DNA from: Thiomicrospira cyclica ALM1
Lineage (GTDB): Bacteria > Pseudomonadota > Gammaproteobacteria > Thiomicrospirales > Thiomicrospiraceae
Length of the DNA stretch: 64,000 bases
Direction: 5' to 3'
Assembly: GCF_000214825.1 (NCBI RefSeq)
Contig: NC_015581.1
Span: 992,001 to 1,056,000 of the forward strand
Below the pieces are notes generated by a model. The model was given only the letters and a program-made list of their open reading frames with translations. It was not told the DNA's origin and searched no databases. Positions 1-64,000 of this stretch are shown one piece after another. Position 1 is the stretch's first letter, and every line of letters begins with the position of its first letter. The position numbers were made by a program, and so were the translations under genes.

Positions 1-1184
1 TCCTGACGAAGATTGTACGCAAGCGGCAACTCTTCTTGCACACAAGCACCACGACACTGCTTTAATTGATAGGCAAAACAGCTGCCCTTGGCTTTCTTAT
101 CTAGCCCCGTTAAACGTTGACACAGATTCGCATCCTTAACCTTGGTTCGCATCGCTTCTTCCGCTTGTTTTTGCGAACGAAACAGCCCAAAACTCTGATG
201 TAATTCATCGGCGGTGAGTCCGTCATTTGCCACCAGTTTCATTTGCGCATAGCCGTCTTGGTTTAGATGCCTTACCCAGCGCCACAAACGGGTATGTTTG
301 CGCAATTTAACATTATATTGTGGCGATAAGGTCTTGATTTGTTGGGACTCTAGCAGTTGCGCACTCAAGTCGCCGTCGCATTCTGTCCAATCGACATGAT
401 GTATCTCACTCACCATCTTAAGATTTTTTGCGGCACGATGATCCTGGGTAAAGTGACTTAAAATACGCGTGCGCAGCTGCACCGATTTACCGACATATAA
501 CAACTGGCCTTGCGCACCATAAAAGCGGTACACGCCCGGTACATCTTCACAATCAGCCAATTCACTCGGATCGAGATTGGCCGGTAGGCTAGGTTGGGCT
601 AACAGCTCAGCTAATAAAGACCAAATACGATCCGCCGATACCTCGTGGGTTAATTGCGCTAAAAAGGCAGCGACGAGATCCACATCGCCCATCGCACGAT
701 GACGGTCAACCTGTGGCAAAGCATAACGCGTCACTAAATGATCCAGGCCGTGACGTTTATGCTCCGGAAACAGCTGTCTTGATAACTTAACCGTACATAA
801 GGTCGTTGCCCGCCAATCAATACCTATTCGCTTAAACTGATGTTTAATAAAACCATAATCAAAGCGCGCATTATGAGCTACAAAAACTTTATCGGCTAAC
901 AGTGCCGCCAAATCCTCGGCAATCTCCTCAAAAAGCGGTGCCTCGGCAACCATCGCATTGCTAATCCCGGTTAAGCGAGTAATCCACGGCGGAATGGTTC
1001 GGTGCGGACGAATCAGCTGTTGCCAAGATTGCACCCACTCTCCTTGATGAAAGCGTTGCACCGCGATTTCAATAATCTCATCTAGCCCTGGCTTGCCGCC
1101 GGTCGTTTCAATATCCACTAAAACCCAGTCCTCTAAATTAAAGCCAACCGGTTTTGCAGACCACCATGTCCAAGTCTGTGTCAT
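1..1184 (-). CDS. DnaQ-like 3'-5' exonuclease fused to GIY-YIG (UvrC/Cho-like) nuclease, partial
   Basis: Translated by eye from the minus strand. The start ATG (1184-1182) lies directly after the umuC stop, and the frame stays open to the left edge, so the C-terminus is missing (about 394 codons visible). Residues about 18-175 form a DEDDh exonuclease: VDIETTGG holds the first D-E pair, VAHNARFD the next Asp, and HRAMGDVD the His/Asp end. Residues about 215-300 form a GIY-YIG domain (GVYRFYG...LLYVGKS, then LRTRILSHF), as in the UvrC N-terminus and E. coli Cho. A Cys-rich stretch near the window edge (SCFAYQLKQCRGAC) also matches UvrC/Cho. Such epsilon-Cho fusions are a known family and are expected to act in excision repair. 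Coupling to umuC suggests joint damage-induced expression, which is inference. Confidence 0.88.
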   Translation of the reverse strand, partial: MTQTWTWWSAKPVGFNLEDWVLVDIETTGGKPGLDEIIEIAVQRFHQGEWVQSWQQLIRPHRTIPPWITRLTGISNAMVAEAPLFEEIAEDLAALLADKVFVAHNARFDYGFIKHQFKRIGIDWRATTLCTVKLSRQLFPEHKRHGLDHLVTRYALPQVDRHRAMGDVDLVAAFLAQLTHEVSADRIWSLLAELLAQPSLPANLDPSELADCEDVPGVYRFYGAQGQLLYVGKSVQLRTRILSHFTQDHRAAKNLKMVSEIHHVDWTECDGDLSAQLLESQQIKTLSPQYNVKLRKHTRLWRWVRHLNQDGYAQMKLVANDGLTADELHQSFGLFRSQKQAEEAMRTKVKDANLCQRLTGLDKKAKGSCFAYQLKQCRGACVQEELPLAYNLRQ

Positions 1185-2528
1185 TTAATGCACCACCAAA
1201 ATTTCATCAAACCGTGTGGTATAACGCGGCGAGCATTTCGCGCGACGCATCGCCCACTGCGCCTTATCCGCCAAGCCTTCGGCGGCAAACTGAATCGACC
1301 CGCGACCCATTTTTTGATTAATCGCATCCAACGTCGTCATCAAAGCTTCTGCTTTGGGGTTAGCTGAAAACCTAGGATTGGGCGCAAAAGCATCTAATTG
1401 CAACGGTCCTTTATCACTTATCGCCGAAAGGGTTACAGCGGCTTTGTGATACGCCAGGCCTGGTTGCCAAACCCGCTTGAGTAAGCGTTTTGCTAGCTTA
1501 ATCAACAACTGACTATTATCGGTGGGATAAACCAACCCCATGCCATGCGAGTTAGCATAATAAGGCTGTTTCGTATCATAAGGATTGGTTCGCAAGTGCA
1601 CATGAATATGCTGACACACCGAGCCTTGCTGACGCAGCTTTTCCGCCGCACGCGCGGTATAACTCGCCACGGCCTGAGCCAGCCAATCCCATTCCATCAC
1701 CGGTTGACCAAACGAACGTGAACGAATAATTTGCTGTTTTGCCGGTGCCACCATTTCGAGTGCTAAACAACTTTCTCCGTTCAACTCGGCAATCAAACGC
1801 TCCATCACCACCGAAAAATGACGCCGTAAGGTCTTAGCATCGGCCTGTTGTAAATCATAGGCGCTCTGAATATTCAGCGCCTGTAACTTAGGAGCCATGC
1901 GTCGCCCCACTCCCCAAACATCACCCACAGGCACTTGTTTTAACAACGCCGTTCGAGTCGCGGAGCTCACTGCAGTTAAATCTAGCACCCCATCAAAAGC
2001 CGGTTGTTTTTTGGCCAGATTATTGGCCAGTTTTGCTAAGGTTTTGGAAGCACCAACCCCCACCGCCACGGGCAGACCTAGACCTTGTTTAATTTTGTCG
2101 CGAATCATCTGCGCATAGGCGGTTAAATCCCACGCCGACATCCCTGACCAATCTAAAAAAGATTCATCAATCGAATAAATTTCTTGTCCCGCCGCATACT
2201 CACCCAATAACTGATGCATCCGCGTACTCATATCGCCATACAATTCATAATTCGAGCTAAAAACCGCGGTGTTATAACGCTCAAGTAGGTCAGCCACCTT
2301 AAAATAAGGCTGAAACATCATACTAGCGGGTGTTGCCGATGCATAACCACCCTGACCATAGTCACGTGCATGCCGCTTTACTAAATCCTTGGCTATTTGA
2401 TTGGCCGCCACTATACAGCCGTCATTATTAGACAACACCACCACCGGGCGTTTGGCAAGATCTGGCCGAAATGAAATTTCACAAGACGCATAAAAACTGT
2501 TCGCATCTACCAATGCAAAGACCGCCAT
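1185..2528 (-). CDS. umuC: DNA polymerase V catalytic subunit UmuC (Y-family)
   Basis: 447 aa, full length for UmuC (E. coli 422). The N-terminus FALVDANSFYASCE carries the first catalytic Asp. SIDESFLD in the palm (about residues 119-126) carries the second Asp and Glu. An HhH/little-finger region follows (VGVGASKTLAKLANNLAKK). Y-family polymerases perform error-prone translesion synthesis, normally with UmuD'. No umuD is next to it, so UmuD must be encoded elsewhere or the partner differs. The start at 2528 has AAGGA six bases upstream and matches the family N-terminus. Its stop abuts the start of the downstream exonuclease-nuclease fusion, so the two form an operon. An inverted repeat in the promoter region (2547-2579) is a candidate operator. 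Confidence 0.95.
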   Translation of the reverse strand: MAVFALVDANSFYASCEISFRPDLAKRPVVVLSNNDGCIVAANQIAKDLVKRHARDYGQGGYASATPASMMFQPYFKVADLLERYNTAVFSSNYELYGDMSTRMHQLLGEYAAGQEIYSIDESFLDWSGMSAWDLTAYAQMIRDKIKQGLGLPVAVGVGASKTLAKLANNLAKKQPAFDGVLDLTAVSSATRTALLKQVPVGDVWGVGRRMAPKLQALNIQSAYDLQQADAKTLRRHFSVVMERLIAELNGESCLALEMVAPAKQQIIRSRSFGQPVMEWDWLAQAVASYTARAAEKLRQQGSVCQHIHVHLRTNPYDTKQPYYANSHGMGLVYPTDNSQLLIKLAKRLLKRVWQPGLAYHKAAVTLSAISDKGPLQLDAFAPNPRFSANPKAEALMTTLDAINQKMGRGSIQFAAEGLADKAQWAMRRAKCSPRYTTRFDEILVVH

Positions 2529-2546
2529 GACATTCCTTTTTGAATG

Positions 2547-2579
2547 GTGTTACATTTTTAATATTTAGCATTGTAACAC
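2547..2579. promoter_or_regulatory. Inverted repeat upstream of umuC (candidate operator)
   Basis: GTGTTACA (2547-2554) and TGTAACAC (2572-2579) are perfect inverted 8-mers separated by 17 bases. They lie 19 bp upstream of the umuC start. On the minus strand TTGAAA and TATTAA are spaced by 17 bases and overlap the repeat, so a bound protein could block transcription. The canonical enterobacterial LexA box (CTGT-N8-ACAG) is not present. The repressor is unknown. Confidence 0.55.
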
Positions 2580-2621
2580 TTTTCAAAAACACGCCAAGCC
2601 GTCTTGCTGACTTTCGTAAAG

Positions 2622-2637
2622 TTAACATAATTGTTAA
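2622..2637. promoter_or_regulatory. 16-bp palindrome in the umuC/earP intergenic region
   Basis: TTAACA-TAAT-TGTTAA is a perfect inverted repeat in the 193-bp divergent region, 85 bp upstream of earP. It could be a binding site for a dimeric regulator. With AT-rich sequence around it, chance occurrence is possible. Confidence 0.3.
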
Positions 2638-2721
2638 GCCGAGCCGCAACCAATCTAAAAGTCGCTACAATAATTAACCAAAATCGCCACCGCGTAATAA
2701 AGATAATATGAGTACAAATGC

Positions 2722-3867
2722 ATGAACAAAACTTGGGATCTATTTTGCCGTGTCATTGATAATTATGGCGACATCGGCGTAAGCTGGCGCCTAGCAAAAC
2801 TGTTACATCATGACCATCAGCAAACAGTGCGTTTATGGCTGGATCAACCGCAAGCACTGGCCGCTATGGAACCGGATTACGATCCCGGACGTGAACAACA
2901 GGTTTGTCACGGGATTACTATTCGACATTGGCTGGATGATTTTAGCGAGATTCAGCCTGCAACAGTGGTCATTGAAACCTTTGGTTGCGAACTACCCACA
3001 GCCTATCGACAGGCGATGCGCAACCAATCCGCACAGCCAATTTGGCTCAATCTAGAGTATCTGAGTGCGGAATCCTGGGTGAGCGACTTTCATTTACGCC
3101 CCTCAAAACAGCCCTGTGGCTTAGATAAAACGTTTTTCTTTCCCGGTCTGCGACCTAGTACCGGTGGCTTAATGCGTGAAGGCGATTACGCACAACGCCA
3201 ACAAGCAATCACGAAAAGCACCACTCAAAATACCACCTTACCAAATGGCTTAACTCTAGCTAAAAATACTTTTAAAATTTCGGTATTTTGTTATGAAAAC
3301 AACGCACTACAGGAATTAATTAATATTTTAAGTGAACCCCATATCCCCTTACCCAAGGGCTATGACAGCGTAACGCTGCTGATACCAGCCGGTCGTGCTC
3401 ATGGCGGATTAGCTCGCGCAATCCAAACGCGTTTAGCCACCGATGGTTATTGGCAACAAGGTCGAATCCATCTTTATAGCCTGCCGTTTATGTCACAAAC
3501 CGACTATGATCAGCTACTTTTAAAAGCCGACCTGAATTTTGTGCGCGGCGAAGAATCCTTTGTGCGCGCACAATGGGCCGCAAAACCCTTTGTTTGGCAT
3601 ATCTACCCAACCGATGATGACGCCCACTGGAATAAACTTCATGCTTTTAATGATGCCTATACCGGTGGGATGGAAAGCCAGCTCGAGCAGACCATTCGAG
3701 ACTGGCAAATCGCTTGGAACCAACAACAACTCAATAAGCAGGTCTGGTTAGACCTAGTTAACCACTGGCCAGCATGGCAACAACACGCTATACACTGGGC
3801 GCAACAGCTGGAAAAAATCGGAGAATTAAGCACTAATCTCGTCAAGTTTGTGCAAAGCAAGGTATAA
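2722..3867 (+). CDS. earP: EarP, EF-P arginine rhamnosyltransferase
   Basis: 381 aa, usual length for EarP (DUF2331). The N-terminal motif (LFCRVIDNYGDIGVSWRLAK) carries the conserved Asp and Gly residues that bind dTDP-beta-L-rhamnose. The C-terminal half has the conserved FVRGEDSF-type motif (here FVRGEESFVRAQWAAKPFVWHIYP), so this is a GT-B glycosyltransferase. It attaches rhamnose to Arg32 of translation factor EF-P, which then relieves ribosome stalling at polyproline. The efp gene lies 39 bp downstream and encodes an Arg32-type EF-P, the standard pairing. The ribosome-binding site of earP is weak. It is transcribed divergently from umuC. Confidence 0.97.
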   Translation: MNKTWDLFCRVIDNYGDIGVSWRLAKLLHHDHQQTVRLWLDQPQALAAMEPDYDPGREQQVCHGITIRHWLDDFSEIQPATVVIETFGCELPTAYRQAMRNQSAQPIWLNLEYLSAESWVSDFHLRPSKQPCGLDKTFFFPGLRPSTGGLMREGDYAQRQQAITKSTTQNTTLPNGLTLAKNTFKISVFCYENNALQELINILSEPHIPLPKGYDSVTLLIPAGRAHGGLARAIQTRLATDGYWQQGRIHLYSLPFMSQTDYDQLLLKADLNFVRGEESFVRAQWAAKPFVWHIYPTDDDAHWNKLHAFNDAYTGGMESQLEQTIRDWQIAWNQQQLNKQVWLDLVNHWPAWQQHAIHWAQQLEKIGELSTNLVKFVQSKV

Positions 3868-3906
3868 TATCGCGATTTTTTATTCTTAATGTTTAGGATT
3901 TTACAA

Positions 3907-4467
3907 ATGAAAACGGCACAAGAGTTTCGCGTAGGTAACGTCATTATGATTGGCAATGACCCGATGGTCATTTTAAAAACTGAATTTAACAAATCAGGCC
4001 GTAACGCAGCGGTCGTTAAAATGAAGATGAAAAACTTGCTAAATGGCAGTGCCACTGAACAGGTTTACAAAGCAGATGATAAGTTTGATCAAGTTATTCT
4101 TGAGAAAAAACCCTGTACTTACAGCTACTTTGCCGATCCGTTGTATGTATTCATGGACGAAGAATACAACCAATACGAAATCGAAAAAGATAACTTGGGT
4201 GATGCGTTAAACTACCTTGAAGATGGCATGGAAGACCAGTGTGAAGTGACCTTCTACGAAGGCAAGCCCATTTCAATCGAAATGCCAACCATTATTGTGC
4301 GTGAAGTCGCTTACACCGAACCTGCCGCGCGTGGCGACACCTCTGGCAAGGTTATGAAAGTGGCTCGTTTACATAGTGGTGCTGAACTGCAAGTCGCGGC
4401 ATTCATCGAAATCGGAGAAAAAATCGAAATCGATACTCGTACCGGCGAATTCCGTAAGCGTGCGTAA
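3907..4467 (+). CDS. efp: Translation elongation factor P (Arg32 type)
   Basis: 186 aa from the ATG at 3907, which has AGGA nine bases upstream. A longer frame starting at 3889 adds six residues without a family match. EF-P binds between the P and E sites and promotes peptide-bond formation at consecutive prolines. Counting from this start, the modified-loop residue is Arg32 ([10 protein letters not shown]), the residue rhamnosylated by EarP, rather than the lysine used by EpmA/EpmB systems. The three beta-barrel domains are complete and it ends in GEFRKRA. It forms an operon with earP and is followed by a strong terminator. Confidence 0.98.
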
Positions 4468-4490
4468 TAACGTCTTTAGCAGAAAACTAT

Positions 4491-4530
4491 AAAAGACGCC
4501 CCGTGTTGATAGCAATCCGGGGCGTCTTTT
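4491..4530 (+). terminator. Rho-independent terminator after efp
   Basis: A perfect 13-base inverted repeat, AAAAGACGCCCCG (4491-4503) and CGGGGCGTCTTTT (4518-4530), with a 14-base loop. It has a T-run on the plus strand and an A-run on its 5' side, so it could also work for the convergent gene ending at 4578. Confidence 0.92.
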
Positions 4531-4577
4531 AGTAACAACATATTGTAATTTTGATACACCCTTCAGCACGCGGGTTT

Positions 4578-5729
4578 TCAGCAAGTTGCTCGATACGAGC
4601 TATGCAAAACACAGTCTTGGTAATAATCGTCGATCATCCGTTTTTCGTCAGCCAAAAACCCTTTAATGCCTTGCTCAAACGGATTCGTCCTTAGCCAATG
4701 CGCCGACTGGGTCATCACCGGCTCAAAGCCACGAGCGATTTTGTGCTCGCCACCTGCGCCAGGCTCAAAGCGTTGCAACCCCTGCTCTATTGCAAACTCA
4801 ATGCCTTGGTAATAACAAGCCTCAAAATGCAACGAATTGACCTCCTCAACACACCCCCAGTGGCGTCCAAATAAGGTTGTATCACTGTAAAACATCAACG
4901 AGCCGGCAATGTTCTTGCCATCACGCTGTGCCATCACTAACAACACCTGATCAGGCAATGCCTGCGCCACCGCTTGAAAAAAGTCTCGATTAAGCGTGGC
5001 CAAACTGTATTTTTCATGGAAGGTTTTTTGATAAAAATGGGCGAAATCCTGCCAGTCTTGCTCACTAGCCGTGTGACCGTTTAAGCGCCGCAAAATCACC
5101 CCTGCCTCGGCAACTTTGCGCCGTTCTTGCTTGATATTCTTCCGTTTTTTAGGTTTTAGCTGGGCTAAGAAGTCATCAAAGGTGTGATAAACGCGATTAA
5201 ACCAATGAAAATGACAATCGTGGCGAATCAACCAATCGGTCTGCTGGTTTAACCAGGCTTGATCAGTGTGCTCGCCCAACGCATCCGCAAATAGAATATG
5301 CCAACCGCTCACCTGCTGTTCACTCGCCAAATTTTGCAGCTGCCGAACCAACAGGGCGCGGATTTGATCGGCATTATAATCAGCCGCAATCAAAAATCGT
5401 TGCCCGGTGACTGGGGCATAAGGTATCGAGGTGACCCATTTTGGAAAATACGCCAAACCCACAGATTGCCAGGCCTGCGCCCAACTGTGATCAAACACAA
5501 ATTCGCCATAGGAATTAGTTTTAGCATACAGTGGCATGGCAGCGATTAAACGCTCTTTATCATATAAAGCCACATGTTGCGGATACCAACCAAATTCCGC
5601 ACTGGCGCATTGGTGATCTTCCAACGCCTGCAAAAACTCATGGCGCAAAAACGGATTACTATCAATGACCAGCGCATTCCAAGCCTGGCGATTAATATCA
5701 GCTATCTGTCGAACTAAACGTAATTCCAT
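4578..5729 (-). CDS. GNAT-like acyltransferase, DUF482/COG3146 family
   Basis: 383 aa, the normal size for COG3146 proteins (peptidogalycan/FemAB-like GNAT fold). Recognisable family stretches are NPFLRHEFLQALE near the N-terminus, KKRKNIKQERRKV at about residue 195, and FEPGAGGEHKIARGFEPV at about residue 323. The last is the signature block of the family. Members are predicted to transfer acyl or aminoacyl groups; the substrate is not established. It appears monocistronic, with the ATG at 5729. Confidence is high for the family and low for any specific reaction. Confidence 0.85.
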   Translation of the reverse strand: MELRLVRQIADINRQAWNALVIDSNPFLRHEFLQALEDHQCASAEFGWYPQHVALYDKERLIAAMPLYAKTNSYGEFVFDHSWAQAWQSVGLAYFPKWVTSIPYAPVTGQRFLIAADYNADQIRALLVRQLQNLASEQQVSGWHILFADALGEHTDQAWLNQQTDWLIRHDCHFHWFNRVYHTFDDFLAQLKPKKRKNIKQERRKVAEAGVILRRLNGHTASEQDWQDFAHFYQKTFHEKYSLATLNRDFFQAVAQALPDQVLLVMAQRDGKNIAGSLMFYSDTTLFGRHWGCVEEVNSLHFEACYYQGIEFAIEQGLQRFEPGAGGEHKIARGFEPVMTQSAHWLRTNPFEQGIKGFLADEKRMIDDYYQDCVLHSSYRATC

Positions 5730-5822
5730 AATTAGCAGACCTGGTTATTAGAGCGTATTACCGCCCTATTAAGTTGACAAGTTTTAAGAACCATCAAAAT
5801 ACTCTTGCGCCATTGAACAAGC

Positions 5823-6032
5823 CTATTTTCTTAACGGATCAAGAAGGTGCTTTAAACCATTGTGATCCAGCTCGTGCATGAGCGCCAACAATTGCCCTAT
5901 ATTTCCCGATGGAAAACCCTCACGCGCAAACCAATTAAGGTAATGTCCTGGCAAATCAGCAATAATTCGCCCCTTGTATTTACCGTAAGGCATCGTGAGT
6001 GTAACGAGTTGTTTTAAGTTCTCTGGACTCAT
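5823..6032 (-). CDS. Small DUF3820 protein
   Basis: 69 aa. The sequence MPYGKYKGRIIADLPGHYLNWF is typical of DUF3820 (also called QSregVF after a Pseudomonas structure). These are small single-domain proteins with conserved Gly-Lys and Trp-Phe positions and no established biochemical activity. It lies between the DUF482 gene and the TA pair on the same strand, 27 bp downstream of the toxin gene. No regulatory signal was seen. Confidence 0.8.
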   Translation of the reverse strand: MSPENLKQLVTLTMPYGKYKGRIIADLPGHYLNWFAREGFPSGNIGQLLALMHELDHNGLKHLLDPLRK

Positions 6033-6059
6033 AAGCTTAGTAATCGCTATTAATCAAAA

Positions 6060-6332
6060 TTATCGCTGTTGCCATTTAAAAATATCGAGCAAAAGCAGCG
6101 CACCCTGCTCCACTTTATAAATAATCCTATAACCTTGATGAATTAAATCACGATAAGCCTCATGCTTGAGGTAATGGAAAGGTCGGCACATAAATGGCTG
6201 GTTTTTAACCAATTCAAGCTTGGCCTGTAATTCACGCTCAAAACTCAACGCAGCGGGTGGATTATCAAGCGCAATATAACAAAGAATAGCTTGCAGACGC
6301 ACAACACAAGGCCGCGTTTTAACCAGCCTCAT
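6060..6332 (-). CDS. RelE/ParE-family toxin
   Basis: 90 aa. The pattern fits a ParE/RelE fold: helical N-terminus, a conserved Arg followed by hydrophobic strands (AYRDLIHQGYRIIYKV), then LLLLDIFKWQQR at the C-terminus. ParE toxins poison gyrase and RelE toxins cleave mRNA; the sequence alone does not decide between them. The ATG at 6332 overlaps the antitoxin stop by four bases, which is the usual antitoxin-first coupled TA arrangement. Confidence 0.8.
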   Translation of the reverse strand: MRLVKTRPCVVRLQAILCYIALDNPPAALSFERELQAKLELVKNQPFMCRPFHYLKHEAYRDLIHQGYRIIYKVEQGALLLLDIFKWQQR

Positions 6333-6625
6333 CGAACCAGACCAAGCTCACGCGCAAAAAACTCATTCATCACTTGCTCGTATTCTTCATCACTGAGTTG
6401 ATAACTCGCTTCCGATTCCGCTACCCGTTTTTGAACCTCGTCAATAGAAGACACGCTAAAAGACTGTTCAAGAGCTTGCTTTTGAATCTCTTTTTTCTGT
6501 TGCTGCTGTAAATAGGTCATGATTCCTTGGCGTGCTAACGAAGATTTGCTCTCCTGCAAGCGCTCCGCCAAACTATTTAACAGCGAATCGGTTTCCTCGT
6601 CTAATCGAATCGTCAAAGAAATCAT
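6329..6625 (-). CDS. Antitoxin, ribbon-helix-helix type
   Basis: 98 aa from the ATG at 6625 (MISLTIRLDEETDSLLNSLAERLQ). The upstream extension to 6688 has no family match. The first 45 residues form a ribbon-helix-helix DNA-binding segment: beta strand SLTIRLDEE, then two helices. The acidic C-terminal half probably wraps the toxin, and RHH antitoxins usually repress their own promoter. It overlaps the ParE/RelE-like gene by four bases. Confidence 0.8.
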   Translation of the reverse strand: MISLTIRLDEETDSLLNSLAERLQESKSSLARQGIMTYLQQQQKKEIQKQALEQSFSVSSIDEVQKRVAESEASYQLSDEEYEQVMNEFFARELGLVR

Positions 6626-6774
6626 CTGCCCTACTCCAACAATATTAATAATGTCATACAGTGTAAGACAGGTTGAAAAAAGGCACAAGCTTTAACCCGC
6701 ATGATCGACAACTGTAATGGTCTCCTAAATATCCGTTTGTGAAGGCTATCATACCTTCCAACTTTATTAGACCA

Positions 6775-7020
6775 TTAAAGTCTCAGCCGTTTTTCCTTTG
6801 TGCTCTGTCTTTTCGCTTCGTTGATCCATAGAAGGTAATCGTTTCGTTGGTATGGGGGCCTGGCTTCATACGCATCCATCAACCCAGACTCCATCAAAGC
6901 ATCCCTGACGAAATCAGACATCGGTTGCTTCTCACGCTTGAGCCTGGACACGTCACCTGGCATCTCTGCGACACCATCTATCATGCACAACGCTTGGTTC
7001 AGGTGCGCCGTAGGCGTCAC
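6775..7020 (-). pseudogene. Truncated YdeI/OmdA-like (bacteriocin-protection) protein remnant
   Basis: 81 codons. The second half (about residues 32-81) resembles the OmdA/YdeI C-terminal domain: a short helix, then PPYQRNDYLLWINEAKRQSTKEKRL. In intact members this continues with a further helix, but here a stop follows almost at once. The N-terminal part has no family match. I read it as a remnant between the TA pair and the methyltransferase. A short functional protein cannot be excluded. Confidence 0.5.
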
Positions 7021-7033
7021 TTGGAACCACTTG

Positions 7034-7255
7034 TTATATGCCGACCCATTCTATAAGGCTATCGGCTTTCTCCGGCTTCAAATCTCGAATCATCGCTCGG
7101 TAGATTTCTACCAACTCATCACACATATAGATATATGAGTTAAAATCTTCTGTGAAAGAAGGTAGCCCTTCTTTTAGACCTAGCTCAATTCCTTGGATAT
7201 TTATTGGTCCTATCGATTTATGACTATGAAGACCTAAGTTGTGAATCGTATTGCA
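7034..7255 (-). pseudogene. Unassigned open stretch without a start codon near its 5' end, likely gene remnant
   Basis: Reading the minus strand by eye gives 73 sense codons between two stops. Composition looks protein-like (GIELGLKEGLPSFTEDF, then MCDELVEIYRAMIRDLKPEK). There is no start codon before an internal Met about 40 residues in, and the stretch ends in a TAA at 7036-7034. I do not recognise a family. Same strand as the flanking genes; probably the tail of a decayed gene at the edge of the restriction-modification insert. The rest of 7021-7340 shows no other gene. Confidence 0.35.
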
Positions 7256-7340
7256 CTATTTAGGTAGCCAATTTCACTTTACCACTACACACAGCTAAAT
7301 TTTATTTGTAATATGGGAAAGCAAAACAAAACCCTTGCTA

Positions 7341-9644
7341 TTACCTATCGGATAGTTTTTCACTTGTTGTCTTCATAGCTTCCTGAACTTTTTTCAAGCC
7401 AAGTTCAAAATAGTTCTTATCCAGCTCAAACATTATCGCAGCCATGCCGTTCTGCACGGCAACACAGGCGGTTGTCATGCTACCGCCATACGGATCAACA
7501 ATGACAGCACCTTTTGGGAGGGTGTCAATAAGAAGTTGGGGTATCTCTGGGGGGAACGGTGCGGTATGCCCGTGAGTATTCTTGCCGCGCACCATCTTGA
7601 AGACAGGGCGTTGCTTTAACACCTTAATTGACAGTGGGACTGCTTCCGCTCCGGGCTTGCGAAACACAAGACAATGCTCCCAACAATTGAAAGGAAGCTG
7701 GTAATATGGTGATGTATTTCCACCATTGAAATTGCGCTTGCCTTCGATATCACCTTTAAACCAAATCACATTATCCGCGATTTTAAAGCCCGCCTTCTCA
7801 AACAAATGTATGATATAAGCACCTAATATCATTCGTTTCCTACCCATAGTTGAAAAAGCGACGATATTCTCATTATCAAAGTAGTCGAAAATATTATAGA
7901 TGAACAGACTACCCGGTTTAAGTACCTTGAAAACCGCTCTCGAAGCGTTGAACATATCAAAGAGATAACAATAGATATTTGGCCACTGAGAATATTCACG
8001 TGCGTTGAAATACGGTGGTGATGTAACTGCACCGTCTATGCTCTCTGGCGGCAAAGCTTTCAGTCCACTTTCACAGTCAACATTTATAAGTCGTATACCT
8101 GGTTCTAATCGCTGTTCTGATGATTCAGAAATAATTGCGCATTGAGAGCGCTCCAGTGCAAAACGCTTGAAGAAGGCGCTGTCAAAGAAGCGATTGCGAA
8201 TGCCTGCATCCGACTTCAACAACCCAAAGGATTCGTATACAATTTTACGTCCAAGATAACTGGTAGTCTCACCATTATCTTGCCCAATCACAAGTACACG
8301 ATCTTTATGCAGGCTGAATTGACGAACAAGCATATCAATGATTTCTTCATCGCGGACACCAAAGAGCACATCATTTCGCCAACGTCTGCGGACTTGGATC
8401 GGAATCTGATCTTCTGCTGACACAATAGCTTCTTGTTTCATAATTGATGCCAGGGAGTAGCGGTTTCCACGATCATAGGCGCTACGTTCAGGGCAAATTA
8501 GATTCTTACACTCCCAACTTCGAATCCCAATAGTTGGGTATGAATTCCCACCAACTTTGTGCGAACGACATGCAGGACAAGGTATTACCCGCTCATCACG
8601 TTCATTTTTTTCAAATAAGATAAGAATGTCATAGAGTTGGTTGGTTGTGCCTTCTTCATCGGCGTGAGAAAGAATAAAACAATCCTTAAAAAAGAACCCC
8701 TCATTAACTAGTTCAAAGTTAGCTGATTCAGAATTGAGAGCTTCCCCGATATAAGCTTTGGTAATCTCACGAATGGTGTTTGGTCGAAAATAACCTTTTG
8801 ATAAAGCAATTTCACGATGTTTTTCAGCATAAATAATGATATCAGCGAACAGGCGCCACTGTCGGGCTTCGCCGCCAGGTGCTGCTCGCAAGCGCATCGC
8901 AAAATAACAGTGATTTGCTAGACGTTCATAGCTATCTCGAACCCCTGTAAGAAGTAGATCGGATATTTCTTGATCGGTATGCTCGACATAAGCACCTATA
9001 TCAACATCCTGGTAGATCAGGGCGCATTCTCGATGTAACTGCTTATAATGATGAGTGCGAAGGTGGTTAAAAAAGTTAGCATGATATTCATTAAGTGCGT
9101 CTTCATTAAAGACTTTATGCATTATGCTGTCTTCAAAAGCACAGAAAACGAAGCCACCAAACAACGCACGCTGAATAAGAACTTGCTTTTCTTCAATGGC
9201 ACAGTCACGTGCATCGCTGCGGTTAACGCTGCCAGATTTCAGAAAGTCGTGTAAACCTGACACTGTCTCATCAATCGTGATTGGATTGAAGGTCTCTAGC
9301 AAATAATTACTTATCCCCTTTACCTCGCACCAAGCTGCGAACGCATCATGATTCGAATTGTCAAAGAGCGTGGCTAGCGTATTCTTATCATGATAGTTGA
9401 AGTACTGTCGCTGCTTAGCTGCAAGGTCAATAAACACCTTAATACGTTGCTTGTTAAGGCCGAGCTTACTATTTACTAGGGTGAAGAGCTCCCGGCTCCG
9501 ATCAGCCGAGGGACGCAAGGCCTTTTCACCAGCAGAGAGAGTCGCTCTTTCAGCCGCATCCATTAGATCAAGTGGACACTCAAATCTGAGACTTAACAAG
9601 TTGTTGAACTCATCTAGCAATTTAATAGCTAACGATTTTTTCAT
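7341..9644 (-). CDS. DNA (N4-cytosine or N6-adenine) methyltransferase with internal zinc ribbon
   Basis: 767 aa, large for a type II methyltransferase. The C-terminal third has the amino-methyltransferase motifs: catalytic motif IV TSPPYFNAREYSQWP (about residue 541) and, later, VDPYGGSMTTACVAVQNG (about 715), the motif I equivalent of DPFxGSGTT. The TSPPY-before-DPFxGS order is that of beta-class enzymes. About residues 357-395 hold a Cys4-like zinc ribbon (CPACRSH, then CKNLICPE). The N-terminal half (1-350) is helical and unassigned, perhaps target recognition. It is transcribed divergently from an Xre regulator and HNH nuclease gene, so it is the protective half of a restriction-modification system. 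Target sequence unknown. Confidence 0.88.
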   Translation of the reverse strand: MKKSLAIKLLDEFNNLLSLRFECPLDLMDAAERATLSAGEKALRPSADRSRELFTLVNSKLGLNKQRIKVFIDLAAKQRQYFNYHDKNTLATLFDNSNHDAFAAWCEVKGISNYLLETFNPITIDETVSGLHDFLKSGSVNRSDARDCAIEEKQVLIQRALFGGFVFCAFEDSIMHKVFNEDALNEYHANFFNHLRTHHYKQLHRECALIYQDVDIGAYVEHTDQEISDLLLTGVRDSYERLANHCYFAMRLRAAPGGEARQWRLFADIIIYAEKHREIALSKGYFRPNTIREITKAYIGEALNSESANFELVNEGFFFKDCFILSHADEEGTTNQLYDILILFEKNERDERVIPCPACRSHKVGGNSYPTIGIRSWECKNLICPERSAYDRGNRYSLASIMKQEAIVSAEDQIPIQVRRRWRNDVLFGVRDEEIIDMLVRQFSLHKDRVLVIGQDNGETTSYLGRKIVYESFGLLKSDAGIRNRFFDSAFFKRFALERSQCAIISESSEQRLEPGIRLINVDCESGLKALPPESIDGAVTSPPYFNAREYSQWPNIYCYLFDMFNASRAVFKVLKPGSLFIYNIFDYFDNENIVAFSTMGRKRMILGAYIIHLFEKAGFKIADNVIWFKGDIEGKRNFNGGNTSPYYQLPFNCWEHCLVFRKPGAEAVPLSIKVLKQRPVFKMVRGKNTHGHTAPFPPEIPQLLIDTLPKGAVIVDPYGGSMTTACVAVQNGMAAIMFELDKNYFELGLKKVQEAMKTTSEKLSDR

Positions 9645-9678
9645 TTCTAGTGCATTTTCCCGTTATAAATATGCGATT

Positions 9679-9732
9679 TTGGCATATTTTGCCGCATCTC
9701 ATATAATTTTGCAACTATGCGGAGATGAGCAG
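9679..9732 (+). promoter_or_regulatory. Promoter and leader of the xre-HNH operon
   Basis: TTGGCA (9679-9684) and TATAAT (9702-9707) are separated by exactly 17 bases, a near-consensus sigma-70 promoter. GGAG at 9721-9724 precedes the xre ATG by eight bases. CCGCAT and ATGCGG flank the -10 as an inverted repeat with a 19-base gap, and GGCA-N5-TGCC overlaps the -35. These are candidate controller-protein sites. The 88-bp gap also has to hold the methyltransferase promoter on the other strand. Confidence 0.7.
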
Positions 9733-9987
9733 ATGAAAACCATACACAGTGGTAGCTATAAGGTAGCACAACTAATGTTGATTCAACTAAGAAAGAATAG
9801 CGGGCTAACGCAATCAGAATTGGCCGAGTATATTGGCGTTGATCAGTCATTTATTAGCAAAATCGAACGGGGCGAACGGCGTTTAGATATTGTTGAGTTC
9901 GTGCTTTACTGTAACTCATTAAAAGTCTCACCCGCTGAAACGATTGAGATTTTGCAACAAAAAGTTGAGGATAGTAGCTATGAATAG
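9733..9987 (+). CDS. Xre-family transcriptional regulator (likely restriction-modification controller)
   Basis: 84 aa. Residues about 12-70 form a Cro/C1-type helix-turn-helix: LRKNSGLTQSELAEYIGVDQ, then SFISKIERGERRLDIVEF. The size matches C proteins of restriction-modification systems. The ATG at 9733 follows a good ribosome-binding site; the same frame is open further upstream to 9397, but that would run through the promoter and the methyltransferase gene. Its stop overlaps the nuclease start by eight bases (ATGAATAG), so nuclease translation depends on it. It probably times nuclease expression after methylation. Confidence 0.88.
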   Translation: MKTIHSGSYKVAQLMLIQLRKNSGLTQSELAEYIGVDQSFISKIERGERRLDIVEFVLYCNSLKVSPAETIEILQQKVEDSSYE

Positions 9988-11131
9988 AGACCATCCAATA
10001 GATCCACACTTTACTGATGAAGCAACTCCTCTTGATGCCACTGTAGATGTTGCACCTGTAGCAGGATTCGGGCTTCACGACAGCAATTGGTCGGAAAGTC
10101 AGTGGCAAGATTTAATCATCTCGTTCGTCGAAAATGGACTGGTGAACTGGAAAGAATTGGGCGCACTTATCCTCGGACACCTCAACCCTTCGCAAACAGG
10201 TACAAGCCTTGCGTCATCTGATGGTTTCAAGCGACGCTACGGTAAGGGTAACACCATGCGCATTGTCATGGATTGGGCTTATGCACAAACAGGGCAGTGT
10301 CAAGATTGCGGTAGTCGGCTTGAGTTGCAAGCTGATCATATAGAAAGTCGTGAACTTTTCACTGACCCGCTGGAAGCAGACTACATTGAAAACATAACAT
10401 TGCGCTGTAGGCGCTGCAATGTGGTGCGGAGACCTTCTCATGAACAAGGGGGCAAAACATTTTTGACAGCGGAATCTGCCCTCATGTGGATTTTATTGGT
10501 GATCAAGCCGCGCACTTATTTTGATTTCGTGCGTCTTTGCCGTATATACGGTATGACAATGGCTGATATCCGGATGCAAGAAGCCTGGGCAATGGCGCAT
10601 TGGCTTTCACGTAATGATCCGCCCTTGTATGGCATTGAGAATGATGAGAACGCATCCTATGATTTACTTCATTGGCAAACTGGTGAGATCACCCGAACAG
10701 ATGCGTGTGAAACCATTCCTGACAACGCCAAAAAGCTTTATGAAAACGTACGTGGAAATTACAGTTTTGCATTCCTCGCAAAAGCAGAAGACGGGCGAAT
10801 AAAGTTGTTCAACTATCCACTGAGATGGATTCCCTTTTCCACATATGATCTCGGGGAGATGCCGCCATACGCGCTGGCAATTCGTTACACTCCGCCTAAC
10901 AAAAAGAAAGGTCTGGCGCAACGGATTACCCCTCTACCACCTAGTGGCGACCTCATTATAGTCTCGCATGTTGTTGTCGCGCCTAACGAGCACTTAGTAG
11001 TAGGCAACGTTAATCATGGCGATAAAACTACGATAAAGGATCCTGTAAATCTCAATGGTAAGCTGCTCGATCGTAAACTCCAAAAGCAGCATGATCTTCA
11101 GCTTTCAGTGGCATCAGGTGAAGGATATTAA
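9980..11131 (+). CDS. HNH restriction endonuclease (putative)
   Basis: 383 aa from the ATG at 9980, which has GAGG about ten bases upstream inside xre. Residues about 98-145 form a zinc-bound HNH core: CQDCGSRLELQADHIESRE supplies the first Cys pair and the catalytic Asp-His, and the later NITLRCRRCNVVRRP supplies the Asn and second Cys pair. The rest has no family I recognise. The last ~200 residues are likely target recognition or dimerisation. Position downstream of a C-protein-like regulator and divergent from a methyltransferase marks it as the restriction subunit. Cleavage site unknown. No copy of the genome-wide word CAGGCCTG occurs in this locus. Confidence 0.82.
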   Translation: MNRDHPIDPHFTDEATPLDATVDVAPVAGFGLHDSNWSESQWQDLIISFVENGLVNWKELGALILGHLNPSQTGTSLASSDGFKRRYGKGNTMRIVMDWAYAQTGQCQDCGSRLELQADHIESRELFTDPLEADYIENITLRCRRCNVVRRPSHEQGGKTFLTAESALMWILLVIKPRTYFDFVRLCRIYGMTMADIRMQEAWAMAHWLSRNDPPLYGIENDENASYDLLHWQTGEITRTDACETIPDNAKKLYENVRGNYSFAFLAKAEDGRIKLFNYPLRWIPFSTYDLGEMPPYALAIRYTPPNKKKGLAQRITPLPPSGDLIIVSHVVVAPNEHLVVGNVNHGDKTTIKDPVNLNGKLLDRKLQKQHDLQLSVASGEGY

Positions 11132-11181
11132 TGATTCATAAAACTATATGTTCTGCAGTTTGTTGATCGGGTTTAGGCGCT

Positions 11182-12792
11182 TTACAAACTCTGCCTCATA
11201 TCATGAAAACTCGGCGCAGCGGCTAGCAGGGTTTGGGTGTAGATGTGTTGTGGGTTTTCGAGGATGGATTGGACGTCGCCCTGCTCGACGATTTTGCCTT
11301 CGGACATAACAGCTACGCGATGCGCGATACGCGGGATGATGGATAAATCGTGGGTGATAAATAATAGCGATAGATTGTAGGTTTTCTGCAGGTGGTTGAG
11401 CAAATCTAATACTTGCGCGCGCACGGTGACGTCTAGTGCGCTGGTGGGTTCGTCGCAGATAATTAATTCTGGCTCAACCGCTAGGGCGCGGGCGATACCA
11501 ATGCGTTGGCGCTGGCCGCCAGAGAATTCGTGCGGGTAGCGCATTTTGTGCTCCGCTAATAGCCCGACTTGTTGGAGCAGTTCGTCAATGCGCTGATTTT
11601 GATCGGCTTTGTTTTGCGAGCCGACTTTTAAGCTGACCATGCCCTCCCGAATGATTTCACCGATGGTCATGCGTGGATTTAGCGCCGAATAAGGGTCTTG
11701 GAAAATCACCTGTATTTTTTTGCGCAAAGGTTTTATTTTGCGTTCATTGAGTTGTGCGAGATTAACGTCTTGATAACGGATTTCGCCTTCGGTGCTGTCG
11801 ATTAACCGCAGAATGGCTTGGCCAATGGTGCTTTTTCCGCTGCCCGATTCACCTACCAGCGCAAGGGTTTCACCACGTCGAATCACTAAATCAACCCCAT
11901 CAACAGCTTTTACATAGCCAACCGTGCGCTGCAATATGCCCTTCTTAATCGGGAAATGGACTTTTAAACCGCGTAAATCCAGCAAGGACTCATTGGTTTG
12001 TAGGGGTTTGTAGTTACGCTGTGGCAAGGCATCGGCAAGCAGCTGTTGGGTATAGGGGTGGGTTGGCGCTTTAATAAAGTGCTCAACTTCGGCCGTTTCG
12101 ACAATCCGGCCTTTTTGCATCACCGCCACACGGTCGGCCATTTCAGCGACAACACCCATATCGTGGGTGATAAACAAAATAGATAAACCCCGTTCATCAC
12201 GCAGTTTCTTCAGCAGTTTTAATACTTGGGCTTGAATGGTGACATCCAACGCCGTGGTCGGTTCGTCGGCGATTAATAAATCCGGTTCGCACGCCAGTGC
12301 CATCGCAATCATCACCCGTTGTTTTTGACCACCAGATAGTTGGTGCGGATACCAATTAATGCGTTGTTCAGCCTCTGGAATGCCCACTTCGTTGAATAAA
12401 TCAATCGCTTTGGCTTGGGCGGCTTTTGAGGATAGACCTAAATGCACGCGCAACACTTCAGCCACTTGATCCCCCACACGCATGACTGGGTTGAGTGAGG
12501 TCATCGGCTCTTGGAATATCATCGCAATCGACTTGCCGCGCACCTTTTGCATTTGGGCTTCGGTTAAGTTCAGCAAAGACTGGTTGTGCAGCTGAATATC
12601 GCCCACTTCAATGCGCAGCGCATCGGGTAACAAGCGCATCACCGCTAATGATGTTAGAGATTTACCACTACCCGACTCGCCAACCAAAGCAAAAATCTCA
12701 CCCGGCTGAATTTGCAAGCTAATACCATCAATCAGCGCATTATCGCCGACATTTACTACTAAATTCTCAATTGCTAAAACCGGATTTTTCAT
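11182..12792 (-). CDS. Peptide/oligopeptide ABC transporter, fused double ATPase
   Basis: 536 aa from the ATG at 12792 (AGAGGAA upstream); the longer frame to 12951 runs into the upstream gene. It has two complete ABC domains. The first has Walker A GESGSGKS (about residue 41), signature LSGGQKQR and Walker [13 protein letters not shown]. The second repeats these ([28 protein letters not shown]). This is the YejF/DppD-DppF fused layout, energising uptake of peptides or related molecules through two membrane subunits. Last gene of the operon 18020 to 11182. Confidence 0.92.
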
Positions 12793-12803
12793 ACGAGTTC
12801 CTC

Positions 12804-13409
12804 TTATATAAACGGTATAACCGCTAAACGGAATACGACTAAAGTTAATACTAACATCAACACTACATTGATTAGTGCAAAACGAACTCTTGGATAAAGG
12901 TGCGTAGCAGCATGCTGACAAATTTCGGTTTGTTTTTCCGCGACAAACCAATCAACCCAGCGTTGTTCGATCTGAGATAGGCTTTTTAAATGCTGGCTTA
13001 GCGATTCAAATAAACGGGCCGCGATCAGTGCTTGCAGGCTTTTATGTTGCCAAAGTTGTTGCAAGGCGCTTTTATAACTATAGGCCAGCACCCCATTCCA
13101 AACAAATACCATGCCTAGGCCGAGATAGAATACCCAAGGACCGAGCCAAACACTCAAGCCAAGCGCAACCAGTAACAAGCCGTTTTGAATCGCAAAATAA
13201 TACCAAAAGGCACGATACCAGGCCTGCTCTAGCTCGGTTAAATAGGCTGTAGCCTGACTATTAAGTTCAGTCATCATCTTATCGCGGGTTTTCTGCTCCA
13301 GTTTTTCACTCACCCAGTCTTTGGTTTTTTTACCCGCCAATACACTGGCCGCCACTCCGGCGCTCCAAGTCAAACCCTTTACAATCAACGGTGCCGCAAA
13401 CCAAGCCAT
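12804..13409 (-). CDS. Membrane protein of unknown function inside the transporter operon
   Basis: 201 aa. The N-terminus is a hydrophobic segment with small residues (LTWSAGVAASVLAG) followed by a charged helix. Two hydrophobic stretches near residues 66-110 (LLLVALGLSVWLGPWVFYLG) and one at the C-terminus (LINVVLMLVLTLVVFRL) suggest an inner-membrane protein. No family recognised. It sits 14 bp after the second permease and 11 bp before the ATPase gene, so it is co-expressed with the transporter. It is not a standard component of Dpp/Opp/Yej systems. Confidence 0.7.
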   Translation of the reverse strand: MAWFAAPLIVKGLTWSAGVAASVLAGKKTKDWVSEKLEQKTRDKMMTELNSQATAYLTELEQAWYRAFWYYFAIQNGLLLVALGLSVWLGPWVFYLGLGMVFVWNGVLAYSYKSALQQLWQHKSLQALIAARLFESLSQHLKSLSQIEQRWVDWFVAEKQTEICQHAATHLYPRVRFALINVVLMLVLTLVVFRLAVIPFI

Positions 13410-13423
13410 GACTTACATACCCC

Positions 13424-14833
13424 TTAATTATTCTTCGGGTCTAACACGCGCTGGACGCGGTCGGAAAAGAGGTTGGCAGCGAGTACCAGAATGAACATAA
13501 ACACAAAAGCGCTAAATAATGACCACCAAACCATCGGTTCACGGGCCATTTCTAGGCGCGCTTGGTTGATCATATTGCCCCAGCTATTCATGGTCGGATC
13601 AACGCCGACACCGACATACGACAAGACGGCTTCAGCCAACACCAACGCACTAAAATCCAATACCACAGCAATCAACACAATATGCATCACGTTGGGCAGA
13701 ATATGGCGGGTAATAATTTTAAAGCGACTAACACCAAAAGCGCGTGCGGCGGTAACGTATTCAACTTGGCTGATTTTTAAGGTTTCAGCACGTAATAGAC
13801 GACACAAACTGGTCCAACTGGTTAAGCCCAAAATCAGCACCAACACCAACAAGCGGAAGTCGGCGCGTTCGGTGGCCGTTTCAAACCACTGCGGGTTATT
13901 GGTGATAATGGTCTGCATCACCAGCACCGAGGCGGCAATTAACAAAATCCCCGGAATCGAGTTCAATGTTGTATAGACGTACTGAATGACATCATCGACC
14001 CAACCGCGAAACAGCCCGGCACTGATGCCCAAAATCAACGCCAACGGCAACATGACCAAAGTGGTGAGCACCCCAATCAACACCCCTGTACGCACGCTTT
14101 TAAAGCTTTGATAGAGCACATCACCACCAACCTTATCAGTGCCAAGCACATGATAATAATGCCCTAAATAATACAGCCAAGACAAAATCACCAAGCCCAG
14201 CGTAAAGGTTAGATAGGCGGTACGCCATGGCAAATCAGCTTTGCCCTTCAGCACCAGGCCTGCTTGTTCGCCAAAACGCCGCCCTAAAGCACGGGATCGC
14301 CAAGCCAAATGCAAGCTGATTAATAGCCCGCTTATCGCCAATGCCACCGCCAGCGCAAACACCGATTTTTGTGTGATGTCGGCGGCACGCTGTGATGGAT
14401 CGGTTAGATGCGCACCAGCATGCAGCAACTCTAAATGCTGTTGCAACACGCGCCCGTCTTCATCCTTTACAATCGAGGTGCTATGCTCTTTTAGCGCAAA
14501 TGGCGCCGAATAAGTGCGTTCGGTTTGACTGCGAATTTCATTAAATACCCAATCCAAGGCGCTGGTGGTTTGACCAGCATACTGTCGTTCTTGTCCAGAC
14601 GTTTGCCCTTGATTTTGATCTGGCAGAGCTAACCGAAAATGCAACGAGTCTAACAAGGCAATTGATAAATAGAACAATAAGACAATCGCGGAGGCCATCG
14701 CAATTTTCGAGCGAAAAATCGCCAGCCATTGCGTCTTTACCTGTGGCGAGCGCGAAATCGTCCAACCCCAGGCGCCAAGCGCAAGCACCAGCCCCCACAC
14801 CATAATATCTGTCCAAAGCCATACCCACATCAT
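13424..14833 (-). CDS. Peptide ABC transporter permease (DppC/YejE-like)
   Basis: 469 aa, longer than usual DppC/YejE (about 300-340) because of a large loop between the first two membrane segments and the permease core (residues about 65-230). The core contains GGDVLYQSFKSVRTGVLIG and the BPD permease EAA-type loop (EYVTAARAFGVSRFKIITRHILPN), which contacts the ATPase. The last segments (SWGNMINQARLEM, then FVFMFILVLAANLFSDRVQRVLDP) are typical of the DppC group. The start overlaps the end of the first permease by four bases. Confidence 0.9.
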   Translation of the reverse strand: MMWVWLWTDIMVWGLVLALGAWGWTISRSPQVKTQWLAIFRSKIAMASAIVLLFYLSIALLDSLHFRLALPDQNQGQTSGQERQYAGQTTSALDWVFNEIRSQTERTYSAPFALKEHSTSIVKDEDGRVLQQHLELLHAGAHLTDPSQRAADITQKSVFALAVALAISGLLISLHLAWRSRALGRRFGEQAGLVLKGKADLPWRTAYLTFTLGLVILSWLYYLGHYYHVLGTDKVGGDVLYQSFKSVRTGVLIGVLTTLVMLPLALILGISAGLFRGWVDDVIQYVYTTLNSIPGILLIAASVLVMQTIITNNPQWFETATERADFRLLVLVLILGLTSWTSLCRLLRAETLKISQVEYVTAARAFGVSRFKIITRHILPNVMHIVLIAVVLDFSALVLAEAVLSYVGVGVDPTMNSWGNMINQARLEMAREPMVWWSLFSAFVFMFILVLAANLFSDRVQRVLDPKNN

Positions 14834-15807
14834 GATAAACGTACCCTTGGATCAAAAATGGTATAGGAAATATCGGTTAAAATCAGACCGATGATATAGA
14901 GTACCGCGCCAAAAAATACCATCGCCTTCACAATCGCAAAATCCTGCGCGTTAATCGCATCTATGGTGTAGCTGCCGAGACCGGGAATACCGAAAAACGA
15001 CTCCATAATCAAACTGCCCATAAACAGGCTCGGAATCACCACCACCACGCCGGTTAAAATCGGCAACATGCCATTGCGCAACACGTGTTTAAACAGCACA
15101 CTGATTTCAGACAGCCCTTTCGCGCGGGCGGTTCGCACATAATCGCGGTTGATTTCTTCCAAGAAAATACTGCGATACCAACGGGTGCCCGCCCCCAAAC
15201 CGGCAAACACGCCAATCAACACCGGCAAGATTAAAAACTTAACACTCGCCCAGCCAGGTTCATAGCCGGAAATCGGCACCCAGTGCAGGATTTTACTAAA
15301 CAATACCTGACCGGCAATTATATAAAACAGCCCGGATATTGACATAATCATCACCGCGATCACCATCGCCGTGGTATCGAGCACCGTGGCGCGAAATAGC
15401 ACAATCAGCAACGCCAGCGTAATGGTGGTAATCAGCCCAATCGCAAAGGTCGGCAAGGCAATCGCCAAACTCGGCCACATCCGCTCTTTAATGTCTGAGG
15501 CGATATCCCGCCCGGCATCGGATTTACCAAAATCAAACACAAACAATTTCAGCGACTGCTCAACAAACAAGGTATCCGATACCTTAACCAGACCTGGTGC
15601 CTCGCTATTAAAAAACAGCGGTTTGTCGTAACCACGCTCCGCTTTCCAACTGGCAATCAATTCCGGCGTGGTTTGTTTCGCACCCAATTGCGCCCGCGCC
15701 ATATCATCGGGGGTATTGACCATAAAGAACAATACAAAGGTAATGAAATTCACCCCAATCAAAATCGGAATGGCGTAAATCAAGCGCCGAACAATATACG
15801 CCATCAT
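14830..15807 (-). CDS. Peptide ABC transporter permease (DppB/YejB-like)
   Basis: 325 aa. The N-terminus AYIVRRLIYAIPILIGVNF is the standard first membrane helix of DppB/OppB-type permeases. The EAA loop DYVRTARAKGLSEISVLFKHVLRNG (about residues 228-252) docks the ATPase. It ends in IGLILTDISYTIFDPRVRLS, the canonical C-terminus. The start overlaps the substrate-binding protein stop by four bases, with GGAGGG upstream. It forms the heterodimeric channel with the following permease. Confidence 0.92.
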   Translation of the reverse strand: MMAYIVRRLIYAIPILIGVNFITFVLFFMVNTPDDMARAQLGAKQTTPELIASWKAERGYDKPLFFNSEAPGLVKVSDTLFVEQSLKLFVFDFGKSDAGRDIASDIKERMWPSLAIALPTFAIGLITTITLALLIVLFRATVLDTTAMVIAVMIMSISGLFYIIAGQVLFSKILHWVPISGYEPGWASVKFLILPVLIGVFAGLGAGTRWYRSIFLEEINRDYVRTARAKGLSEISVLFKHVLRNGMLPILTGVVVVIPSLFMGSLIMESFFGIPGLGSYTIDAINAQDFAIVKAMVFFGAVLYIIGLILTDISYTIFDPRVRLS

Positions 15808-18020
15808 AGCTTGCGCCCTCCCGTGTTAGTCGATTGCGGTTGAATGCGTTGTTGCTGACGCGCACGATAGGCACGCGCCGCCCAAATAAACAACGCCAAT
15901 GTTAAGAACCCCGTTAACCACAATGGCCATACCACTGGGCGATTCCATTCCGCTTGTTTTTGCAAACGCAATTCAGGATCGACCGATAAATATTTCACGC
16001 TGTTATTGGCTAAACGATTCGGCCATACATTGTGATACCAGCTGTGATAGAGCGCTAACGAACGCGGATGAAGTGCAAACACCCAAGGCGCATCTTGGCG
16101 CACGATGTCCAACATCTCTTGAATAATCACTAAACGCTCCGGTGAGTTTTCCATATTGCGCATTTGTTCAAACAAACGATCAAATTCGGGATTGGCATAA
16201 TTGGCTGAATTAATACCGGCACCGCCCGTTGCGACCGAGCCATTGGGCCCATAAAGTAGAAATAAAAAGTTTTCCGGATCGGGGTAATCCGCGCCCCAAC
16301 CCCAAAAGAAAATCTGCGCATCACCATTGCGAACCTTGTCTTGAAAGCGATTGGCATCAGTTGCGCGAATGACCAATTCGATACCCAAGGTTTCAAACTG
16401 TTTACGCATCCAATCCATCCGCGCGCGATCATCCGGCCCGGTCGCCACCGCATCGAAATGCAACTGTAAAGGTCGTCCAGTTGCTGGATTTAAGCCATTT
16501 GGGTAGCCTGCTTGTGCCAACAACTCACGTGCCGTGTCCAATGATTTACGTTGATACTCGCCATTTACCCACTCATGCACGTAGGGGTTAACACCTTCTT
16601 CACCTTCCAAGTGACCAAATATCCCAGGTGGAATTGGTCCTTGTGCCGCCATGCCGCGTTCATTCATAAAAATCGAAATAAACTCTTCATAATTCACCGC
16701 GATACTGAGCGCTTGGCGCAATTTTTGCCGATCGGCACTGTAACCACCAATAACATCATCCAACATATTAAACGCCAGATAGAACACCGTTGGCTCTATA
16801 CCCGAACGCATTTGAATACCCTTTTCGGCCATCTCCCCGGTTAAATCCAACTCACCGCTCACCGATACCTGTACCGCCTGATCAAAACTGTCGGAACTCA
16901 CACCCGAAGCATCATAATACCCCTGCAAAAACTTGTTCCAATAAGGCACACTTTCTTTTTCCAAGGTATAGACCACTTGGTCCAATAGCGGCAAGCGCTT
17001 GCCAGCATCACGTAACAGACTCTCAGGCATGTAATAGGTTAAACCCGAATCCGGATAAAACTGTTCATGAAACACTGGATTGCGCACTAAACGCATTCGC
17101 AGGTTCGGATTATTTTCTTCTAGGAAAAACGGTCCGGTTCCCACAGGAAAAGTATTAAAGTTGATATTGCGTGCCACCAGGCCTGGTTGCGCATAAAACT
17201 GCTCCACTTCCCAAGGCACGGGTGCAAAGAAATTCATTGCCAACCAATACATAAATTGCGGATAAACCCCTTCAATTTGAATGCGCAACTGATGGTCATT
17301 GACCACCTCAACGCCCGGAATTTGATAGGGGCGCAAATCAAAAAAGGCTTCGCGATCAACTTCGGCTCGATCAGCACTCACCTGCTCACTAAACTCACGC
17401 AGCCCAACAATATAATTCATCATGGTATCGAGCACCGGCGAGTGATTTTGGCGCACCGCCATCCGCTTGATCGCATAGGCATAATCGGCAGCCGTGAGCT
17501 CACGCGTGGCCAGTTGTGACAGCTCAAAGGGTGAACCTAAGTTGGCGGCTTTACGCGCATCCAATGGCAGATAAACAAATTCGCCGTTGGCATCACGCGC
17601 AAACGCCGGATGAGGCTGAAATTGAATACCGGACTTCAGATTAAGGGTAAACTCCGAATAGGCCAGATCTGCCGCATCATGCGCAACTTCGAACCTCTCG
17701 GCATTAAAATAACGTACTTTTGGCATTTCGGTGAGCGTCAGCGGCTCCAAGGTAAAGGGACGTTTAAGATAGTGATACTGCAATGGCGGTTCCAGAATTT
17801 GGCTGATAATTTGCCATTCATTCGAGCTATAAGCGCGCACTGGATCCAAGTGTTTCGGTGGTGCTGAAAAGGCGGTAAAAAGTGTATTTGATACAACCGC
17901 TTCTTCGGTATAGGGGCGATTCCACTGATCAGCGCAAGCCACTAAACCAAGTGCAATTGCCAGTATTAACAAAGGTTTAACAAATGACGCGAAGAACTGA
18001 CCCGGCCTGGTTAAGTGCAT
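15804..18020 (-). CDS. Peptide ABC transporter substrate-binding lipoprotein (SBP family 5)
   Basis: 738 aa from the ATG at 18020 (AAAGG about ten bases upstream); the GTG at 18032 would place the ribosome site inside the gene. A lipoprotein signal (LLILAIALGLVAC) suggests anchoring at Cys. The body matches family 5 binding proteins: SNEWQIISQILEPPLQYHY near residue 60, and later FNTFPVGTGPFFLEENNPN and WGWGADYPDPENFLFLLYGPN. It is unusual in being about 130-200 residues longer than typical DppA/OppA, and a C-terminal hydrophobic helix (WPLWLTGFLTLALFIWAARA) would make it doubly membrane-attached. First gene of the operon. Confidence 0.88.
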   Translation of the reverse strand: MHLTRPGQFFASFVKPLLILAIALGLVACADQWNRPYTEEAVVSNTLFTAFSAPPKHLDPVRAYSSNEWQIISQILEPPLQYHYLKRPFTLEPLTLTEMPKVRYFNAERFEVAHDAADLAYSEFTLNLKSGIQFQPHPAFARDANGEFVYLPLDARKAANLGSPFELSQLATRELTAADYAYAIKRMAVRQNHSPVLDTMMNYIVGLREFSEQVSADRAEVDREAFFDLRPYQIPGVEVVNDHQLRIQIEGVYPQFMYWLAMNFFAPVPWEVEQFYAQPGLVARNINFNTFPVGTGPFFLEENNPNLRMRLVRNPVFHEQFYPDSGLTYYMPESLLRDAGKRLPLLDQVVYTLEKESVPYWNKFLQGYYDASGVSSDSFDQAVQVSVSGELDLTGEMAEKGIQMRSGIEPTVFYLAFNMLDDVIGGYSADRQKLRQALSIAVNYEEFISIFMNERGMAAQGPIPPGIFGHLEGEEGVNPYVHEWVNGEYQRKSLDTARELLAQAGYPNGLNPATGRPLQLHFDAVATGPDDRARMDWMRKQFETLGIELVIRATDANRFQDKVRNGDAQIFFWGWGADYPDPENFLFLLYGPNGSVATGGAGINSANYANPEFDRLFEQMRNMENSPERLVIIQEMLDIVRQDAPWVFALHPRSLALYHSWYHNVWPNRLANNSVKYLSVDPELRLQKQAEWNRPVVWPLWLTGFLTLALFIWAARAYRARQQQRIQPQSTNTGGRKL

Positions 18021-18023
18021 TGT

Positions 18024-18053
18024 TTGGTTCACCTTTAGGTTTCACGCTATAAT
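18024..18053 (+). promoter_or_regulatory. fabI promoter
   Basis: TTGGTT (18024-18029), 18 bases, then TATAAT (18048-18053), followed by the fabI start at 18098. GGAG at about 18088-18091 is the ribosome-binding site. The -35 lies next to the start of the divergent binding-protein gene, so the two transcripts share a very short control region. Confidence 0.65.
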
Positions 18054-18097
18054 GTTGGCATTTTAACGAGTCACAATTAGCCAAAATGGAGAAAAAT

Positions 18098-18877
18098 ATG
18101 GGCTTTTTAACTGGCAAACGCGCTTTAATTGTAGGCGTCGCAAATAATAAATCCATCGCTTATGGTATTGCAAAACAAATGCATGAGCAAGGCGCAGAGA
18201 TTGCATTAACCTACCAAACCGAGAAACTGCAAAGTCGAGTCGAAAAGGTCGCTGAAGAACTTGGCTCTAATATCGTCTTGCCACTCGATGTCGCAGACGA
18301 TCAACAAATCACCGATGTGTTCGCCCAATTAAAAAACCACTGGCCGGAAGGTCTGGATATTTTAGTTCATTCGGTAGCCTTTGCACCGCGTGAAGAACTC
18401 GAAGGCCGCATGATTGATGCCTCTACTCGCGAAGGCTTTAAAATCGCGCACGACATTAGTGCCTACAGCTTAACCGCGCTCACCAAGGCCGGTTATGAGA
18501 TGTTAAAAGCACGCCAAGGCTCGGTAATGACGATTTCCTATTTGGGCGCCGAACGTGCCGTACCCAACTATAATGTCATGGGCATTGCTAAAGCCTCATT
18601 AGAAGCCACTGTACGATATTTGGCGGCGGATTTAGGTCAAGATGGCATCCGCGTGAACGCAGTATCTGCTGGCCCGATTCGCACCCTCGCCGCTTCAGGT
18701 ATTAAAGATTTTCGGCAAATGCTGGATAAGGCGGCTCAAGCAACCCCGTTACGTCGTAATGTGACCATTGAAGAAGTCGGCAATACCTGTGCTTTCTTAT
18801 GTTCAGACTTAGCGTCAGGCATCACCGGTGAAATAACCTATGTTGATGGTGGCTATAACACGACGGCATCAACCTAA
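18098..18877 (+). CDS. fabI: Enoyl-[acyl-carrier-protein] reductase FabI (NADH)
   Basis: 259 aa from the ATG at 18098; an ATG 12 bases earlier overlaps the ribosome-binding site. It performs the last step of each fatty acid elongation cycle in the cytoplasm. The short-chain dehydrogenase fold is complete: [20 protein letters not shown] binds the dinucleotide (FabI-type GVANNxSIA), HSVAFAP follows, and the catalytic Tyr-X6-Lys appears in [20 protein letters not shown]. The C-terminus [16 protein letters not shown] is standard. Monocistronic, with its own promoter and terminator. Confidence 0.98.
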
Positions 18878-18893
18878 GTTATAAAGCAACTCT

Positions 18894-18922
18894 AAAAAAT
18901 TCCCGCAATAGCGGGGATTTTT
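18894..18922 (+). terminator. Rho-independent terminator after fabI
   Basis: Stem CCCGC/GCGGG with four-base loop AATA, preceded by an A-run and followed by a T-run (AAAAAATTCCCGC and GCGGGGATTTTT). It lies between convergent fabI and the M16 peptidase gene and may act in both directions. Confidence 0.85.
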
Positions 18923-18959
18923 CATCGCTACATTTTAGATGTTAACGTTCAGAAAAACG

Positions 18960-21869
18960 TTACATCTTTATCAATTCAAAGCCATTGGTCGTTAATAACT
19001 CCGACTGACTCGCTTGAGTTAATACCGCACGCGTGGCTTGACCTTGGATATATCGTTGCGCCACGGCTTTAACCTGTTCTAAATCGGCATTGAGTACCGC
19101 TTGACGGTAAGCAACTCGCTTGTCATGGTCACGACCATAGAGCTCTTGATAAAAGGCTTTTTTCGCCTCACCAGCCGGAGAGCCGGGTTTATCCATGGCA
19201 CTGACAATATTCAAAATCGCCTCATCCACCTGCTCTTGCGTTGCGGAAGTCATTAACCAATCCAAGGCTCGGTCAAAATCGGCATAAGTCTCCATTAAAC
19301 GCGGGTCGCGATAAGAAAACATCACTAACGCGCCGGACTCAGCATCAAAACTGGCACCACCGCCGTAGGCGCCGCCTTTTTCACGAATCGCACTGTGTAA
19401 AAAGCCATTGCGCAAACAAGCACTCATCACCGACAACAATGGCGCATCTTCATGGCCCCACATTACCGCCGGATAAGCTTGGGCACAAAAATTAACCTGA
19501 GTTGAAGTTAACCAGGCCTGGTGTTGAACCACTGTAGGCTGTGCCAAACGCAATGACTGAGCATTCGAAGTTGTCGAGGCATTGAGTAACTCACCCATAG
19601 CAGCATAGGCCGCATCATAACCAGCATCATCCGCTACCAATAGCGCTTGTTTTGGCGCGCTGGCGATCTTGTCGCGCAAAACCGCTAACTGATGGGCAAA
19701 GTCCTCTAAAGCCGTTTGATCCTGCAGGGCTTTATCTAATTGCTTAATAAACTGAATGCCGGCTAAACCGGAACGCTGGAAATTCCACTGTGCCACTGGT
19801 GAAAACGCTTGTGCTGCCGCACTCATCGCCAAACTATGGCCGGCACCGGTAATGCGATGCTCCATTGACGAACGAATCTGTGCCACTAAATCACGTAAAC
19901 GCGCCGTTTCACTAAAATCCACTGTTAACAAGGTTTGTTGCATCAAATCCGCCAGATCTTGCTGATGACGATTCAAGGCCTTACCGGTCAACATAAAATG
20001 ACTGTGATAAGCCGTCTTATCTAAAATATCGGCTCGAACGGCAGAACGCGCACCCAACCCGCCAGTCACCGCTGCTTGCAAGGATTGAGTTGTCAAATAA
20101 TCGCGCCCCCCACTACCCACTTCGGTTAAACAGCTATTAAATAACGGCATCAAGGTTTGCTCTGCCGCGGTTAAATCGGGCATATCAACGATTAATTGCT
20201 GGTACACCAAACCATTGGTACCACGTTCGTAGGCGGTGATTTTTCCACCTGCGACTTGCTTGGATTGCTTCGGCAAGACCTGAATAATTTCTGGATTAAC
20301 ATCATCTTTGGTAACGCTTGGCAAAATCGTTGGATCATCTTGTTGTGCTTGGCGTTGCTCCAGCGCAACGGCTTGATCAATAATGGCTTGCTGTTCAACG
20401 ACCGTTAATGTCTGCTGAATCGTCGCTAACTTGGCCTTTTCAGCCTGCTCACGCTGTGTATTTAGATTTGCATCAGGCTTAAGGGTTAGACGCACGCGAT
20501 GGGGATTATCTAACAACCAGGCCTGCACCAAATTCGGAATAAAGTCTGGATGAGACACTTCTTCCTGTAATGCCAGCAACACCTTATCCACATCTAGTAA
20601 GGCCACCGGGTCACCTTGGTGCAAAGCAGCAGGCAAGGCACCCAGCATTAACTCCAAGCCATAGGGATAGCTATCACCACCCACTTCACGCTGACTCAAC
20701 TCCAATTGATGTAACATGGCTTCAACATGCGATTGGTCAATACCTTCATCAACAATTCGCTGTAACTCATTGATAATTAAATCTTCTACCGCTTGTGCAT
20801 GCTCCGGCTCACTGCCTTGCACGCCGACCACAAAGGCCATTTCTTTATTGGAGTCTTCTAAGCCACATAGCGGTGAAGGCGCAGTGGCCAACTCAGTTTG
20901 TTCTAACACAAATCGTAAGGGCGAGGCACTGTTATCCAACAACACCGAAGCTAACAAATGGCCCTTTAGCACATCCATAGGATCCTTGTTTAAGCCTAAC
21001 AACCAGCCCAGCACAATATGGGTTTTTTGGGTGGTATCCTCTTCATCTAAAGCATAAGATTGCTCTACAACTTTAGGCGCACTAAAACGCTGTTCGGTTT
21101 CAACATAAATCGGTTCAATAGGTTGGCTAAAACGAGCCAGCGCCAAACGCTCAAAATCGGCTTGCAACTCGGCCGGAGTTTGGTTGCCATAGGTCATAAA
21201 CACCGCGTTCGATGGGTGATAATGGCTGCGATGAAACTCGACCAGTTGGGCATGAGTTAAGTCAGGAATGGCTTCCGGCTCCCCGCCACTGTTGTAGTGG
21301 TAGGTCGAAGTTGGATACAGCTCACTCGTTAACACTTGCCACAAAGTCGAAACCGGCGAACTCATCGCGCCTTTCATTTCATTAAACACCACACCCTTAT
21401 AGGTTAAAGGCGAACTGGCATCGGTTGGGGTTTCAAATTCAAAACGATGACCTTCTTGCGCAAAATCGAGCGGATCTAAATTGGGGAAAAACACCGCATC
21501 CATGTAAACGTCTAGTAGATTCTTGAAGTCCTTGTCATTTTCGGTGGCAAAGGGATACGCCGTCCAATCGCTAGAAGTAAAGGCATTCATAAAGGTGTTA
21601 ATGGAACGGCGAATCATCATAAAGAACGGGTCACGCACTGGATAACGCTCAGAACCACACAACACGGTATGTTCTAAAATATGCGCCACCCCGGTGGAGT
21701 CTTCTGGTACGGTACGCAAGGCCACCATAAACACCTTATGATCATCATCGGCCGCTAAATGATAATGCATAGCGCCGGTTACCTTATGACGGAAGGTTTG
21801 TACCTTTACCGATAAACTGTCGATAAAATCTTCACTGATAAACTCAAATGTTTCAAAACTGGTTGGCAT
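18960..21869 (-). CDS. M16C metallopeptidase, PreP/insulinase-like
   Basis: 969 aa, the length of M16C (presequence protease-like) enzymes, which enclose and degrade short peptides. The zinc motif HxxEH is visible at about residues 63-67 (HILEHTVLCGSERYP), and the conserved INTFMNAFTSSDWTAYPFAT block follows. The C-terminal half contains GGAYGGGASFDAESGALVMFSYRDPR, typical of the second homologous half. No signal peptide, so cytoplasmic. Monocistronic; the pnp terminator lies just upstream of its start. It could recycle peptides delivered by the neighbouring ABC transporter, which is speculation. Confidence 0.93.
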   Translation of the reverse strand: MPTSFETFEFISEDFIDSLSVKVQTFRHKVTGAMHYHLAADDDHKVFMVALRTVPEDSTGVAHILEHTVLCGSERYPVRDPFFMMIRRSINTFMNAFTSSDWTAYPFATENDKDFKNLLDVYMDAVFFPNLDPLDFAQEGHRFEFETPTDASSPLTYKGVVFNEMKGAMSSPVSTLWQVLTSELYPTSTYHYNSGGEPEAIPDLTHAQLVEFHRSHYHPSNAVFMTYGNQTPAELQADFERLALARFSQPIEPIYVETEQRFSAPKVVEQSYALDEEDTTQKTHIVLGWLLGLNKDPMDVLKGHLLASVLLDNSASPLRFVLEQTELATAPSPLCGLEDSNKEMAFVVGVQGSEPEHAQAVEDLIINELQRIVDEGIDQSHVEAMLHQLELSQREVGGDSYPYGLELMLGALPAALHQGDPVALLDVDKVLLALQEEVSHPDFIPNLVQAWLLDNPHRVRLTLKPDANLNTQREQAEKAKLATIQQTLTVVEQQAIIDQAVALEQRQAQQDDPTILPSVTKDDVNPEIIQVLPKQSKQVAGGKITAYERGTNGLVYQQLIVDMPDLTAAEQTLMPLFNSCLTEVGSGGRDYLTTQSLQAAVTGGLGARSAVRADILDKTAYHSHFMLTGKALNRHQQDLADLMQQTLLTVDFSETARLRDLVAQIRSSMEHRITGAGHSLAMSAAAQAFSPVAQWNFQRSGLAGIQFIKQLDKALQDQTALEDFAHQLAVLRDKIASAPKQALLVADDAGYDAAYAAMGELLNASTTSNAQSLRLAQPTVVQHQAWLTSTQVNFCAQAYPAVMWGHEDAPLLSVMSACLRNGFLHSAIREKGGAYGGGASFDAESGALVMFSYRDPRLMETYADFDRALDWLMTSATQEQVDEAILNIVSAMDKPGSPAGEAKKAFYQELYGRDHDKRVAYRQAVLNADLEQVKAVAQRYIQGQATRAVLTQASQSELLTTNGFELIKM

Positions 21870-21885
21870 AAAACCTCACAAATAA

Positions 21886-21909
21886 AAAAACCGTTTTGCA
21901 ACGGTTTTG
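21886..21909 (-). terminator. Terminator downstream of pnp
   Basis: AAACCGTT-TTGC-AACGGTTT hairpin. On the minus strand it is followed by a run of seven T. It lies between the end of pnp (22055) and the start of the M16 peptidase gene (21869). Confidence 0.8.
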
Positions 21910-22054
21910 GTTGTATGGGGAAAGCTCTTTCTTTTAGGCTTTTATCCGTCTGTATACCCCTGCTCCTTCGATTTTTGCTGCGCAAAAAGAGGCGTCGCTG
22001 GGGCATACAAACTCGATAAAGCAAAAGTCAAATGAGAAGAGCAAGCTCCGGTAA

Positions 22055-24139
22055 CTAAACACCTTTAATCGATAACTTAACACGGCCTTGCTTGTCAATC
22101 TCTAACAAACGCACTTGAATCTCTTGGCCTTCGGCTAGATAGTCGGCTACGTTTTCAACACGTTCCTCAGCAATCTGAGACACATGCACTAAACCTTCAC
22201 GACCTGGCATATAAGATACAAAGGCACCAAAATCAACAATTTTCATAACCTTAGCATCATATACCTTACCAATTTCTGGTTCAGCAATTATGGCATTAAT
22301 CTTGGAAATCGCGATATCAGCCGAAGCTTGATCGGTAGCGGCAATACGCACAGTACCATCATCTTGCAGCTCAATAACGGCACCGCTCTCTTCGGTGATA
22401 GCACGAATCGTCGCGCCACCTTTACCAATAATTTCGCGTACTTTATCCGCTTTGACTTTCATAGTCGTAAAGCGTGGCGCAGTATCAGCCACCTCTTGAT
22501 TTGAGCTATTAATTGCCTTCGCCATTTCACCTAGAATATGTAAGCGACCGACTTTCGCTTGATCCAGCGCAATACGCATGATTTCTTCGGTAATCCCTTC
22601 AATCTTAATATCCATTTGCAGTGCAGTAATGCCCTGATCTGTACCAGCAACCTTAAAGTCCATATCACCCAAATGATCTTCATCACCAAGAATGTCTGAA
22701 AGCACGGCAAAACCAGCGTCTTCTTTAATAAGGCCCATCGCAATACCTGCAACGGGTGCCGCAATCGGAACACCGGCATGCATTAACGCCATACTAGTAC
22801 CACAGACGGTAGCCATAGAACTTGAACCATTGGATTCAGTAATTTCAGATACTACGCGAACGGTATAAGGGAATTCTTCAGCCGTAGGCAACATAGCCGC
22901 AACCCCGCGACGCGCCAACATGCCATGACCGATTTCACGACGACCCGGTGTTCCCATGCGCCCACATTCGCCCACAGAATAAGGCGGGAAATTATAGTGC
23001 AACATAAAACGGTCTTTGTACGAACCAGTTAGCTCATCGACAATTTTCGCGTCGGTTTCCGTGCCAAGCGTGGTCACCACCAAGGCTTGTGTCTCACCCC
23101 GAGTAAACAATGCTGAACCATGAACCTTAGGTAAGATACCAACCTGGCAATCAATGCCACGAATGGTATGATTATCACGCCCATCAATACGCGGTTCACC
23201 GGCAACCGAACGACCACGAACAATAGCTTTTTGCAACTTACCAAACAATCCTTCAAGCTCTTTCTCTGCCGCGCCATCTGGACGGGTTTCTGATACAGCA
23301 AGCTCAGCCATTAGTTTCGCTTTAGCGGCATCTAAGGCAGCATAACGAGCCATTTTATCCGCTATGGTGTAGGCGGCTTCGACATCGCCACGAATCAATG
23401 CAAACACTTGGTCTTTCAACGGGGTATTTTCAGCGGCTGGCTGCCAATCCCAACGCGGCTTGCCAATCGAGGTCGCCATATCGCGAATCGCCTGAATAGC
23501 CACCTGCATTTGCTGATGACCAAACATCACCGCACCGAGCATAATATCTTCCGGTAATTCGCTCGCTTCCGATTCCACCATTAACACCGCCGTTTCCGTA
23601 CCAGCCACACTTAACTCAAGATCAGACGTTTCTAATTCCGCTTTTGATGGATTTAGTAAATAATCACCATTACTGTATCCCACAATGGCGGCACCTATAG
23701 GCCCATTAAAAGGAATACCAGAAATCGCCAATGCCGCTGATGTTCCCAACATCGCTGGTACTTCTGCACCTACTTCGGGATCTAAAGCTAACACCGTAGC
23801 AATAATTTGTACCTCGTTCATAAAGCCTTTAGGGAACAAAGGGCGGATCGGACGATCAATTAAACGTGAGGTTAAGGTCTCATATTCCGAAGGACGCCCT
23901 TCACGCTTTAAAAAACCACCGGGAATCTTACCGGCTGCAAAAGCTTTTTCCTGATAATTGACGGTTAATGGAAAAAAATCCTGTCCTTCTTTAGCTTGCT
24001 TTGCGCCCACGACTGTAACCAATACGCGCGTGTCACCCATGCCAACGATGACAGCACCGTCGGCTTGACGAGCAATTTCACCAGTCTCTAAGGTGACTTG
24101 ATGCTGACCGTATTGAAAACGAGTTAAATGTTTTGCCAT
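22055..24139 (-). CDS. pnp: Polyribonucleotide nucleotidyltransferase (PNPase)
   Basis: 694 aa, the usual length. Two RNase PH domains occupy about residues 1-220 and 310-545; the first contains [21 protein letters not shown] and the second [20 protein letters not shown], with catalytic Asp residues. A KH domain ([21 protein letters not shown]) and an S1 domain ([20 protein letters not shown]) follow at about 560-690. PNPase degrades mRNA 3'-5' with phosphate and belongs to the RNA degradosome. It lies directly downstream of rpsO, the conserved order. The S1 end is short but complete for the group. Confidence 0.98.
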
Positions 24140-24233
24140 GCGTTAATACCTACTTAATTTTTAATGTCATCATTTCTATTTTCTCGCTGCTATTGTAGCC
24201 TTAATTAGCCAACGTGGATAGAAAATCGGCCAC

Positions 24234-24263
24234 AAAAAAGCCCCGACCAGCGGGGCTTTTTTT
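24234..24263 (-). terminator. Hairpin terminator between rpsO and pnp
   Basis: GCCCCG (24240-24245), loop ACCAG, CGGGGC (24251-24256), flanked by A-run and T-run on opposite sides, so it can terminate in either direction. In the conserved rpsO-pnp operon this spot is a partial terminator and RNase processing site, so most but not all transcripts would end here. Confidence 0.85.
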
Positions 24264-24281
24264 CAGGCGCTAACCTAGCAA

Positions 24282-24548
24282 TTACTTACGTAAGCCTAGA
24301 CGACCGATAAGGTCTAAATAACGCTGACCGTCTTTCTTATGTAAATAATCAAGTAACTTACGACGACGGCTAACTAAACGTAATAAGCCAACACGCGAGT
24401 GGTTGTCTTGCTTGTGCGCTTTAAAGTGCTCAGTTAAGTATTTGATACGCTGGGTTAATAACGCTACCTGAACTTCTGTAGAACCGGTATCTTGTGCGTT
24501 AGTGCCGTAATCAGCAACAACTTTCGCTTTTGTTTCAGCATTAATCAT
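24282..24548 (-). CDS. rpsO: Ribosomal protein S15
   Basis: 88 aa from the ATG at 24548 with GGAGAA upstream; the longer frame to 24626 is not part of the family. S15 binds 16S rRNA helix 22 early in 30S assembly and, in many bacteria, represses its own mRNA. Diagnostic stretches are [36 protein letters not shown] and [13 protein letters not shown]. It is upstream of pnp, as usual. Confidence 0.99.
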
Positions 24549-24668
24549 GGTGTTCTCCATAGTGATCGATCGATTTAAAGACATCGTTTCCGCGACCGAT
24601 AGCAGAAAGATGTTAGCATTATCCATGTTTTTAAAGCGTTTTCAAGGCTTTTTGCATACCGATTTTAG

Positions 24669-25160
24669 TTAGTGACGGCCATAGCCATGCATATAATGCT
24701 CAATCTGTGCCATATTTTCACTCATCGAACGTACTAGATGATCCAAACTCACCACGGCATTCTCTAAAATATTCACCGCAATAAACGGATGCTCAACTTT
24801 TAAACGGTCATACATGGCACGAGTTAAAAACAACAACTTCACTTTTTTCGATTCACAGTACATACGTAAATTACGTGGCTTACGATCAAAAAACGACATT
24901 TCGCCAATCAGATTACCCACGCCCTGACTGCCAACATTGACCTCATCCTGACCATCAAAGCTAACAAAACCAACGCGCCCTTTGATAATAAACATCATCG
25001 CATCACCCACTTCGCCTAAATCCGAAATGATGGAGCTTTGCTCATAGCTCCGTTCAATTAAATAAGCGGTTAAGGTATCGACTTCTTCACGAGTCAGCGA
25101 CTCACAAATCGCATTAGTCTGAAAATAATCAAATAATTCACTGCTCTTTACTTTCGTCAT
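24669..25160 (-). CDS. Cyclic nucleotide-binding domain protein (no HTH)
   Basis: 163 aa from the ATG at 25160, which has GGAG eight bases upstream; the in-frame GTG at 25166 is less likely. Residues about 15-125 form one cNMP-binding beta barrel (GEVGDAMMFIIKGRVGFV, then GVGNLIGEMSFFDRKPRNLRM, the phosphate-binding-cassette region). No DNA-binding helix-turn-helix follows, unlike Crp, so it is a regulatory or signal-binding module whose partner is not evident. The phosphate-binding Arg is preserved in position, but ligand cannot be assigned. It overlaps the upstream methyltransferase gene by 23 bases. Confidence 0.8.
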   Translation of the reverse strand: MTKVKSSELFDYFQTNAICESLTREEVDTLTAYLIERSYEQSSIISDLGEVGDAMMFIIKGRVGFVSFDGQDEVNVGSQGVGNLIGEMSFFDRKPRNLRMYCESKKVKLLFLTRAMYDRLKVEHPFIAVNILENAVVSLDHLVRSMSENMAQIEHYMHGYGRH

Positions 25161-26085
25161 ACTCACTCCTCGATTTGTAAGTCGGTTTGCGGGCTAAAAA
25201 GGCATTCATAGGCCGTCCATCCGACAAAGTCCCTAGTTTATCAACAATTATGTCAAAATGCGCAAAGCGTTGCGCTAATTCACCTGGCTGTAAAATAAAC
25301 TTCCGATTTTTTGGTGATCCAAAGGCTTGCACGCCTTCCGCAAAAGTTTCAATTAAAACATAGCCACCCGGCTTAAGCTGGGTTTCAATATAATCAAATA
25401 AATTACGATCTAAAAAACGTAACTGATAAATTACATCAAAGGTTTCGCTGGGACGTTCACACGGCTTGGTTAAATCGGCTAACCGAAAATCAACCAACAC
25501 CTGCTCTGCGCGGGCTAAATCCATGGCACACTCCAAAGCAGGCGCTTGATTATCTACCGCCACTACCTGCCAACCTTGCTTAGCCAGATAGACTGCTTCA
25601 CGCCCACCGCCACAGCCGAGATCAAGTGCTAATCGAGCTGAACCCCTATCAGACGATATAACCTGCGGAAATAATAAAGCGTTTGCTAACTGTTCGATTA
25701 AAAACGGATTGGCTTGCCATAAACGCCGAGTTTGTGGGCCAGACACCATTGGCCATTGACCGGAATCTAATTGCAAAAACTGCTCCGGGCTTAACCAGGC
25801 CTGCAATTGATAACCTTTTTCCGCTAACCAGGCCTGGTAAATCAGCACCGACTGAACATCGGCAATCAGACCTAAGGGTTGTTCACGATTAGGAAGTTGG
25901 TTTAGACAGTTAGGGTTAAGCGGCAATTGCCAAGGAAACGCCCGTTCAAAACGAACCTGACAAAACTGATCAGCACTTCGCGTATCAAGCCAACACAAGG
26001 TGGGATCATAGTGCAAGGGCTTAAAAGAGTCGCGTTGTTCAGCGGTCCAAGCGAGGTTGTGTGGCACAGAGCGCATTCGGATCAT
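25138..26085 (-). CDS. SAM-dependent methyltransferase with N-terminal rhodanese-like region
   Basis: 315 aa. The C-terminal half is a class I methyltransferase: LALDLGCGGGREAVYLAKQG (about residues 150-170) is the SAM-binding motif I, with VVAVDNQAPALE after it. Further on, FDVIYQLRFLDRNLFDYIETQLKPGGYVLIETF matches TehB/UbiE-like folds. The first ~110 residues (WLDTRSADQF) look rhodanese-like, but the catalytic Cys position is not obvious. Substrate unknown. Its start overlaps the truB end by 47 bases. It is an extra gene within the nusA-infB-truB operon. Confidence 0.75.
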   Translation of the reverse strand: MIRMRSVPHNLAWTAEQRDSFKPLHYDPTLCWLDTRSADQFCQVRFERAFPWQLPLNPNCLNQLPNREQPLGLIADVQSVLIYQAWLAEKGYQLQAWLSPEQFLQLDSGQWPMVSGPQTRRLWQANPFLIEQLANALLFPQVISSDRGSARLALDLGCGGGREAVYLAKQGWQVVAVDNQAPALECAMDLARAEQVLVDFRLADLTKPCERPSETFDVIYQLRFLDRNLFDYIETQLKPGGYVLIETFAEGVQAFGSPKNRKFILQPGELAQRFAHFDIIVDKLGTLSDGRPMNAFLARKPTYKSRSEYDESKEQ

Positions 26086-26995
26086 CCGGATTTAAATGAA
26101 AGCCACGCTTAATTTTTAAACGCTGCTTATCAGCCTGCCACTCACCCATCGCAAAAATCATCCCCTTATCATCATATAACCGAATCATATGGGTAACATC
26201 CGTTTGTGCAGGCAAAACATCAAACAAAAAACCACCTAACCACAGATGCTCTTTTTGTTCAGCAGTTAAGTAGAGTGCGGGGTATTCCAATAACGCAATA
26301 TCCAGAGGGTGGATCGAGGAATTCGGGTAGGTGCATATCTCATGCAAAGGTTGCATATCCTGAGCATTAAAAACGCCCGTTTGAGTACGGTGCAAGGCCG
26401 TTAAATGGCCTAGCGTCCCCAAAGCCTCGGCAATTTCGGCGCCTAATACACGAATGTATGTCCCTTTAGAGCAATGCACTTCAAAGCGAATTTGATGCGC
26501 TGAAAAATTCAGTAGTGTTAACTCATGGATCGTCACATTGCGCGGTTCACGCTCAATTTCAATCCCCTTACGAGCATAGACATGCAAGGATTTGCCTTCA
26601 AACTTAATCGATGAATACATCGGTGGGATTTGGGCAATCTCGCCACGAAAAGACTGTAGCACCTGTTCTATTGACTGGGCGGTTAGTTCAGGAACAGGCA
26701 AGGTTTCAATCACCTCACCATCGCGGTCACCGGTATCGGTTTTTTGACCTAAATCCAGTATTGCAATGTAACGTTTATCTGAAGCCAACAACATACTCGA
26801 TACCTTGGTCGCCTCACCCAAACAGACAGGTAATAAACCGGTAGCGAAAGGATCTAGCGTCCCAGAGTGACCTGCCTTTTTCGCGCGATAGGCTTTAATC
26901 ACTCGCTTGACCACTTCCGTAGAAGTCATGCCTGCCGGCTTATCCACCAATACAATGCCATTCACGACACGGCGTCGCTGACGCGTCTGACTCAT
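26039..26995 (-). CDS. truB: tRNA pseudouridine(55) synthase
   Basis: 318 aa. It isomerises U55 in the T-loop of tRNA. The catalytic Asp lies in AGHSGTLDPFATGLLPVCLGEATK (about residues 43-64), and KPAGMTSTEVVKRV is the N-terminal family signature. KRYIAILDLGQKTDTGDRDGEVI and CSKGTYIRVLGAEIAEALG follow, with the C-terminal PUA-like region at about 260-315. It comes four bases after rbfA, the conserved order. Confidence 0.98.
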   Translation of the reverse strand: MSQTRQRRRVVNGIVLVDKPAGMTSTEVVKRVIKAYRAKKAGHSGTLDPFATGLLPVCLGEATKVSSMLLASDKRYIAILDLGQKTDTGDRDGEVIETLPVPELTAQSIEQVLQSFRGEIAQIPPMYSSIKFEGKSLHVYARKGIEIEREPRNVTIHELTLLNFSAHQIRFEVHCSKGTYIRVLGAEIAEALGTLGHLTALHRTQTGVFNAQDMQPLHEICTYPNSSIHPLDIALLEYPALYLTAEQKEHLWLGGFLFDVLPAQTDVTHMIRLYDDKGMIFAMGEWQADKQRLKIKRGFHLNPDDPNALCATQPRLDR

Positions 26996-26998
26996 GAA

Positions 26999-27355
26999 TT
27001 AATGCAAGGCTTTACGAATTAGCGCCTCAATATGATCAACGCGATCAGGCACAGTATCGTAATAAAACCGTAATTGCGGCGTAACTCGCAAGCGTAAAGC
27101 CTGGGCAAGTTCAGAACGCATAAACCCCGTCGCTTTTTTCAACGCCTGTTCCGCATCAAGCACGGCTTGGTCACCTTCTTTGGCGCCAAGGACCGAAAAA
27201 TACACCTTAGCGATACCCAAATCCTTACTCACCTGACACTCAGTTAGAGTCAAGCTTTGCAACCGCGGATCTTTGATCTCGCGGCGCAACAGGTTTGATA
27301 ACACCCGAAATATTTCTTGTGATACGCGATCGGTACGACTAAATTCTTGTGACAT
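26999..27355 (-). CDS. rbfA: 30S ribosome-binding factor RbfA
   Basis: 118 aa, a KH-domain protein needed for 16S rRNA 5'-end maturation and cold adaptation. RTDRVSQEIFRVLSNLLRREIKDPRL at the N-terminus and RVTPQLRFYYDTVPDRVDHIEALI at the C-terminus are characteristic. Its ATG shares one base with the infB stop, so the two are translationally coupled. The operon order infB-rbfA-truB is conserved in many bacteria. Confidence 0.98.
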   Translation of the reverse strand: MSQEFSRTDRVSQEIFRVLSNLLRREIKDPRLQSLTLTECQVSKDLGIAKVYFSVLGAKEGDQAVLDAEQALKKATGFMRSELAQALRLRVTPQLRFYYDTVPDRVDHIEALIRKALH

Positions 27356-29865
27356 TAATCTAACGTCCGTTTCACTTCATAACGTTTAAAGACTTCAATC
27401 TGGTCACCCACGCGCACATCGTTGTAATCCTTCACACCGATACCGCATTCCATACCTTGACGAACCTCTTTCACATCGTCTTTAAAGCGACGTAAAGACT
27501 CCAGCGCACCCTCATAAATTACGACGTTGTCACGTAAAACACGAATTGGCTGACTGCGCTCAACCGTACCTTCAATAACCATACAACCGGCAATTAAACC
27601 AATCTTCGGTGCTTTAAAGACATCACGCACTTCAGCAACACCAATAATTTCTTCACGCTGTTCCGCTGAAAGTTTACCTTCAATGGCACGCTTCACCTCA
27701 TCGACAACTTCATAAATGATGCTGTAGTAGTAAAGACCGACCGACTCACGCTCAATCAAACGCTTCGCCGTTGCGTCAGCACGTACGTTAAAACCAAACA
27801 CCAAGGCTTCCGAGGCAATCGCAAGGTTAACATCACTTTCAGTAATACCACCCACACCACTGCTAACCACATTTACTTTAACTTCTTCATTACTTAAATC
27901 GGTTAAGGCATTCGAAATCGCTTCAATAGAGCCCTGAACATCTGCTTTTAACACGATATTAACGGACTTGGTTTCACCCTCAGCCATCTTGTTAAACATA
28001 TTGTCCAACTTGGCACTTTGTTGACGCGCGATTTTAACTTCTTTGTACTTGCCTTGACGGAACAACGCCACTTCACGTGCTTTACGCTCGTTATCAACAG
28101 TAATCATTTCATCACCGGCAGACGGCACACCCGATAAGCCTAAAATTTCAACAGGAATCGACGGCCCGGCAGAATCAACCTGCTTACCAAGCTCGTTTAC
28201 CAAAGCACGAACACGTCCAAACTCCATGCCACACAGGGCAATGTCACCTTTTCTCAAGGTACCCGACTGAACAAGTACGGTAGCCACAGTACCACGACCT
28301 TTATCTAAGCGTGATTCAATAACCACACCTTTTGCGTGTCCTTCTACCGGTGCATCCAACTCTAAAATTTCAGCACTTAACAACACCGCTTCCAACAAGT
28401 TATCAATACCGGTACCCTTTTTAGCTGATACGGGTACAAACTGCACCTCACCACCCCATTCTTCAGGGACGACATCCAGGGCGGCCAACTCTTGCATCAA
28501 GCGCTCTGGGTTGGCGCCCTCTTTATCCATCTTGTTCATGGCAACCACCATCGGTACACCGGCTGCTTTCGCATGCTGGATGGCTTCTTTGGTTTGTGGC
28601 ATCACGCCGTCATCAGCCGCGACCACGATAATAACAATGTCCGTCGCTTTCGCACCACGTGCACGCATTGCCGTAAAGGCTTCATGGCCTGGTGTATCGA
28701 TAAAGGTAATGTCACCATTTTGGGTCTCAACATGATACGCACCGATGTGCTGAGTGATGCCACCCGCTTCACCATGCGCCACTTTTGCTTTACGAATGTA
28801 ATCGAGCAAAGAGGTTTTACCATGGTCAACGTGACCCATAATGGTAACCACCGGAGCACGATGCACATACTCGCCATGATACGCCTGTTGTAGAACTTCC
28901 TCTTCCAGCGCATTTTCTTTCAACAACACCGGTTTATGACCTAACTCTTCAACAACTATTGCGGCAGTTTCCTGGTCAAGAACCTGGTTAATCGTAACCA
29001 TGGTACCCATAGTCATCATAAATTTAATGACTTCGGCCGCTTTCACCGCCATTTTATCGGCCAGCTCAGCTACCTGAATCGTTTCTGGTAGCGTTACTTC
29101 ACGCACTACTGGACCGGCTGGACGCTGGAAACCATGCTGATTATCCGCAGATGATTGGCGGTTATCATGACGATTATCATGACGGTTGTCGTGACGCTTT
29201 TTAAGCTTACGACGCCCACCTGCCGGCGGGGCATCATCAGTTACAATTTTTGTTTTAATCGTTTTCTTGGCTTTCGGTGGGCCGTCTTCTAAACGGCTTT
29301 CAAGTGTTTTTGCCTTTTTATCTTTTGGCTTCTTATTTGCTTTAGATTCCGCATCTTCGCCAACAATCTTTGGTTTTTTAACCACCATTCCTTCAACTTC
29401 AGCAGGTGCCACGGCAGGTGTAGGCTCAACTATCGGCTGAGTCACATCTGATGCGGTTGTTGCAATTGACGATGTATCCGTCGTAGCTATTGGAGTCGTC
29501 GAGGCAAGCGCTGTTTCAGCAGTATCAGGCGCTGTATCTAGCACTTCACCACCCGCTACAGTCTCAGTACGTTTCACATAGGTACGTTTCTTACGCACCT
29601 CAACGTTCACCGTACGCTTACCAGAACTCGAGGATAGGTTCAATGTTTTTACCTGCTTGCGATGCAAGGTGACTTTTTTGGGCTCAACCTCAGCCGCATC
29701 GCCGTGCAAACCCTTCAAATACGCCAGTAGGGTCCGTTTTTCATCATCGGTAATAGCGTCATCAGCTTTCTTGTCTTTAACACCGGAAGCACTAAGTTGG
29801 GCTAGGAGTTTTTCCACAGAAAGGTTTAGGGTCTCTGCGAACTTGGATATCGATACTTCTGTCAT
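27355..29865 (-). CDS. infB: Translation initiation factor IF-2
   Basis: 836 aa from the ATG at 29865 (GGTGAG upstream); the longer frame to 29904 is unlikely. IF-2 places initiator tRNA on the 30S subunit. It has an IF2_N domain (about 1-60: [21 protein letters not shown]), a long charged linker (about 60-290) with a triple RHDN repeat, and a GTPase domain with G1 GHVDHGKTS (about 345), DTPGHEAF and NKMDK. C-terminal domains end in [21 protein letters not shown]. Member of the rimP-nusA-infB operon. Confidence 0.98.
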
Positions 29866-29884
29866 ACTCACCTCTTTCTTTCTG

Positions 29885-31372
29885 TTACTCAAACCAAGGC
29901 GCACGTGCCTTCATAATTAATTCAGCCGCAGCCTGCTCTGGTAGAGAAACTAACTCCAACAACTCATCTGTTCCCAACTCAGCCAAATCTTCCTGGGTAA
30001 CAATACCCTGACCGGCTAAGGTTTTTGCTAAATCAACGGTCATGCCTTCAAGGGCTAATAAATCGTCAGCGGGTTCGGCTAAGGCCGTCTTTTCTTCATT
30101 TACAATAGCCAAGGTCAATAACGCATCTTTGGCACGCTGTTTTAGCTCATTGACTAAATCTTCGTCAAAGCCATCAATGTCTAACATCTCGGCGGTTGGG
30201 ACATAAGCCACTTCTTCAAGACTCGTAAAACCTTCGTTCACCAAGACTTCAGCTAATTCTTCGTCCACTTCTAAATGGGCAACAAACAACTCAATTTGCG
30301 TACTGGCTTCGGTGTTGTGCTTTTCTTGCATCGCTGTTTTACTCATCACATTGAGTTCCCAGCCGGTTAGCTCAGACGCTAAACGAATGTTTTGACCACC
30401 TTTACCAATAGCTAAGGACAACTGCTCATCTTCGACCGCTAAATCCATTTCATGGCGATCTTCATCAACCATAATGGCCGTAATTTCAGCCGGAGCCATC
30501 GCGTTAATAACAAACTGGGCATCATTTGGATCCCATTGAATAATATCAATACGCTCGCCATTAAGTTCGTTAGTGACCGCTTGTACGCGACCACCACGCA
30601 TGCCAACACAAGCACCAATAGGATCAAGGCGTGGGTCATTCGCACGCACCGCGATTTTGGCACGGAAGCCAACATCACGCGCCGCCGCCATCACATCAAT
30701 CAGATCATCACCAATTTCTGGCACTTCAATTTTAAACAACTCTATGATCATTTCCTTACAGGCACGAGACATGAACAATTGCGGGCCACGTGGACGGAAA
30801 TCAACCACTTGTAAAAAGGCACGCACACGATCACCCATCCGGAAGGTTTCGCGACCGACCAGCTCACTACGTGGAATAATCGCATCAACATTATCGCCCA
30901 TATCCAAAATCACATCGCCACGGTCAATACGTTTTACTTGACCGGTCAAAATTTCACCGACGCGGGGCTGATAATCTTCAACCATCTTACGGCGCTCAGC
31001 TTCGCGAACTTTTTGAATAATAATCTGCTTCGCGGTTTGTGCGCCGATACGACCAAATTCAATCGAGTCGATTGCTTCTTCAATATATTCTTCAGGTTGA
31101 ATATGCGGATCAATATCCGTCGCATCCATCATACGCAAGAACATGTCTGGCTCGCCTTCAATCGCGACATCATCTTCAATAACTAACCAACGACGGAAGG
31201 TTTTATAGTCACCGGTGTGACGATCAATTTCAACGCGCACATCAATTTTGTCATCATGGCTTTTGATGGTAGCCATAGCTAAGGCAGTCTCAATCGCATC
31301 AAAAATGATTTCCTCGTCCACACCTTTTTCGTTCGACATGATCTCTACAACGGATAATACTTCTTTACTCAT
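29885..31372 (-). CDS. nusA: Transcription termination/antitermination factor NusA
   Basis: 495 aa. Domains in order: an N-terminal RNA polymerase-binding domain ([20 protein letters not shown] start), S1 (about 135-200, [20 protein letters not shown]), two KH domains (about 210-345, with [21 protein letters not shown] and [20 protein letters not shown]), and two C-terminal acidic repeats (about 365-495, as in E. coli NusA). It controls pausing, termination and rRNA antitermination. It is 20 bp upstream of infB and downstream of rimP. Confidence 0.98.
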
Positions 31373-31384
31373 GCTGTTACCGCC

Positions 31385-31840
31385 TTACAATTCAACAACT
31401 AAATTTGCTTTATCAATATTCGAAAATGGGATCTCATAGACTTCACGATCCACTTCCACCAAAATTTGTTCCGCCTGCACCTCAACCAACGTGCCTTTAA
31501 ACTTACGGCGACCCATCTCTGGCGCACGCGTGCGAACATTAACCGTTTTATTTACATAGGCCAAATACTGTTCTGGTTTAAAGAAAGGTCGATCCAGACC
31601 TGGTGATGACACCTCAAGATAATAGGCAGATGAAATCGGGTCTTCAACATCCATAATCGCGCTGATTTGACGGCTTGCCAACGCACAGTCATCAACATTC
31701 ACCCCGACATCGGGACGATCAATATAAATTCTTAGGGTTGAATCCTTGCCAGCGGCGATATATTCGCAGCCCCAAAGCGTCATGCCTAAAGCTTCAATAG
31801 CTGGCGTTACCAGGTCTGCAATTTTTTGTTCCAGCGTCAT
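31385..31840 (-). CDS. rimP: Ribosome maturation factor RimP
   Basis: 151 aa. TPAIEALGMTLWGCEYIAAGKDSTLRIYIDRP is the N-terminal alpha/beta domain and ISSAYYLEVSSPGLDRPFFKPEQY the hallmark strand; an SH3-like C-terminal domain follows. RimP acts in 30S maturation. First gene of the operon running to pnp. No tRNA gene was found upstream, in contrast to E. coli, where metY precedes it. Confidence 0.97.
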   Translation of the reverse strand: MTLEQKIADLVTPAIEALGMTLWGCEYIAAGKDSTLRIYIDRPDVGVNVDDCALASRQISAIMDVEDPISSAYYLEVSSPGLDRPFFKPEQYLAYVNKTVNVRTRAPEMGRRKFKGTLVEVQAEQILVEVDREVYEIPFSNIDKANLVVEL

Positions 31841-31883
31841 GCCTTATCCTTACTGTCATCATCTCTGACTTAAACCAACAAAA

Positions 31884-31903
31884 AACCCCGTAAAAACGGG
31901 GTT
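31884..31903 (-). terminator. Terminator upstream of rimP
   Basis: AACCCCG-TAAAA-ACGGGGTT hairpin, with a T-rich run beyond it on the minus strand. It ends the transcript of the exonuclease gene (ends 32041) before the rimP operon starts. About 135 bp without a gene lies between; the rimP promoter should be there. Confidence 0.8.
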
Positions 31904-32040
31904 CTCAATTATCAAACCACCTCAAAAGTGACGCTAATAAACGCGAGCATTGGGGTAACTGATACGGCTATTTGAAAAACTGAACAAAGGATAATCAGCT
32001 AGATGCCATTTGTCAAGACGCAAGGTCAGATAAAGCCAAG

Positions 32041-32673
32041 CTAATCAAGATTCGCTTGCAATCTGACATAAATCATTGCTGTCATTAACGCGTCGTTAAA
32101 CGCATCATGCTGGCCCAGTGTTGGCAAATTTAACTTAGACAACAAAGTTTTAAAGCTCAGATCAAATACTTCATGGTCCGGTTGCAACCAATCCTGGTAA
32201 AACTGCTGATGATACAATTCCGCCACGTCCAATTGCCGATTGGGCAAGGGAATGCCCAACCAGGGTTTTATAATCGCGTTAACCATACTGACATCAAAGG
32301 ATAAGTAATAACCAACTAAAGGGCGAGAACCAATAAAGACCAAAAACTGTTCAATCGCTTCGCGCTCATCAAGTCCTAAAGTGACATCCATATTGCGCAA
32401 CTGATGAATCAGGATGCTTTCAGGGTTAATATCGCGCTGTTGTTTAAACTGTAGATTCAAACTCTCACTGGTTAAAATTTCCCGACCACGAATCTTAATC
32501 GCGCTCAAGGTCACAATCTTATCTTTGGCAGGATCTAATCCTGTGGTTTCACAGTCAAAACACACCACCTCTTGATCTGGCTCAGGGGCAAATAAAAAAT
32601 CATAAGCAGGGTCGCGCAATTGCCACTTTAGCCAGGCCTGGTGCAGACTCTGTCGTAATGAAGAAAGCACCAT
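32041..32673 (-). CDS. DnaQ-like 3'-5' exonuclease
   Basis: 210 aa. A DEDDh exonuclease fold: VCFDCETTGLDPAKDKIVTL (first Asp and Glu, about residue 39), GYYLSFDVSMVNAI (next Asp), and LGQHDAFNDALMTAMIYVRL near the C-terminus (catalytic His and last Asp). The N-terminal ~35 residues are basic-aromatic (WLKWQLRDPAYDFLF). It starts at the last base of the DUF294 gene stop, so the two are coupled. Such pairs sit by acs-actP in many gammaproteobacteria, but the substrate in that setting is unknown. Distinct from replicative epsilon. Confidence 0.85.
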   Translation of the reverse strand: MVLSSLRQSLHQAWLKWQLRDPAYDFLFAPEPDQEVVCFDCETTGLDPAKDKIVTLSAIKIRGREILTSESLNLQFKQQRDINPESILIHQLRNMDVTLGLDEREAIEQFLVFIGSRPLVGYYLSFDVSMVNAIIKPWLGIPLPNRQLDVAELYHQQFYQDWLQPDHEVFDLSFKTLLSKLNLPTLGQHDAFNDALMTAMIYVRLQANLD

Positions 32674-34505
32674 TACAGGCCCCCTTCAAACTTATAGTGT
32701 TGCTCAACAAACTTCTTGAAATTATTCACCACCCCAAAGGCATCTTTTAATAAATCTTGCTGAAGCTGGCTTAGGCTATCGGTTTTAATCGCATTATCCA
32801 CCGGCAAGTCTAAAGCCTTCTGTTCAAGCATCCCTTGCAAGCGTAAGGTATTTAAAAAGTTCAGGGTTTCACCCAGCTCGACACCAAAGCGCTCATCAAA
32901 CACATTATGGTTGATCAAATCACGAATACGCCAATGGGTATTGGTTTTGGCAACACCATATTCCAAAGCCAAACAACGCACACCATGAATAATCGGGAAA
33001 ATACCACCCTTTTTTAAATCAATCGAATGACCGGCATCTTTTTGAGTAATTAAACGTCCAAACAAGCCAATCGGTGTATCAAACTGCAACACACTGCGGG
33101 CAAACTGGGCTAAAAACATTTGGCGTTTTTGCACCTGTGTCGCTAACACCGCTTTTAAACGCTCCAAGCGTGCAGGGTCCCCCTGCACCGCCTGGGCATC
33201 CAATAAAATTGACAGATGCATAAACCGTTCTTGCGATGGATTTTCAAACCAGTCAATCACTTGCTGCGCAAACGCGGTTTCGCTTAAACGCCACTGCGGA
33301 TTGGAAACCATAATATGACCGGGACAAGGCGGAAAACCCAGCTGAATTAATTCAGCTGAATAGGTCTCGCAGAACTCAGCCAGCACGTTAGCATCAATCC
33401 GCTCATCAAAAATGACCGCATTATCCTGGTCGGTTCGTACCACCTGCTCTGAACGCCCTTCGCTACCCATCACAATAAAGGTCGCATCGGTAAACTGCTG
33501 TTCAACATCCAAAATTTGCCAGAGCTTCGCCTGCAACTTACGGTGTAACTCATTCACCAACTTTGCGATATAGTGCGTTTTTACGCCTTTGTTTGATAAA
33601 CCAGCGACTAAATCATCAATCTGCTGGGTGACCTTTTGTAAATCATCGACTGTCTGCGCCCGCTCAAGCGTCAACATGACTAGGCCGGATTGATTGGCAA
33701 ATAAGCTCATCAGCTCTTTTTGATGTAACACTCCTATAAAGGATTGCTTATCGCGCACCATGAGGCGATCAACCCCAAAGCGGGTCATTTTTAATAAGGC
33801 ATTAAATAGATAATCATTCTTATCAATCGAAATCACCGGATAGCTGACCATATCCGCAATCGGACTGGTCAAATCAAAACCGTGAATCGCCAAACCGCGT
33901 AACAAATCGGATGAGGTAATCACCCCTTGACGCTCGCCATCCATCACCAAGCAGGCATCGGTTTTAAAATATTCCATCTGTTCGACGCAGTTCTTTATAT
34001 CCGTGGTGCTATCCAGCGTAACTAAAGCATGTAATGGCGCAATTTTCACCGCATCCATCATCGCCTCTGAGGACGATTCCATTTGCAACTGCTGATGAAA
34101 GCGACTTAACTTTTCAGTAATATCATTAAAATAAAACGCCTCAAAGTCCGGATTATTTTTTAATAAGCGCTGAAACACTTCATTCGCCATGCGATAGGTT
34201 AGGGTTTCTTCAACCGCATGATAGGTCAATTGCGTTTGTTGTTGCAGCAACATCGCGGCACCAAACTGGGCATTCGGTCCATAGAGCGCACAATGATTAC
34301 CCCCCTCTTCATCATGACATTCGGCCACACGCCCTTTGAGTACCAAGTACAAATAGGGATCTTGCTGTTGCGACAAGGGAATTATTTGATCAGGAGCAAA
34401 ATAGACCAAATCGATGGCCGTTGCCGCTGTGGCCAAATCCGTTTCTGGCAACCGATCAAACGGGTGAACCTGGGCTAAAAAACTCACTAACTCGGACATC
34501 GCCAT
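32673..34505 (-). CDS. cNMP-binding/CBS/DUF294 nucleotidyltransferase-like signalling protein
   Basis: 610 aa from the ATG at 34505 (AAGGA six bases upstream). Domain order: cNMP-binding barrel (about 10-130), two CBS domains (about 155-275, with VTSSDLLRGLAIHGFDL and VLHQKELMSLF), DUF294 nucleotidyltransferase-like domain (about 310-450, GSEGRSEQVVRTDQDNAVIF containing GS...D..D), and a C-terminal substrate-binding helical domain. This architecture is typical of putative signal-transduction proteins next to acs/actP. It is encoded between actP and the exonuclease gene. The regulated target is not known. Confidence 0.88.
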   Translation of the reverse strand: MAMSELVSFLAQVHPFDRLPETDLATAATAIDLVYFAPDQIIPLSQQQDPYLYLVLKGRVAECHDEEGGNHCALYGPNAQFGAAMLLQQQTQLTYHAVEETLTYRMANEVFQRLLKNNPDFEAFYFNDITEKLSRFHQQLQMESSSEAMMDAVKIAPLHALVTLDSTTDIKNCVEQMEYFKTDACLVMDGERQGVITSSDLLRGLAIHGFDLTSPIADMVSYPVISIDKNDYLFNALLKMTRFGVDRLMVRDKQSFIGVLHQKELMSLFANQSGLVMLTLERAQTVDDLQKVTQQIDDLVAGLSNKGVKTHYIAKLVNELHRKLQAKLWQILDVEQQFTDATFIVMGSEGRSEQVVRTDQDNAVIFDERIDANVLAEFCETYSAELIQLGFPPCPGHIMVSNPQWRLSETAFAQQVIDWFENPSQERFMHLSILLDAQAVQGDPARLERLKAVLATQVQKRQMFLAQFARSVLQFDTPIGLFGRLITQKDAGHSIDLKKGGIFPIIHGVRCLALEYGVAKTNTHWRIRDLINHNVFDERFGVELGETLNFLNTLRLQGMLEQKALDLPVDNAIKTDSLSQLQQDLLKDAFGVVNNFKKFVEQHYKFEGGL

Positions 34506-34538
34506 AACAAATCCTTCCAAAAAACGCTAAATAAAAAA

Positions 34539-34558
34539 GGGAGCCAAAGCTCCCTTAA
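34539..34558 (-). terminator. Terminator downstream of actP
   Basis: AAGGGAGC-CAAA-GCTCCCTT hairpin with T-run on the minus strand, between the end of actP (34598) and the start of the DUF294 gene (34505). Confidence 0.85.
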
Positions 34559-34597
34559 TTATGGGTTTAAACCCATTAAATCGCCAATAGAATTGGC

Positions 34598-36214
34598 TTA
34601 TTTGCCATGGGCTTGCGCCATGAACTCTTCTGTTTTACCACGGTTACTGGTTAGATAACTCACCACCACCGTCACAATCACCGCTAAGGGTACAGAGTAA
34701 AGCGCTGGGTTAACCAACACATCAATCCCCAATACCGTTTTGGTACCAAAGAAGGCTGCAAAGGTAAAGATTAACGAAGATACCAGGCCTGCTGCCATAC
34801 CAATAATGACCGCTTGGCTGGTTAACTTACGCCACCAAACCGCAAATACTAATGCCGGGGCAAAGGTACTCGCTGCGATACCAAAACACATCGCAACCAA
34901 CATGGCCACGTTCTGCTCTTGTAACCAGATTGACATACCAATCGCAACAACAGCCAGCGTACCCGCACCAAATTTAGCAAAACGAACCTGCTCGGCATCG
35001 GTCGAGTTAGGACGCAACACACCTTTATACAAGTCATGCGACAAACTGGTTGTTGCTGAGATTAGCAGGCCTGCTGAGGTACTTAGCATCGCCGCCATCG
35101 CACCGGCTGCAATCACACCCATCAACAATTGACCGCCCATCATCTCACCAAGCATTGGCATAGTCATATTGGTGGCAACACCACGTTGTCCCGCCGCTAA
35201 TAACTCAACCAGGGTTGGGTATAAGGCATACATCGCAATCAAACCAACAAAGAACACGCTGCCGTAGAAAATCGCTAAGCCCCAAATGGTGAACTCAGCT
35301 GATTTACGCGCATCTTTTGCATTCGATACTGTATAGAAACGAATCAAAATATGAGGTAAGCCTAATACACCCAAGAACAAAGCCAATACCAAACTGGCGT
35401 TATTCATCAAGTCACGTAAGCCAACGCCCGGTGAAATCGCATTCGGTGCGTCAGTCATCATACCGCGAACCGTTTCAATCGCTACAGCGCTTTCAGCATT
35501 GGTCATACCAGCAATCGCCGCAACGGCTTCGGCATTACCAGCTGCAACCAACGGCGGCACAATCTCTTTACCTTCAATAACCATACCCACTGGGTTACCG
35601 CCAAAGAAAGCAATAATCCCAAACACGAGTAAGAACATCAAGGCACCAAATAAAATAGCACCCTGTACCGCTTGGTTATAAGAGGTTCCCTTCATACCGC
35701 CCATAATAACGAAAATCGCCATTAAGGAACCGGTTACGATAACCGTGTACAAATAATCCCAACCTAATAACAGGTTAAATAACAAGCCCGCGCCCACAAT
35801 CTGTGGCACCAGATACATAACACACAATACCAAGGTCGAAATCATCGCAATCATGCGAATACCTTTTTCAGACCCTTCATAACGTGCGTTCAATACGTCG
35901 GCAACGGTAAACTTACCGACATTTTTTAACGGGCCAGCAATGATAAGCAAAACAACTATCCAGGCGGCAAAAAAGCCCAGTGCTAACCACCAACCATCAA
36001 CACCCATCAAGGCAACGGCACCGGCCACACCCAAGAAACTCGCGGCACTGGCATAGTCACCAAACATGGCCATACCATTAACGCGCGGTGAAATGCCACC
36101 ACCAGCTACATAAAAGTTAGCTGTCGATGCCGTAGAACGACGGTGATAGTAACTAATGTATAGGGATAATAAGATACCGAGAACAACAACGCCAAAAGCA
36201 ACGATATTTTCCAT
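34598..36214 (-). CDS. actP: Acetate/cation symporter ActP (SSS family)
   Basis: 538 aa from the ATG at 36214, which follows GAAGGAG at normal spacing and leaves one base after the upstream stop. It has about 13 hydrophobic segments, with SSS motifs such as SPRVNGMAMFGDYASAASFLG and YLVPQIVGAGLLFNLLLG. Neighbouring acs and the small DUF485-like gene make acetate uptake the best call, though other monocarboxylates are possible. A loop at residues about 215-255 is Ala/Gly-rich. Confidence 0.92.
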   Translation of the reverse strand: MENIVAFGVVVLGILLSLYISYYHRRSTASTANFYVAGGGISPRVNGMAMFGDYASAASFLGVAGAVALMGVDGWWLALGFFAAWIVVLLIIAGPLKNVGKFTVADVLNARYEGSEKGIRMIAMISTLVLCVMYLVPQIVGAGLLFNLLLGWDYLYTVIVTGSLMAIFVIMGGMKGTSYNQAVQGAILFGALMFLLVFGIIAFFGGNPVGMVIEGKEIVPPLVAAGNAEAVAAIAGMTNAESAVAIETVRGMMTDAPNAISPGVGLRDLMNNASLVLALFLGVLGLPHILIRFYTVSNAKDARKSAEFTIWGLAIFYGSVFFVGLIAMYALYPTLVELLAAGQRGVATNMTMPMLGEMMGGQLLMGVIAAGAMAAMLSTSAGLLISATTSLSHDLYKGVLRPNSTDAEQVRFAKFGAGTLAVVAIGMSIWLQEQNVAMLVAMCFGIAASTFAPALVFAVWWRKLTSQAVIIGMAAGLVSSLIFTFAAFFGTKTVLGIDVLVNPALYSVPLAVIVTVVVSYLTSNRGKTEEFMAQAHGK

Positions 36215-36215
36215 C

Positions 36216-36443
36216 TTAATTCGCTCCTTCTTCAAGTTGTTCTAACTTGCGTAAATACAAACGGGTAATAATTACGCCAGCGATAATAATTAAAAGTCCA
36301 CCCCAAACCACGATGGGTAAACCTAAAATTTCTAATGCGGCGACATCTTTAAAGGTTGCCGATGTCATAAGGGCGACACCAAAGTAAAGCACGGTATAAA
36401 TGGTGAGTAGGATGACGGCGAATTTGATTTTTGAGTTATTCAT
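36216..36443 (-). CDS. Small two-helix membrane protein in the yjcH (DUF485) position
   Basis: 75 aa, two hydrophobic helices (FAVILLTIYTVLYFGVALM and VVWGGLLIIIAGVIITRLYL) and a charged C-terminus. The yjcH gene of E. coli encodes a DUF485 protein directly upstream of actP, and this gene has the same position, but sequence resemblance is only partial and it is shorter. It may help symporter assembly or be an accessory. Stops two bases before actP, so the genes are co-translated. Confidence 0.72.
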   Translation of the reverse strand: MNNSKIKFAVILLTIYTVLYFGVALMTSATFKDVAALEILGLPIVVWGGLLIIIAGVIITRLYLRKLEQLEEGAN

Positions 36444-36676
36444 TCGCGCCTCCCACCTGATGCATTGGATTAAACATCATATTGCTTGCTCCTCGTTAAG
36501 AAAAAAATCCAACCGCTAAACGGGTTATGTTTAACGTCAGACGCGGGTTATTATGTGGATTGAAAGCAAAGTTCGCAATATTTTCGCTTTTAAGCCACAC
36601 AAAAGTTTTTAGGGCAAGCACAAAGATTTTTTGCGCCCACCCCAAAAAGACCGACTCTTCAAGCTGCTCAAAGTTA

Positions 36677-38632
36677 CTAAGCCTGCTGCAACTGTTTCAA
36701 AATCGACGGATCTTCCAAAGTAGAGGTATCCTGAGTAATTTCTTCACCCTTGGCGATGGTGCGCAATAAACGACGCATAATTTTGCCAGAACGGGTTTTG
36801 GGTAAATTGGTCCCGAAGCGAATATCGTCGGGCTTGGCAATCGGGCCAATTTCTTGAGCCACCCAGTTACGCAATTCATTAACCATCGCATCACGCTCCG
36901 CACCGGCTGGCAAATCGGTATTGAGGACTACAAAAGCAAACACCGATTCGCCTTTAACATCATGGGGTTTACCGACCACCGCAGCTTCGGCCACTTTTGG
37001 ATGAGCGACCAACGCCGATTCAATTTCCATCGTACCTAAACGATGACCTGATACGTTTAGCACATCGTCAATACGACCTAAAATCCAGATGTAACCATCG
37101 GCATCTTTATGCGCACTGTCACCAACCACATAATATTGGTTATTAAACTTGGCAAAATAGGTGTCAATATAACGCTGATCATCACCCCAGACGGTTTGTA
37201 ACATGGATGGCCACGGCTTGCGCACCACCAAATAACCCCCTGAGTTATTGCCAATCTCATGGCCTTCTTCATCGACGACAATCGCATCAATTCCGGGTAG
37301 TGGACGCGTACAAGAACCTGGTTTAAGCGGTGTAACACCTGGGAAAGGCGCAATCATATGGGCACCGGTTTCGGTTTGCCACCAGGTATCAATGATCGGA
37401 CATTCACCGCGACCAATCACTTCGTGATACCACATCCAGGCTTCTGGGTTAATCGGCTCGCCCACCGTACCTAAAATACGCAGCTTGGAAAGATCATACT
37501 GCGCTGGAATATCCTTACCAAACTTCATCAAAGCACGAATCGCAGTCGGTGCGGTATAGAACACGGTAACACCATGATCCTGACACACCTGCCAAAAACG
37601 ACCGGCATCCGGATAGGTTGGCACGCCTTCAAACATCACAATGGTCGCACCCATCGCTAACGGACCGTAGGCGACATAAGAGTGACCGGTAATCCAGCCT
37701 ACATCAGCGGTACACCAGAACACATCCTTGTCATTTAAATCAAACATCCACTCATTCGTCAGCATCGCGTTTAACAGATAACCACCACTGCCATGCTGTA
37801 CGCCTTTCGGTGTCCCGGTTGAGCCAGAGGTATATAACAAAAACAGCGGATGATCGGCGGGTAGCATTACCGGATCATGATAATTACTCATGCCCGCTTC
37901 GGCTTCATGCCACCAAATATCACGACCATCTTGCATCACCACTTCTTGTTTGGTGCGCTGATAAACAATCACTTTTTTAACCGAATCACAGCCTTTCGCT
38001 AACGCCTGATCCACCGCACCTTTAAGCGGAATCGCCTTACCGCCGCGCAAACCACCATCGGTGGTAATAATCAGTTTAGCCGCAGCATTTTCAACGCGAT
38101 CTTTTAACGCCTCGGCTGAAAAGCCACCAAACACTACGGAATGAATCGCGCCAACACGAGCACAGGCCTGCATCGCAATCACCGCTTGCGGAATCATCGG
38201 CATGTAAATAATGACCCGATCACCCTGCTTAATGCCTTGGGTTTTTAAGGTATTGGCAAAACGACAGACTTCATCGTGCAATTCTTGATAAGTATAGTGA
38301 TGCACATCACCCTTATCCCCTTCAAAAATAATTGCCAATTTATCGCTTTTGGTATCGAGATGACGGTCAATACAATTATAAGAAACATTTAACTCACCAT
38401 CGGTAAACCAGCGATAAAGCGGTGCTTTGGAATCATCCAATGCTTTGGTAAACGGCTTGTGCCAGCTCAACTTTTCCTTGGCTAAATCGGCCCAAAAACC
38501 CACATGATCCTGCTCGGCTTTAGCATACATGGCATCAAGTTTATCTGCCTTAATAGCAGCCTGTTGTTTAATGGCATCTGAGGGTTCAAAGACCCGTGTT
38601 TCTGTCAAAATTGACTCGATATTGTTCGACAT
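36677..38632 (-). CDS. acs: Acetyl-CoA synthetase (acetate-CoA ligase)
   Basis: 651 aa, full length. It makes acetyl-CoA from acetate, ATP and CoA in the cytoplasm. The AMP-binding core has [14 protein letters not shown] (about residues 263-276), and later [11 protein letters not shown]. The C-terminal lid has the acetylation lysine in [15 protein letters not shown] (about 614-628), target of Pat-type regulation. ATG at 38632 follows GGAGGG. The gene is upstream of the small membrane protein and actP on the same strand; 233 bp between them shows no gene. Confidence 0.98.
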
Positions 38633-38736
38633 CGTCCCTCCAGCTAGGTCCCAAATAATTACTTAAATTAACGTTTTTTTCACGATATGACGCGTATTTT
38701 AGCGGTTTTTTAACACCCTTGCTTATTATTGGCTTG

Positions 38737-41700
38737 TTATTGGCGTTTTTTCACTACCTCTAATGACCAGGCCTGCTGATGCAACACCTCTAATAAACCA
38801 TCTTCTGGCCGCACCATCTCCTGGGATTTTAATTGCATACTCACCCGTGCACCATCAACCTGCTGATAGCACTCCAGCACTAAGGGTAAACCCTGTTGTT
38901 CGGGCGTGGCCCAATAGGGTAGCAGGCCATCTTGGAGTGCCGCTATTTTAGACTCCGCCAGCTGATCAATATCACAATATAGCTTAATCGCCCGCGCTTC
39001 TTGTGCCCGCATTTCAGCCAGAGTAACCAGCTGTTCGGCATCTAATTTAATACCGCCATTAAAGTTATCTTCGCTAACAGCACCCTTTATCAACACGACT
39101 TCATCAACCCGCAACCAGTCGCGTACGGCATCAAACACCGCTGGGCGGCACACCACTTCCAAACGCGCGGTGCGATCATCAAGGGTAATAAACGCCATTT
39201 TGTCGCCACTACGGGTATTTTTGGTCCGAATCGCCACCACCAGGCCGGCTACCCAGCGTTTCTCGTATTTATTCGGCGTTAGCTGCGCCAAGCTCAAACG
39301 GGCATAATCCGCCAATTCTTGGCGATAAGCTTCAATGGGGTGGCCGGTTAAATACAAGCCTAGGGTATCTTTTTCGCCCTGCAAGCGTTGGCGTTCTGGC
39401 ATTTCAGCGACCACAGCTAATTGTGCTGGTGGGGCCATATCAGCGGCCAATTCACCAAACAAATCACTCTGACCCGATTGCGCATTGGTTAAAAACTGAT
39501 CCGCCTGTGTCAAGGCCATGGCCACCGATTCCAACATCGCTTGGCGATTGGTGTGTAACGAATCAAACGCACCGGCTCGAATCAAGGCTTCTAAAACACG
39601 TCGGTTAATCTTCTTGCCGGCGCGATTAGCAAAATCAAATAAATCGCTAAAAGGCCCATTCGCTTGGCGATCCGCCAGCACCTGATCCAAAGCCGCCTCA
39701 CCGACACCTTTAATCGCGCCCAGGCCATAAATAATCGTTTGCGGATCCGCTGCCTGAAAGCGAATCGCACAGCGATTAATATCCGGCGGCAACAGGGTTA
39801 AATTCATCGCGTAGCACTCATTAATCATGTGCACTACTTTATCGGTATTATCCATGTCCGATGAAATCTGTGCGGCCATAAAATGAGCCGGATAATGGGT
39901 TTTTAGCCAAGCCGACTGATAAGATACTAAGGCATAGGCAGCGGAGTGAGACTTGTTAAAACCATAACCGGCGAACTTTTCAACCAAGTCAAAAATCTTC
40001 ATCGCCAACTGACCATCAACGCCGTTATCAATCGCGCCCTGCTCAAACTTGCCACGCTCTTTGGCCATTTCTTCGGGCTTTTTCTTGCCCATCGCTCGGC
40101 GTAACATATCGGCGCCGCCCAGGGTATAGCCAGACAGTACCTGGGCAATCTGCATAACCTGCTCTTGGTAAAGGATAATGCCGTAGGTCGGCTCCAGAAT
40201 TTCTTTTAAACTGTCATGCTGATACTGGGCATCGGGATAGGACACCGCTTCTTTACCATGCTTACGCGCAATAAAGTTATCGACCATTCCCGATTCCAAC
40301 GGGCCGGGACGAAACAGCGCCACCAAAGCGATTATATCTTCAAAACAGTCCGGACGCAGACGACGAATCAAATCCTGCATCCCGGCCGATTCCAACTGAA
40401 ACACCCCGGTGGTTTTACCGGTTTTAATCAGCTCAAACACTTTCGGATCGGCTAAAGGAATGCGATTAATATCAACAAAGCCTTCATCATCCGGTTGTTT
40501 GCCGGCATTAATCGCCTGTAGTGCCCAATCAATAATGGTAAGGGTCCGCAAGCCCAAAAAGTCAAATTTCACCAAACCAATGGTTTCAACATCATTTTTA
40601 TCTAGCTGGGTTACCACACCACGACCATCGGCTTCGGAATAAAGCGGACAGTAATAATCCAGCGGCTTCGGTCCAATCACCACCCCACCAGCGTGCTTGC
40701 CGACATTACGCACCGTGCCTTCCAGCTTCAATGCGTAATCCAACAGCATTTTGACCTCTTCGTCGTCACGGTAGCGCTGTTTTAAATCTTCTTCCTTTTC
40801 GAGCGCATCCTTCAGCTTAATCCCCAACTCATTTGGAATCAGTTTGGCCACCCCATCGACCATGCCATAAGGATGACCCAGCACACGCCCCACATCGCGC
40901 ACCACCGCTTTCGCCGCCATAGTGCCGTAAGTAATAATCTGCGAAACATGGTCACGGCCATAATGACGTGACACATAATCAATCACCTCATCACGGCGTT
41001 CCATACAAAAATCGACGTCAAAGTCGGGCATCGATACCCGCTCCGGATTCAAAAAACGTTCGAATAGCAGGTCGTATTGAATCGGATCTAAATCGGTAAT
41101 GTTTAAGGCATAGGCCACCAAAGAACCCGCGCCCGAACCCCGCCCCGGCCCAACCGGAATCTGATTATTTTTAGCCCATTGAATAAAATCGGCAACGATT
41201 AAAAAATAGCCCGGAAAACCCATTTGCAAAATGGTGTTCAGCTCAAAATCTAATCGGTCACGGTACTCCTGTTGCTTGGCGTTAAAATCCTCGGCCGCTA
41301 AATCACCAAATAAAAACGCCAACCGTGCATCCAAACCCTTATGACATTCGTGCCGAAAATACTCGTCCAGCGTCATGTCCGGTGGAATCGGAAACTCCGG
41401 TAAATAGTAGGTACCCAAATCCAAGCTCAAATTACAGCGTTGAGCAATCAACCACGTATTGGTAATCGCCTGAGGAATATCGGCAAATAGTGCCTGCATT
41501 TCATCGGCCGATTTTAGATACTGCTCCTCAGAATAGGTACGCGGACGGTTTGGATCTTCTATGACATAACCACTATGAATACAACAGCGAATTTCGTGGG
41601 CATCAAAGTCTTCGCGGGCTAAAAAACGCACATCATTAGTTGCCACCACGGGCCACTGCCAAGCCTGCGCTAAAGGCAACACCTGCTGAATAAACGCCTC

Positions 41701-42240
41701 TTCTCCAGGCCGTTGCGTGCGCACCAGCTCCAAATAAACCCGGTCGGCAAAATGGGTTTGCCACCAGGCCTGCTGCTGATCGGCTAGGGCTTGATTACCC
41801 CGTGCTAGCGCTTGGCCGATATTACTATGCAAACCTAACAAGACAATCAAACCCGCTTGATGCTCGGCCAACCAAGCCTGCTCAACTAAGGGTAATTGAT
41901 TGGCTTGATAGACCTGTTGATTGGTTAAATAGGCTTGCGAAATCAGCTTAGAAAGATTCAGATAACCGCTATGATTCTGACACAACAAAGTGATGCTAAA
42001 CACCTCACCCTCATGATGCACCCACAAATCAGCACCTAATAAAGGTTTTATGCCCTGACTCCGTGCTGCGTTATAAAATTTCAATAACGCAAACATATTG
42101 GATTGATCGGTCAAGGCCAACGCAGGTTGCCCGAGACCCTTGACCTTTGCCACTAGCGGTTTAATATGAAGTAAACTATCTTTAACCGAGTATTCAGAGT
42201 GCAAATGCAAATGAACAAATGTTGCTGGAGCGTCAGCCAT
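38737..42240 (-). CDS. dnaE: DNA polymerase III alpha subunit
   Basis: 1167 aa from the ATG at 42240; a TTG nine bases upstream is an alternative. It is the replicative polymerase. The N-terminal PHP domain (HLHLHSEYSVKDS, residues 10-22) is followed by the palm with PDFDVDFCMERRDEVI (about 402-417), carrying two catalytic Asp, and GRGSGAGSLVAYALNITDLDP. Later come the fingers, tandem HhH region, and an OB-fold (about 985-1060, KMAFITLDDRTARLEVV). Length matches the family (E. coli 1160). Monocistronic, divergent from aat. Confidence 0.98.
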   Translation of the reverse strand: MADAPATFVHLHLHSEYSVKDSLLHIKPLVAKVKGLGQPALALTDQSNMFALLKFYNAARSQGIKPLLGADLWVHHEGEVFSITLLCQNHSGYLNLSKLISQAYLTNQQVYQANQLPLVEQAWLAEHQAGLIVLLGLHSNIGQALARGNQALADQQQAWWQTHFADRVYLELVRTQRPGEEAFIQQVLPLAQAWQWPVVATNDVRFLAREDFDAHEIRCCIHSGYVIEDPNRPRTYSEEQYLKSADEMQALFADIPQAITNTWLIAQRCNLSLDLGTYYLPEFPIPPDMTLDEYFRHECHKGLDARLAFLFGDLAAEDFNAKQQEYRDRLDFELNTILQMGFPGYFLIVADFIQWAKNNQIPVGPGRGSGAGSLVAYALNITDLDPIQYDLLFERFLNPERVSMPDFDVDFCMERRDEVIDYVSRHYGRDHVSQIITYGTMAAKAVVRDVGRVLGHPYGMVDGVAKLIPNELGIKLKDALEKEEDLKQRYRDDEEVKMLLDYALKLEGTVRNVGKHAGGVVIGPKPLDYYCPLYSEADGRGVVTQLDKNDVETIGLVKFDFLGLRTLTIIDWALQAINAGKQPDDEGFVDINRIPLADPKVFELIKTGKTTGVFQLESAGMQDLIRRLRPDCFEDIIALVALFRPGPLESGMVDNFIARKHGKEAVSYPDAQYQHDSLKEILEPTYGIILYQEQVMQIAQVLSGYTLGGADMLRRAMGKKKPEEMAKERGKFEQGAIDNGVDGQLAMKIFDLVEKFAGYGFNKSHSAAYALVSYQSAWLKTHYPAHFMAAQISSDMDNTDKVVHMINECYAMNLTLLPPDINRCAIRFQAADPQTIIYGLGAIKGVGEAALDQVLADRQANGPFSDLFDFANRAGKKINRRVLEALIRAGAFDSLHTNRQAMLESVAMALTQADQFLTNAQSGQSDLFGELAADMAPPAQLAVVAEMPERQRLQGEKDTLGLYLTGHPIEAYRQELADYARLSLAQLTPNKYEKRWVAGLVVAIRTKNTRSGDKMAFITLDDRTARLEVVCRPAVFDAVRDWLRVDEVVLIKGAVSEDNFNGGIKLDAEQLVTLAEMRAQEARAIKLYCDIDQLAESKIAALQDGLLPYWATPEQQGLPLVLECYQQVDGARVSMQLKSQEMVRPEDGLLEVLHQQAWSLEVVKKRQ

Positions 42241-42332
42241 AGGTCTCAACGGATGCCAAAATTAGTTAATAATAAGAGCGTTATTCTAAAGAAGTGCATC
42301 CGTTTGTGCCAGTTTAATTCGGAGCTATTAGG

Positions 42333-43121
42333 ATGAGCACACCGTTACGCACCCTCGACACCCATCTGCCCAGCTGGCTCGACCCGCAGTGTTTAGCGCA
42401 AGGCCTTAACCCATTTCCCCCAACTACGCACTGCTTTGATGACCCACCCGGGTTACTGGCACTGAGTGATCGAATCACACCCGCACTCCTGCGCCAAGCC
42501 TACCCGCAAGGCATATTCCCTTGGTCTGCCGAAGACGAACCCGTGACCTGGTGGTCGCCCGAACCGCGCGCCGTGCTCTATACCGACCAGATTAAAATTC
42601 GCCGCAGTCTGAAGCAAGCCTGGCGACAACAACCCTGGCAAATCACCTTTAATCACGCACTTGCCCAGGTGCTAAACCACTGCGCCAGTTGCCCCCGCCC
42701 TGGCCAAGACGGTACCTGGCTGCGCCAAGACTTACAACACAGCCTGCTAGAACTGCATCAACAAAGTTATGTGCACAGTGTCGAAGTCTGGCGAGACGAC
42801 CAGCTGGTCGGCGGCCTATATGGCTTAAGTTTTGGGCAGATGTTTTTTGGCGAATCCATGTTTAGTTTAGTACCCAATGCCTCAAAACTGGCGTTAGTGG
42901 CACTCACTGTGCATTTGCAAGATTGGGGCTGGCCGATGATTGATTGCCAAGTAACCAGTGACCATCTCATGAGCATGGGCGCGGTAGAATTAGCACGCCC
43001 TGACTTTGAAGCACAACTGCAACACCAAGTCACGCTTCGCCAGCGACCCCAACAGGACTGGATTATAAACCCTAACCTATTGGCGAAAGCGCTCGGCCAT
43101 AAGGACGCTGACCATGCGTAA
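42333..43121 (+). CDS. aat: Leucyl/phenylalanyl-tRNA-protein transferase
   Basis: 262 aa. It adds Leu or Phe to proteins with N-terminal Arg or Lys, marking them for ClpAP (N-end rule). Diagnostic stretches: RQAYPQGIFPWSAEDEPVTWWSPEPRAVL, GTWLRQDLQHSLLELHQQ, and GGLYGLSFGQMFFGESMFS. Longer at the N-terminus (about 30 residues) than E. coli Aat. GGAG precedes the ATG at 42333. It overlaps sdhC by eight bases (ATGCGTAA), so it is likely transcribed with the sdh operon. Confidence 0.97.
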   Translation: MSTPLRTLDTHLPSWLDPQCLAQGLNPFPPTTHCFDDPPGLLALSDRITPALLRQAYPQGIFPWSAEDEPVTWWSPEPRAVLYTDQIKIRRSLKQAWRQQPWQITFNHALAQVLNHCASCPRPGQDGTWLRQDLQHSLLELHQQSYVHSVEVWRDDQLVGGLYGLSFGQMFFGESMFSLVPNASKLALVALTVHLQDWGWPMIDCQVTSDHLMSMGAVELARPDFEAQLQHQVTLRQRPQQDWIINPNLLAKALGHKDADHA

Positions 43122-43521
43122 TCCGATCAGCCAGCACCCGGTCCACCTCAAACTCACCCGCATTCGCTTTTACCCCAATGCGCTATTATCAATTAGCCAT
43201 CGAATTAGCGGTGCGGTGTTAGCCTTGTGTTTAATAGTCGGGTTAATTTTGGCCAATGCCGTGTTATTGGCCGGCTTAAGTACTTCATATATCACACAAA
43301 CTGTCAGCGGTAAGTTATTTATTTTATTAACATTATCTTCATTACTTTTTCATTGGTTAAGCGGAGTTCGTCACCTAATTATTGACTGGTGGCCAGCAGC
43401 GAATCATCAAGTTCCGCAGGCCTGGTTTAGTGGCTGGGCGGTGAGTTTGGTGTTTATTTTTTGGGCAGTCGGTACAGGATTACTGGCCTTAGCCTTGTTT
43501 TTTGGAGGGCGCGGCTCATGA
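43114..43521 (+). CDS. sdhC: Succinate dehydrogenase cytochrome b556 subunit
   Basis: 135 aa, three transmembrane helices. SISHRISGAVLALCL (about residues 27-41) holds the family Ser/Arg of the quinone site, and FHWLSGVRHLIIDWW (about 74-88) carries the haem-ligand histidine region. It anchors the SdhAB head to the membrane. Start overlaps the aat stop; its own stop overlaps sdhD. Confidence 0.95.
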   Translation: MRNPISQHPVHLKLTRIRFYPNALLSISHRISGAVLALCLIVGLILANAVLLAGLSTSYITQTVSGKLFILLTLSSLLFHWLSGVRHLIIDWWPAANHQVPQAWFSGWAVSLVFIFWAVGTGLLALALFFGGRGS

Positions 43522-43850
43522 CTAAAATCTGGCCGAATGGCAAGTGGAGTTATCTCTGGCAACAACTCAGCGCCACGTATTTACTGCTATTTTTCCCGGG
43601 CTTTATTTGGCTAATTTGGCCACTGCTTATGGGGCAAAGCGAGCAACCTATGCAACCAGGCCTGCTGTTGGTCAGCAGTCTTATCGCTTTAGGGCTGATT
43701 CTTATTCACAGCTGGATTGGCTTGCGCGATATTCTGATCGACTACTGCCCGGCTCGCCATTTGCAGCTGGCACTCAAACTCTACACTGGGATATTTAGCC
43801 TACTGCTGCTAAATATCATAAGCCTGCTGCTTATTTTACTACTTCGTTAA
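43518..43850 (+). CDS. sdhD: Succinate dehydrogenase membrane anchor subunit
   Basis: 110 aa from the ATG at 43518, overlapping the sdhC stop by four bases (ATGA) and preceded by GGAGG. The longer frame from 43461 lies inside sdhC and is not used. Three hydrophobic helices; HSWIGLRDILIDYCP (about 69-83) is the SdhD block with the haem ligand His and Asp-Tyr quinone-site residues. Pairs with SdhC. Confidence 0.93.
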   Translation: MTKIWPNGKWSYLWQQLSATYLLLFFPGFIWLIWPLLMGQSEQPMQPGLLLVSSLIALGLILIHSWIGLRDILIDYCPARHLQLALKLYTGIFSLLLLNIISLLLILLLR

Positions 43851-43859
43851 GGACGGATT

Positions 43860-45695
43860 ATGCCCCATTCAGTCGCCGATGACACTTGCCCGCCGCTACA
43901 CCGGCATCGTTATGATGTGCTCATTGTCGGTGCCGGCGGTGCCGGATTACGCGCCGCCCTCGAACTCCAGCGTGCTGGTAAACAGGTCGCACTGATTTCC
44001 AAAGTCTATCCCACCCGCTCGCACACCGTGGCGGCACAGGGGGGTATTAATGCGGCCTTAGGTAATATCAGCGAAGACAACTGGCACTGGCATATGTTCG
44101 ATACCATCAAAGGCAGTGATTATTTGGGCGACCAGGATGCGATTGAATACATGTGCCAACAAGCACCGCGAATCGTGCGCGAACTCGAGCACTTTGGTGT
44201 GCCTTTTTCGCGGCTCGACGACGGTAAAATTTACCAGCGTCCGTTTGGTGGACAAAGCCAGCATTTTGGTCAAAGCCAAGCGACCCGAACCTGCGCGGTG
44301 GCTGACCGCACCGGCCATGCTATTTTGCACACGTTGTATCAGCAAAACCTAGCCGCTGGCACCCAAATTTTCAGTGAATTTTTCAGCCTGGATTTAATCC
44401 TCGAAGATCAACGTGTGGTGGGTTTGGTGGCACTGGAGATTGCTACCGGCCAGTGGCATCAGTTTCAAGCCGATGCGGTATTACTGGCTACCGGTGGTGC
44501 GGGTCAAATTTATCGCACTAACACCAACGCCAGCATTAATACCGGCGATGGCCTAGCGATGGTGTTACGCGCCGGCCTGCCGCTGATGGATATGGAGTTT
44601 TGGCAATTCCACCCCACCGGTGTAGCCGGTCGCGGTATGCTGATTTCTGAAGCGGCACGAGGTGAAGGCGGTATTTTGCGCAACGGATTGGGCGACGCCT
44701 TTATGGCCAACTACGCCCCCAAGGTCAAGGATCTCGCCTCGCGTGATATCGTTTCTCGGGCGATTGCCACTGAAATCCACCAAGGTCGCGGTTGTGGCCC
44801 TAACAAAGACTATATTGAATTGGATCTCACCCACCTCGATGCCGAGCTGATTAAACAAAAACTGCCCGGCATTCGGGAGATCAGCCTCACCTTTACTGGC
44901 ATCGACCCGATTACCCAACCCATCCCGATTCACCCGTCTTGCCACTATATGATGGGCGGCATTCCGACCAATTTGCATGGCCAGGTGATGACTCAGGTGA
45001 CAAGTGATGCGAACGGCGAAAACCAGCCAGTTGCGGGGCTCTATGCGATTGGCGAATGTGCCTGTGTGTCGGTGCATGGTGCCAATCGCCTCGGGGGCAA
45101 CTCGCTGCTGGATATCGTGGTATTTGGCAAAGCCGCCGCCGAACATATTCTGAATCAAACTGAAACTCGAACCGAAACAGCCGCACCGGCTAAGCTCTCT
45201 AACCTAACAATACCCGAGTCAATCATCGCGCGCATGGCGGCTTATCAAGCAGACAAGCCCAAAACCAACAGCGGTGATAATCACGACTCGGTGGTCACCT
45301 TTAAACGCGACTTGCAAAAGATTATGCAACGCCATTGCGGAGTATTTCGAGACCAGACAACCCTAGTTGCCGCGCGATCCAAACTGGCTGAACTCGAACA
45401 ACGGCTGCTATCCTTGCCGCTACACGACCCAGCACAGGCGTTTAATCTCGAACGTATCCAAGCCTTTGAGTGTGAAAATCTGCTCGCCGTGGCCTGGGCC
45501 ACCTTAGAAAGTGCCATTGCCCGCACCGAAAGTCGCGGTGCCCATGCGCGTGATGACTTCCCCGACCGCGATGACCAGGCCTGGTTAGTCCATTTACTGT
45601 TTTTTAATCAGCCCGAACGCCGTCTCAGTCAAAAACCGGTGCAACAGCAACCCAAAACGGTTGCAGCGTTTCCGCCGATTAAACGGGTGTATTAA
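43860..45695 (+). CDS. sdhA: Succinate dehydrogenase flavoprotein subunit
   Basis: 611 aa. It oxidises succinate to fumarate with covalently bound FAD. VLIVGAGGAGLRAALELQ is the FAD dinucleotide motif; KVYPTRSHTVAAQGGINAALG contains the His that takes FAD. EGGILRNGLGDAFM and LASRDIVSRAIATEI form the active site. A 10-bp direct repeat (GGTGTATTAA) spans the stop codon. TAA is the first stop, so the second copy is untranslated. Confidence 0.98.
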   Translation: MPHSVADDTCPPLHRHRYDVLIVGAGGAGLRAALELQRAGKQVALISKVYPTRSHTVAAQGGINAALGNISEDNWHWHMFDTIKGSDYLGDQDAIEYMCQQAPRIVRELEHFGVPFSRLDDGKIYQRPFGGQSQHFGQSQATRTCAVADRTGHAILHTLYQQNLAAGTQIFSEFFSLDLILEDQRVVGLVALEIATGQWHQFQADAVLLATGGAGQIYRTNTNASINTGDGLAMVLRAGLPLMDMEFWQFHPTGVAGRGMLISEAARGEGGILRNGLGDAFMANYAPKVKDLASRDIVSRAIATEIHQGRGCGPNKDYIELDLTHLDAELIKQKLPGIREISLTFTGIDPITQPIPIHPSCHYMMGGIPTNLHGQVMTQVTSDANGENQPVAGLYAIGECACVSVHGANRLGGNSLLDIVVFGKAAAEHILNQTETRTETAAPAKLSNLTIPESIIARMAAYQADKPKTNSGDNHDSVVTFKRDLQKIMQRHCGVFRDQTTLVAARSKLAELEQRLLSLPLHDPAQAFNLERIQAFECENLLAVAWATLESAIARTESRGAHARDDFPDRDDQAWLVHLLFFNQPERRLSQKPVQQQPKTVAAFPPIKRVY

Positions 45696-45725
45696 GGTGT
45701 ATTAAGGTAACTGAAGGAAAAGTTC

Positions 45726-46460
45726 ATGAAAGAAAACTCAGTGCTGTTTAAAATTCAACGCTACCAACCCGAAAGTGCAGCCGAGCCAGCCGCACAAGCT
45801 GCACAACCCTACTGGCAAGAAATGACCCTGGATGAAGCACAAATCAGCCCCGGCATGATGCTCCTGGATGCACTCAAACTCTTGCGCGAACAAGACTCAA
45901 CACTCAGCTTTCGTAGCTCCTGCCAAGAAGGCGTGTGCGGCTCGGATGCGATGCAGGTCAATGGGCGCAATCGCCTCAGTTGCATCACGCCACTGGCCGA
46001 ATTACGCCAACCGATAGAACTAATGCCGGTACCAGGCCTGCCGATTCTGCGTGATTTAATTGTCGATATGACGCTGTTTTTTGATCGCTACGCCCAAGCC
46101 AATCCCACCCTAAATGCTGGTGAATTTAATCCCGAACAGGAGCATCTACAAAGCCCGGAAGATCGGGCCAAACTCGATGGTCTTTATGAATGTATCCTTT
46201 GCGCCTGTTGCAGTACCAGTTGCCCGTCGTTTTGGTGGCATCCCGATCAGTTTTTGGGACCCGCCGCGCTGTTAGCCGCCGAACGGGTAGTGATAGATTC
46301 ACGTGATATTCAACCCAAACAACGACTCGACGCCCTCAGCGATCCCTATCAATTGCATCGTTGTCGGGGGATTCAGCAATGCACCGCCAGTTGTCCAAAA
46401 GGCCTCGACCCGAGTCGCGCGATTCGTCAACTCAAACACCAACAATGGACGCAATCCTAA
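45726..46460 (+). CDS. sdhB: Succinate dehydrogenase iron-sulfur subunit
   Basis: 244 aa. Electron transfer from FAD to quinone. The [2Fe-2S] loop is SCQEGVCGSDAMQVNGRNRLSC (about residues 58-80), with Asp in the third-ligand position as in E. coli. The [4Fe-4S] and [3Fe-4S] ligands are in ECILCACCSTSCPSFWW and CRGIQQCTASCPKGLDP. The N-terminus has an Ala-rich insertion (ESAAEPAAQAAQ). AAGGA precedes the ATG at 45726. Confidence 0.98.
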   Translation: MKENSVLFKIQRYQPESAAEPAAQAAQPYWQEMTLDEAQISPGMMLLDALKLLREQDSTLSFRSSCQEGVCGSDAMQVNGRNRLSCITPLAELRQPIELMPVPGLPILRDLIVDMTLFFDRYAQANPTLNAGEFNPEQEHLQSPEDRAKLDGLYECILCACCSTSCPSFWWHPDQFLGPAALLAAERVVIDSRDIQPKQRLDALSDPYQLHRCRGIQQCTASCPKGLDPSRAIRQLKHQQWTQS

Positions 46461-46726
46461 TGAACGACACCTGGCGTCAACTGGCGCTAGCCGCCCGCCG
46501 TGGCAATGCCGAAGCCGAACAACTTCTCGCCCCATTTATTGACCAATTACGCCACCATCCGCAACAACTTGCGGTACAGGCTGAAACTCTTGCAGGCCTG
46601 CTGGCGCAGGAGGAACAAGACCTACTGATTTGGCTGCTAGATCCCGGCAAAGCGCCTGCCCACTGGCAAGCCCTCTTGACCCAGATTCGCCGGTGTTATC
46701 AACAAAGGCTAAATAGTCAACAATAA
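46460..46726 (+). CDS. sdhE: SdhE-like FAD assembly factor (divergent)
   Basis: 88 aa. Start chosen at 46460, overlapping the sdhB stop by one base; an ATG at 46445 is an alternative. SdhE/YgfY proteins help covalent flavinylation of SdhA through an RGxxE motif; here it reads AARRGNAEAEQLL. The downstream pattern (EEQDLLIWLLDPGKAPAHWQALLTQIR) follows the family's helical bundle. Position directly after sdhB supports the call, although the N-terminal half diverges. Confidence 0.78.
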   Translation: MNDTWRQLALAARRGNAEAEQLLAPFIDQLRHHPQQLAVQAETLAGLLAQEEQDLLIWLLDPGKAPAHWQALLTQIRRCYQQRLNSQQ

Positions 46727-46748
46727 TACACGCAGTGATTTTAACTAT

Positions 46749-46756
46749 GCTATAAT
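46749..46756 (+). promoter_or_regulatory. Extended -10 promoter of infA
   Basis: TGCTATAAT at 46748-46756, an extended -10 with TG one base upstream. No good -35 was seen. It lies 37 bp before the infA start. Confidence 0.6.
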
Positions 46757-46792
46757 TCGCGACAATTTTAGCCAGGACAAGAAAACGGTTTT

Positions 46793-47011
46793 ATGTCAAA
46801 ACAAGATGTGATTGAATTTGAAGGTACGGTATTAGAAACACTACCGAATACCATGTTTAAAGTGCAATTGGAAAATGGTCACGAGATCATCGCCCACATT
46901 TCAGGCCGGATGCGTAAGAACTATATCCGCATTCTCGCCGGCGACAAGGTCAAAGTTGAATTAACGCCCTACGATCTTACCAAAGGTCGCATCACCTACC
47001 GCGGTAAATAA
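46793..47011 (+). CDS. infA: Translation initiation factor IF-1
   Basis: 72 aa, exactly the usual length, single OB fold ([27 protein letters not shown], then [27 protein letters not shown]). IF-1 occupies the ribosomal A site during initiation. Monocistronic with its own promoter. It faces the convergent acpS gene. Confidence 0.99.
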
Positions 47012-47046
47012 ATCGCTCTAGTGGGTTAACCGCAGTATCCGCTCGT

Positions 47047-47457
47047 TTAATCGCCTTGTCCAATCACAAACGCCACCGCATAGTGGCGTTCGTCACTGAT
47101 TGACACCTGCCAATCACTAATCCCCAAATCTTCAGCTCGCGCTAACGCCGCACCGGTTAAACTAGCCATCGGCTTACCCAAATCATCATGACCTAACATC
47201 AGCTGCTTAAAACTAATGCCCTGTGCAATACCTGTACCTAAGGCCTTAGCCAACGCCTCTTTAAACGCCCAACGTTTCGCTAAAAACTTGACCTGTTGCA
47301 CCGAATGCGAATGCTGTTCAGAAAGCCTTAAGCAGGCCTGGTAATCGTCCCATTCGGCCTCGGCTAACAAGCGTTTGGCAAAGGCATCACCCTGACGTGC
47401 CATTAATTGCTCAATCCGCGCCAGCTCTACCAAATCGGTACCGATACCTTTGATCAA
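47047..47457 (-). CDS. acpS: Holo-[acyl-carrier-protein] synthase
   Basis: 136 aa. Transfers phosphopantetheine from CoA to apo-[20 protein letters not shown] at the N-terminus has the Mg-binding Asp, and [20 protein letters not shown] (about 75-94) has the conserved Glu of the W(F/A)xKEA motif. It is the last gene of the lepA-acpS operon and overlaps pdxJ by four bases, the conserved arrangement. Confidence 0.97.
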
Positions 47458-48215
47458 ATTGCCGCTCTCGCATCACGCATTAAACGCTTCATTTCGCGCA
47501 CCGCTTCGGGCAAGCCGCTAAAAATCGCCTGTGCCACAATCGCATGACCAATATTCAATTCCTCGATACAAGCAATCTGTGCAATAGCCTCGACATTATG
47601 ATAATGCAAGCCATGACCGGCGTTGACCACCAAACCTAACCCATGCGCAAACTCGGCCGCATCACGAATGCGGATCAGTTCCTGCGCTCGCTCTGCGGCG
47701 GTTGGTAAATCAGCATAACGACCGGTATGCAATTCAATTACTGGTGCCCCTACTGCCTTAGCGGCACGAATCTGAGTTTCATCAGCATCAATAAATAACG
47801 ACACCCGACAACCGGCTTGCGCTAAGCGGTCACACGCCTCAGTTAACCAGGCCTGCTGACCCGCCACATCCAAACCACCCTCAGTGGTTAATTCCTCGCG
47901 CTTTTCCGGTACTAGGCACACATCTTCCGGTTGCACATCACAAGCAATGGCCAGCATTTCTTCGGTAACCGCCATCTCCAAGTTCATCTTAGTTTGCAAG
48001 CAAGCTTTTAAGCGATAAACATCAGCATCCTGAATATGACGGCGATCTTCACGCAAATGCAAGGTAATGCTATCCGCCCCAGCCATTTCAGCATCTAAAG
48101 CGGCTTTAACCGGATCAGGATAACGGGTGCCACGGGCTTGGCGCAAGGTGGCCACATGGTCAATATTTAAGCCAAGGAAGATGGGATTTAAAACCGGGGT
48201 TAAAGTCGCATTCAT
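47454..48215 (-). CDS. pdxJ: Pyridoxine 5'-phosphate synthase
   Basis: 253 aa. Condenses 3-amino-2-oxopropyl phosphate and DXP to pyridoxine phosphate. [23 protein letters not shown] at the N-terminus holds the active-site His and Arg; [19 protein letters not shown], then [15 protein letters not shown] and [17 protein letters not shown], complete the TIM barrel. Overlaps recO upstream and acpS downstream by four bases each. Confidence 0.98.
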
Positions 48216-49024
48216 GAGGACGTATCCTTTGCAGTCGTTAAAAAGGTTTGTAATAACTGCCGACTCCCAAGCGGGCGTCCGGCTAAAAAAAGATCCAGAT
48301 GGGCACGAAACACTCGTTTCAGCGCGGCAAGCAAGCGCAAATCTATCTGCCCAGCACTACCCGCCTGCTCATCTAATAAAGCAAGCAACGCGGCTCCAGG
48401 CAAATCCCAAACTTCCGCTTGATGATCAGCAAGCTCGGGTAAGGTCTGCGGACGTAATCGATACGGGCGTTGCGGGTCAATCGCCGCACCCGCTACAAAG
48501 CCATACGTTTGCTCAGTCAACCAAGTGTGTAAGGGATAACCCAGCTCTTGTAATAAATACCACTCAAAACGACGTAACCACCAGGCCTGCTGGGCGCGAT
48601 TCAAGGTCGCTGGGCTGATCTTATCCATTTTGGCTTGATTACTCAGCGCCTGTAAGGTTTCGATATAGACCACAAACAGGGTTTCGCAAGGTTGCGCCAG
48701 TGGCAAAGAGTTATATAACAACTCATTAAGATACAAACCACACAAATTGGCTTCACCACTCAGCCAATGCACCTGACCATAAGCCTCCAAATGGCTAGGC
48801 ATTAACCAGTCCTGGTTGGATGGACTTGCTTGCCACGCCACCTGCAACGGCTGAAACGGCTGTAACCAGGCCTGCTTTTGGCGCGCGGCTTTAGACGCTT
48901 GGCGCACGCCCCGAAAAGTGGCAAACCGCTTGCCCTGTTGAGGCATCAATAAAGTGACCTGTAAACTGGTCTCCTTATAAGGCCGCGTGTGTAATACATA
49001 GGCCGGCTGTTGAATGACGCTCAC
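48212..49024 (-). CDS. recO: DNA repair protein RecO
   Basis: 270 aa. RecO loads RecA with RecR on SSB-coated gaps. N-terminal OB domain: [24 protein letters not shown]. The helical part contains LWLSG-like [22 protein letters not shown]. The Cys4 zinc site present in some RecO is not obvious. Length is slightly above E. coli (242). It carries two CAGGCCTG words (48582, 48867). Overlaps era and pdxJ by four bases. Confidence 0.95.
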
Positions 49025-49932
49025 AAATCGGTATAACCCAAACTCGCTAAGGCGCGATCATCATCCGACCAGTTTTGCTTCACCTTCACCCACAATTCCA
49101 GGTGCACACGTTTTTCAAGCATCGCCACCATATCCATTCGGGCCTGACGCCCCATCTCTTTAATGCGCTCGCCCTTATCGCCAATCACAATCCGTTTTTG
49201 GCCTTCACGCTCGACTAAAATCAACGCATTAACAAACCAACGGTCTTGCTCGGTGTCCATTTCAAATTGCTCAATCGCTACTGTCGCACCATAAGGAACT
49301 TCTTCTCCCAATGAACGCATTAACTTTTCACGCACAATTTCGGCTAACAAAAACTTGGTCGAACGATCGGTAATATAATCTTCCGGGAAAATCGCTGGTT
49401 GTTCTGGCAAGCGTTTTAACACTTCTTTGACAATCAAATCCAAGCCGCTTTTTTTAAACGCCGAAACCGGAATTAAGCTATCAAATTTCACCGCCTGTCC
49501 CAGCAGTTGCAAATAGGGCATCATATCGGCCTTGTGCTTAATCTTATCAATCTTGTTCACCAATAAAATCACCGGCACCTCGGCTTCGGCTAACTGCTGG
49601 GCAACGGCACGATCTTCACGGGTAAACTTCGGCGCTTCAACAACAAACAAAATCACATCAACACCATTAAAGGCACTGCGAGCGGCACGATTCATATAGC
49701 GGTTAATCGATTTCTCGCCGCCCAAATGCAGCCCTGGGGTATCAACATACACAATTTGGTGATCTTCGGCGGTAAAAATGCCATGAATTCGGTGGCGCGT
49801 GGTTTGCGGTTTGGCCGAAGTAATACTCAGCTTCTGCCCCAACAACTCATTCATTAGTGTTGATTTGCCGACATTTGGGCGGCCAACAACGGCGGCAAAA
49901 CCCGCTTTAAAAGGTGTTTGCTGTTCGCTCAT
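49021..49932 (-). CDS. era: GTPase Era
   Basis: 303 aa. Essential GTPase in 30S maturation. G1 GRPNVGKSTLMNELLG (about 17-32), G3 DTPGLH, G4 NKIDKI, then a C-terminal KH domain with VIGDKGERIKEMGRQARMDM. Overlaps rnc and recO by four bases each. Confidence 0.98.
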   Translation of the reverse strand: MSEQQTPFKAGFAAVVGRPNVGKSTLMNELLGQKLSITSAKPQTTRHRIHGIFTAEDHQIVYVDTPGLHLGGEKSINRYMNRAARSAFNGVDVILFVVEAPKFTREDRAVAQQLAEAEVPVILLVNKIDKIKHKADMMPYLQLLGQAVKFDSLIPVSAFKKSGLDLIVKEVLKRLPEQPAIFPEDYITDRSTKFLLAEIVREKLMRSLGEEVPYGATVAIEQFEMDTEQDRWFVNALILVEREGQKRIVIGDKGERIKEMGRQARMDMVAMLEKRVHLELWVKVKQNWSDDDRALASLGYTDL

Positions 49933-50624
49933 ACTTGTCCTAACGCCTCTAGGGCGATTTCTGCGGCTTTTTGCTCGGCCTTGCGTCGACTGGTATCGGT
50001 CGCTTCAAATTTGGTATTCAATGGCGACACATAACAAGCCACGGTAAACACCTGAGCGTGGGCGACACCATTAACACTAATAATGCTATATTCCGGTAGC
50101 GGATGCTGTTGCGCTTGCAACCATTCCTGCAAGCGAGTTTTGGGGTCTTTGCCGACTTTTTGCGGGTCTAACTCACACAACTTATTAGCATACAAGCGTT
50201 CCACAAACGCCCGGCAGGCCTGCAAACCACCATCTTGATAAACCGCGGCAATAATCGCTTCTAAGGCATCGGCTAAAATCGACTCGCGTCGATAACCGCC
50301 GCTTTTCAACTCACCCGGCCCCAAGGTCAACATATCACTCAAAGCCAGTTTTCTGGAAAGCTTGGCCAGGGTTTCGCCTTTCACCAAATGGGCACGAATA
50401 CGGCTTAAATCCCCTTCGGGTAAATTGGTAAACTGCTCAAACAACAAGTCGGCAATTATAAAGTTAACCAAACTGTCGCCTAAAAACTCTAAGCGTTCGT
50501 TATTTTTAGCCCCAGCACTGCGATGGGTTAAGGCCAGCTCCAACCAAGTTTCATCTTGGAAGCTATAGCCTAACCGAGTCGATAATTGACGTAATTTAAA
50601 TTGGCGTTCTGCTTGACCCGCCAT
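49929..50624 (-). CDS. rnc: Ribonuclease III
   Basis: 231 aa. Cleaves double-stranded RNA, including rRNA precursors. The catalytic signature NERLEFLGDSLVNFIIADLL (about 37-56) carries the key Glu and Asp; the second acidic cluster is ILADALEAIIAAVYQDGG. A C-terminal dsRNA-binding domain (about 155-228) ends in KAEQKAAEIALEAL. Shares one base with lepB. Confidence 0.98.
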   Translation of the reverse strand: MAGQAERQFKLRQLSTRLGYSFQDETWLELALTHRSAGAKNNERLEFLGDSLVNFIIADLLFEQFTNLPEGDLSRIRAHLVKGETLAKLSRKLALSDMLTLGPGELKSGGYRRESILADALEAIIAAVYQDGGLQACRAFVERLYANKLCELDPQKVGKDPKTRLQEWLQAQQHPLPEYSIISVNGVAHAQVFTVACYVSPLNTKFEATDTSRRKAEQKAAEIALEALGQV

Positions 50625-51394
50625 TACTCAATCCCTCGCCCAATACGATTCCATTGCAAACCCTGATCCCAATTCATCCATATCGCAAAGGCACGGCCTT
50701 TCAAAAACTCTTCAGACACCAAGCCCCAACTGCGGCTATCGGCACTGTGATCCCGGTTATCGCCCATCGCAAAATAATAACCTTCCGGTACCACCACATC
50801 ATAGACATTCATACCACGACGATCTGGATCAATCAAAATCTCATAACTGCGACCATCCGGCAGAGTTTCACGCAAATGGCGTGCCCCGGTCATCACCGAA
50901 CCCGAATTTAAACCGATGTAGCGTCCAATCGGTTCTTGTGGCACCGGCTCACCATTAATAAATAACTCCTTATCCACATAGGTAATGCGATCGCCCGGCA
51001 CCCCAACAATCCGTTTAATATAATCGACATTCGGGTCCAGCGGATAACGGAACACAGCCACATCACCACGCTGCGGATCACCAACTGGAATCACTCGGCT
51101 TTGCAACACCGGCAAACGCACCCCATAGGAATATTTGTTGACCACAATAAAGTCACCAATTTCTAAGGTCGGATACATCGAACCGGATGGAATCCGAAAC
51201 GGCTCGATCATAAAAGAACGCAACACCAACACAATTAAAAAAACCGGAAACAACGAACGTGCATACTCAATCACAATCGGTACATTTTGGGTAACCGCCG
51301 AGTGCTCACGTTTTTTCTTCCACACCATCCGATCAATCAACACCAGCACCCCGGTGATAACGGTCACTAAGACTAAAATTAATTCAAAATTCAT
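50624..51394 (-). CDS. lepB: Signal peptidase I
   Basis: 256 aa. Two N-terminal helices (FELILVLVTVITGVLVLID and SLFPVFLIVLVLRSFMI) anchor it in the inner membrane. Catalytic Ser is in IPSGSMYPTLEIGDF (about residue 71) and Lys in PNVDYIKRIVGVPGDRI (about 125). Shorter than E. coli LepB (324). Its ATG shares one base with the lepA stop. Confidence 0.97.
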   Translation of the reverse strand: MNFELILVLVTVITGVLVLIDRMVWKKKREHSAVTQNVPIVIEYARSLFPVFLIVLVLRSFMIEPFRIPSGSMYPTLEIGDFIVVNKYSYGVRLPVLQSRVIPVGDPQRGDVAVFRYPLDPNVDYIKRIVGVPGDRITYVDKELFINGEPVPQEPIGRYIGLNSGSVMTGARHLRETLPDGRSYEILIDPDRRGMNVYDVVVPEGYYFAMGDNRDHSADSRSWGLVSEEFLKGRAFAIWMNWDQGLQWNRIGRGIE

Positions 51395-53205
51395 TATTTA
51401 TCACTGCCTCCGGTATTTAACACCGCCATAAAGGCTTCTTGCGGCAACTCAATGCGCCCTATCGTCTTCATACGCTTCTTGCCTTCTTTCTGCTTCTCGA
51501 GCAATTTCTTTTTGCGCGACACATCGCCACCATAACACTTGGCCAACACGTTTTTACGCATCGCTTTCACATTGGTACGACCAATCACCTTACCACCAAT
51601 CGCCGCCTGAATCGCCACTTCAAACATTTGGCGTGGGATAATGTCCTTGAGCTTTTCAATCATTTCTTTACCGCGAGTCACCGCCATCGAACGGTGCGTA
51701 ATTACCGCCAAAGCATCGACCGGCTCGCCGTTAATTAAAAAGTCTACCTTCACCAAATCATCGGCTTGGAAACGCTTAAACTCATAATCCATCGACGCAT
51801 AACCACGGGTATTGGATTTTAAACGGTCAAAAAAGTCTAACACCACCTCGTTTAAGGGCAACTCAAAACTAATCGAAATTTGGTTACCGGCATAGCTCAT
51901 AGCTTTTTGCACACCGCGCTTATCAATGCACAATTTCATCACCGCACCGATATACTCTTGCGGCACCAAAATATTGGCTTGAATAATCGGTTCACGAATC
52001 TCAGCAATGGTAGCCACATCCGGCAATTCGGACGGGTTATCAATCTTCAATACTTCATCTTTTTTGGTCAACAACTCATAAACCACCGTCGGCGCCGTAC
52101 TAATCAAATCCAAGTTATATTCGCGCTCTAAACGCTCCTGGATAATTTCCATGTGCAGCATCCCCAAAAAGCCGCAACGGAAACCAAAGCCCAAGGCCTC
52201 AGAGGTTTCAGGTTCAAAGTTGAGCGCCGCATCATTCAAACGTAATTTACGCAAGGCCTCACGTAAATCCTCATAATCTTCCGAACTTATCGGAAACAAA
52301 CCGGCAAATACGCGTGGCTGTACCGGCTTAAAACCAGGCAAACGCTCGGCAACCGGATTTTTGGCATCGGTTAAGGTATCGCCCACCGGCGCGCCATCGA
52401 TGTCTTTAATCCCGGCAATCACATAACCCACTTCACCGGCACCCAAAAACGCTTGTGGACTGCGCTTAGGCGTGAAAATGCCCACATCGGTCACTTCATA
52501 ATCATCACCGGTCGACATCACGCGCATTTTGGTTTTCTTGGCAATCTTGCCATCAATCACCCGCACCAACGACACCACACCCAAATAATTATCAAACCAA
52601 GAATCAATAATCAGCGCCTTAAACGGTGCGTCTAAATCACCCACCGGTGCCGGCACTTTTTTAATCAACTCTTCCAAGGTTTCAACAATACCAATACCCG
52701 CCTTGGCACTGGCCGATACCGCTTCCGAAGCATCAATACCAACAATTTCTTCAATTTCTAGCTTCACCCGCTCCGGCTCTGCCGCTGGCAAGTCAATCTT
52801 GTTTAATACCGGAATCACCTCAAGGTCTTGCTCAATGGCGGTATAACAGTTGGCAACCGTTTGCGCCTCCACCCCTTGCGAGGCATCCACCACCAACAAC
52901 GCCCCCTCACAGGCCGCTAACGAACGCGATACCTCATAAGAAAAGTCGACGTGGCCGGGCGTATCGATAAAATTCAGCTGGTAGGTTTCACCATTATTAG
53001 CTTTATATAACAAGGTCACACTTTGGGCTTTAATGGTAATGCCGCGTTCGCGCTCAATATCCATCGAATCCAACACCTGCTTATCCATTTCGCGTTCCGT
53101 TAAGCCACCACAATGCTGAATAAAACGATCAGCAATGGTCGATTTGCCATGGTCAATGTGGGCGATAATCGAAAAATTACGAATATGAGATAAGGGTTGC
53201 GACAT
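51394..53205 (-). CDS. lepA: Elongation factor 4 (LepA)
   Basis: 603 aa from the ATG at 53205 (GGAGT upstream). A ribosomal back-translocase/initiation-related GTPase: [17 protein letters not shown] (G1), [28 protein letters not shown], and NKIDLP. The C-terminal LepA-specific domain ends in [19 protein letters not shown]-like sequence. It is the first gene of the operon toward acpS, after the mucD terminator. Confidence 0.98.
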
Positions 53206-53233
53206 GCGTACTCCAAGCAAAAACTCAATAAAA

Positions 53234-53253
53234 AAGGGTGCGATTGCACCCTT
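53234..53253 (-). terminator. Terminator between mucD and lepA
   Basis: AAGGGTGC-GATT-GCACCCTT perfect hairpin with a T-run on the minus strand. Next to it lie an exact CAGGCCTG (53277) and one diverged copy. Confidence 0.88.
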
Positions 53254-53347
53254 ACTTGACCAGACCTGCTGATAACCAGGCCTGGCAAACCGGTAAAATT
53301 GGCGTTATTTTACGCTAATTTCTGCCAATGCACCAGCCATCATGCGC

Positions 53348-54778
53348 CTACTCCAGTGTTAGCGCGATAAAGTTAGAACGGCCATTACGAATCACCCGCA
53401 AAGGTACCGACTGACCCGCTGGCACCGCACTCAAGACTTTATCGACATCTTCAATACTGCGCAACGGTTGAAAGTTAATACTCACCAAAATATCGCCCTG
53501 GATTAAACCGCTACGGCTTGCCAAACCTTCACGCATCTGCTCAATCTCCACCCCAAACGGAATACTCAACTCTTGCAACTGCTCGCTGTCCAAAGGACGC
53601 AACATCACATTCAACACTTCGCTAGACATCGCTGGTGCCGACTGAGTACTGGCACTCGCCATGTTATCTAACGGCGCCAATTGCGTACGAATAATAATTT
53701 CTTCCCCCTGGCGCAAAATCAACACTTCCGATTCTTTGGTAATCGGCGTGATCCCTACCGCCGGTGGCAAATCAGTCGATTTTTCAATCACTTTGTCGTT
53801 AAACTTCAAAATAATATCACCCGACTGAATGCCGGCACGTTCGGCTGGCGAGCCCGGAAAGGCTTGCGCCACTAAGGCACCTTGCGGCGAATCCATATTA
53901 AACGAACGCGCTAAGTCACTGGTTACCTCTTGTACCTGAACCCCTAAATAACCCCGCGCTACTTGACCGGTTTCGCGCAACTGCTCCACCACATTCATCG
54001 CAATCTCAATCGGAATCGCAAATGACAAGCCCATAAATCCACCACTACGGGTGAAAATTTGCGCATTAATGCCGATCACTTCACCATTCAGATTAATGAG
54101 CGGACCGCCCGAATTACCCGGGTTAATCGCCACATCGGTCTGAATAAATGGCACATAACTGTCGTCTGGAAGGTTACGCCCTTTGGCACTCACAATCCCC
54201 TTAGTCACGGTGTAATCCAAACCAAACGGTGCGCCAATGGCTAAAACCCAAGCACCCACGCGTAACTCTTCCGAATTCCCAATTTGCACTACTGGCAAAG
54301 CTTCGGCATCTACTTTCAACAAAGCCACATCGGTACGTGGGTCACTACCAATCAACTCGGCTTGATACTCTTTACGATTACTCAAACGCACAATAATCGT
54401 ATCAGCATCATCGATCACATGATGGTTGGTTAAAATATAGCCATCGTCGCTAATAATAAACCCGGAACCCACTGACTGAGCACGACGCTCCGGCCCTCGG
54501 CGTGGTTGGGATTCTTGGCGCGGATCAAAGCCAAAGAAGTGCCGCAAAAACTCTTCTGGCATCCCCCTAAACTGGGGTGGAATCTGACCTTGTGGCTGCT
54601 GGGTATTGCGTCGCTCCGTACGCGTCGTCGAGATATTCACCACCGCCTGATGGTTCTGCTCTACCAACTGGGTGAAGTCAGGAAATGAGGCAGGCGTCTG
54701 GGCGAAACTCTTAGCCGGCAACCATAAAGGCAAAGCGACACAACTTAAAACTAATAATCGTTTAATGGCTTGTTTCAT
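53348..54778 (-). CDS. mucD: Periplasmic HtrA-type serine protease (MucD/DegP-like)
   Basis: 476 aa. Signal peptide with cleavage after AKSFA. Trypsin-like domain (about 90-260) with triad: TNHHVIDDAD (His), RTDVALLKV (Asp) and NPGNSGGPL (Ser). Two PDZ domains follow (about 265-360 and 385-470). Degrades or refolds envelope proteins; in Pseudomonas the homologue controls the sigma-E/AlgU response. Its start overlaps the rseC end by 17 bases. Confidence 0.95.
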   Translation of the reverse strand: MKQAIKRLLVLSCVALPLWLPAKSFAQTPASFPDFTQLVEQNHQAVVNISTTRTERRNTQQPQGQIPPQFRGMPEEFLRHFFGFDPRQESQPRRGPERRAQSVGSGFIISDDGYILTNHHVIDDADTIIVRLSNRKEYQAELIGSDPRTDVALLKVDAEALPVVQIGNSEELRVGAWVLAIGAPFGLDYTVTKGIVSAKGRNLPDDSYVPFIQTDVAINPGNSGGPLINLNGEVIGINAQIFTRSGGFMGLSFAIPIEIAMNVVEQLRETGQVARGYLGVQVQEVTSDLARSFNMDSPQGALVAQAFPGSPAERAGIQSGDIILKFNDKVIEKSTDLPPAVGITPITKESEVLILRQGEEIIIRTQLAPLDNMASASTQSAPAMSSEVLNVMLRPLDSEQLQELSIPFGVEIEQMREGLASRSGLIQGDILVSINFQPLRSIEDVDKVLSAVPAGQSVPLRVIRNGRSNFIALTLE

Positions 54779-55232
54779 AGTTCCTCTCAGATCCGTTTTG
54801 GGTTTCTAAAATACGGTCGATTACCGGCATTGAGGGTTGATGATACTTGGATACGCCCCACCAAGCCAACCCCAGCCCTAGTAGGCTCCCTAAAATTATC
54901 ACAAACTCACCGGATGCGGGCCACAGCCAACCGGCCAATAAACCGCCGATTACAAAGGTCACCAACGGCAAGCCATAGGCCAAAAACGCCTGCCACACCA
55001 AACGCCCGCCCGGCAGACGCAACGCCACTTGCTGTCCAACCAGCAGGCCCGGCACCACTGCCACCTTCACATCCTGCTGGGTCGATTGCGCTAACCAACG
55101 CGATAAGGTGCCCGTACTGCAACTGCCTTGCGATTGACAGGAGTGACATCCCGATTCACGCTGGGTTTGCACCCAAGCCCATTGGCCCTCAATACGCACC
55201 ACCCGCCCCTGGGCGATTAAATCTTCATTCAA
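54762..55232 (-). CDS. rseC: RseC/MucC-like inner-membrane protein
   Basis: 156 aa. Cytoplasmic Cys-rich start (SGCHSCQSQGSC, about residues 27-38) as in RseC/SoxR-reducing proteins, then two hydrophobic helices (about 80-125). In other gammaproteobacteria it is downstream of rpoE-rseA-rseB, which are not found here. Divergent from nadB, 100 bp apart. Confidence 0.88.
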   Translation of the reverse strand: MNEDLIAQGRVVRIEGQWAWVQTQRESGCHSCQSQGSCSTGTLSRWLAQSTQQDVKVAVVPGLLVGQQVALRLPGGRLVWQAFLAYGLPLVTFVIGGLLAGWLWPASGEFVIILGSLLGLGLAWWGVSKYHQPSMPVIDRILETQNGSERNYETSH

Positions 55233-55332
55233 CCTTATTCACCTTCATTCGCAGTTGTTCTATAGTGACGTCGCTTAATATTTCAAGCTTCTATGCTACC
55301 ATATTGCTATTACTAATCAGGCAGCACATTCT

Positions 55333-56898
55333 TTGAATACAGACATTCTTATTATTGGTAGCGGCATCGCCGGTCTATCTCTCGCCCTTAAACTCGCCCA
55401 AAACTACCGGGTTACTGTATTAGCCAAATCCAATTTAAGTGAAGGCAGCTCCCAATACGCACAAGGCGGGATTGCCGCAGTGCTCGACCCGTTTGATAGC
55501 GTTGATGCCCATGTGCAAGACACACTAATTGCTGGCGCCGGCTTGTGTGAAGAACCCGCGGTACGTTTTGTAGCCGAAAACGCTCATCAAGCGATTCAAG
55601 AACTGATTCAAATGGGCGTGCCCTTTAGCCCGGCGCTGCAACCGGATAGTAGTTTTCCCTTTCACCTGACCCAAGAAGGTGGCCACAGCTATCGACGCAT
55701 TATCCATGCCGCCGACCACACTGGCCAAAGTGTTATCGACACCCTTATTCAAAAAGTACACACCAGTGACAACATCACCCTACTCCCCAATCACATGACG
55801 GTCGATTTACTACTCGACCGCGAACGCCAGGAATGCACTGGCGCCTATGTGTTGGATAAAGCGGCCGGGAAAATTTTCCCACTGAAAGCCGCCGTCACCG
55901 TACTCGCCACCGGTGGCGCATCAAAAGCCTATTTATATACCAGCAACCCAGACACATCCACCGGTGATGGCATAGCCATGGCTTGGCGCGCGGGCTGTCG
56001 CGTCGGCAATATGGAATTTAATCAATTCCACCCCACATGCCTCTACCACCCGCAAGACCGCTCATTTTTAATTACCGAAGCGGTGCGGGGTGAAGGCGGT
56101 CGCTTGCTACTGGCCAATGGCGAGGCCTTTATGCACAAATACCACCCCGATGGTGAACTGGCGCCTCGTGACGTGGTTGCTCGCGCCATCGACCAAGAAA
56201 TGAAAACCCGCGGTATAGACTGTGTCTATTTGGACATTAGCCACAAACCGGCCGAGTTTTTAAAAAACCACTTCCCGACCATCTATCAACGCTGTTTAAG
56301 AGTGGGCATTGATATCACCCAACAGCCGATACCGGTCGTGCCTGCGGCTCACTATACTTGTGGTGGTGTGGTGACTAATCTGCAAGGTCAAACCGATTTG
56401 CCACGGCTCTATGCAATTGGCGAAACCGCTTACACCGGCTTACATGGTGCCAACCGCCTGGCCAGCAATTCACTGTTAGAAGGCCTGGTATTTGCCGAAG
56501 CGGCACGACAGCATATTCTTAGCCAACCGCTCACCCAGCCCAGCAAAGATCCGAAACCCTGGGATACCAGCAAAGTGAGTCAAGCCAAAGAACGGATATT
56601 GGTCACCCATGATTGGGACGAAGTAAGACGAGTTATGTGGGATTATGTCGGCATCGTACGCACTAACAGCCGTTTAGCCCGTGCATTGCGTCGTATTCAA
56701 ACGCTTGAAACGGAAGTAGAAGAGTTTTATCGCCATCACCTACTGGATGTCGATACACTGGAATTGCGCAATTTAACCCTGGTGGCGAAACTGATGGTGC
56801 TATCGGCGCAAAAACGCCAAGAAAGTCGCGGTCTGCATTACAACCTTGATTATCCGGAGTTACAACCCGCCAGCACCGCGACGATACTAACCCCCTAA
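55333..56898 (+). CDS. nadB: L-aspartate oxidase
   Basis: 521 aa. First step of NAD synthesis: aspartate to iminoaspartate with FAD. The start is a TTG (55333), with only weak ribosome-binding signals, and no better in-frame ATG precedes it. IIGSGIAGLSLALKLA is the FAD motif; SSQYAQGGIAAVLDP, EGGRLLLANGEAFM and HGANRLASNSLLEGLVF match NadB. Palindromic repeats begin seven bases after its stop, at the edge of the accessory block. Confidence 0.97.
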   Translation: MNTDILIIGSGIAGLSLALKLAQNYRVTVLAKSNLSEGSSQYAQGGIAAVLDPFDSVDAHVQDTLIAGAGLCEEPAVRFVAENAHQAIQELIQMGVPFSPALQPDSSFPFHLTQEGGHSYRRIIHAADHTGQSVIDTLIQKVHTSDNITLLPNHMTVDLLLDRERQECTGAYVLDKAAGKIFPLKAAVTVLATGGASKAYLYTSNPDTSTGDGIAMAWRAGCRVGNMEFNQFHPTCLYHPQDRSFLITEAVRGEGGRLLLANGEAFMHKYHPDGELAPRDVVARAIDQEMKTRGIDCVYLDISHKPAEFLKNHFPTIYQRCLRVGIDITQQPIPVVPAAHYTCGGVVTNLQGQTDLPRLYAIGETAYTGLHGANRLASNSLLEGLVFAEAARQHILSQPLTQPSKDPKPWDTSKVSQAKERILVTHDWDEVRRVMWDYVGIVRTNSRLARALRRIQTLETEVEEFYRHHLLDVDTLELRNLTLVAKLMVLSAQKRQESRGLHYNLDYPELQPASTATILTP

Positions 56899-56904
56899 GA
56901 TACC

Positions 56905-56973
56905 GTCATTCCGACACCTTTTTCGTCATTCCGGCATTTAACACGGTCATTCCGGCGCGGGTCGGAATCTCCA
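56905..56973. repeat. Palindromic repeats after nadB (family A, one near-complete and two half copies)
   Basis: Two truncated GTCATTCCG copies, then a near-complete copy at about 56946-56972 (TCATTCCGGCGCG and GTCGGAATCTCC). It begins right after the nadB stop. Family A is ATTCCGGC-GCAG-GCCGGAAT with GTC before and CTC after. Confidence 0.85.
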
Positions 56974-57003
56974 ACCGACCACACATACCCCAAAAACAAA
57001 AAC

Positions 57004-57020
57004 GCCGGATTCAACCCGGC
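57004..57020 (-). terminator. Terminator of the vapC-like pseudogene operon
   Basis: GCCGG/CCGGC stem with a long T-rich run on the minus strand (AAAAACAAAAA on plus). Nearly the same sequence recurs at 58683-58701. Confidence 0.75.
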
Positions 57021-57059
57021 ATTTCAAAACACACAACCAAACCCTACCGACACAAAATA

Positions 57060-57434
57060 TTACTTAAAAACACCCATAAACCTATCAATAGAAATCACAT
57101 TTTTATGTGCTTGTAACTTTTTATCATCGCTAACCAACAAACACCTTTCAGACAGCGCAGAAGCCAAAATCAAACTGTCTGGCAACTTCAACGAACCCGC
57201 CTTGCGAATATGAATCGTTTACTCAACAACATCATAGCTTAGCCTTATTTCTTGCATCAAAGCAAGAACCGAACGAATATTACTTTCATCAGCCTTATCC
57301 AAGCTTGGATATGCTAACAGCTCAATCTTCGAAATACTCGAATAAAAAAGTATTGATTTTGGTAAAACAAGCCCATGTTCAAATAAATAAATTAACGCAT
57401 TGGTGTCGAGCAAATAACGATCATTCCCACTCAT
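57060..57434 (-). pseudogene. VapC-like PIN toxin, broken by a TAA
   Basis: From the ATG at 57434 the frame gives 71 residues (YLLDTNALIYLFEHG, SSISKIELLAYPS) and then a single TAA at 57221-57219. The same frame continues for 52 residues with the rest of a PIN domain (KLPDSLILASALSERCLLVS, then DDKKL) to a stop at 57060-57062. The stop removes the third and fourth acidic ligands, so the toxin is almost certainly inactive unless read through. Typical VapC length (about 124) when joined. The start overlaps the antitoxin gene by 14 bases. Confidence 0.85.
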
Positions 57435-57660
57435 CACGCATCGCCTGTTGATAAGCCAGCGCATCACAGTTTTTAAAAGCCTTCACCTTAAAAGCTGAAA
57501 AATCAAGCACATCTGCCCTTTCTACTCCAGCTACACTTTGGGACACATTAGCCTGCTCACTCAACACAATCACCTTCACATGCTGGTTTTTAAACTGCTC
57601 AAAATTCGGAATACGCACATACTCAGACACAACATCGGTTTCAAACTCAACGGCATACAT
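57421..57660 (-). CDS. Antitoxin partner of the broken VapC-like toxin
   Basis: 79 aa from the ATG at 57660. The N-terminus MYAVEFETDVVSEYVRIPNFEQF and HVKVIVL match the pattern of small antitoxins that pair with PIN toxins (compare the 61505-61735 gene, which shares the alternation). C-terminal part is charged and helical. It keeps its frame although the toxin is broken, so it may persist as an orphan or cross-neutralise related toxins. Confidence 0.75.
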   Translation of the reverse strand: MYAVEFETDVVSEYVRIPNFEQFKNQHVKVIVLSEQANVSQSVAGVERADVLDFSAFKVKAFKNCDALAYQQAMRDEWE

Positions 57661-57740
57661 AATCAAACCCTCTCAACTAACAAGCCAAACCCTATATTAC
57701 CCAAATCGCACACTTAACGCCAACTGTGAATCTATCGAGA

Positions 57741-57863
57741 GATCCTGAATCAAGTTCAGGATGACGGTGCTGGGTTCAGGGTGACGCCTTTACCGTCATT
57801 CCGGCTTTCATCACCGTCATTCCGGCTTTCATCACCGTCATTCCGGCGCAGGCCGGAATCTCA
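57741..57863. repeat. Family B and A palindromic repeats between TA modules
   Basis: One complete family B copy (GATCCTGAATCAAG, TTCAGGATGAC, 57741-57765), a half copy, then two tandem 21-bp half A copies (CGTCATTCCGGCTTTCATCAC) and a full A copy at 57836-57863. The last three bases form the yoeB stop. Confidence 0.9.
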
Positions 57864-58124
57864 CTCATAATGCGTCCAAAGGCGAATAACTTTAATAAGT
57901 TTTTCGTCCTCTAGCACCTGATACACAATGCGATGTTGAATATTAATACGTCTTGAATAGGCACCTGCTAAATCGCCAACCAATTTTTCAAAACGCGGAG
58001 GCGTAACGAAAGGATCTTGTTGAATTAATTCGAGCAATGCTTGCGCTTTAGACTTCAACCCACTGGCACTCAGCTTTTTTGCATCCTTAACCGCCTGCTT
58101 GGTATAAACCAGCTTCCAACTCAT
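57861..58124 (-). CDS. yoeB: YoeB-family mRNA interferase toxin
   Basis: 87 aa. The sequence WKLVYTKQAVKDAKKLSASGLK and RRINIQHRIVYQVLEDEKL follows the Txe/YoeB fold; the C-terminal WTHYE gives the catalytic His and Tyr region. YoeB binds the ribosomal A site and cleaves mRNA. Its TGA stop is contributed by a family A repeat, so the last codons may be variable. Antitoxin gene directly upstream, four-base gap. Confidence 0.88.
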   Translation of the reverse strand: MSWKLVYTKQAVKDAKKLSASGLKSKAQALLELIQQDPFVTPPRFEKLVGDLAGAYSRRINIQHRIVYQVLEDEKLIKVIRLWTHYE

Positions 58125-58128
58125 TGGC

Positions 58129-58371
58129 TTACCAAACTAACTCAGTATCACACTCTTCAACAGGCGTTTTCAAACCTTCAACAATCGATTCACGCATCCC
58201 AGGCGTACTTAACAAAAACAAGGTTTCATTAATCGCGCTCCAATCCTCTTCAGAAATGAGCACCGCATTGCCTTTCTTACCTATGATTGTAATGGGTTCA
58301 TGTGATTCGTTGACCTGCGCAATCAAACCATAAAAATTGGCACGTGCCGCCGTAGAATTTAAAGACGTCAT
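58129..58371 (-). CDS. yefM: YefM/Phd-family antitoxin
   Basis: 80 aa. N-terminal Phd/YefM fold with NSTAARANFYGLIAQVNESHEPITIIG and GNAVLISEEDWSAINETLFLL, typical of YefM. The C-terminal acidic tail should wrap YoeB. Antitoxin-first order, four-base gap to yoeB, and expected autorepression. Confidence 0.9.
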   Translation of the reverse strand: MTSLNSTAARANFYGLIAQVNESHEPITIIGKKGNAVLISEEDWSAINETLFLLSTPGMRESIVEGLKTPVEECDTELVW

Positions 58372-58460
58372 TTAAAACACCTCAATAGAATAATCATCAA
58401 AACCTAAGTGTACGTCATAACGTACGCCACTACAAGTCTATCTGTTTACACTTCGCAAGA

Positions 58461-58642
58461 GATCCTGAATCAAGTCCAGGATGACACCACCTCGTCATTC
58501 CGGCGCAGGCCGGAATCTCCTACCGACTCCACCGTCATTCCGGCGGAGGCCGGAATCTCAAACCGACTGTGCAAAACCTCAAGAGATCCTGAAACAAGTT
58601 CAGGATGACTCCACCGTCATTCCGGCGCAGGCCGGAATCTCA
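58461..58642. repeat. Five interleaved palindromic repeats (families A and B)
   Basis: B at 58461-58485, A at 58493-58519, A at 58533-58560, B at 58584-58608, A at 58615-58642. They fill most of the 355-bp gap between yefM and brnA. The remaining part holds the brnA terminator and no gene. Confidence 0.9.
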
Positions 58643-58682
58643 AACCGACTGTGCAAACCCTCGAAAGATCCAAAAACAAAAA

Positions 58683-58701
58683 CGCCGGATTCCATCCGGC
58701 G
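58683..58701 (-). terminator. Terminator downstream of brnA
   Basis: CGCCGGAT-TCC-ATCCGGCG hairpin; T-rich run on the minus strand from CCAAAAACAAAAA. Almost the same element lies downstream of the vapC pseudogene. Confidence 0.8.
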
Positions 58702-58726
58702 CAAAACGCTATCCAACTTTTTAAAA

Positions 58727-58945
58727 TCAAGCGTGGTTTGGAACATTAACCTGCTTTGCAAGTTTCAACAGCTCTCGCAATGCGTTATTAACCGCCGCAT
58801 TATTGGGAAATGCTGCAGCCACATCAGGTTCTACAATCACCACATTTGACGCTTGTCGCAAGCGTTCGGCATACTTGCCAACCTCCGCACTATCAAACAA
58901 TGCTGGATCATATTCATCTTTCATATCATCATCGATATTGCTCAT
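58727..58945 (-). CDS. BrnA-like antitoxin
   Basis: 72 aa. Acidic N-terminus and helical C-terminus (DVAAAFPNNAAVNNALRELLKLA). Position behind brnT with 17-base overlap is the BrnT-BrnA order (toxin first). DNA-binding region not obvious, so the antitoxin assignment rests mainly on position. Confidence 0.7.
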   Translation of the reverse strand: MSNIDDDMKDEYDPALFDSAEVGKYAERLRQASNVVIVEPDVAAAFPNNAAVNNALRELLKLAKQVNVPNHA

Positions 58946-59207
58946 ATTTCCACCTCTCGGCTTTAGTAGCCAGTCTTGCGCTTATGATACGAATACAATT
59001 TTCTTCTACTGCCGTATGCACCACAAGCAATATATTCATAGCCGCTGACAAACCTAGTGTTAAAAAACGTGACTCACCTACAGACGAAAATGGGTCCAAA
59101 ACGGTACGTGAAAGATCATCATAAAACACACTGCTTGCCTCTTCAAAAGAAACGCCATGTTTCTGAAGATTTAATTTGGCCTTATTCTCATCCCAGTCAA
59201 AAATCAC
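58929..59207 (-). CDS. brnT: BrnT-family ribonuclease toxin
   Basis: 92 aa from a GTG at 59207; no in-frame ATG fits the family start. FDWDENKAKLNLQKHGVSFEEASSVF is the classic BrnT N-terminus, and RIISARLATKAERWKYEQY the C-terminal end (IISARxA...E). BrnT cleaves RNA and is neutralised by BrnA. Upstream sequence 59208-59300 shows no gene; the promoter should be there. Confidence 0.92.
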   Translation of the reverse strand: MIFDWDENKAKLNLQKHGVSFEEASSVFYDDLSRTVLDPFSSVGESRFLTLGLSAAMNILLVVHTAVEENCIRIISARLATKAERWKYEQYR

Positions 59208-59300
59208 GCTTTCATCCAGTTCATTTTCAATTCAGTATACACCTAGATAATACAGAGAACCATTCTTAGGCTTCGCTACGCGCGAAAATGACACTTTTAC

Positions 59301-59487
59301 CGTCATTCCGGCACCACGCCCGTCATTCCGGCGCAGGCCGGAATCTCAAACCTTACCCGTCATTCCGGCGCAGGCCGGAATCTCAAACCTTACCCGTCAT
59401 TCCGGCGCAGGCCGGAATCTCAAACCTTACCCGTCATTCCGGCGCACATTAGGCGTCATTCCGGCGCAGGCCGGAATCTCCAACCTA
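59301..59487. repeat. Array of family A repeats with exact 37-bp period
   Basis: A half copy at 59301, then starts at 59321, 59358, 59395 and 59432 exactly 37 bases apart, then 59454. The first three units are identical: palindrome plus CTCAAACCTTACC. Identity suggests recent duplication. It is not a CRISPR array: the intervening sequence is the same in each unit. The array fills most of the 396-bp gap between brnT and the next toxin gene. Confidence 0.92.
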
Positions 59488-59518
59488 CCACTTATACCCC
59501 AAAAACAAAAAAGGCAAC

Positions 59519-59533
59519 GGCATCAACAATGCC
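59519..59533 (-). terminator. Terminator-like hairpin after the second VapC-like gene
   Basis: GGCAT-CAACA-ATGCC with T-rich run (AAAAACAAAAAA on plus) on the minus strand, 70 bp downstream of the toxin stop. Confidence 0.55.
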
Positions 59534-59603
59534 GCCGCCATTACTTTGATTAGATCATACAAACTTATATCAACCAAAAAAGCTTTCTCTGCTTACGCGA
59601 ATA

Positions 59604-59987
59604 TTACTTAAGTTCAACGGTTGTCACCTTTAAATCTAGCATCTTGAAATCATCAACATTATTGGTCACTATTTCAAAGCCATGCACCTGCGCGGTAGCA
59701 CCAATAATCGCATCAGGCGTTTTAATTTTATAATGTTGCCTGTTTATAATAGTACGATTTGCCACGACCTCATCGAGTTCATAAACCGTAGCATTTGAAA
59801 TAAACTCGATCGCTTTGTCATTTAAAGCAACATCACTCAAAAGTTTTTGCCAACTCAAAAACTCAATTTTCGTGATGATCGAAATATTAAAACTTGAACG
59901 AAGAATATCAACCAATGTCCCATCATCGGTAAGACCATTAAAAAAATAGATGACAACATTGGTATCAAGCAAATATTTGTTTTTCAC
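59604..59987 (-). CDS. VapC-like PIN-domain toxin
   Basis: 127 aa from a GTG at 59987. PIN acidic residues are present: YLLDTNVVIYFF (first Asp), SIITKIEFLSW (Glu), TPDAIIGATA (Asp) and TNNVDDFKML (last Asp). PIN toxins are Mg-dependent RNases, often cutting initiator tRNA or 23S rRNA. Three bases downstream of its antitoxin gene. Confidence 0.9.
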   Translation of the reverse strand: MKNKYLLDTNVVIYFFNGLTDDGTLVDILRSSFNISIITKIEFLSWQKLLSDVALNDKAIEFISNATVYELDEVVANRTIINRQHYKIKTPDAIIGATAQVHGFEIVTNNVDDFKMLDLKVTTVELK

Positions 59988-59990
59988 CGC

Positions 59991-60221
59991 TTAATCCCAT
60001 TCGCTTCTAGTCTGCGATAAATAGTCATCCACATCTGCCTTACTCACTGAAGCCGCACCAAAAAACGCCATAGGGTCAAAGGTCTTCTGCTCTTCAACTT
60101 GCGTCGTTTTAACCAAATCAAAAAGCGGCAACACAATAACCTCTACATCCTTACCAACATACTCTTTTGGAATATGCAAATTGTAATACTCGTTATCCGG
60201 TCTAATAATTTCTCTCAACAT
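59991..60221 (-). CDS. Antitoxin partner of the 59604-59987 PIN toxin
   Basis: 76 aa. MLREIIRPDNEYYNLHIPKEYVGKDVEVIVLPL resembles small antitoxins with an AbrB/beta-type N-terminus that pair with PIN toxins. Charged C-terminus ending SRSEWD. GGA upstream of the ATG at 60221. Gap of three bases to the toxin. Confidence 0.75.
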   Translation of the reverse strand: MLREIIRPDNEYYNLHIPKEYVGKDVEVIVLPLFDLVKTTQVEEQKTFDPMAFFGAASVSKADVDDYLSQTRSEWD

Positions 60222-60304
60222 AGCTTTTCCTTCATTGCGTTTATCAAGCCGTGAGTTTTGATTCTACCCTAAAACCAAGCCAATACCATGAAAGCCCTCG
60301 AGAG

Positions 60305-60381
60305 ATCCTGAAACAAGTTCAGGATGACGGTGCTGGGTTCAGGATGACACCTTTGTCATTCCGGCGCAGGCCGGAATCTCC
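60305..60381. repeat. Family B and A repeats between TA antitoxin and GIY-YIG gene
   Basis: B at 60305-60329, a half copy, and A at 60356-60381. The GIY-YIG stop lies 10 bases to the right, outside the palindrome. Confidence 0.9.
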
Positions 60382-60391
60382 AACCGACACT

Positions 60392-60676
60392 TCAAACAAT
60401 AGAATCCCACAAATCATTCCAATCAGGGTTCATCTCAGAAACCAACCTATTTTTCCAATCGCGATGCCAGTTTTTCAACGCCTTTTCACGCTTAATGGCT
60501 TCAGACATATCTTCATGAACCTCGAAATAAACTAACTTCGTAACATTATATTGCTTGGTAAAGCCATCAACTAAATGATTGCGATGTTGATATACGCGCT
60601 GTACCAAATTTGACGTTACGCCAATATAAAGCACTTTATTATTTTCATTAGACAAGATGTACACGGCTGGCTGCAT
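60392..60676 (-). CDS. Small GIY-YIG nuclease (COG2827-type) embedded in repeats
   Basis: 94 aa from the ATG at 60676; GAGGGT five bases upstream. The frame runs further upstream, but only through the 22-bp tandem and palindrome, so that extension is not likely coding. VYILSNENNKVLYIGVTSN (about residues 5-23) is the GIY-YIG motif; LVQRVYQH has the conserved Arg; EAIKREKALKNW has the catalytic Glu. Standalone members are predicted DNA nucleases. A C-type palindrome starts 15 bases before the ATG, so hairpin formation could affect translation. No partner gene. Confidence 0.88.
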   Translation of the reverse strand: MQPAVYILSNENNKVLYIGVTSNLVQRVYQHRNHLVDGFTKQYNVTKLVYFEVHEDMSEAIKREKALKNWHRDWKNRLVSEMNPDWNDLWDSIV

Positions 60677-60690
60677 ACAAACCCTCAAAA

Positions 60691-60820
60691 GATCCCGGCC
60701 TTCGCCGGGATGACGTAAATGAAATGCCGGTATGACGTAAATGAAATGCCGGTATGACGTAAATGAAATGCCGGTATGACGTAAATGGTATGCCGGGATG
60801 ACGTAAATAAAATCCCAGGA
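60691..60820. repeat. Palindrome (family C) plus five 22-bp tandem repeats
   Basis: GATCCCGGCC-TT-CGCCGGGATGAC at 60691-60714. Tandem units TGACGTAAATGAAATGCCGG start at 60711, 60733, 60755, 60777 and 60799, each 22 bases apart. The first three are identical; the last two diverge (GGTATGCCGGGA, AAATCCCAGGA). Each unit looks like the half-stem of the C palindrome with its flank. Confidence 0.9.
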
Positions 60821-60833
60821 TGACGCCTTTCCT

Positions 60834-61068
60834 GTCATTCCGGCGCAGGCCGGAATCTCCAACCAACATCACCGTCATTCTGACGAAGGTCAGGATCTCA
60901 AACCGACTGTACAAACCCTCGAGAGATCCTGAATCAAGTTCAGGATGACACCACCTCATCATCCTGACGAAGGTCAGGATCTCAAACCGACTGTACAAAC
61001 CCTCGAGAGATCCTGAATCAAGTTCAGGGTGACACCACCTCGTCATTCCGGCGCAGGCCGGAATCCCA
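60834..61068. repeat. Family A copy and an 84-bp tandem duplication carrying A/B palindromes
   Basis: A at 60834-60860. A unit of 84 bases starting at about 60873 (TCATTCTGACGAAGGTCAGG ... B ... ACCACCT) is repeated at about 60957 with few changes; a third part ends as an A copy at 61043-61068. This fills the gap between the GIY-YIG gene and the next TA pair (60677-61133). No gene seen. Confidence 0.88.
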
Positions 61069-61082
61069 TACCAACAAAAAAA

Positions 61083-61100
61083 AACGCCTAAACAGGCGTT
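61083..61100 (-). terminator. Terminator downstream of the 61134-61508 toxin
   Basis: AACGCCT-AAAC-AGGCGTT perfect hairpin with a nine-base T-run on the minus strand. Confidence 0.88.
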
Positions 61101-61133
61101 ATTATGCTGAATAATTCTTCGACTGATTAAAGC

Positions 61134-61508
61134 CTACCAGTCCTGCGTCACGCATTTATTCAGTTTCTTATCAAAAGAAAAAACCTGAACACCGATTGAT
61201 TTACTAGCCGCACAAAGCAACGCATCAACAAAATCAATATTTTTCTCAGCAAAGAAATTCAGTGCTAAAGAAACAATTTTTTCATCTTGCAAAAGCACAT
61301 TCTCTTTCTGACAAAAAAGATCAAGTGTTTTACAAGCATCAATCTTTGGAACCTGGTAAGTTTTTGTCAAGACATAAACAACTTCAGCCAAAACCTCATT
61401 CGGCACAAAAACCGTCTTCTCTTCTAAAATGGCAAGCGCCCGTGCAAATAGCTCATCATTATCTGCCAACAAATAACGCAATATAATGTTCGTATCGCAA
61501 TAATTCAT
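61134..61508 (-). CDS. VapC-like PIN-domain toxin
   Basis: 124 aa. PIN motifs: MNYCDTNIILRYLL (first Asp), PNEVLAEVVYVL (Glu), IDFVDALLCAAS (Asp) and SFDKKLNK (last Asp). An RNase toxin. It overlaps the antitoxin stop by four bases. Different subfamily from the 59604 and 61845 toxins. Confidence 0.9.
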   Translation of the reverse strand: MNYCDTNIILRYLLADNDELFARALAILEEKTVFVPNEVLAEVVYVLTKTYQVPKIDACKTLDLFCQKENVLLQDEKIVSLALNFFAEKNIDFVDALLCAASKSIGVQVFSFDKKLNKCVTQDW

Positions 61509-61735
61509 GCCTTTTCATCCGCAACGGCCTGCCAAGCAATCTGCCTTTCTATATCCATAAGCTCAGGTTTTGCATACTTTGAAAGCGCACCCGCAATACT
61601 TGCTGACTCATTATTTAGACCGGGGCTATCTTCCGTAACAATAAACACTTTCACATGCTTATTCAGTACACGAGCGTAGTCCTTAAACTCAATAAAAGGG
61701 CTGGTAATATCCGTTTCAAAAGCTTCTACATGCAT
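61505..61735 (-). CDS. Antitoxin partner of the 61134-61508 PIN toxin
   Basis: 76 aa. MHVEAFETDITSPFIEFKDYARVLNKHVKVFIV parallels the antitoxin at 57421-57660 (both start FETD, then a DY/NF stretch and HVKV), so these two TA pairs share one ancestor at least for the antitoxin. Helical charged C-terminus. Confidence 0.8.
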   Translation of the reverse strand: MHVEAFETDITSPFIEFKDYARVLNKHVKVFIVTEDSPGLNNESASIAGALSKYAKPELMDIERQIAWQAVADEKA

Positions 61736-61819
61736 TTAACACCCCCATAAAAACAAAGTTAAACTTTTATTTTACCCGAAAATAAACGTGTCATGTCCAC
61801 CGTCATTCCAAACCACCAC

Positions 61820-61847
61820 CGTCATTCCGGCGCAGGCCGGAATCTCA
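61820..61847. repeat. Family A repeat providing the stop codon of vapC
   Basis: CGTCATTCCGGCGCAGGCC then GGAATCTCA; on the minus strand the final TGA is the stop codon of the 61845-62243 toxin gene. Confidence 0.88.
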
Positions 61848-62243
61848 AACCCAATTCTCGAGCCTTAAACCCGGAACGCGTTCAAATTCACACAGGTTAT
61901 TGCTCACCAAAATAAGACCTCGGCTTCGAGCGTGTCCGGCAATCATCATGTCATAAGGGCCTATTGGTTGACCTTTTGCATAAAGTTCTGCGCGAATTTG
62001 ACCAAAATGAGTCGCGGCATGGCTATCAAAATCCAGCACATCCAAACGCGCGATCAAACCTTCAATATCGGCAAGATTCCGCTCAGGTTGGTTAGATCGT
62101 TCGGCACCGTAAATCAATTCGCCAACTGTAATCGTCGAAATCGCCATCTGCGTCACATGACTATTAAAAGCATCACGGACCTGCCTAGGTCGGTTTTTTA
62201 AGGTATAAATCAGAATATTGGTATCGAGCAAATACTTGATCAT
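61845..62243 (-). CDS. vapC: VapC toxin (PIN domain RNase)
   Basis: 132 aa. YLLDTNILIYTLKNRP has the first Asp; AISTITVGELIYGAERS the Glu; PIGPYDMMIAGHARSRGLILVSNN the third Asp; the terminal region VPGLRLENW is typical. Its antitoxin overlaps it by four bases. The TGA stop comes from a family A repeat. Confidence 0.95.
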   Translation of the reverse strand: MIKYLLDTNILIYTLKNRPRQVRDAFNSHVTQMAISTITVGELIYGAERSNQPERNLADIEGLIARLDVLDFDSHAATHFGQIRAELYAKGQPIGPYDMMIAGHARSRGLILVSNNLCEFERVPGLRLENWV

Positions 62244-62476
62244 AAGGATTCGCGAAGCTGATCCGGCTCTTGCGCACGCTCGTTCATAAAATCATCGCTC
62301 ACACCTACAGCATCAAACCAATCATCCCACGTCTGTTCAAGCGGGGTGATAATGCGAGTTTTGCCAATTGCGGTAATGACAACCTGCTTAATACTTTCGT
62401 CCAAGGCAACCGATTTTGGCAAACGTACGGCCTGAGATTGGTTATTTTTAAAAAGGGTTGTTGTAATTGCAGTCAT
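62240..62476 (-). CDS. vapB: VapB antitoxin (AbrB/MazE-like)
   Basis: 78 aa from the ATG at 62476. The swapped-hairpin DNA-binding N-terminus (TTTLFKNNQSQAVRLPKSV) is characteristic of VapB with VapC. C-terminus FDAVGVSDDFMNERAQEPD should bind the toxin. Antitoxin first, four-base overlap. Confidence 0.92.
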   Translation of the reverse strand: MTAITTTLFKNNQSQAVRLPKSVALDESIKQVVITAIGKTRIITPLEQTWDDWFDAVGVSDDFMNERAQEPDQLRESL

Positions 62477-62558
62477 CACAAATGTCCTGTATATCCAAAA
62501 GGTTTATACATGTTAATCTAATCCAGTACGGCGGTCAAACAGCAACGAAACTTCGAGA

Positions 62559-62727
62559 GATCCTGAATCAAGTTCAGGATGACACCACCTTGTCATTCCG
62601 GCAGATTACCCCGTCATTCCGGCGAAGGCCGGAATCTCCAACCGACTGTGCAAACCCTCGAGAGATCCTGAATCAAGTTCAGGATGACACCACTGGGTTC
62701 AGGATGACGGGGTTGGGTTCAGGATTA
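62559..62727. repeat. Cluster of family B and A repeats between vapB and galE
   Basis: B at 62559-62583, half A at 62591, A at 62612-62639, B at 62664-62688, then two B half copies (GGGTTCAGGATGAC and GGGTTCAGGATTAC) ending ten bases before the galE stop codon. The vapB promoter must be at the left end of this 260-bp gap. Confidence 0.9.
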
Positions 62728-62737
62728 CAAAACCTGA

Positions 62738-63829
62738 TTACTTATACCCATTCGGATTCATCGACTGCCAGCGCCAAGCGTCTTCGCACATTCGCTCTAT
62801 GCCCAATTCCGCTTTCCAGCCCAACATTTCAAACGCATAGCTCGGGTCGGCATAACATTGCGCGACATCACCAGGCCTGCGGGCTACAATTTCATAAGGC
62901 ACAGCTTTACCCGATGCCTGTTCAAACGCCTTCACCATTTCCAATACCGAATAACCGCGCCCAGTGCCTAAATTCACCGTCACCAGGCCTGGTTGTTGCA
63001 TTAACTTCCGCAAGGCCGCCACATGGCCTTTCGCTAAATCCACCACATGAATATAATCGCGCACCCCTGTGCCATCGACTGTATCGTAATCGCCACCAAA
63101 TACAGACAACTTCTCACGCTGCCCCACCGCCACCTGCGATACAAACGGCATCAAATTATTCGGAATCCCATTCGGGTCTTCACCAATCAAACCCGACTCA
63201 TGCGCCCCAATCGGATTAAAATAACGCAACAAACCAATCGACCAATCTGAATCACTTGCAAAAACATCCCGCAAAATGTTTTCCACCATCAACTTCGAAG
63301 CGCCATACGGATTGGTGGTCGATAACGGAAAATCCTCACGAATTGGCACACTCTTTGGGTCTCCGTACACCGTCGCCGACGAACTAAACACCACCCGCTT
63401 GCAACCAAACTCCGCCATTACCTCAAACAACGCCACCGAACCCGATACATTGTTATCGTAATAACGCAACGGCATCGCCACCGATTCCCCCACCGCCTTC
63501 AAGCCGGCAAAATGAATCACCGCTTCAATCTCAAACCGCGCAAAAACCGAACGCAACAACCCCCGATCCCGAATATCCCCTTGGATAAAAGTTAAACGTG
63601 CGTCATCCCGGACTTGATCCGGGATCTCCAACCGGCTAACACTGTCATTCCGGCGAAGGCCGGAATCTCCATCCAACAACTCAACCCCAGCAATCCCCGC
63701 AACCCGCTCAAGCGAGGCCACAGAACTATTACTCAAATTATCCACCACCACCAAATCATACCCAGCCGCCAACAACTCAACACACGTATGCGACCCGATA
63801 TACCCCGCACCACCTGTCACTAAAATCAT
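62738..63829 (-). CDS. galE: UDP-glucose 4-epimerase with repeat-derived insertion
   Basis: 363 aa from the ATG at 63829. Interconverts UDP-glucose and UDP-galactose. [17 protein letters not shown] is the NAD motif; the active site has SSSATVYG and YGASKLMVE (Tyr-X3-Lys). E. coli GalE is 338 aa; the extra 25 residues lie at about 53-77 and are encoded by two palindromic repeats at 63601-63629 and 63643-63670. The inserted segment reads [18 protein letters not shown] then DQVRDDA, and the normal strand [10 protein letters not shown] follows. Two CAGGCCTG words occur at 62872 and 62984. Confidence 0.95.
63601..63670. repeat. Two palindromic repeats inside the galE coding sequence
   Basis: A C-type repeat (CGTCATCCCGGACTTGATCC then GGGATCTCC, 63601-63629) and an A copy (TGTCATTCCGGCGAAGGCC then GGAATCTCC, 63643-63670), 13 bases apart. 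They add a multiple of three in total, so the galE frame is intact. Confidence 0.92.
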
Positions 63830-63883
63830 CAAACACTATCCTTGGAAAACTCCACGCGTCACGCAAATTTCATAATCTCAAAA

Positions 63884-63964
63884 GATCCCGGCCTTCGCCG
63901 GGATGACATAAATAAAAAACTGGATGACACCTTTCCAGTAATTCCGGCGCAGGCCGGAATCTCC
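63884..63964. repeat. Family C and A repeats upstream of galE
   Basis: C at 63884-63907 (GATCCCGGCC-TT-CGCCGGGATGAC) and A at 63938-63964, with a half copy between. They lie just upstream of the galE start, where the promoter would be; the array may continue beyond the window. Confidence 0.88.
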
Positions 63965-64000
63965 TACCTAAATACCTTTTATACTAAAGACAACACCAAC

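Follow-up and report, generated by a model that had tools for sequence, protein, structure and literature searches.

A predicted Type II restriction-modification module with an HNH nuclease and an enlarged zinc-ribbon methyltransferase at a variable site in Thiomicrospira cyclica

Three adjacent genes of Thiomicrospira cyclica ALM1 very probably make up a mobile Type II restriction-modification (R-M) system that, as predicted from sequence, is complete and was gained by horizontal transfer. They lie in a stretch of 64,000 nucleotides (contig NC_015581.1, positions 992,001 to 1,056,000), termed the window. The system is of the kind in which a controller gene and a restriction gene (C-R) are divergent from a methyltransferase gene (M). 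All three open reading frames listed in a first-pass annotation of the window are present where it placed them. The features of the module are as follows (window positions, then residues of the methyltransferase).

7341-9644, minus strand: methyltransferase (M) gene, 767 aa
9667-9689, M/C intergenic region: operator-like inverted repeat, AAATATGC-GATTTTG-GCATATTT
9679-9707, plus strand: sigma-70-like promoter of the xre-HNH operon, TTGGCA-17-TATAAT, 11/12, a consensus match only
9733-9987, plus strand: Xre/Cro-type controller (C) gene, 84 aa, HTH_3
9980-11131, plus strand: HNH endonuclease (R) gene, 383 aa, PF01844
Methyltransferase residues ~1-310: N-terminal part, no family match
Methyltransferase residues 356-384: Cys4 zinc ribbon
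Methyltransferase residues ~519-750: beta-class N4/N6 domain

In the mechanism that we propose, the methyltransferase would methylate an amino group, most likely the N4 of cytosine, in its DNA target, and the HNH enzyme would cut unmethylated copies of that sequence. By binding the inverted repeat that separates the divergent genes, the Xre controller would time the operon that it shares with the nuclease, and in a cell newly entered by the module methylation would come first. We infer the type of methylation, the nuclease activity of the HNH protein, the sharing of one target by both enzymes and the direction of regulation. No HsdR/HsdS or Res was found within the module; a translocase or specificity subunit is not needed. 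Pairing a C-R operon with an M gene that stands apart is standard in Type II systems, Esp1396I among them.

The first-pass annotation had proposed a new R-M system. The R-M part of this proposal is well supported by the conserved pairing of the two enzymes, the coupled C-R operon, the operator-like site and the variable defence site in which the module lies. The novelty is upheld only in part: the flanks of the HNH core, which match no family in the libraries searched, and the target sequence are left unassigned, and the kind of methyltransferase, the HNH class and the C-R/M layout are all known. If our reading is true, an uncharacterised family of HNH restriction enzymes is gained together with its own methyltransferase and controller, and possibly a new cutting specificity, while the general understanding of R-M systems is unchanged by the module.

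The two enzymes and their possible target

The M protein had been described as a 767-residue beta-class amino-methyltransferase with an internal Cys4 cluster, and this description is borne out by a Pfam match to PF01555 above the cut-off (residues 536-748, E 2.5e-18), by the order of the motifs and by the invariant cysteines. Motif IV (TSPPY, residues 541-545) precedes the DPYGGS motif, giving the beta order. Both catalytic motifs are conserved among homologues, and the four cysteines of the zinc ribbon (C356, C359, C379 and C384) are invariant in 5/5 homologues, down to 40% identity. The ribbon and catalytic half (residues 309-751) matches positions 416-897 of PDLC03236, a 912-position PADLOC model of Type II methyltransferases (MTase_II; E 1.6e-95), which is also matched by two homologues. 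As the N-terminal ~310 residues fall outside this match and no family was found for them, the long N-terminal half that had been called unassigned remains so for residues ~1-310 but not for 309-751. Enlarged zinc-ribbon Type II methyltransferases are not new, because PDLC03236 matches this enzyme and two homologues. Enlarged methyltransferases of such a sort were moreover already known, since a 2646-bp N4-cytosine methyltransferase gene, predicted by REBASE and without a known site, is listed for Paracoccus DYTN-1 (PMC11473606).

The best structure match of the methyltransferase was 2zie, a "putative" methylase, followed by the N4-cytosine methyltransferases 8s9n and 1boo, with N6A enzymes giving weaker matches. 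Together, the TSPPY motif and the N4-cytosine matches after 2zie favour m4C without proving it, and we consider the enzyme to be probably an N4-cytosine methyltransferase. It is the only PF01555 methyltransferase in the host genome, which contains no PF00145 methyltransferase and also has PF02384 methyltransferases (Type I or similar).

The divergent Xre gene and the 383-residue HNH nuclease of the first-pass annotation are likewise confirmed by matches to HTH_3 and PF01844. The match to PF01844 spans residues 107-147 of the HNH protein (Pfam, E 2.8e-5, above the cut-off), and C107, C110, C143, C146, H120, N138 and N147 are invariant in 6/6 homologues. Outside the catalytic core the flanks match no family, as had been noted. 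None of the PADLOC REase_II models was matched by the HNH protein at E 1, and three homologues gave no REase_II match either; the same library recognised a BstXI-family control nuclease. No solved structure was matched by a profile of the HNH protein family. The nuclease family is thus without a name in the libraries searched, REBASE being outside them; this may reflect what the tools cover rather than real novelty. Among the catalytic classes of Type II enzymes, HNH ranks second in frequency (PMC4081073). With HNH a common class and enlarged methyltransferases present in the PADLOC Type II set, the architecture is less unusual than the first-pass annotation held when it called the size and domain mix non-standard. 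Predicted structures of both enzymes were poor (mean pLDDT 47 and 50, from 4-5 sequences).

A fuller reading of the module is possible, and we offer it tentatively and as a whole. In this reading, the HNH protein would found a restriction-enzyme family of which no member has been characterised. Its internal Cys4 HNH core would be embedded in a conserved N-terminal block of ~200 residues, and the C-terminal half, which varies more, would read the target. The N-terminal part and zinc ribbon of the methyltransferase would supply recognition on the other side, and the specificity would be unusual (long or gapped). Taken jointly, these proposals fall somewhat short of an even chance.

Three suggested relationships of the nuclease were rejected. 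The similarity to IscB (E 0.018) is confined to the generic HNH core. A relation to BstXI, to which the nuclease next to the closest plasmid methyltransferase had pointed, was discarded because PF09552 is matched by the control BstXI-family nuclease and not by the HNH protein, with no alignment between them. The HNH enzyme of Paracoccus DYTN-1 is ruled out as the same protein, at 16 kDa (PMC11473606).

The target sequence was approached through palindrome avoidance, using a maximal-order Markov test of 4- and 6-bp palindromes in ~460 kb of the host versus 400 kb from each of two congeners, genomes where the module was not found. No strong or clear host-specific motif emerged from this comparison. 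TGCA is mildly low in the host (0.83 versus 0.96 and 1.01 in the congeners), a depletion too weak for TGCA to be accepted as the target. The avoidance result is neutral on the activity of the module and speaks neither for nor against it.

The control region

The controller is an HTH_3 protein (Pfam, E 2.7e-14) that weakly matches PADLOC control-protein models (2.5e-8). Upstream of it, the inverted repeat at 9667-9689 has two perfectly matching 8-bp arms set 7 bp apart, and this near-palindrome hardly differs between four copies of the module. The four intergenic regions share an unchanged 17-nt run, AAATATGCGATTTTGGC, with [A/C]TATT after it, although they come from loci where dS is ~0.9 or more and synonymous sites are near or at saturation. 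The sigma-70-like promoter at 9679-9707 is the best promoter-like site in the region, and its -35 element falls inside the inverted repeat. Because a conserved inverted repeat overlaps the -35 of the xre-HNH promoter, we infer that Xre may regulate its own operon via this putative operator. A conserved operator would fit the conservation of the helix-turn-helix region of Xre (ISKIERGERRLD and the preceding residues), which is retained although overall identity drops to 44%. The stop of xre and the start of the HNH gene overlap by 8 nt at 9980-9987; four copies have an overlap of this length, that of Salinicola with an inferred TTG start, and the planctomycete copy has one of 4 nt. Overlapping genes of this kind suggest coupled expression.

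Comparison with known systems

Systems of the Esp1396I type resemble the module in that a small Xre-type controller gene overlaps the restriction endonuclease gene, the methyltransferase gene is separate and the location is mobile. The controller and endonuclease genes of pEsp1396 (1481-1720 and 1713-2636) overlap by 8 nt, the same length as in the module. These systems differ in that M is convergent there and divergent in the module. The methyltransferase of pEsp1396 has ~330 aa and was not found by a search with the 767-aa enzyme. The Esp1396I-type endonuclease is of the BstXI family, and the BstXI-family nuclease tested does not align with the HNH protein of the module. Esp1396I recognizes CCAN5TGG.

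PDLC03236 matches the ribbon and catalytic half of the methyltransferase together and leaves its N-terminal ~310 residues uncovered; no specificity is attached to the model. The closest plasmid relative of the catalytic domain is the methyltransferase of pUTI-042y-1 from S. saprophyticus (39% over residues 543-765). Unlike the module, pUTI-042y-1 has room for a methyltransferase of only ~350 aa, and its nuclease is of the BstXI family and without sequence relation to the HNH protein. The record NZ_CP054439.1 (L021) is a 2305-bp Staphylococcus saprophyticus plasmid consisting of almost only a BstXI-family nuclease gene and a methyltransferase frame; this frame crosses the start of the record and has no listed gene in the PLSDB table.

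HNH Type II enzymes (the KpnI, SphI, MboII and Hpy99I class) share with the module a Cys4 HNH core of the form CxxC...CxxC, and such a core is the usual alternative to PD-(D/E)XK in Type II enzymes (PMC4081073). Set against these enzymes, the HNH profile of the module matches no solved structure and the flanks match no family. Another possible comparison is TneDI of Thermotoga (CGCG, predicted m4C; PMC5637354), taken up because the genome of T. maritima gives a match to PDLC03236, recorded at genome level.

Relatives, alternative explanations and genomic site

When one genome per species was searched, relatives of the HNH protein turned up in Salinicola halimionae, Tateyamaria sp. syn59 and a Planctomycetaceae MAG. 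The same divergent M/C-R layout is present in Salinicola halimionae (HNH 74% and methyltransferase 77% identity), in Tateyamaria sp. syn59 (70% and 74%) and in the alphaproteobacterial genome G456 (72% and 75%), the last found through its full-length methyltransferase in a search of 398 genomes with PDLC03236. The sole other match in those 398 genomes (G405) is much weaker, in a 273-aa frame. The planctomycete MAG carries the module at 55% identity on a contig that ends inside the methyltransferase gene. A marine contig from the viral set holds the HNH (47%) and methyltransferase (40% identity) genes in convergent, tail-to-tail order, indicating that the pairing of M and R survives rearrangement. 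On this contig (L016, 3681-4777), an Xre-like gene and a metallopeptidase-like gene (HELGH motif) adjoin the pair and may replace the controller there.

M and R thus occur together, across phyla and in two layouts, in 5/5 loci with both genes readable, plus the one truncated planctomycete locus. Further copies are scarce: none of the methyltransferase among 57 genomes of relatives of the host and, beyond the cases named, none of the HNH protein in the class of the host (369 genomes) and none matching PDLC03236 in the class of G456 (385 genomes). Plasmid and phage collections held no HNH relative at E 0.01. This distribution fits horizontal transfer. In all three genes and every pair with an estimable dS, dN is far below dS, a sign of purifying selection from which it follows that the genes are not chance open reading frames.

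The pairing of M and R bears on whether the genes form one system at all. A solitary regulatory or maintenance methyltransferase might stand beside an unrelated HNH nuclease and regulator (e.g., of a homing or mobile-element kind) with no shared target; the HNH protein matches no recognised endonuclease model, HNH proteins are common in mobile elements, and the copy in G456 lies near two integrase-like genes, with integrase-like genes also near the Tateyamaria copy. Such an association is hard to reconcile with a pair kept through divergent and convergent layouts, and among the loci found no full-length relative of the methyltransferase lacks the HNH gene, the short G405 match aside; we regard this explanation as improbable. 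The constant linkage to one methyltransferase also argues against a modification-dependent (Type IV-like) nuclease that cuts foreign methylated DNA while the methyltransferase has another purpose, since self-cutting would be likely. The HNH core of two homologues is faintly similar to a Type IV model (E 0.007 and 0.015), but the similarity is confined to the generic core, and sensor domains such as SRA or EVE were looked for without a match, making a Type IV-like role very unlikely.

A decayed or silent R-M remnant might account for the lack of detectable palindrome avoidance in the host. However, avoidance would also be absent after recent acquisition or with a long or gapped site, and the intact frames, the invariant catalytic residues and a dN well below dS leave little room for decay; the probability of a remnant is very small. 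An R-M system with both enzymes intact is the reading that we prefer.

The genomic site of this predicted R-M system lends further support to a role in defence. The module sits between the FemAB-like/QSregVF_b side and an oligopeptide ABC transporter, and the genes next to it are a ParDE-like pair and the ABC transporter. When congeners (loci L036, L037, L038, L039, L040 and L042) were compared with window positions 6000-11180, the transporter was kept and the adjacent slot varied. The slot measures ~10.8 kb in G006, with HsdM, a YhcG-type nuclease, HsdS, a PrrC match and RhuM; 6.6 kb in G008, with a PDC-M68B-like protein, an ABC-3C-type protein and other genes; and 7.1 kb in G001, with an LmuB-like SMC ATPase. 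In G002 and G007 it is <1 kb. The slot beside the transporter resembles a defence hotspot; this supports a role of the module in defence and, if true, would provide a clear example of one chromosomal site with different defence systems in sister species.

Other features of the window were observed in passing. A ParE-like toxin gene preceded by a ribbon-helix-helix gene (6060-6688) adjoins the module and is followed by an OmdA-like open reading frame of 81 aa with a GTG start (6775-7020). A low-GC stretch at 57000-63000 contains several PIN-like toxin genes (59604-59987, 61134-61508 and 61845-62243). ORF-like motifs (SGAGRNLL / HPELDSGSLEGL) recur in it and resemble dispersed palindromic repeats.
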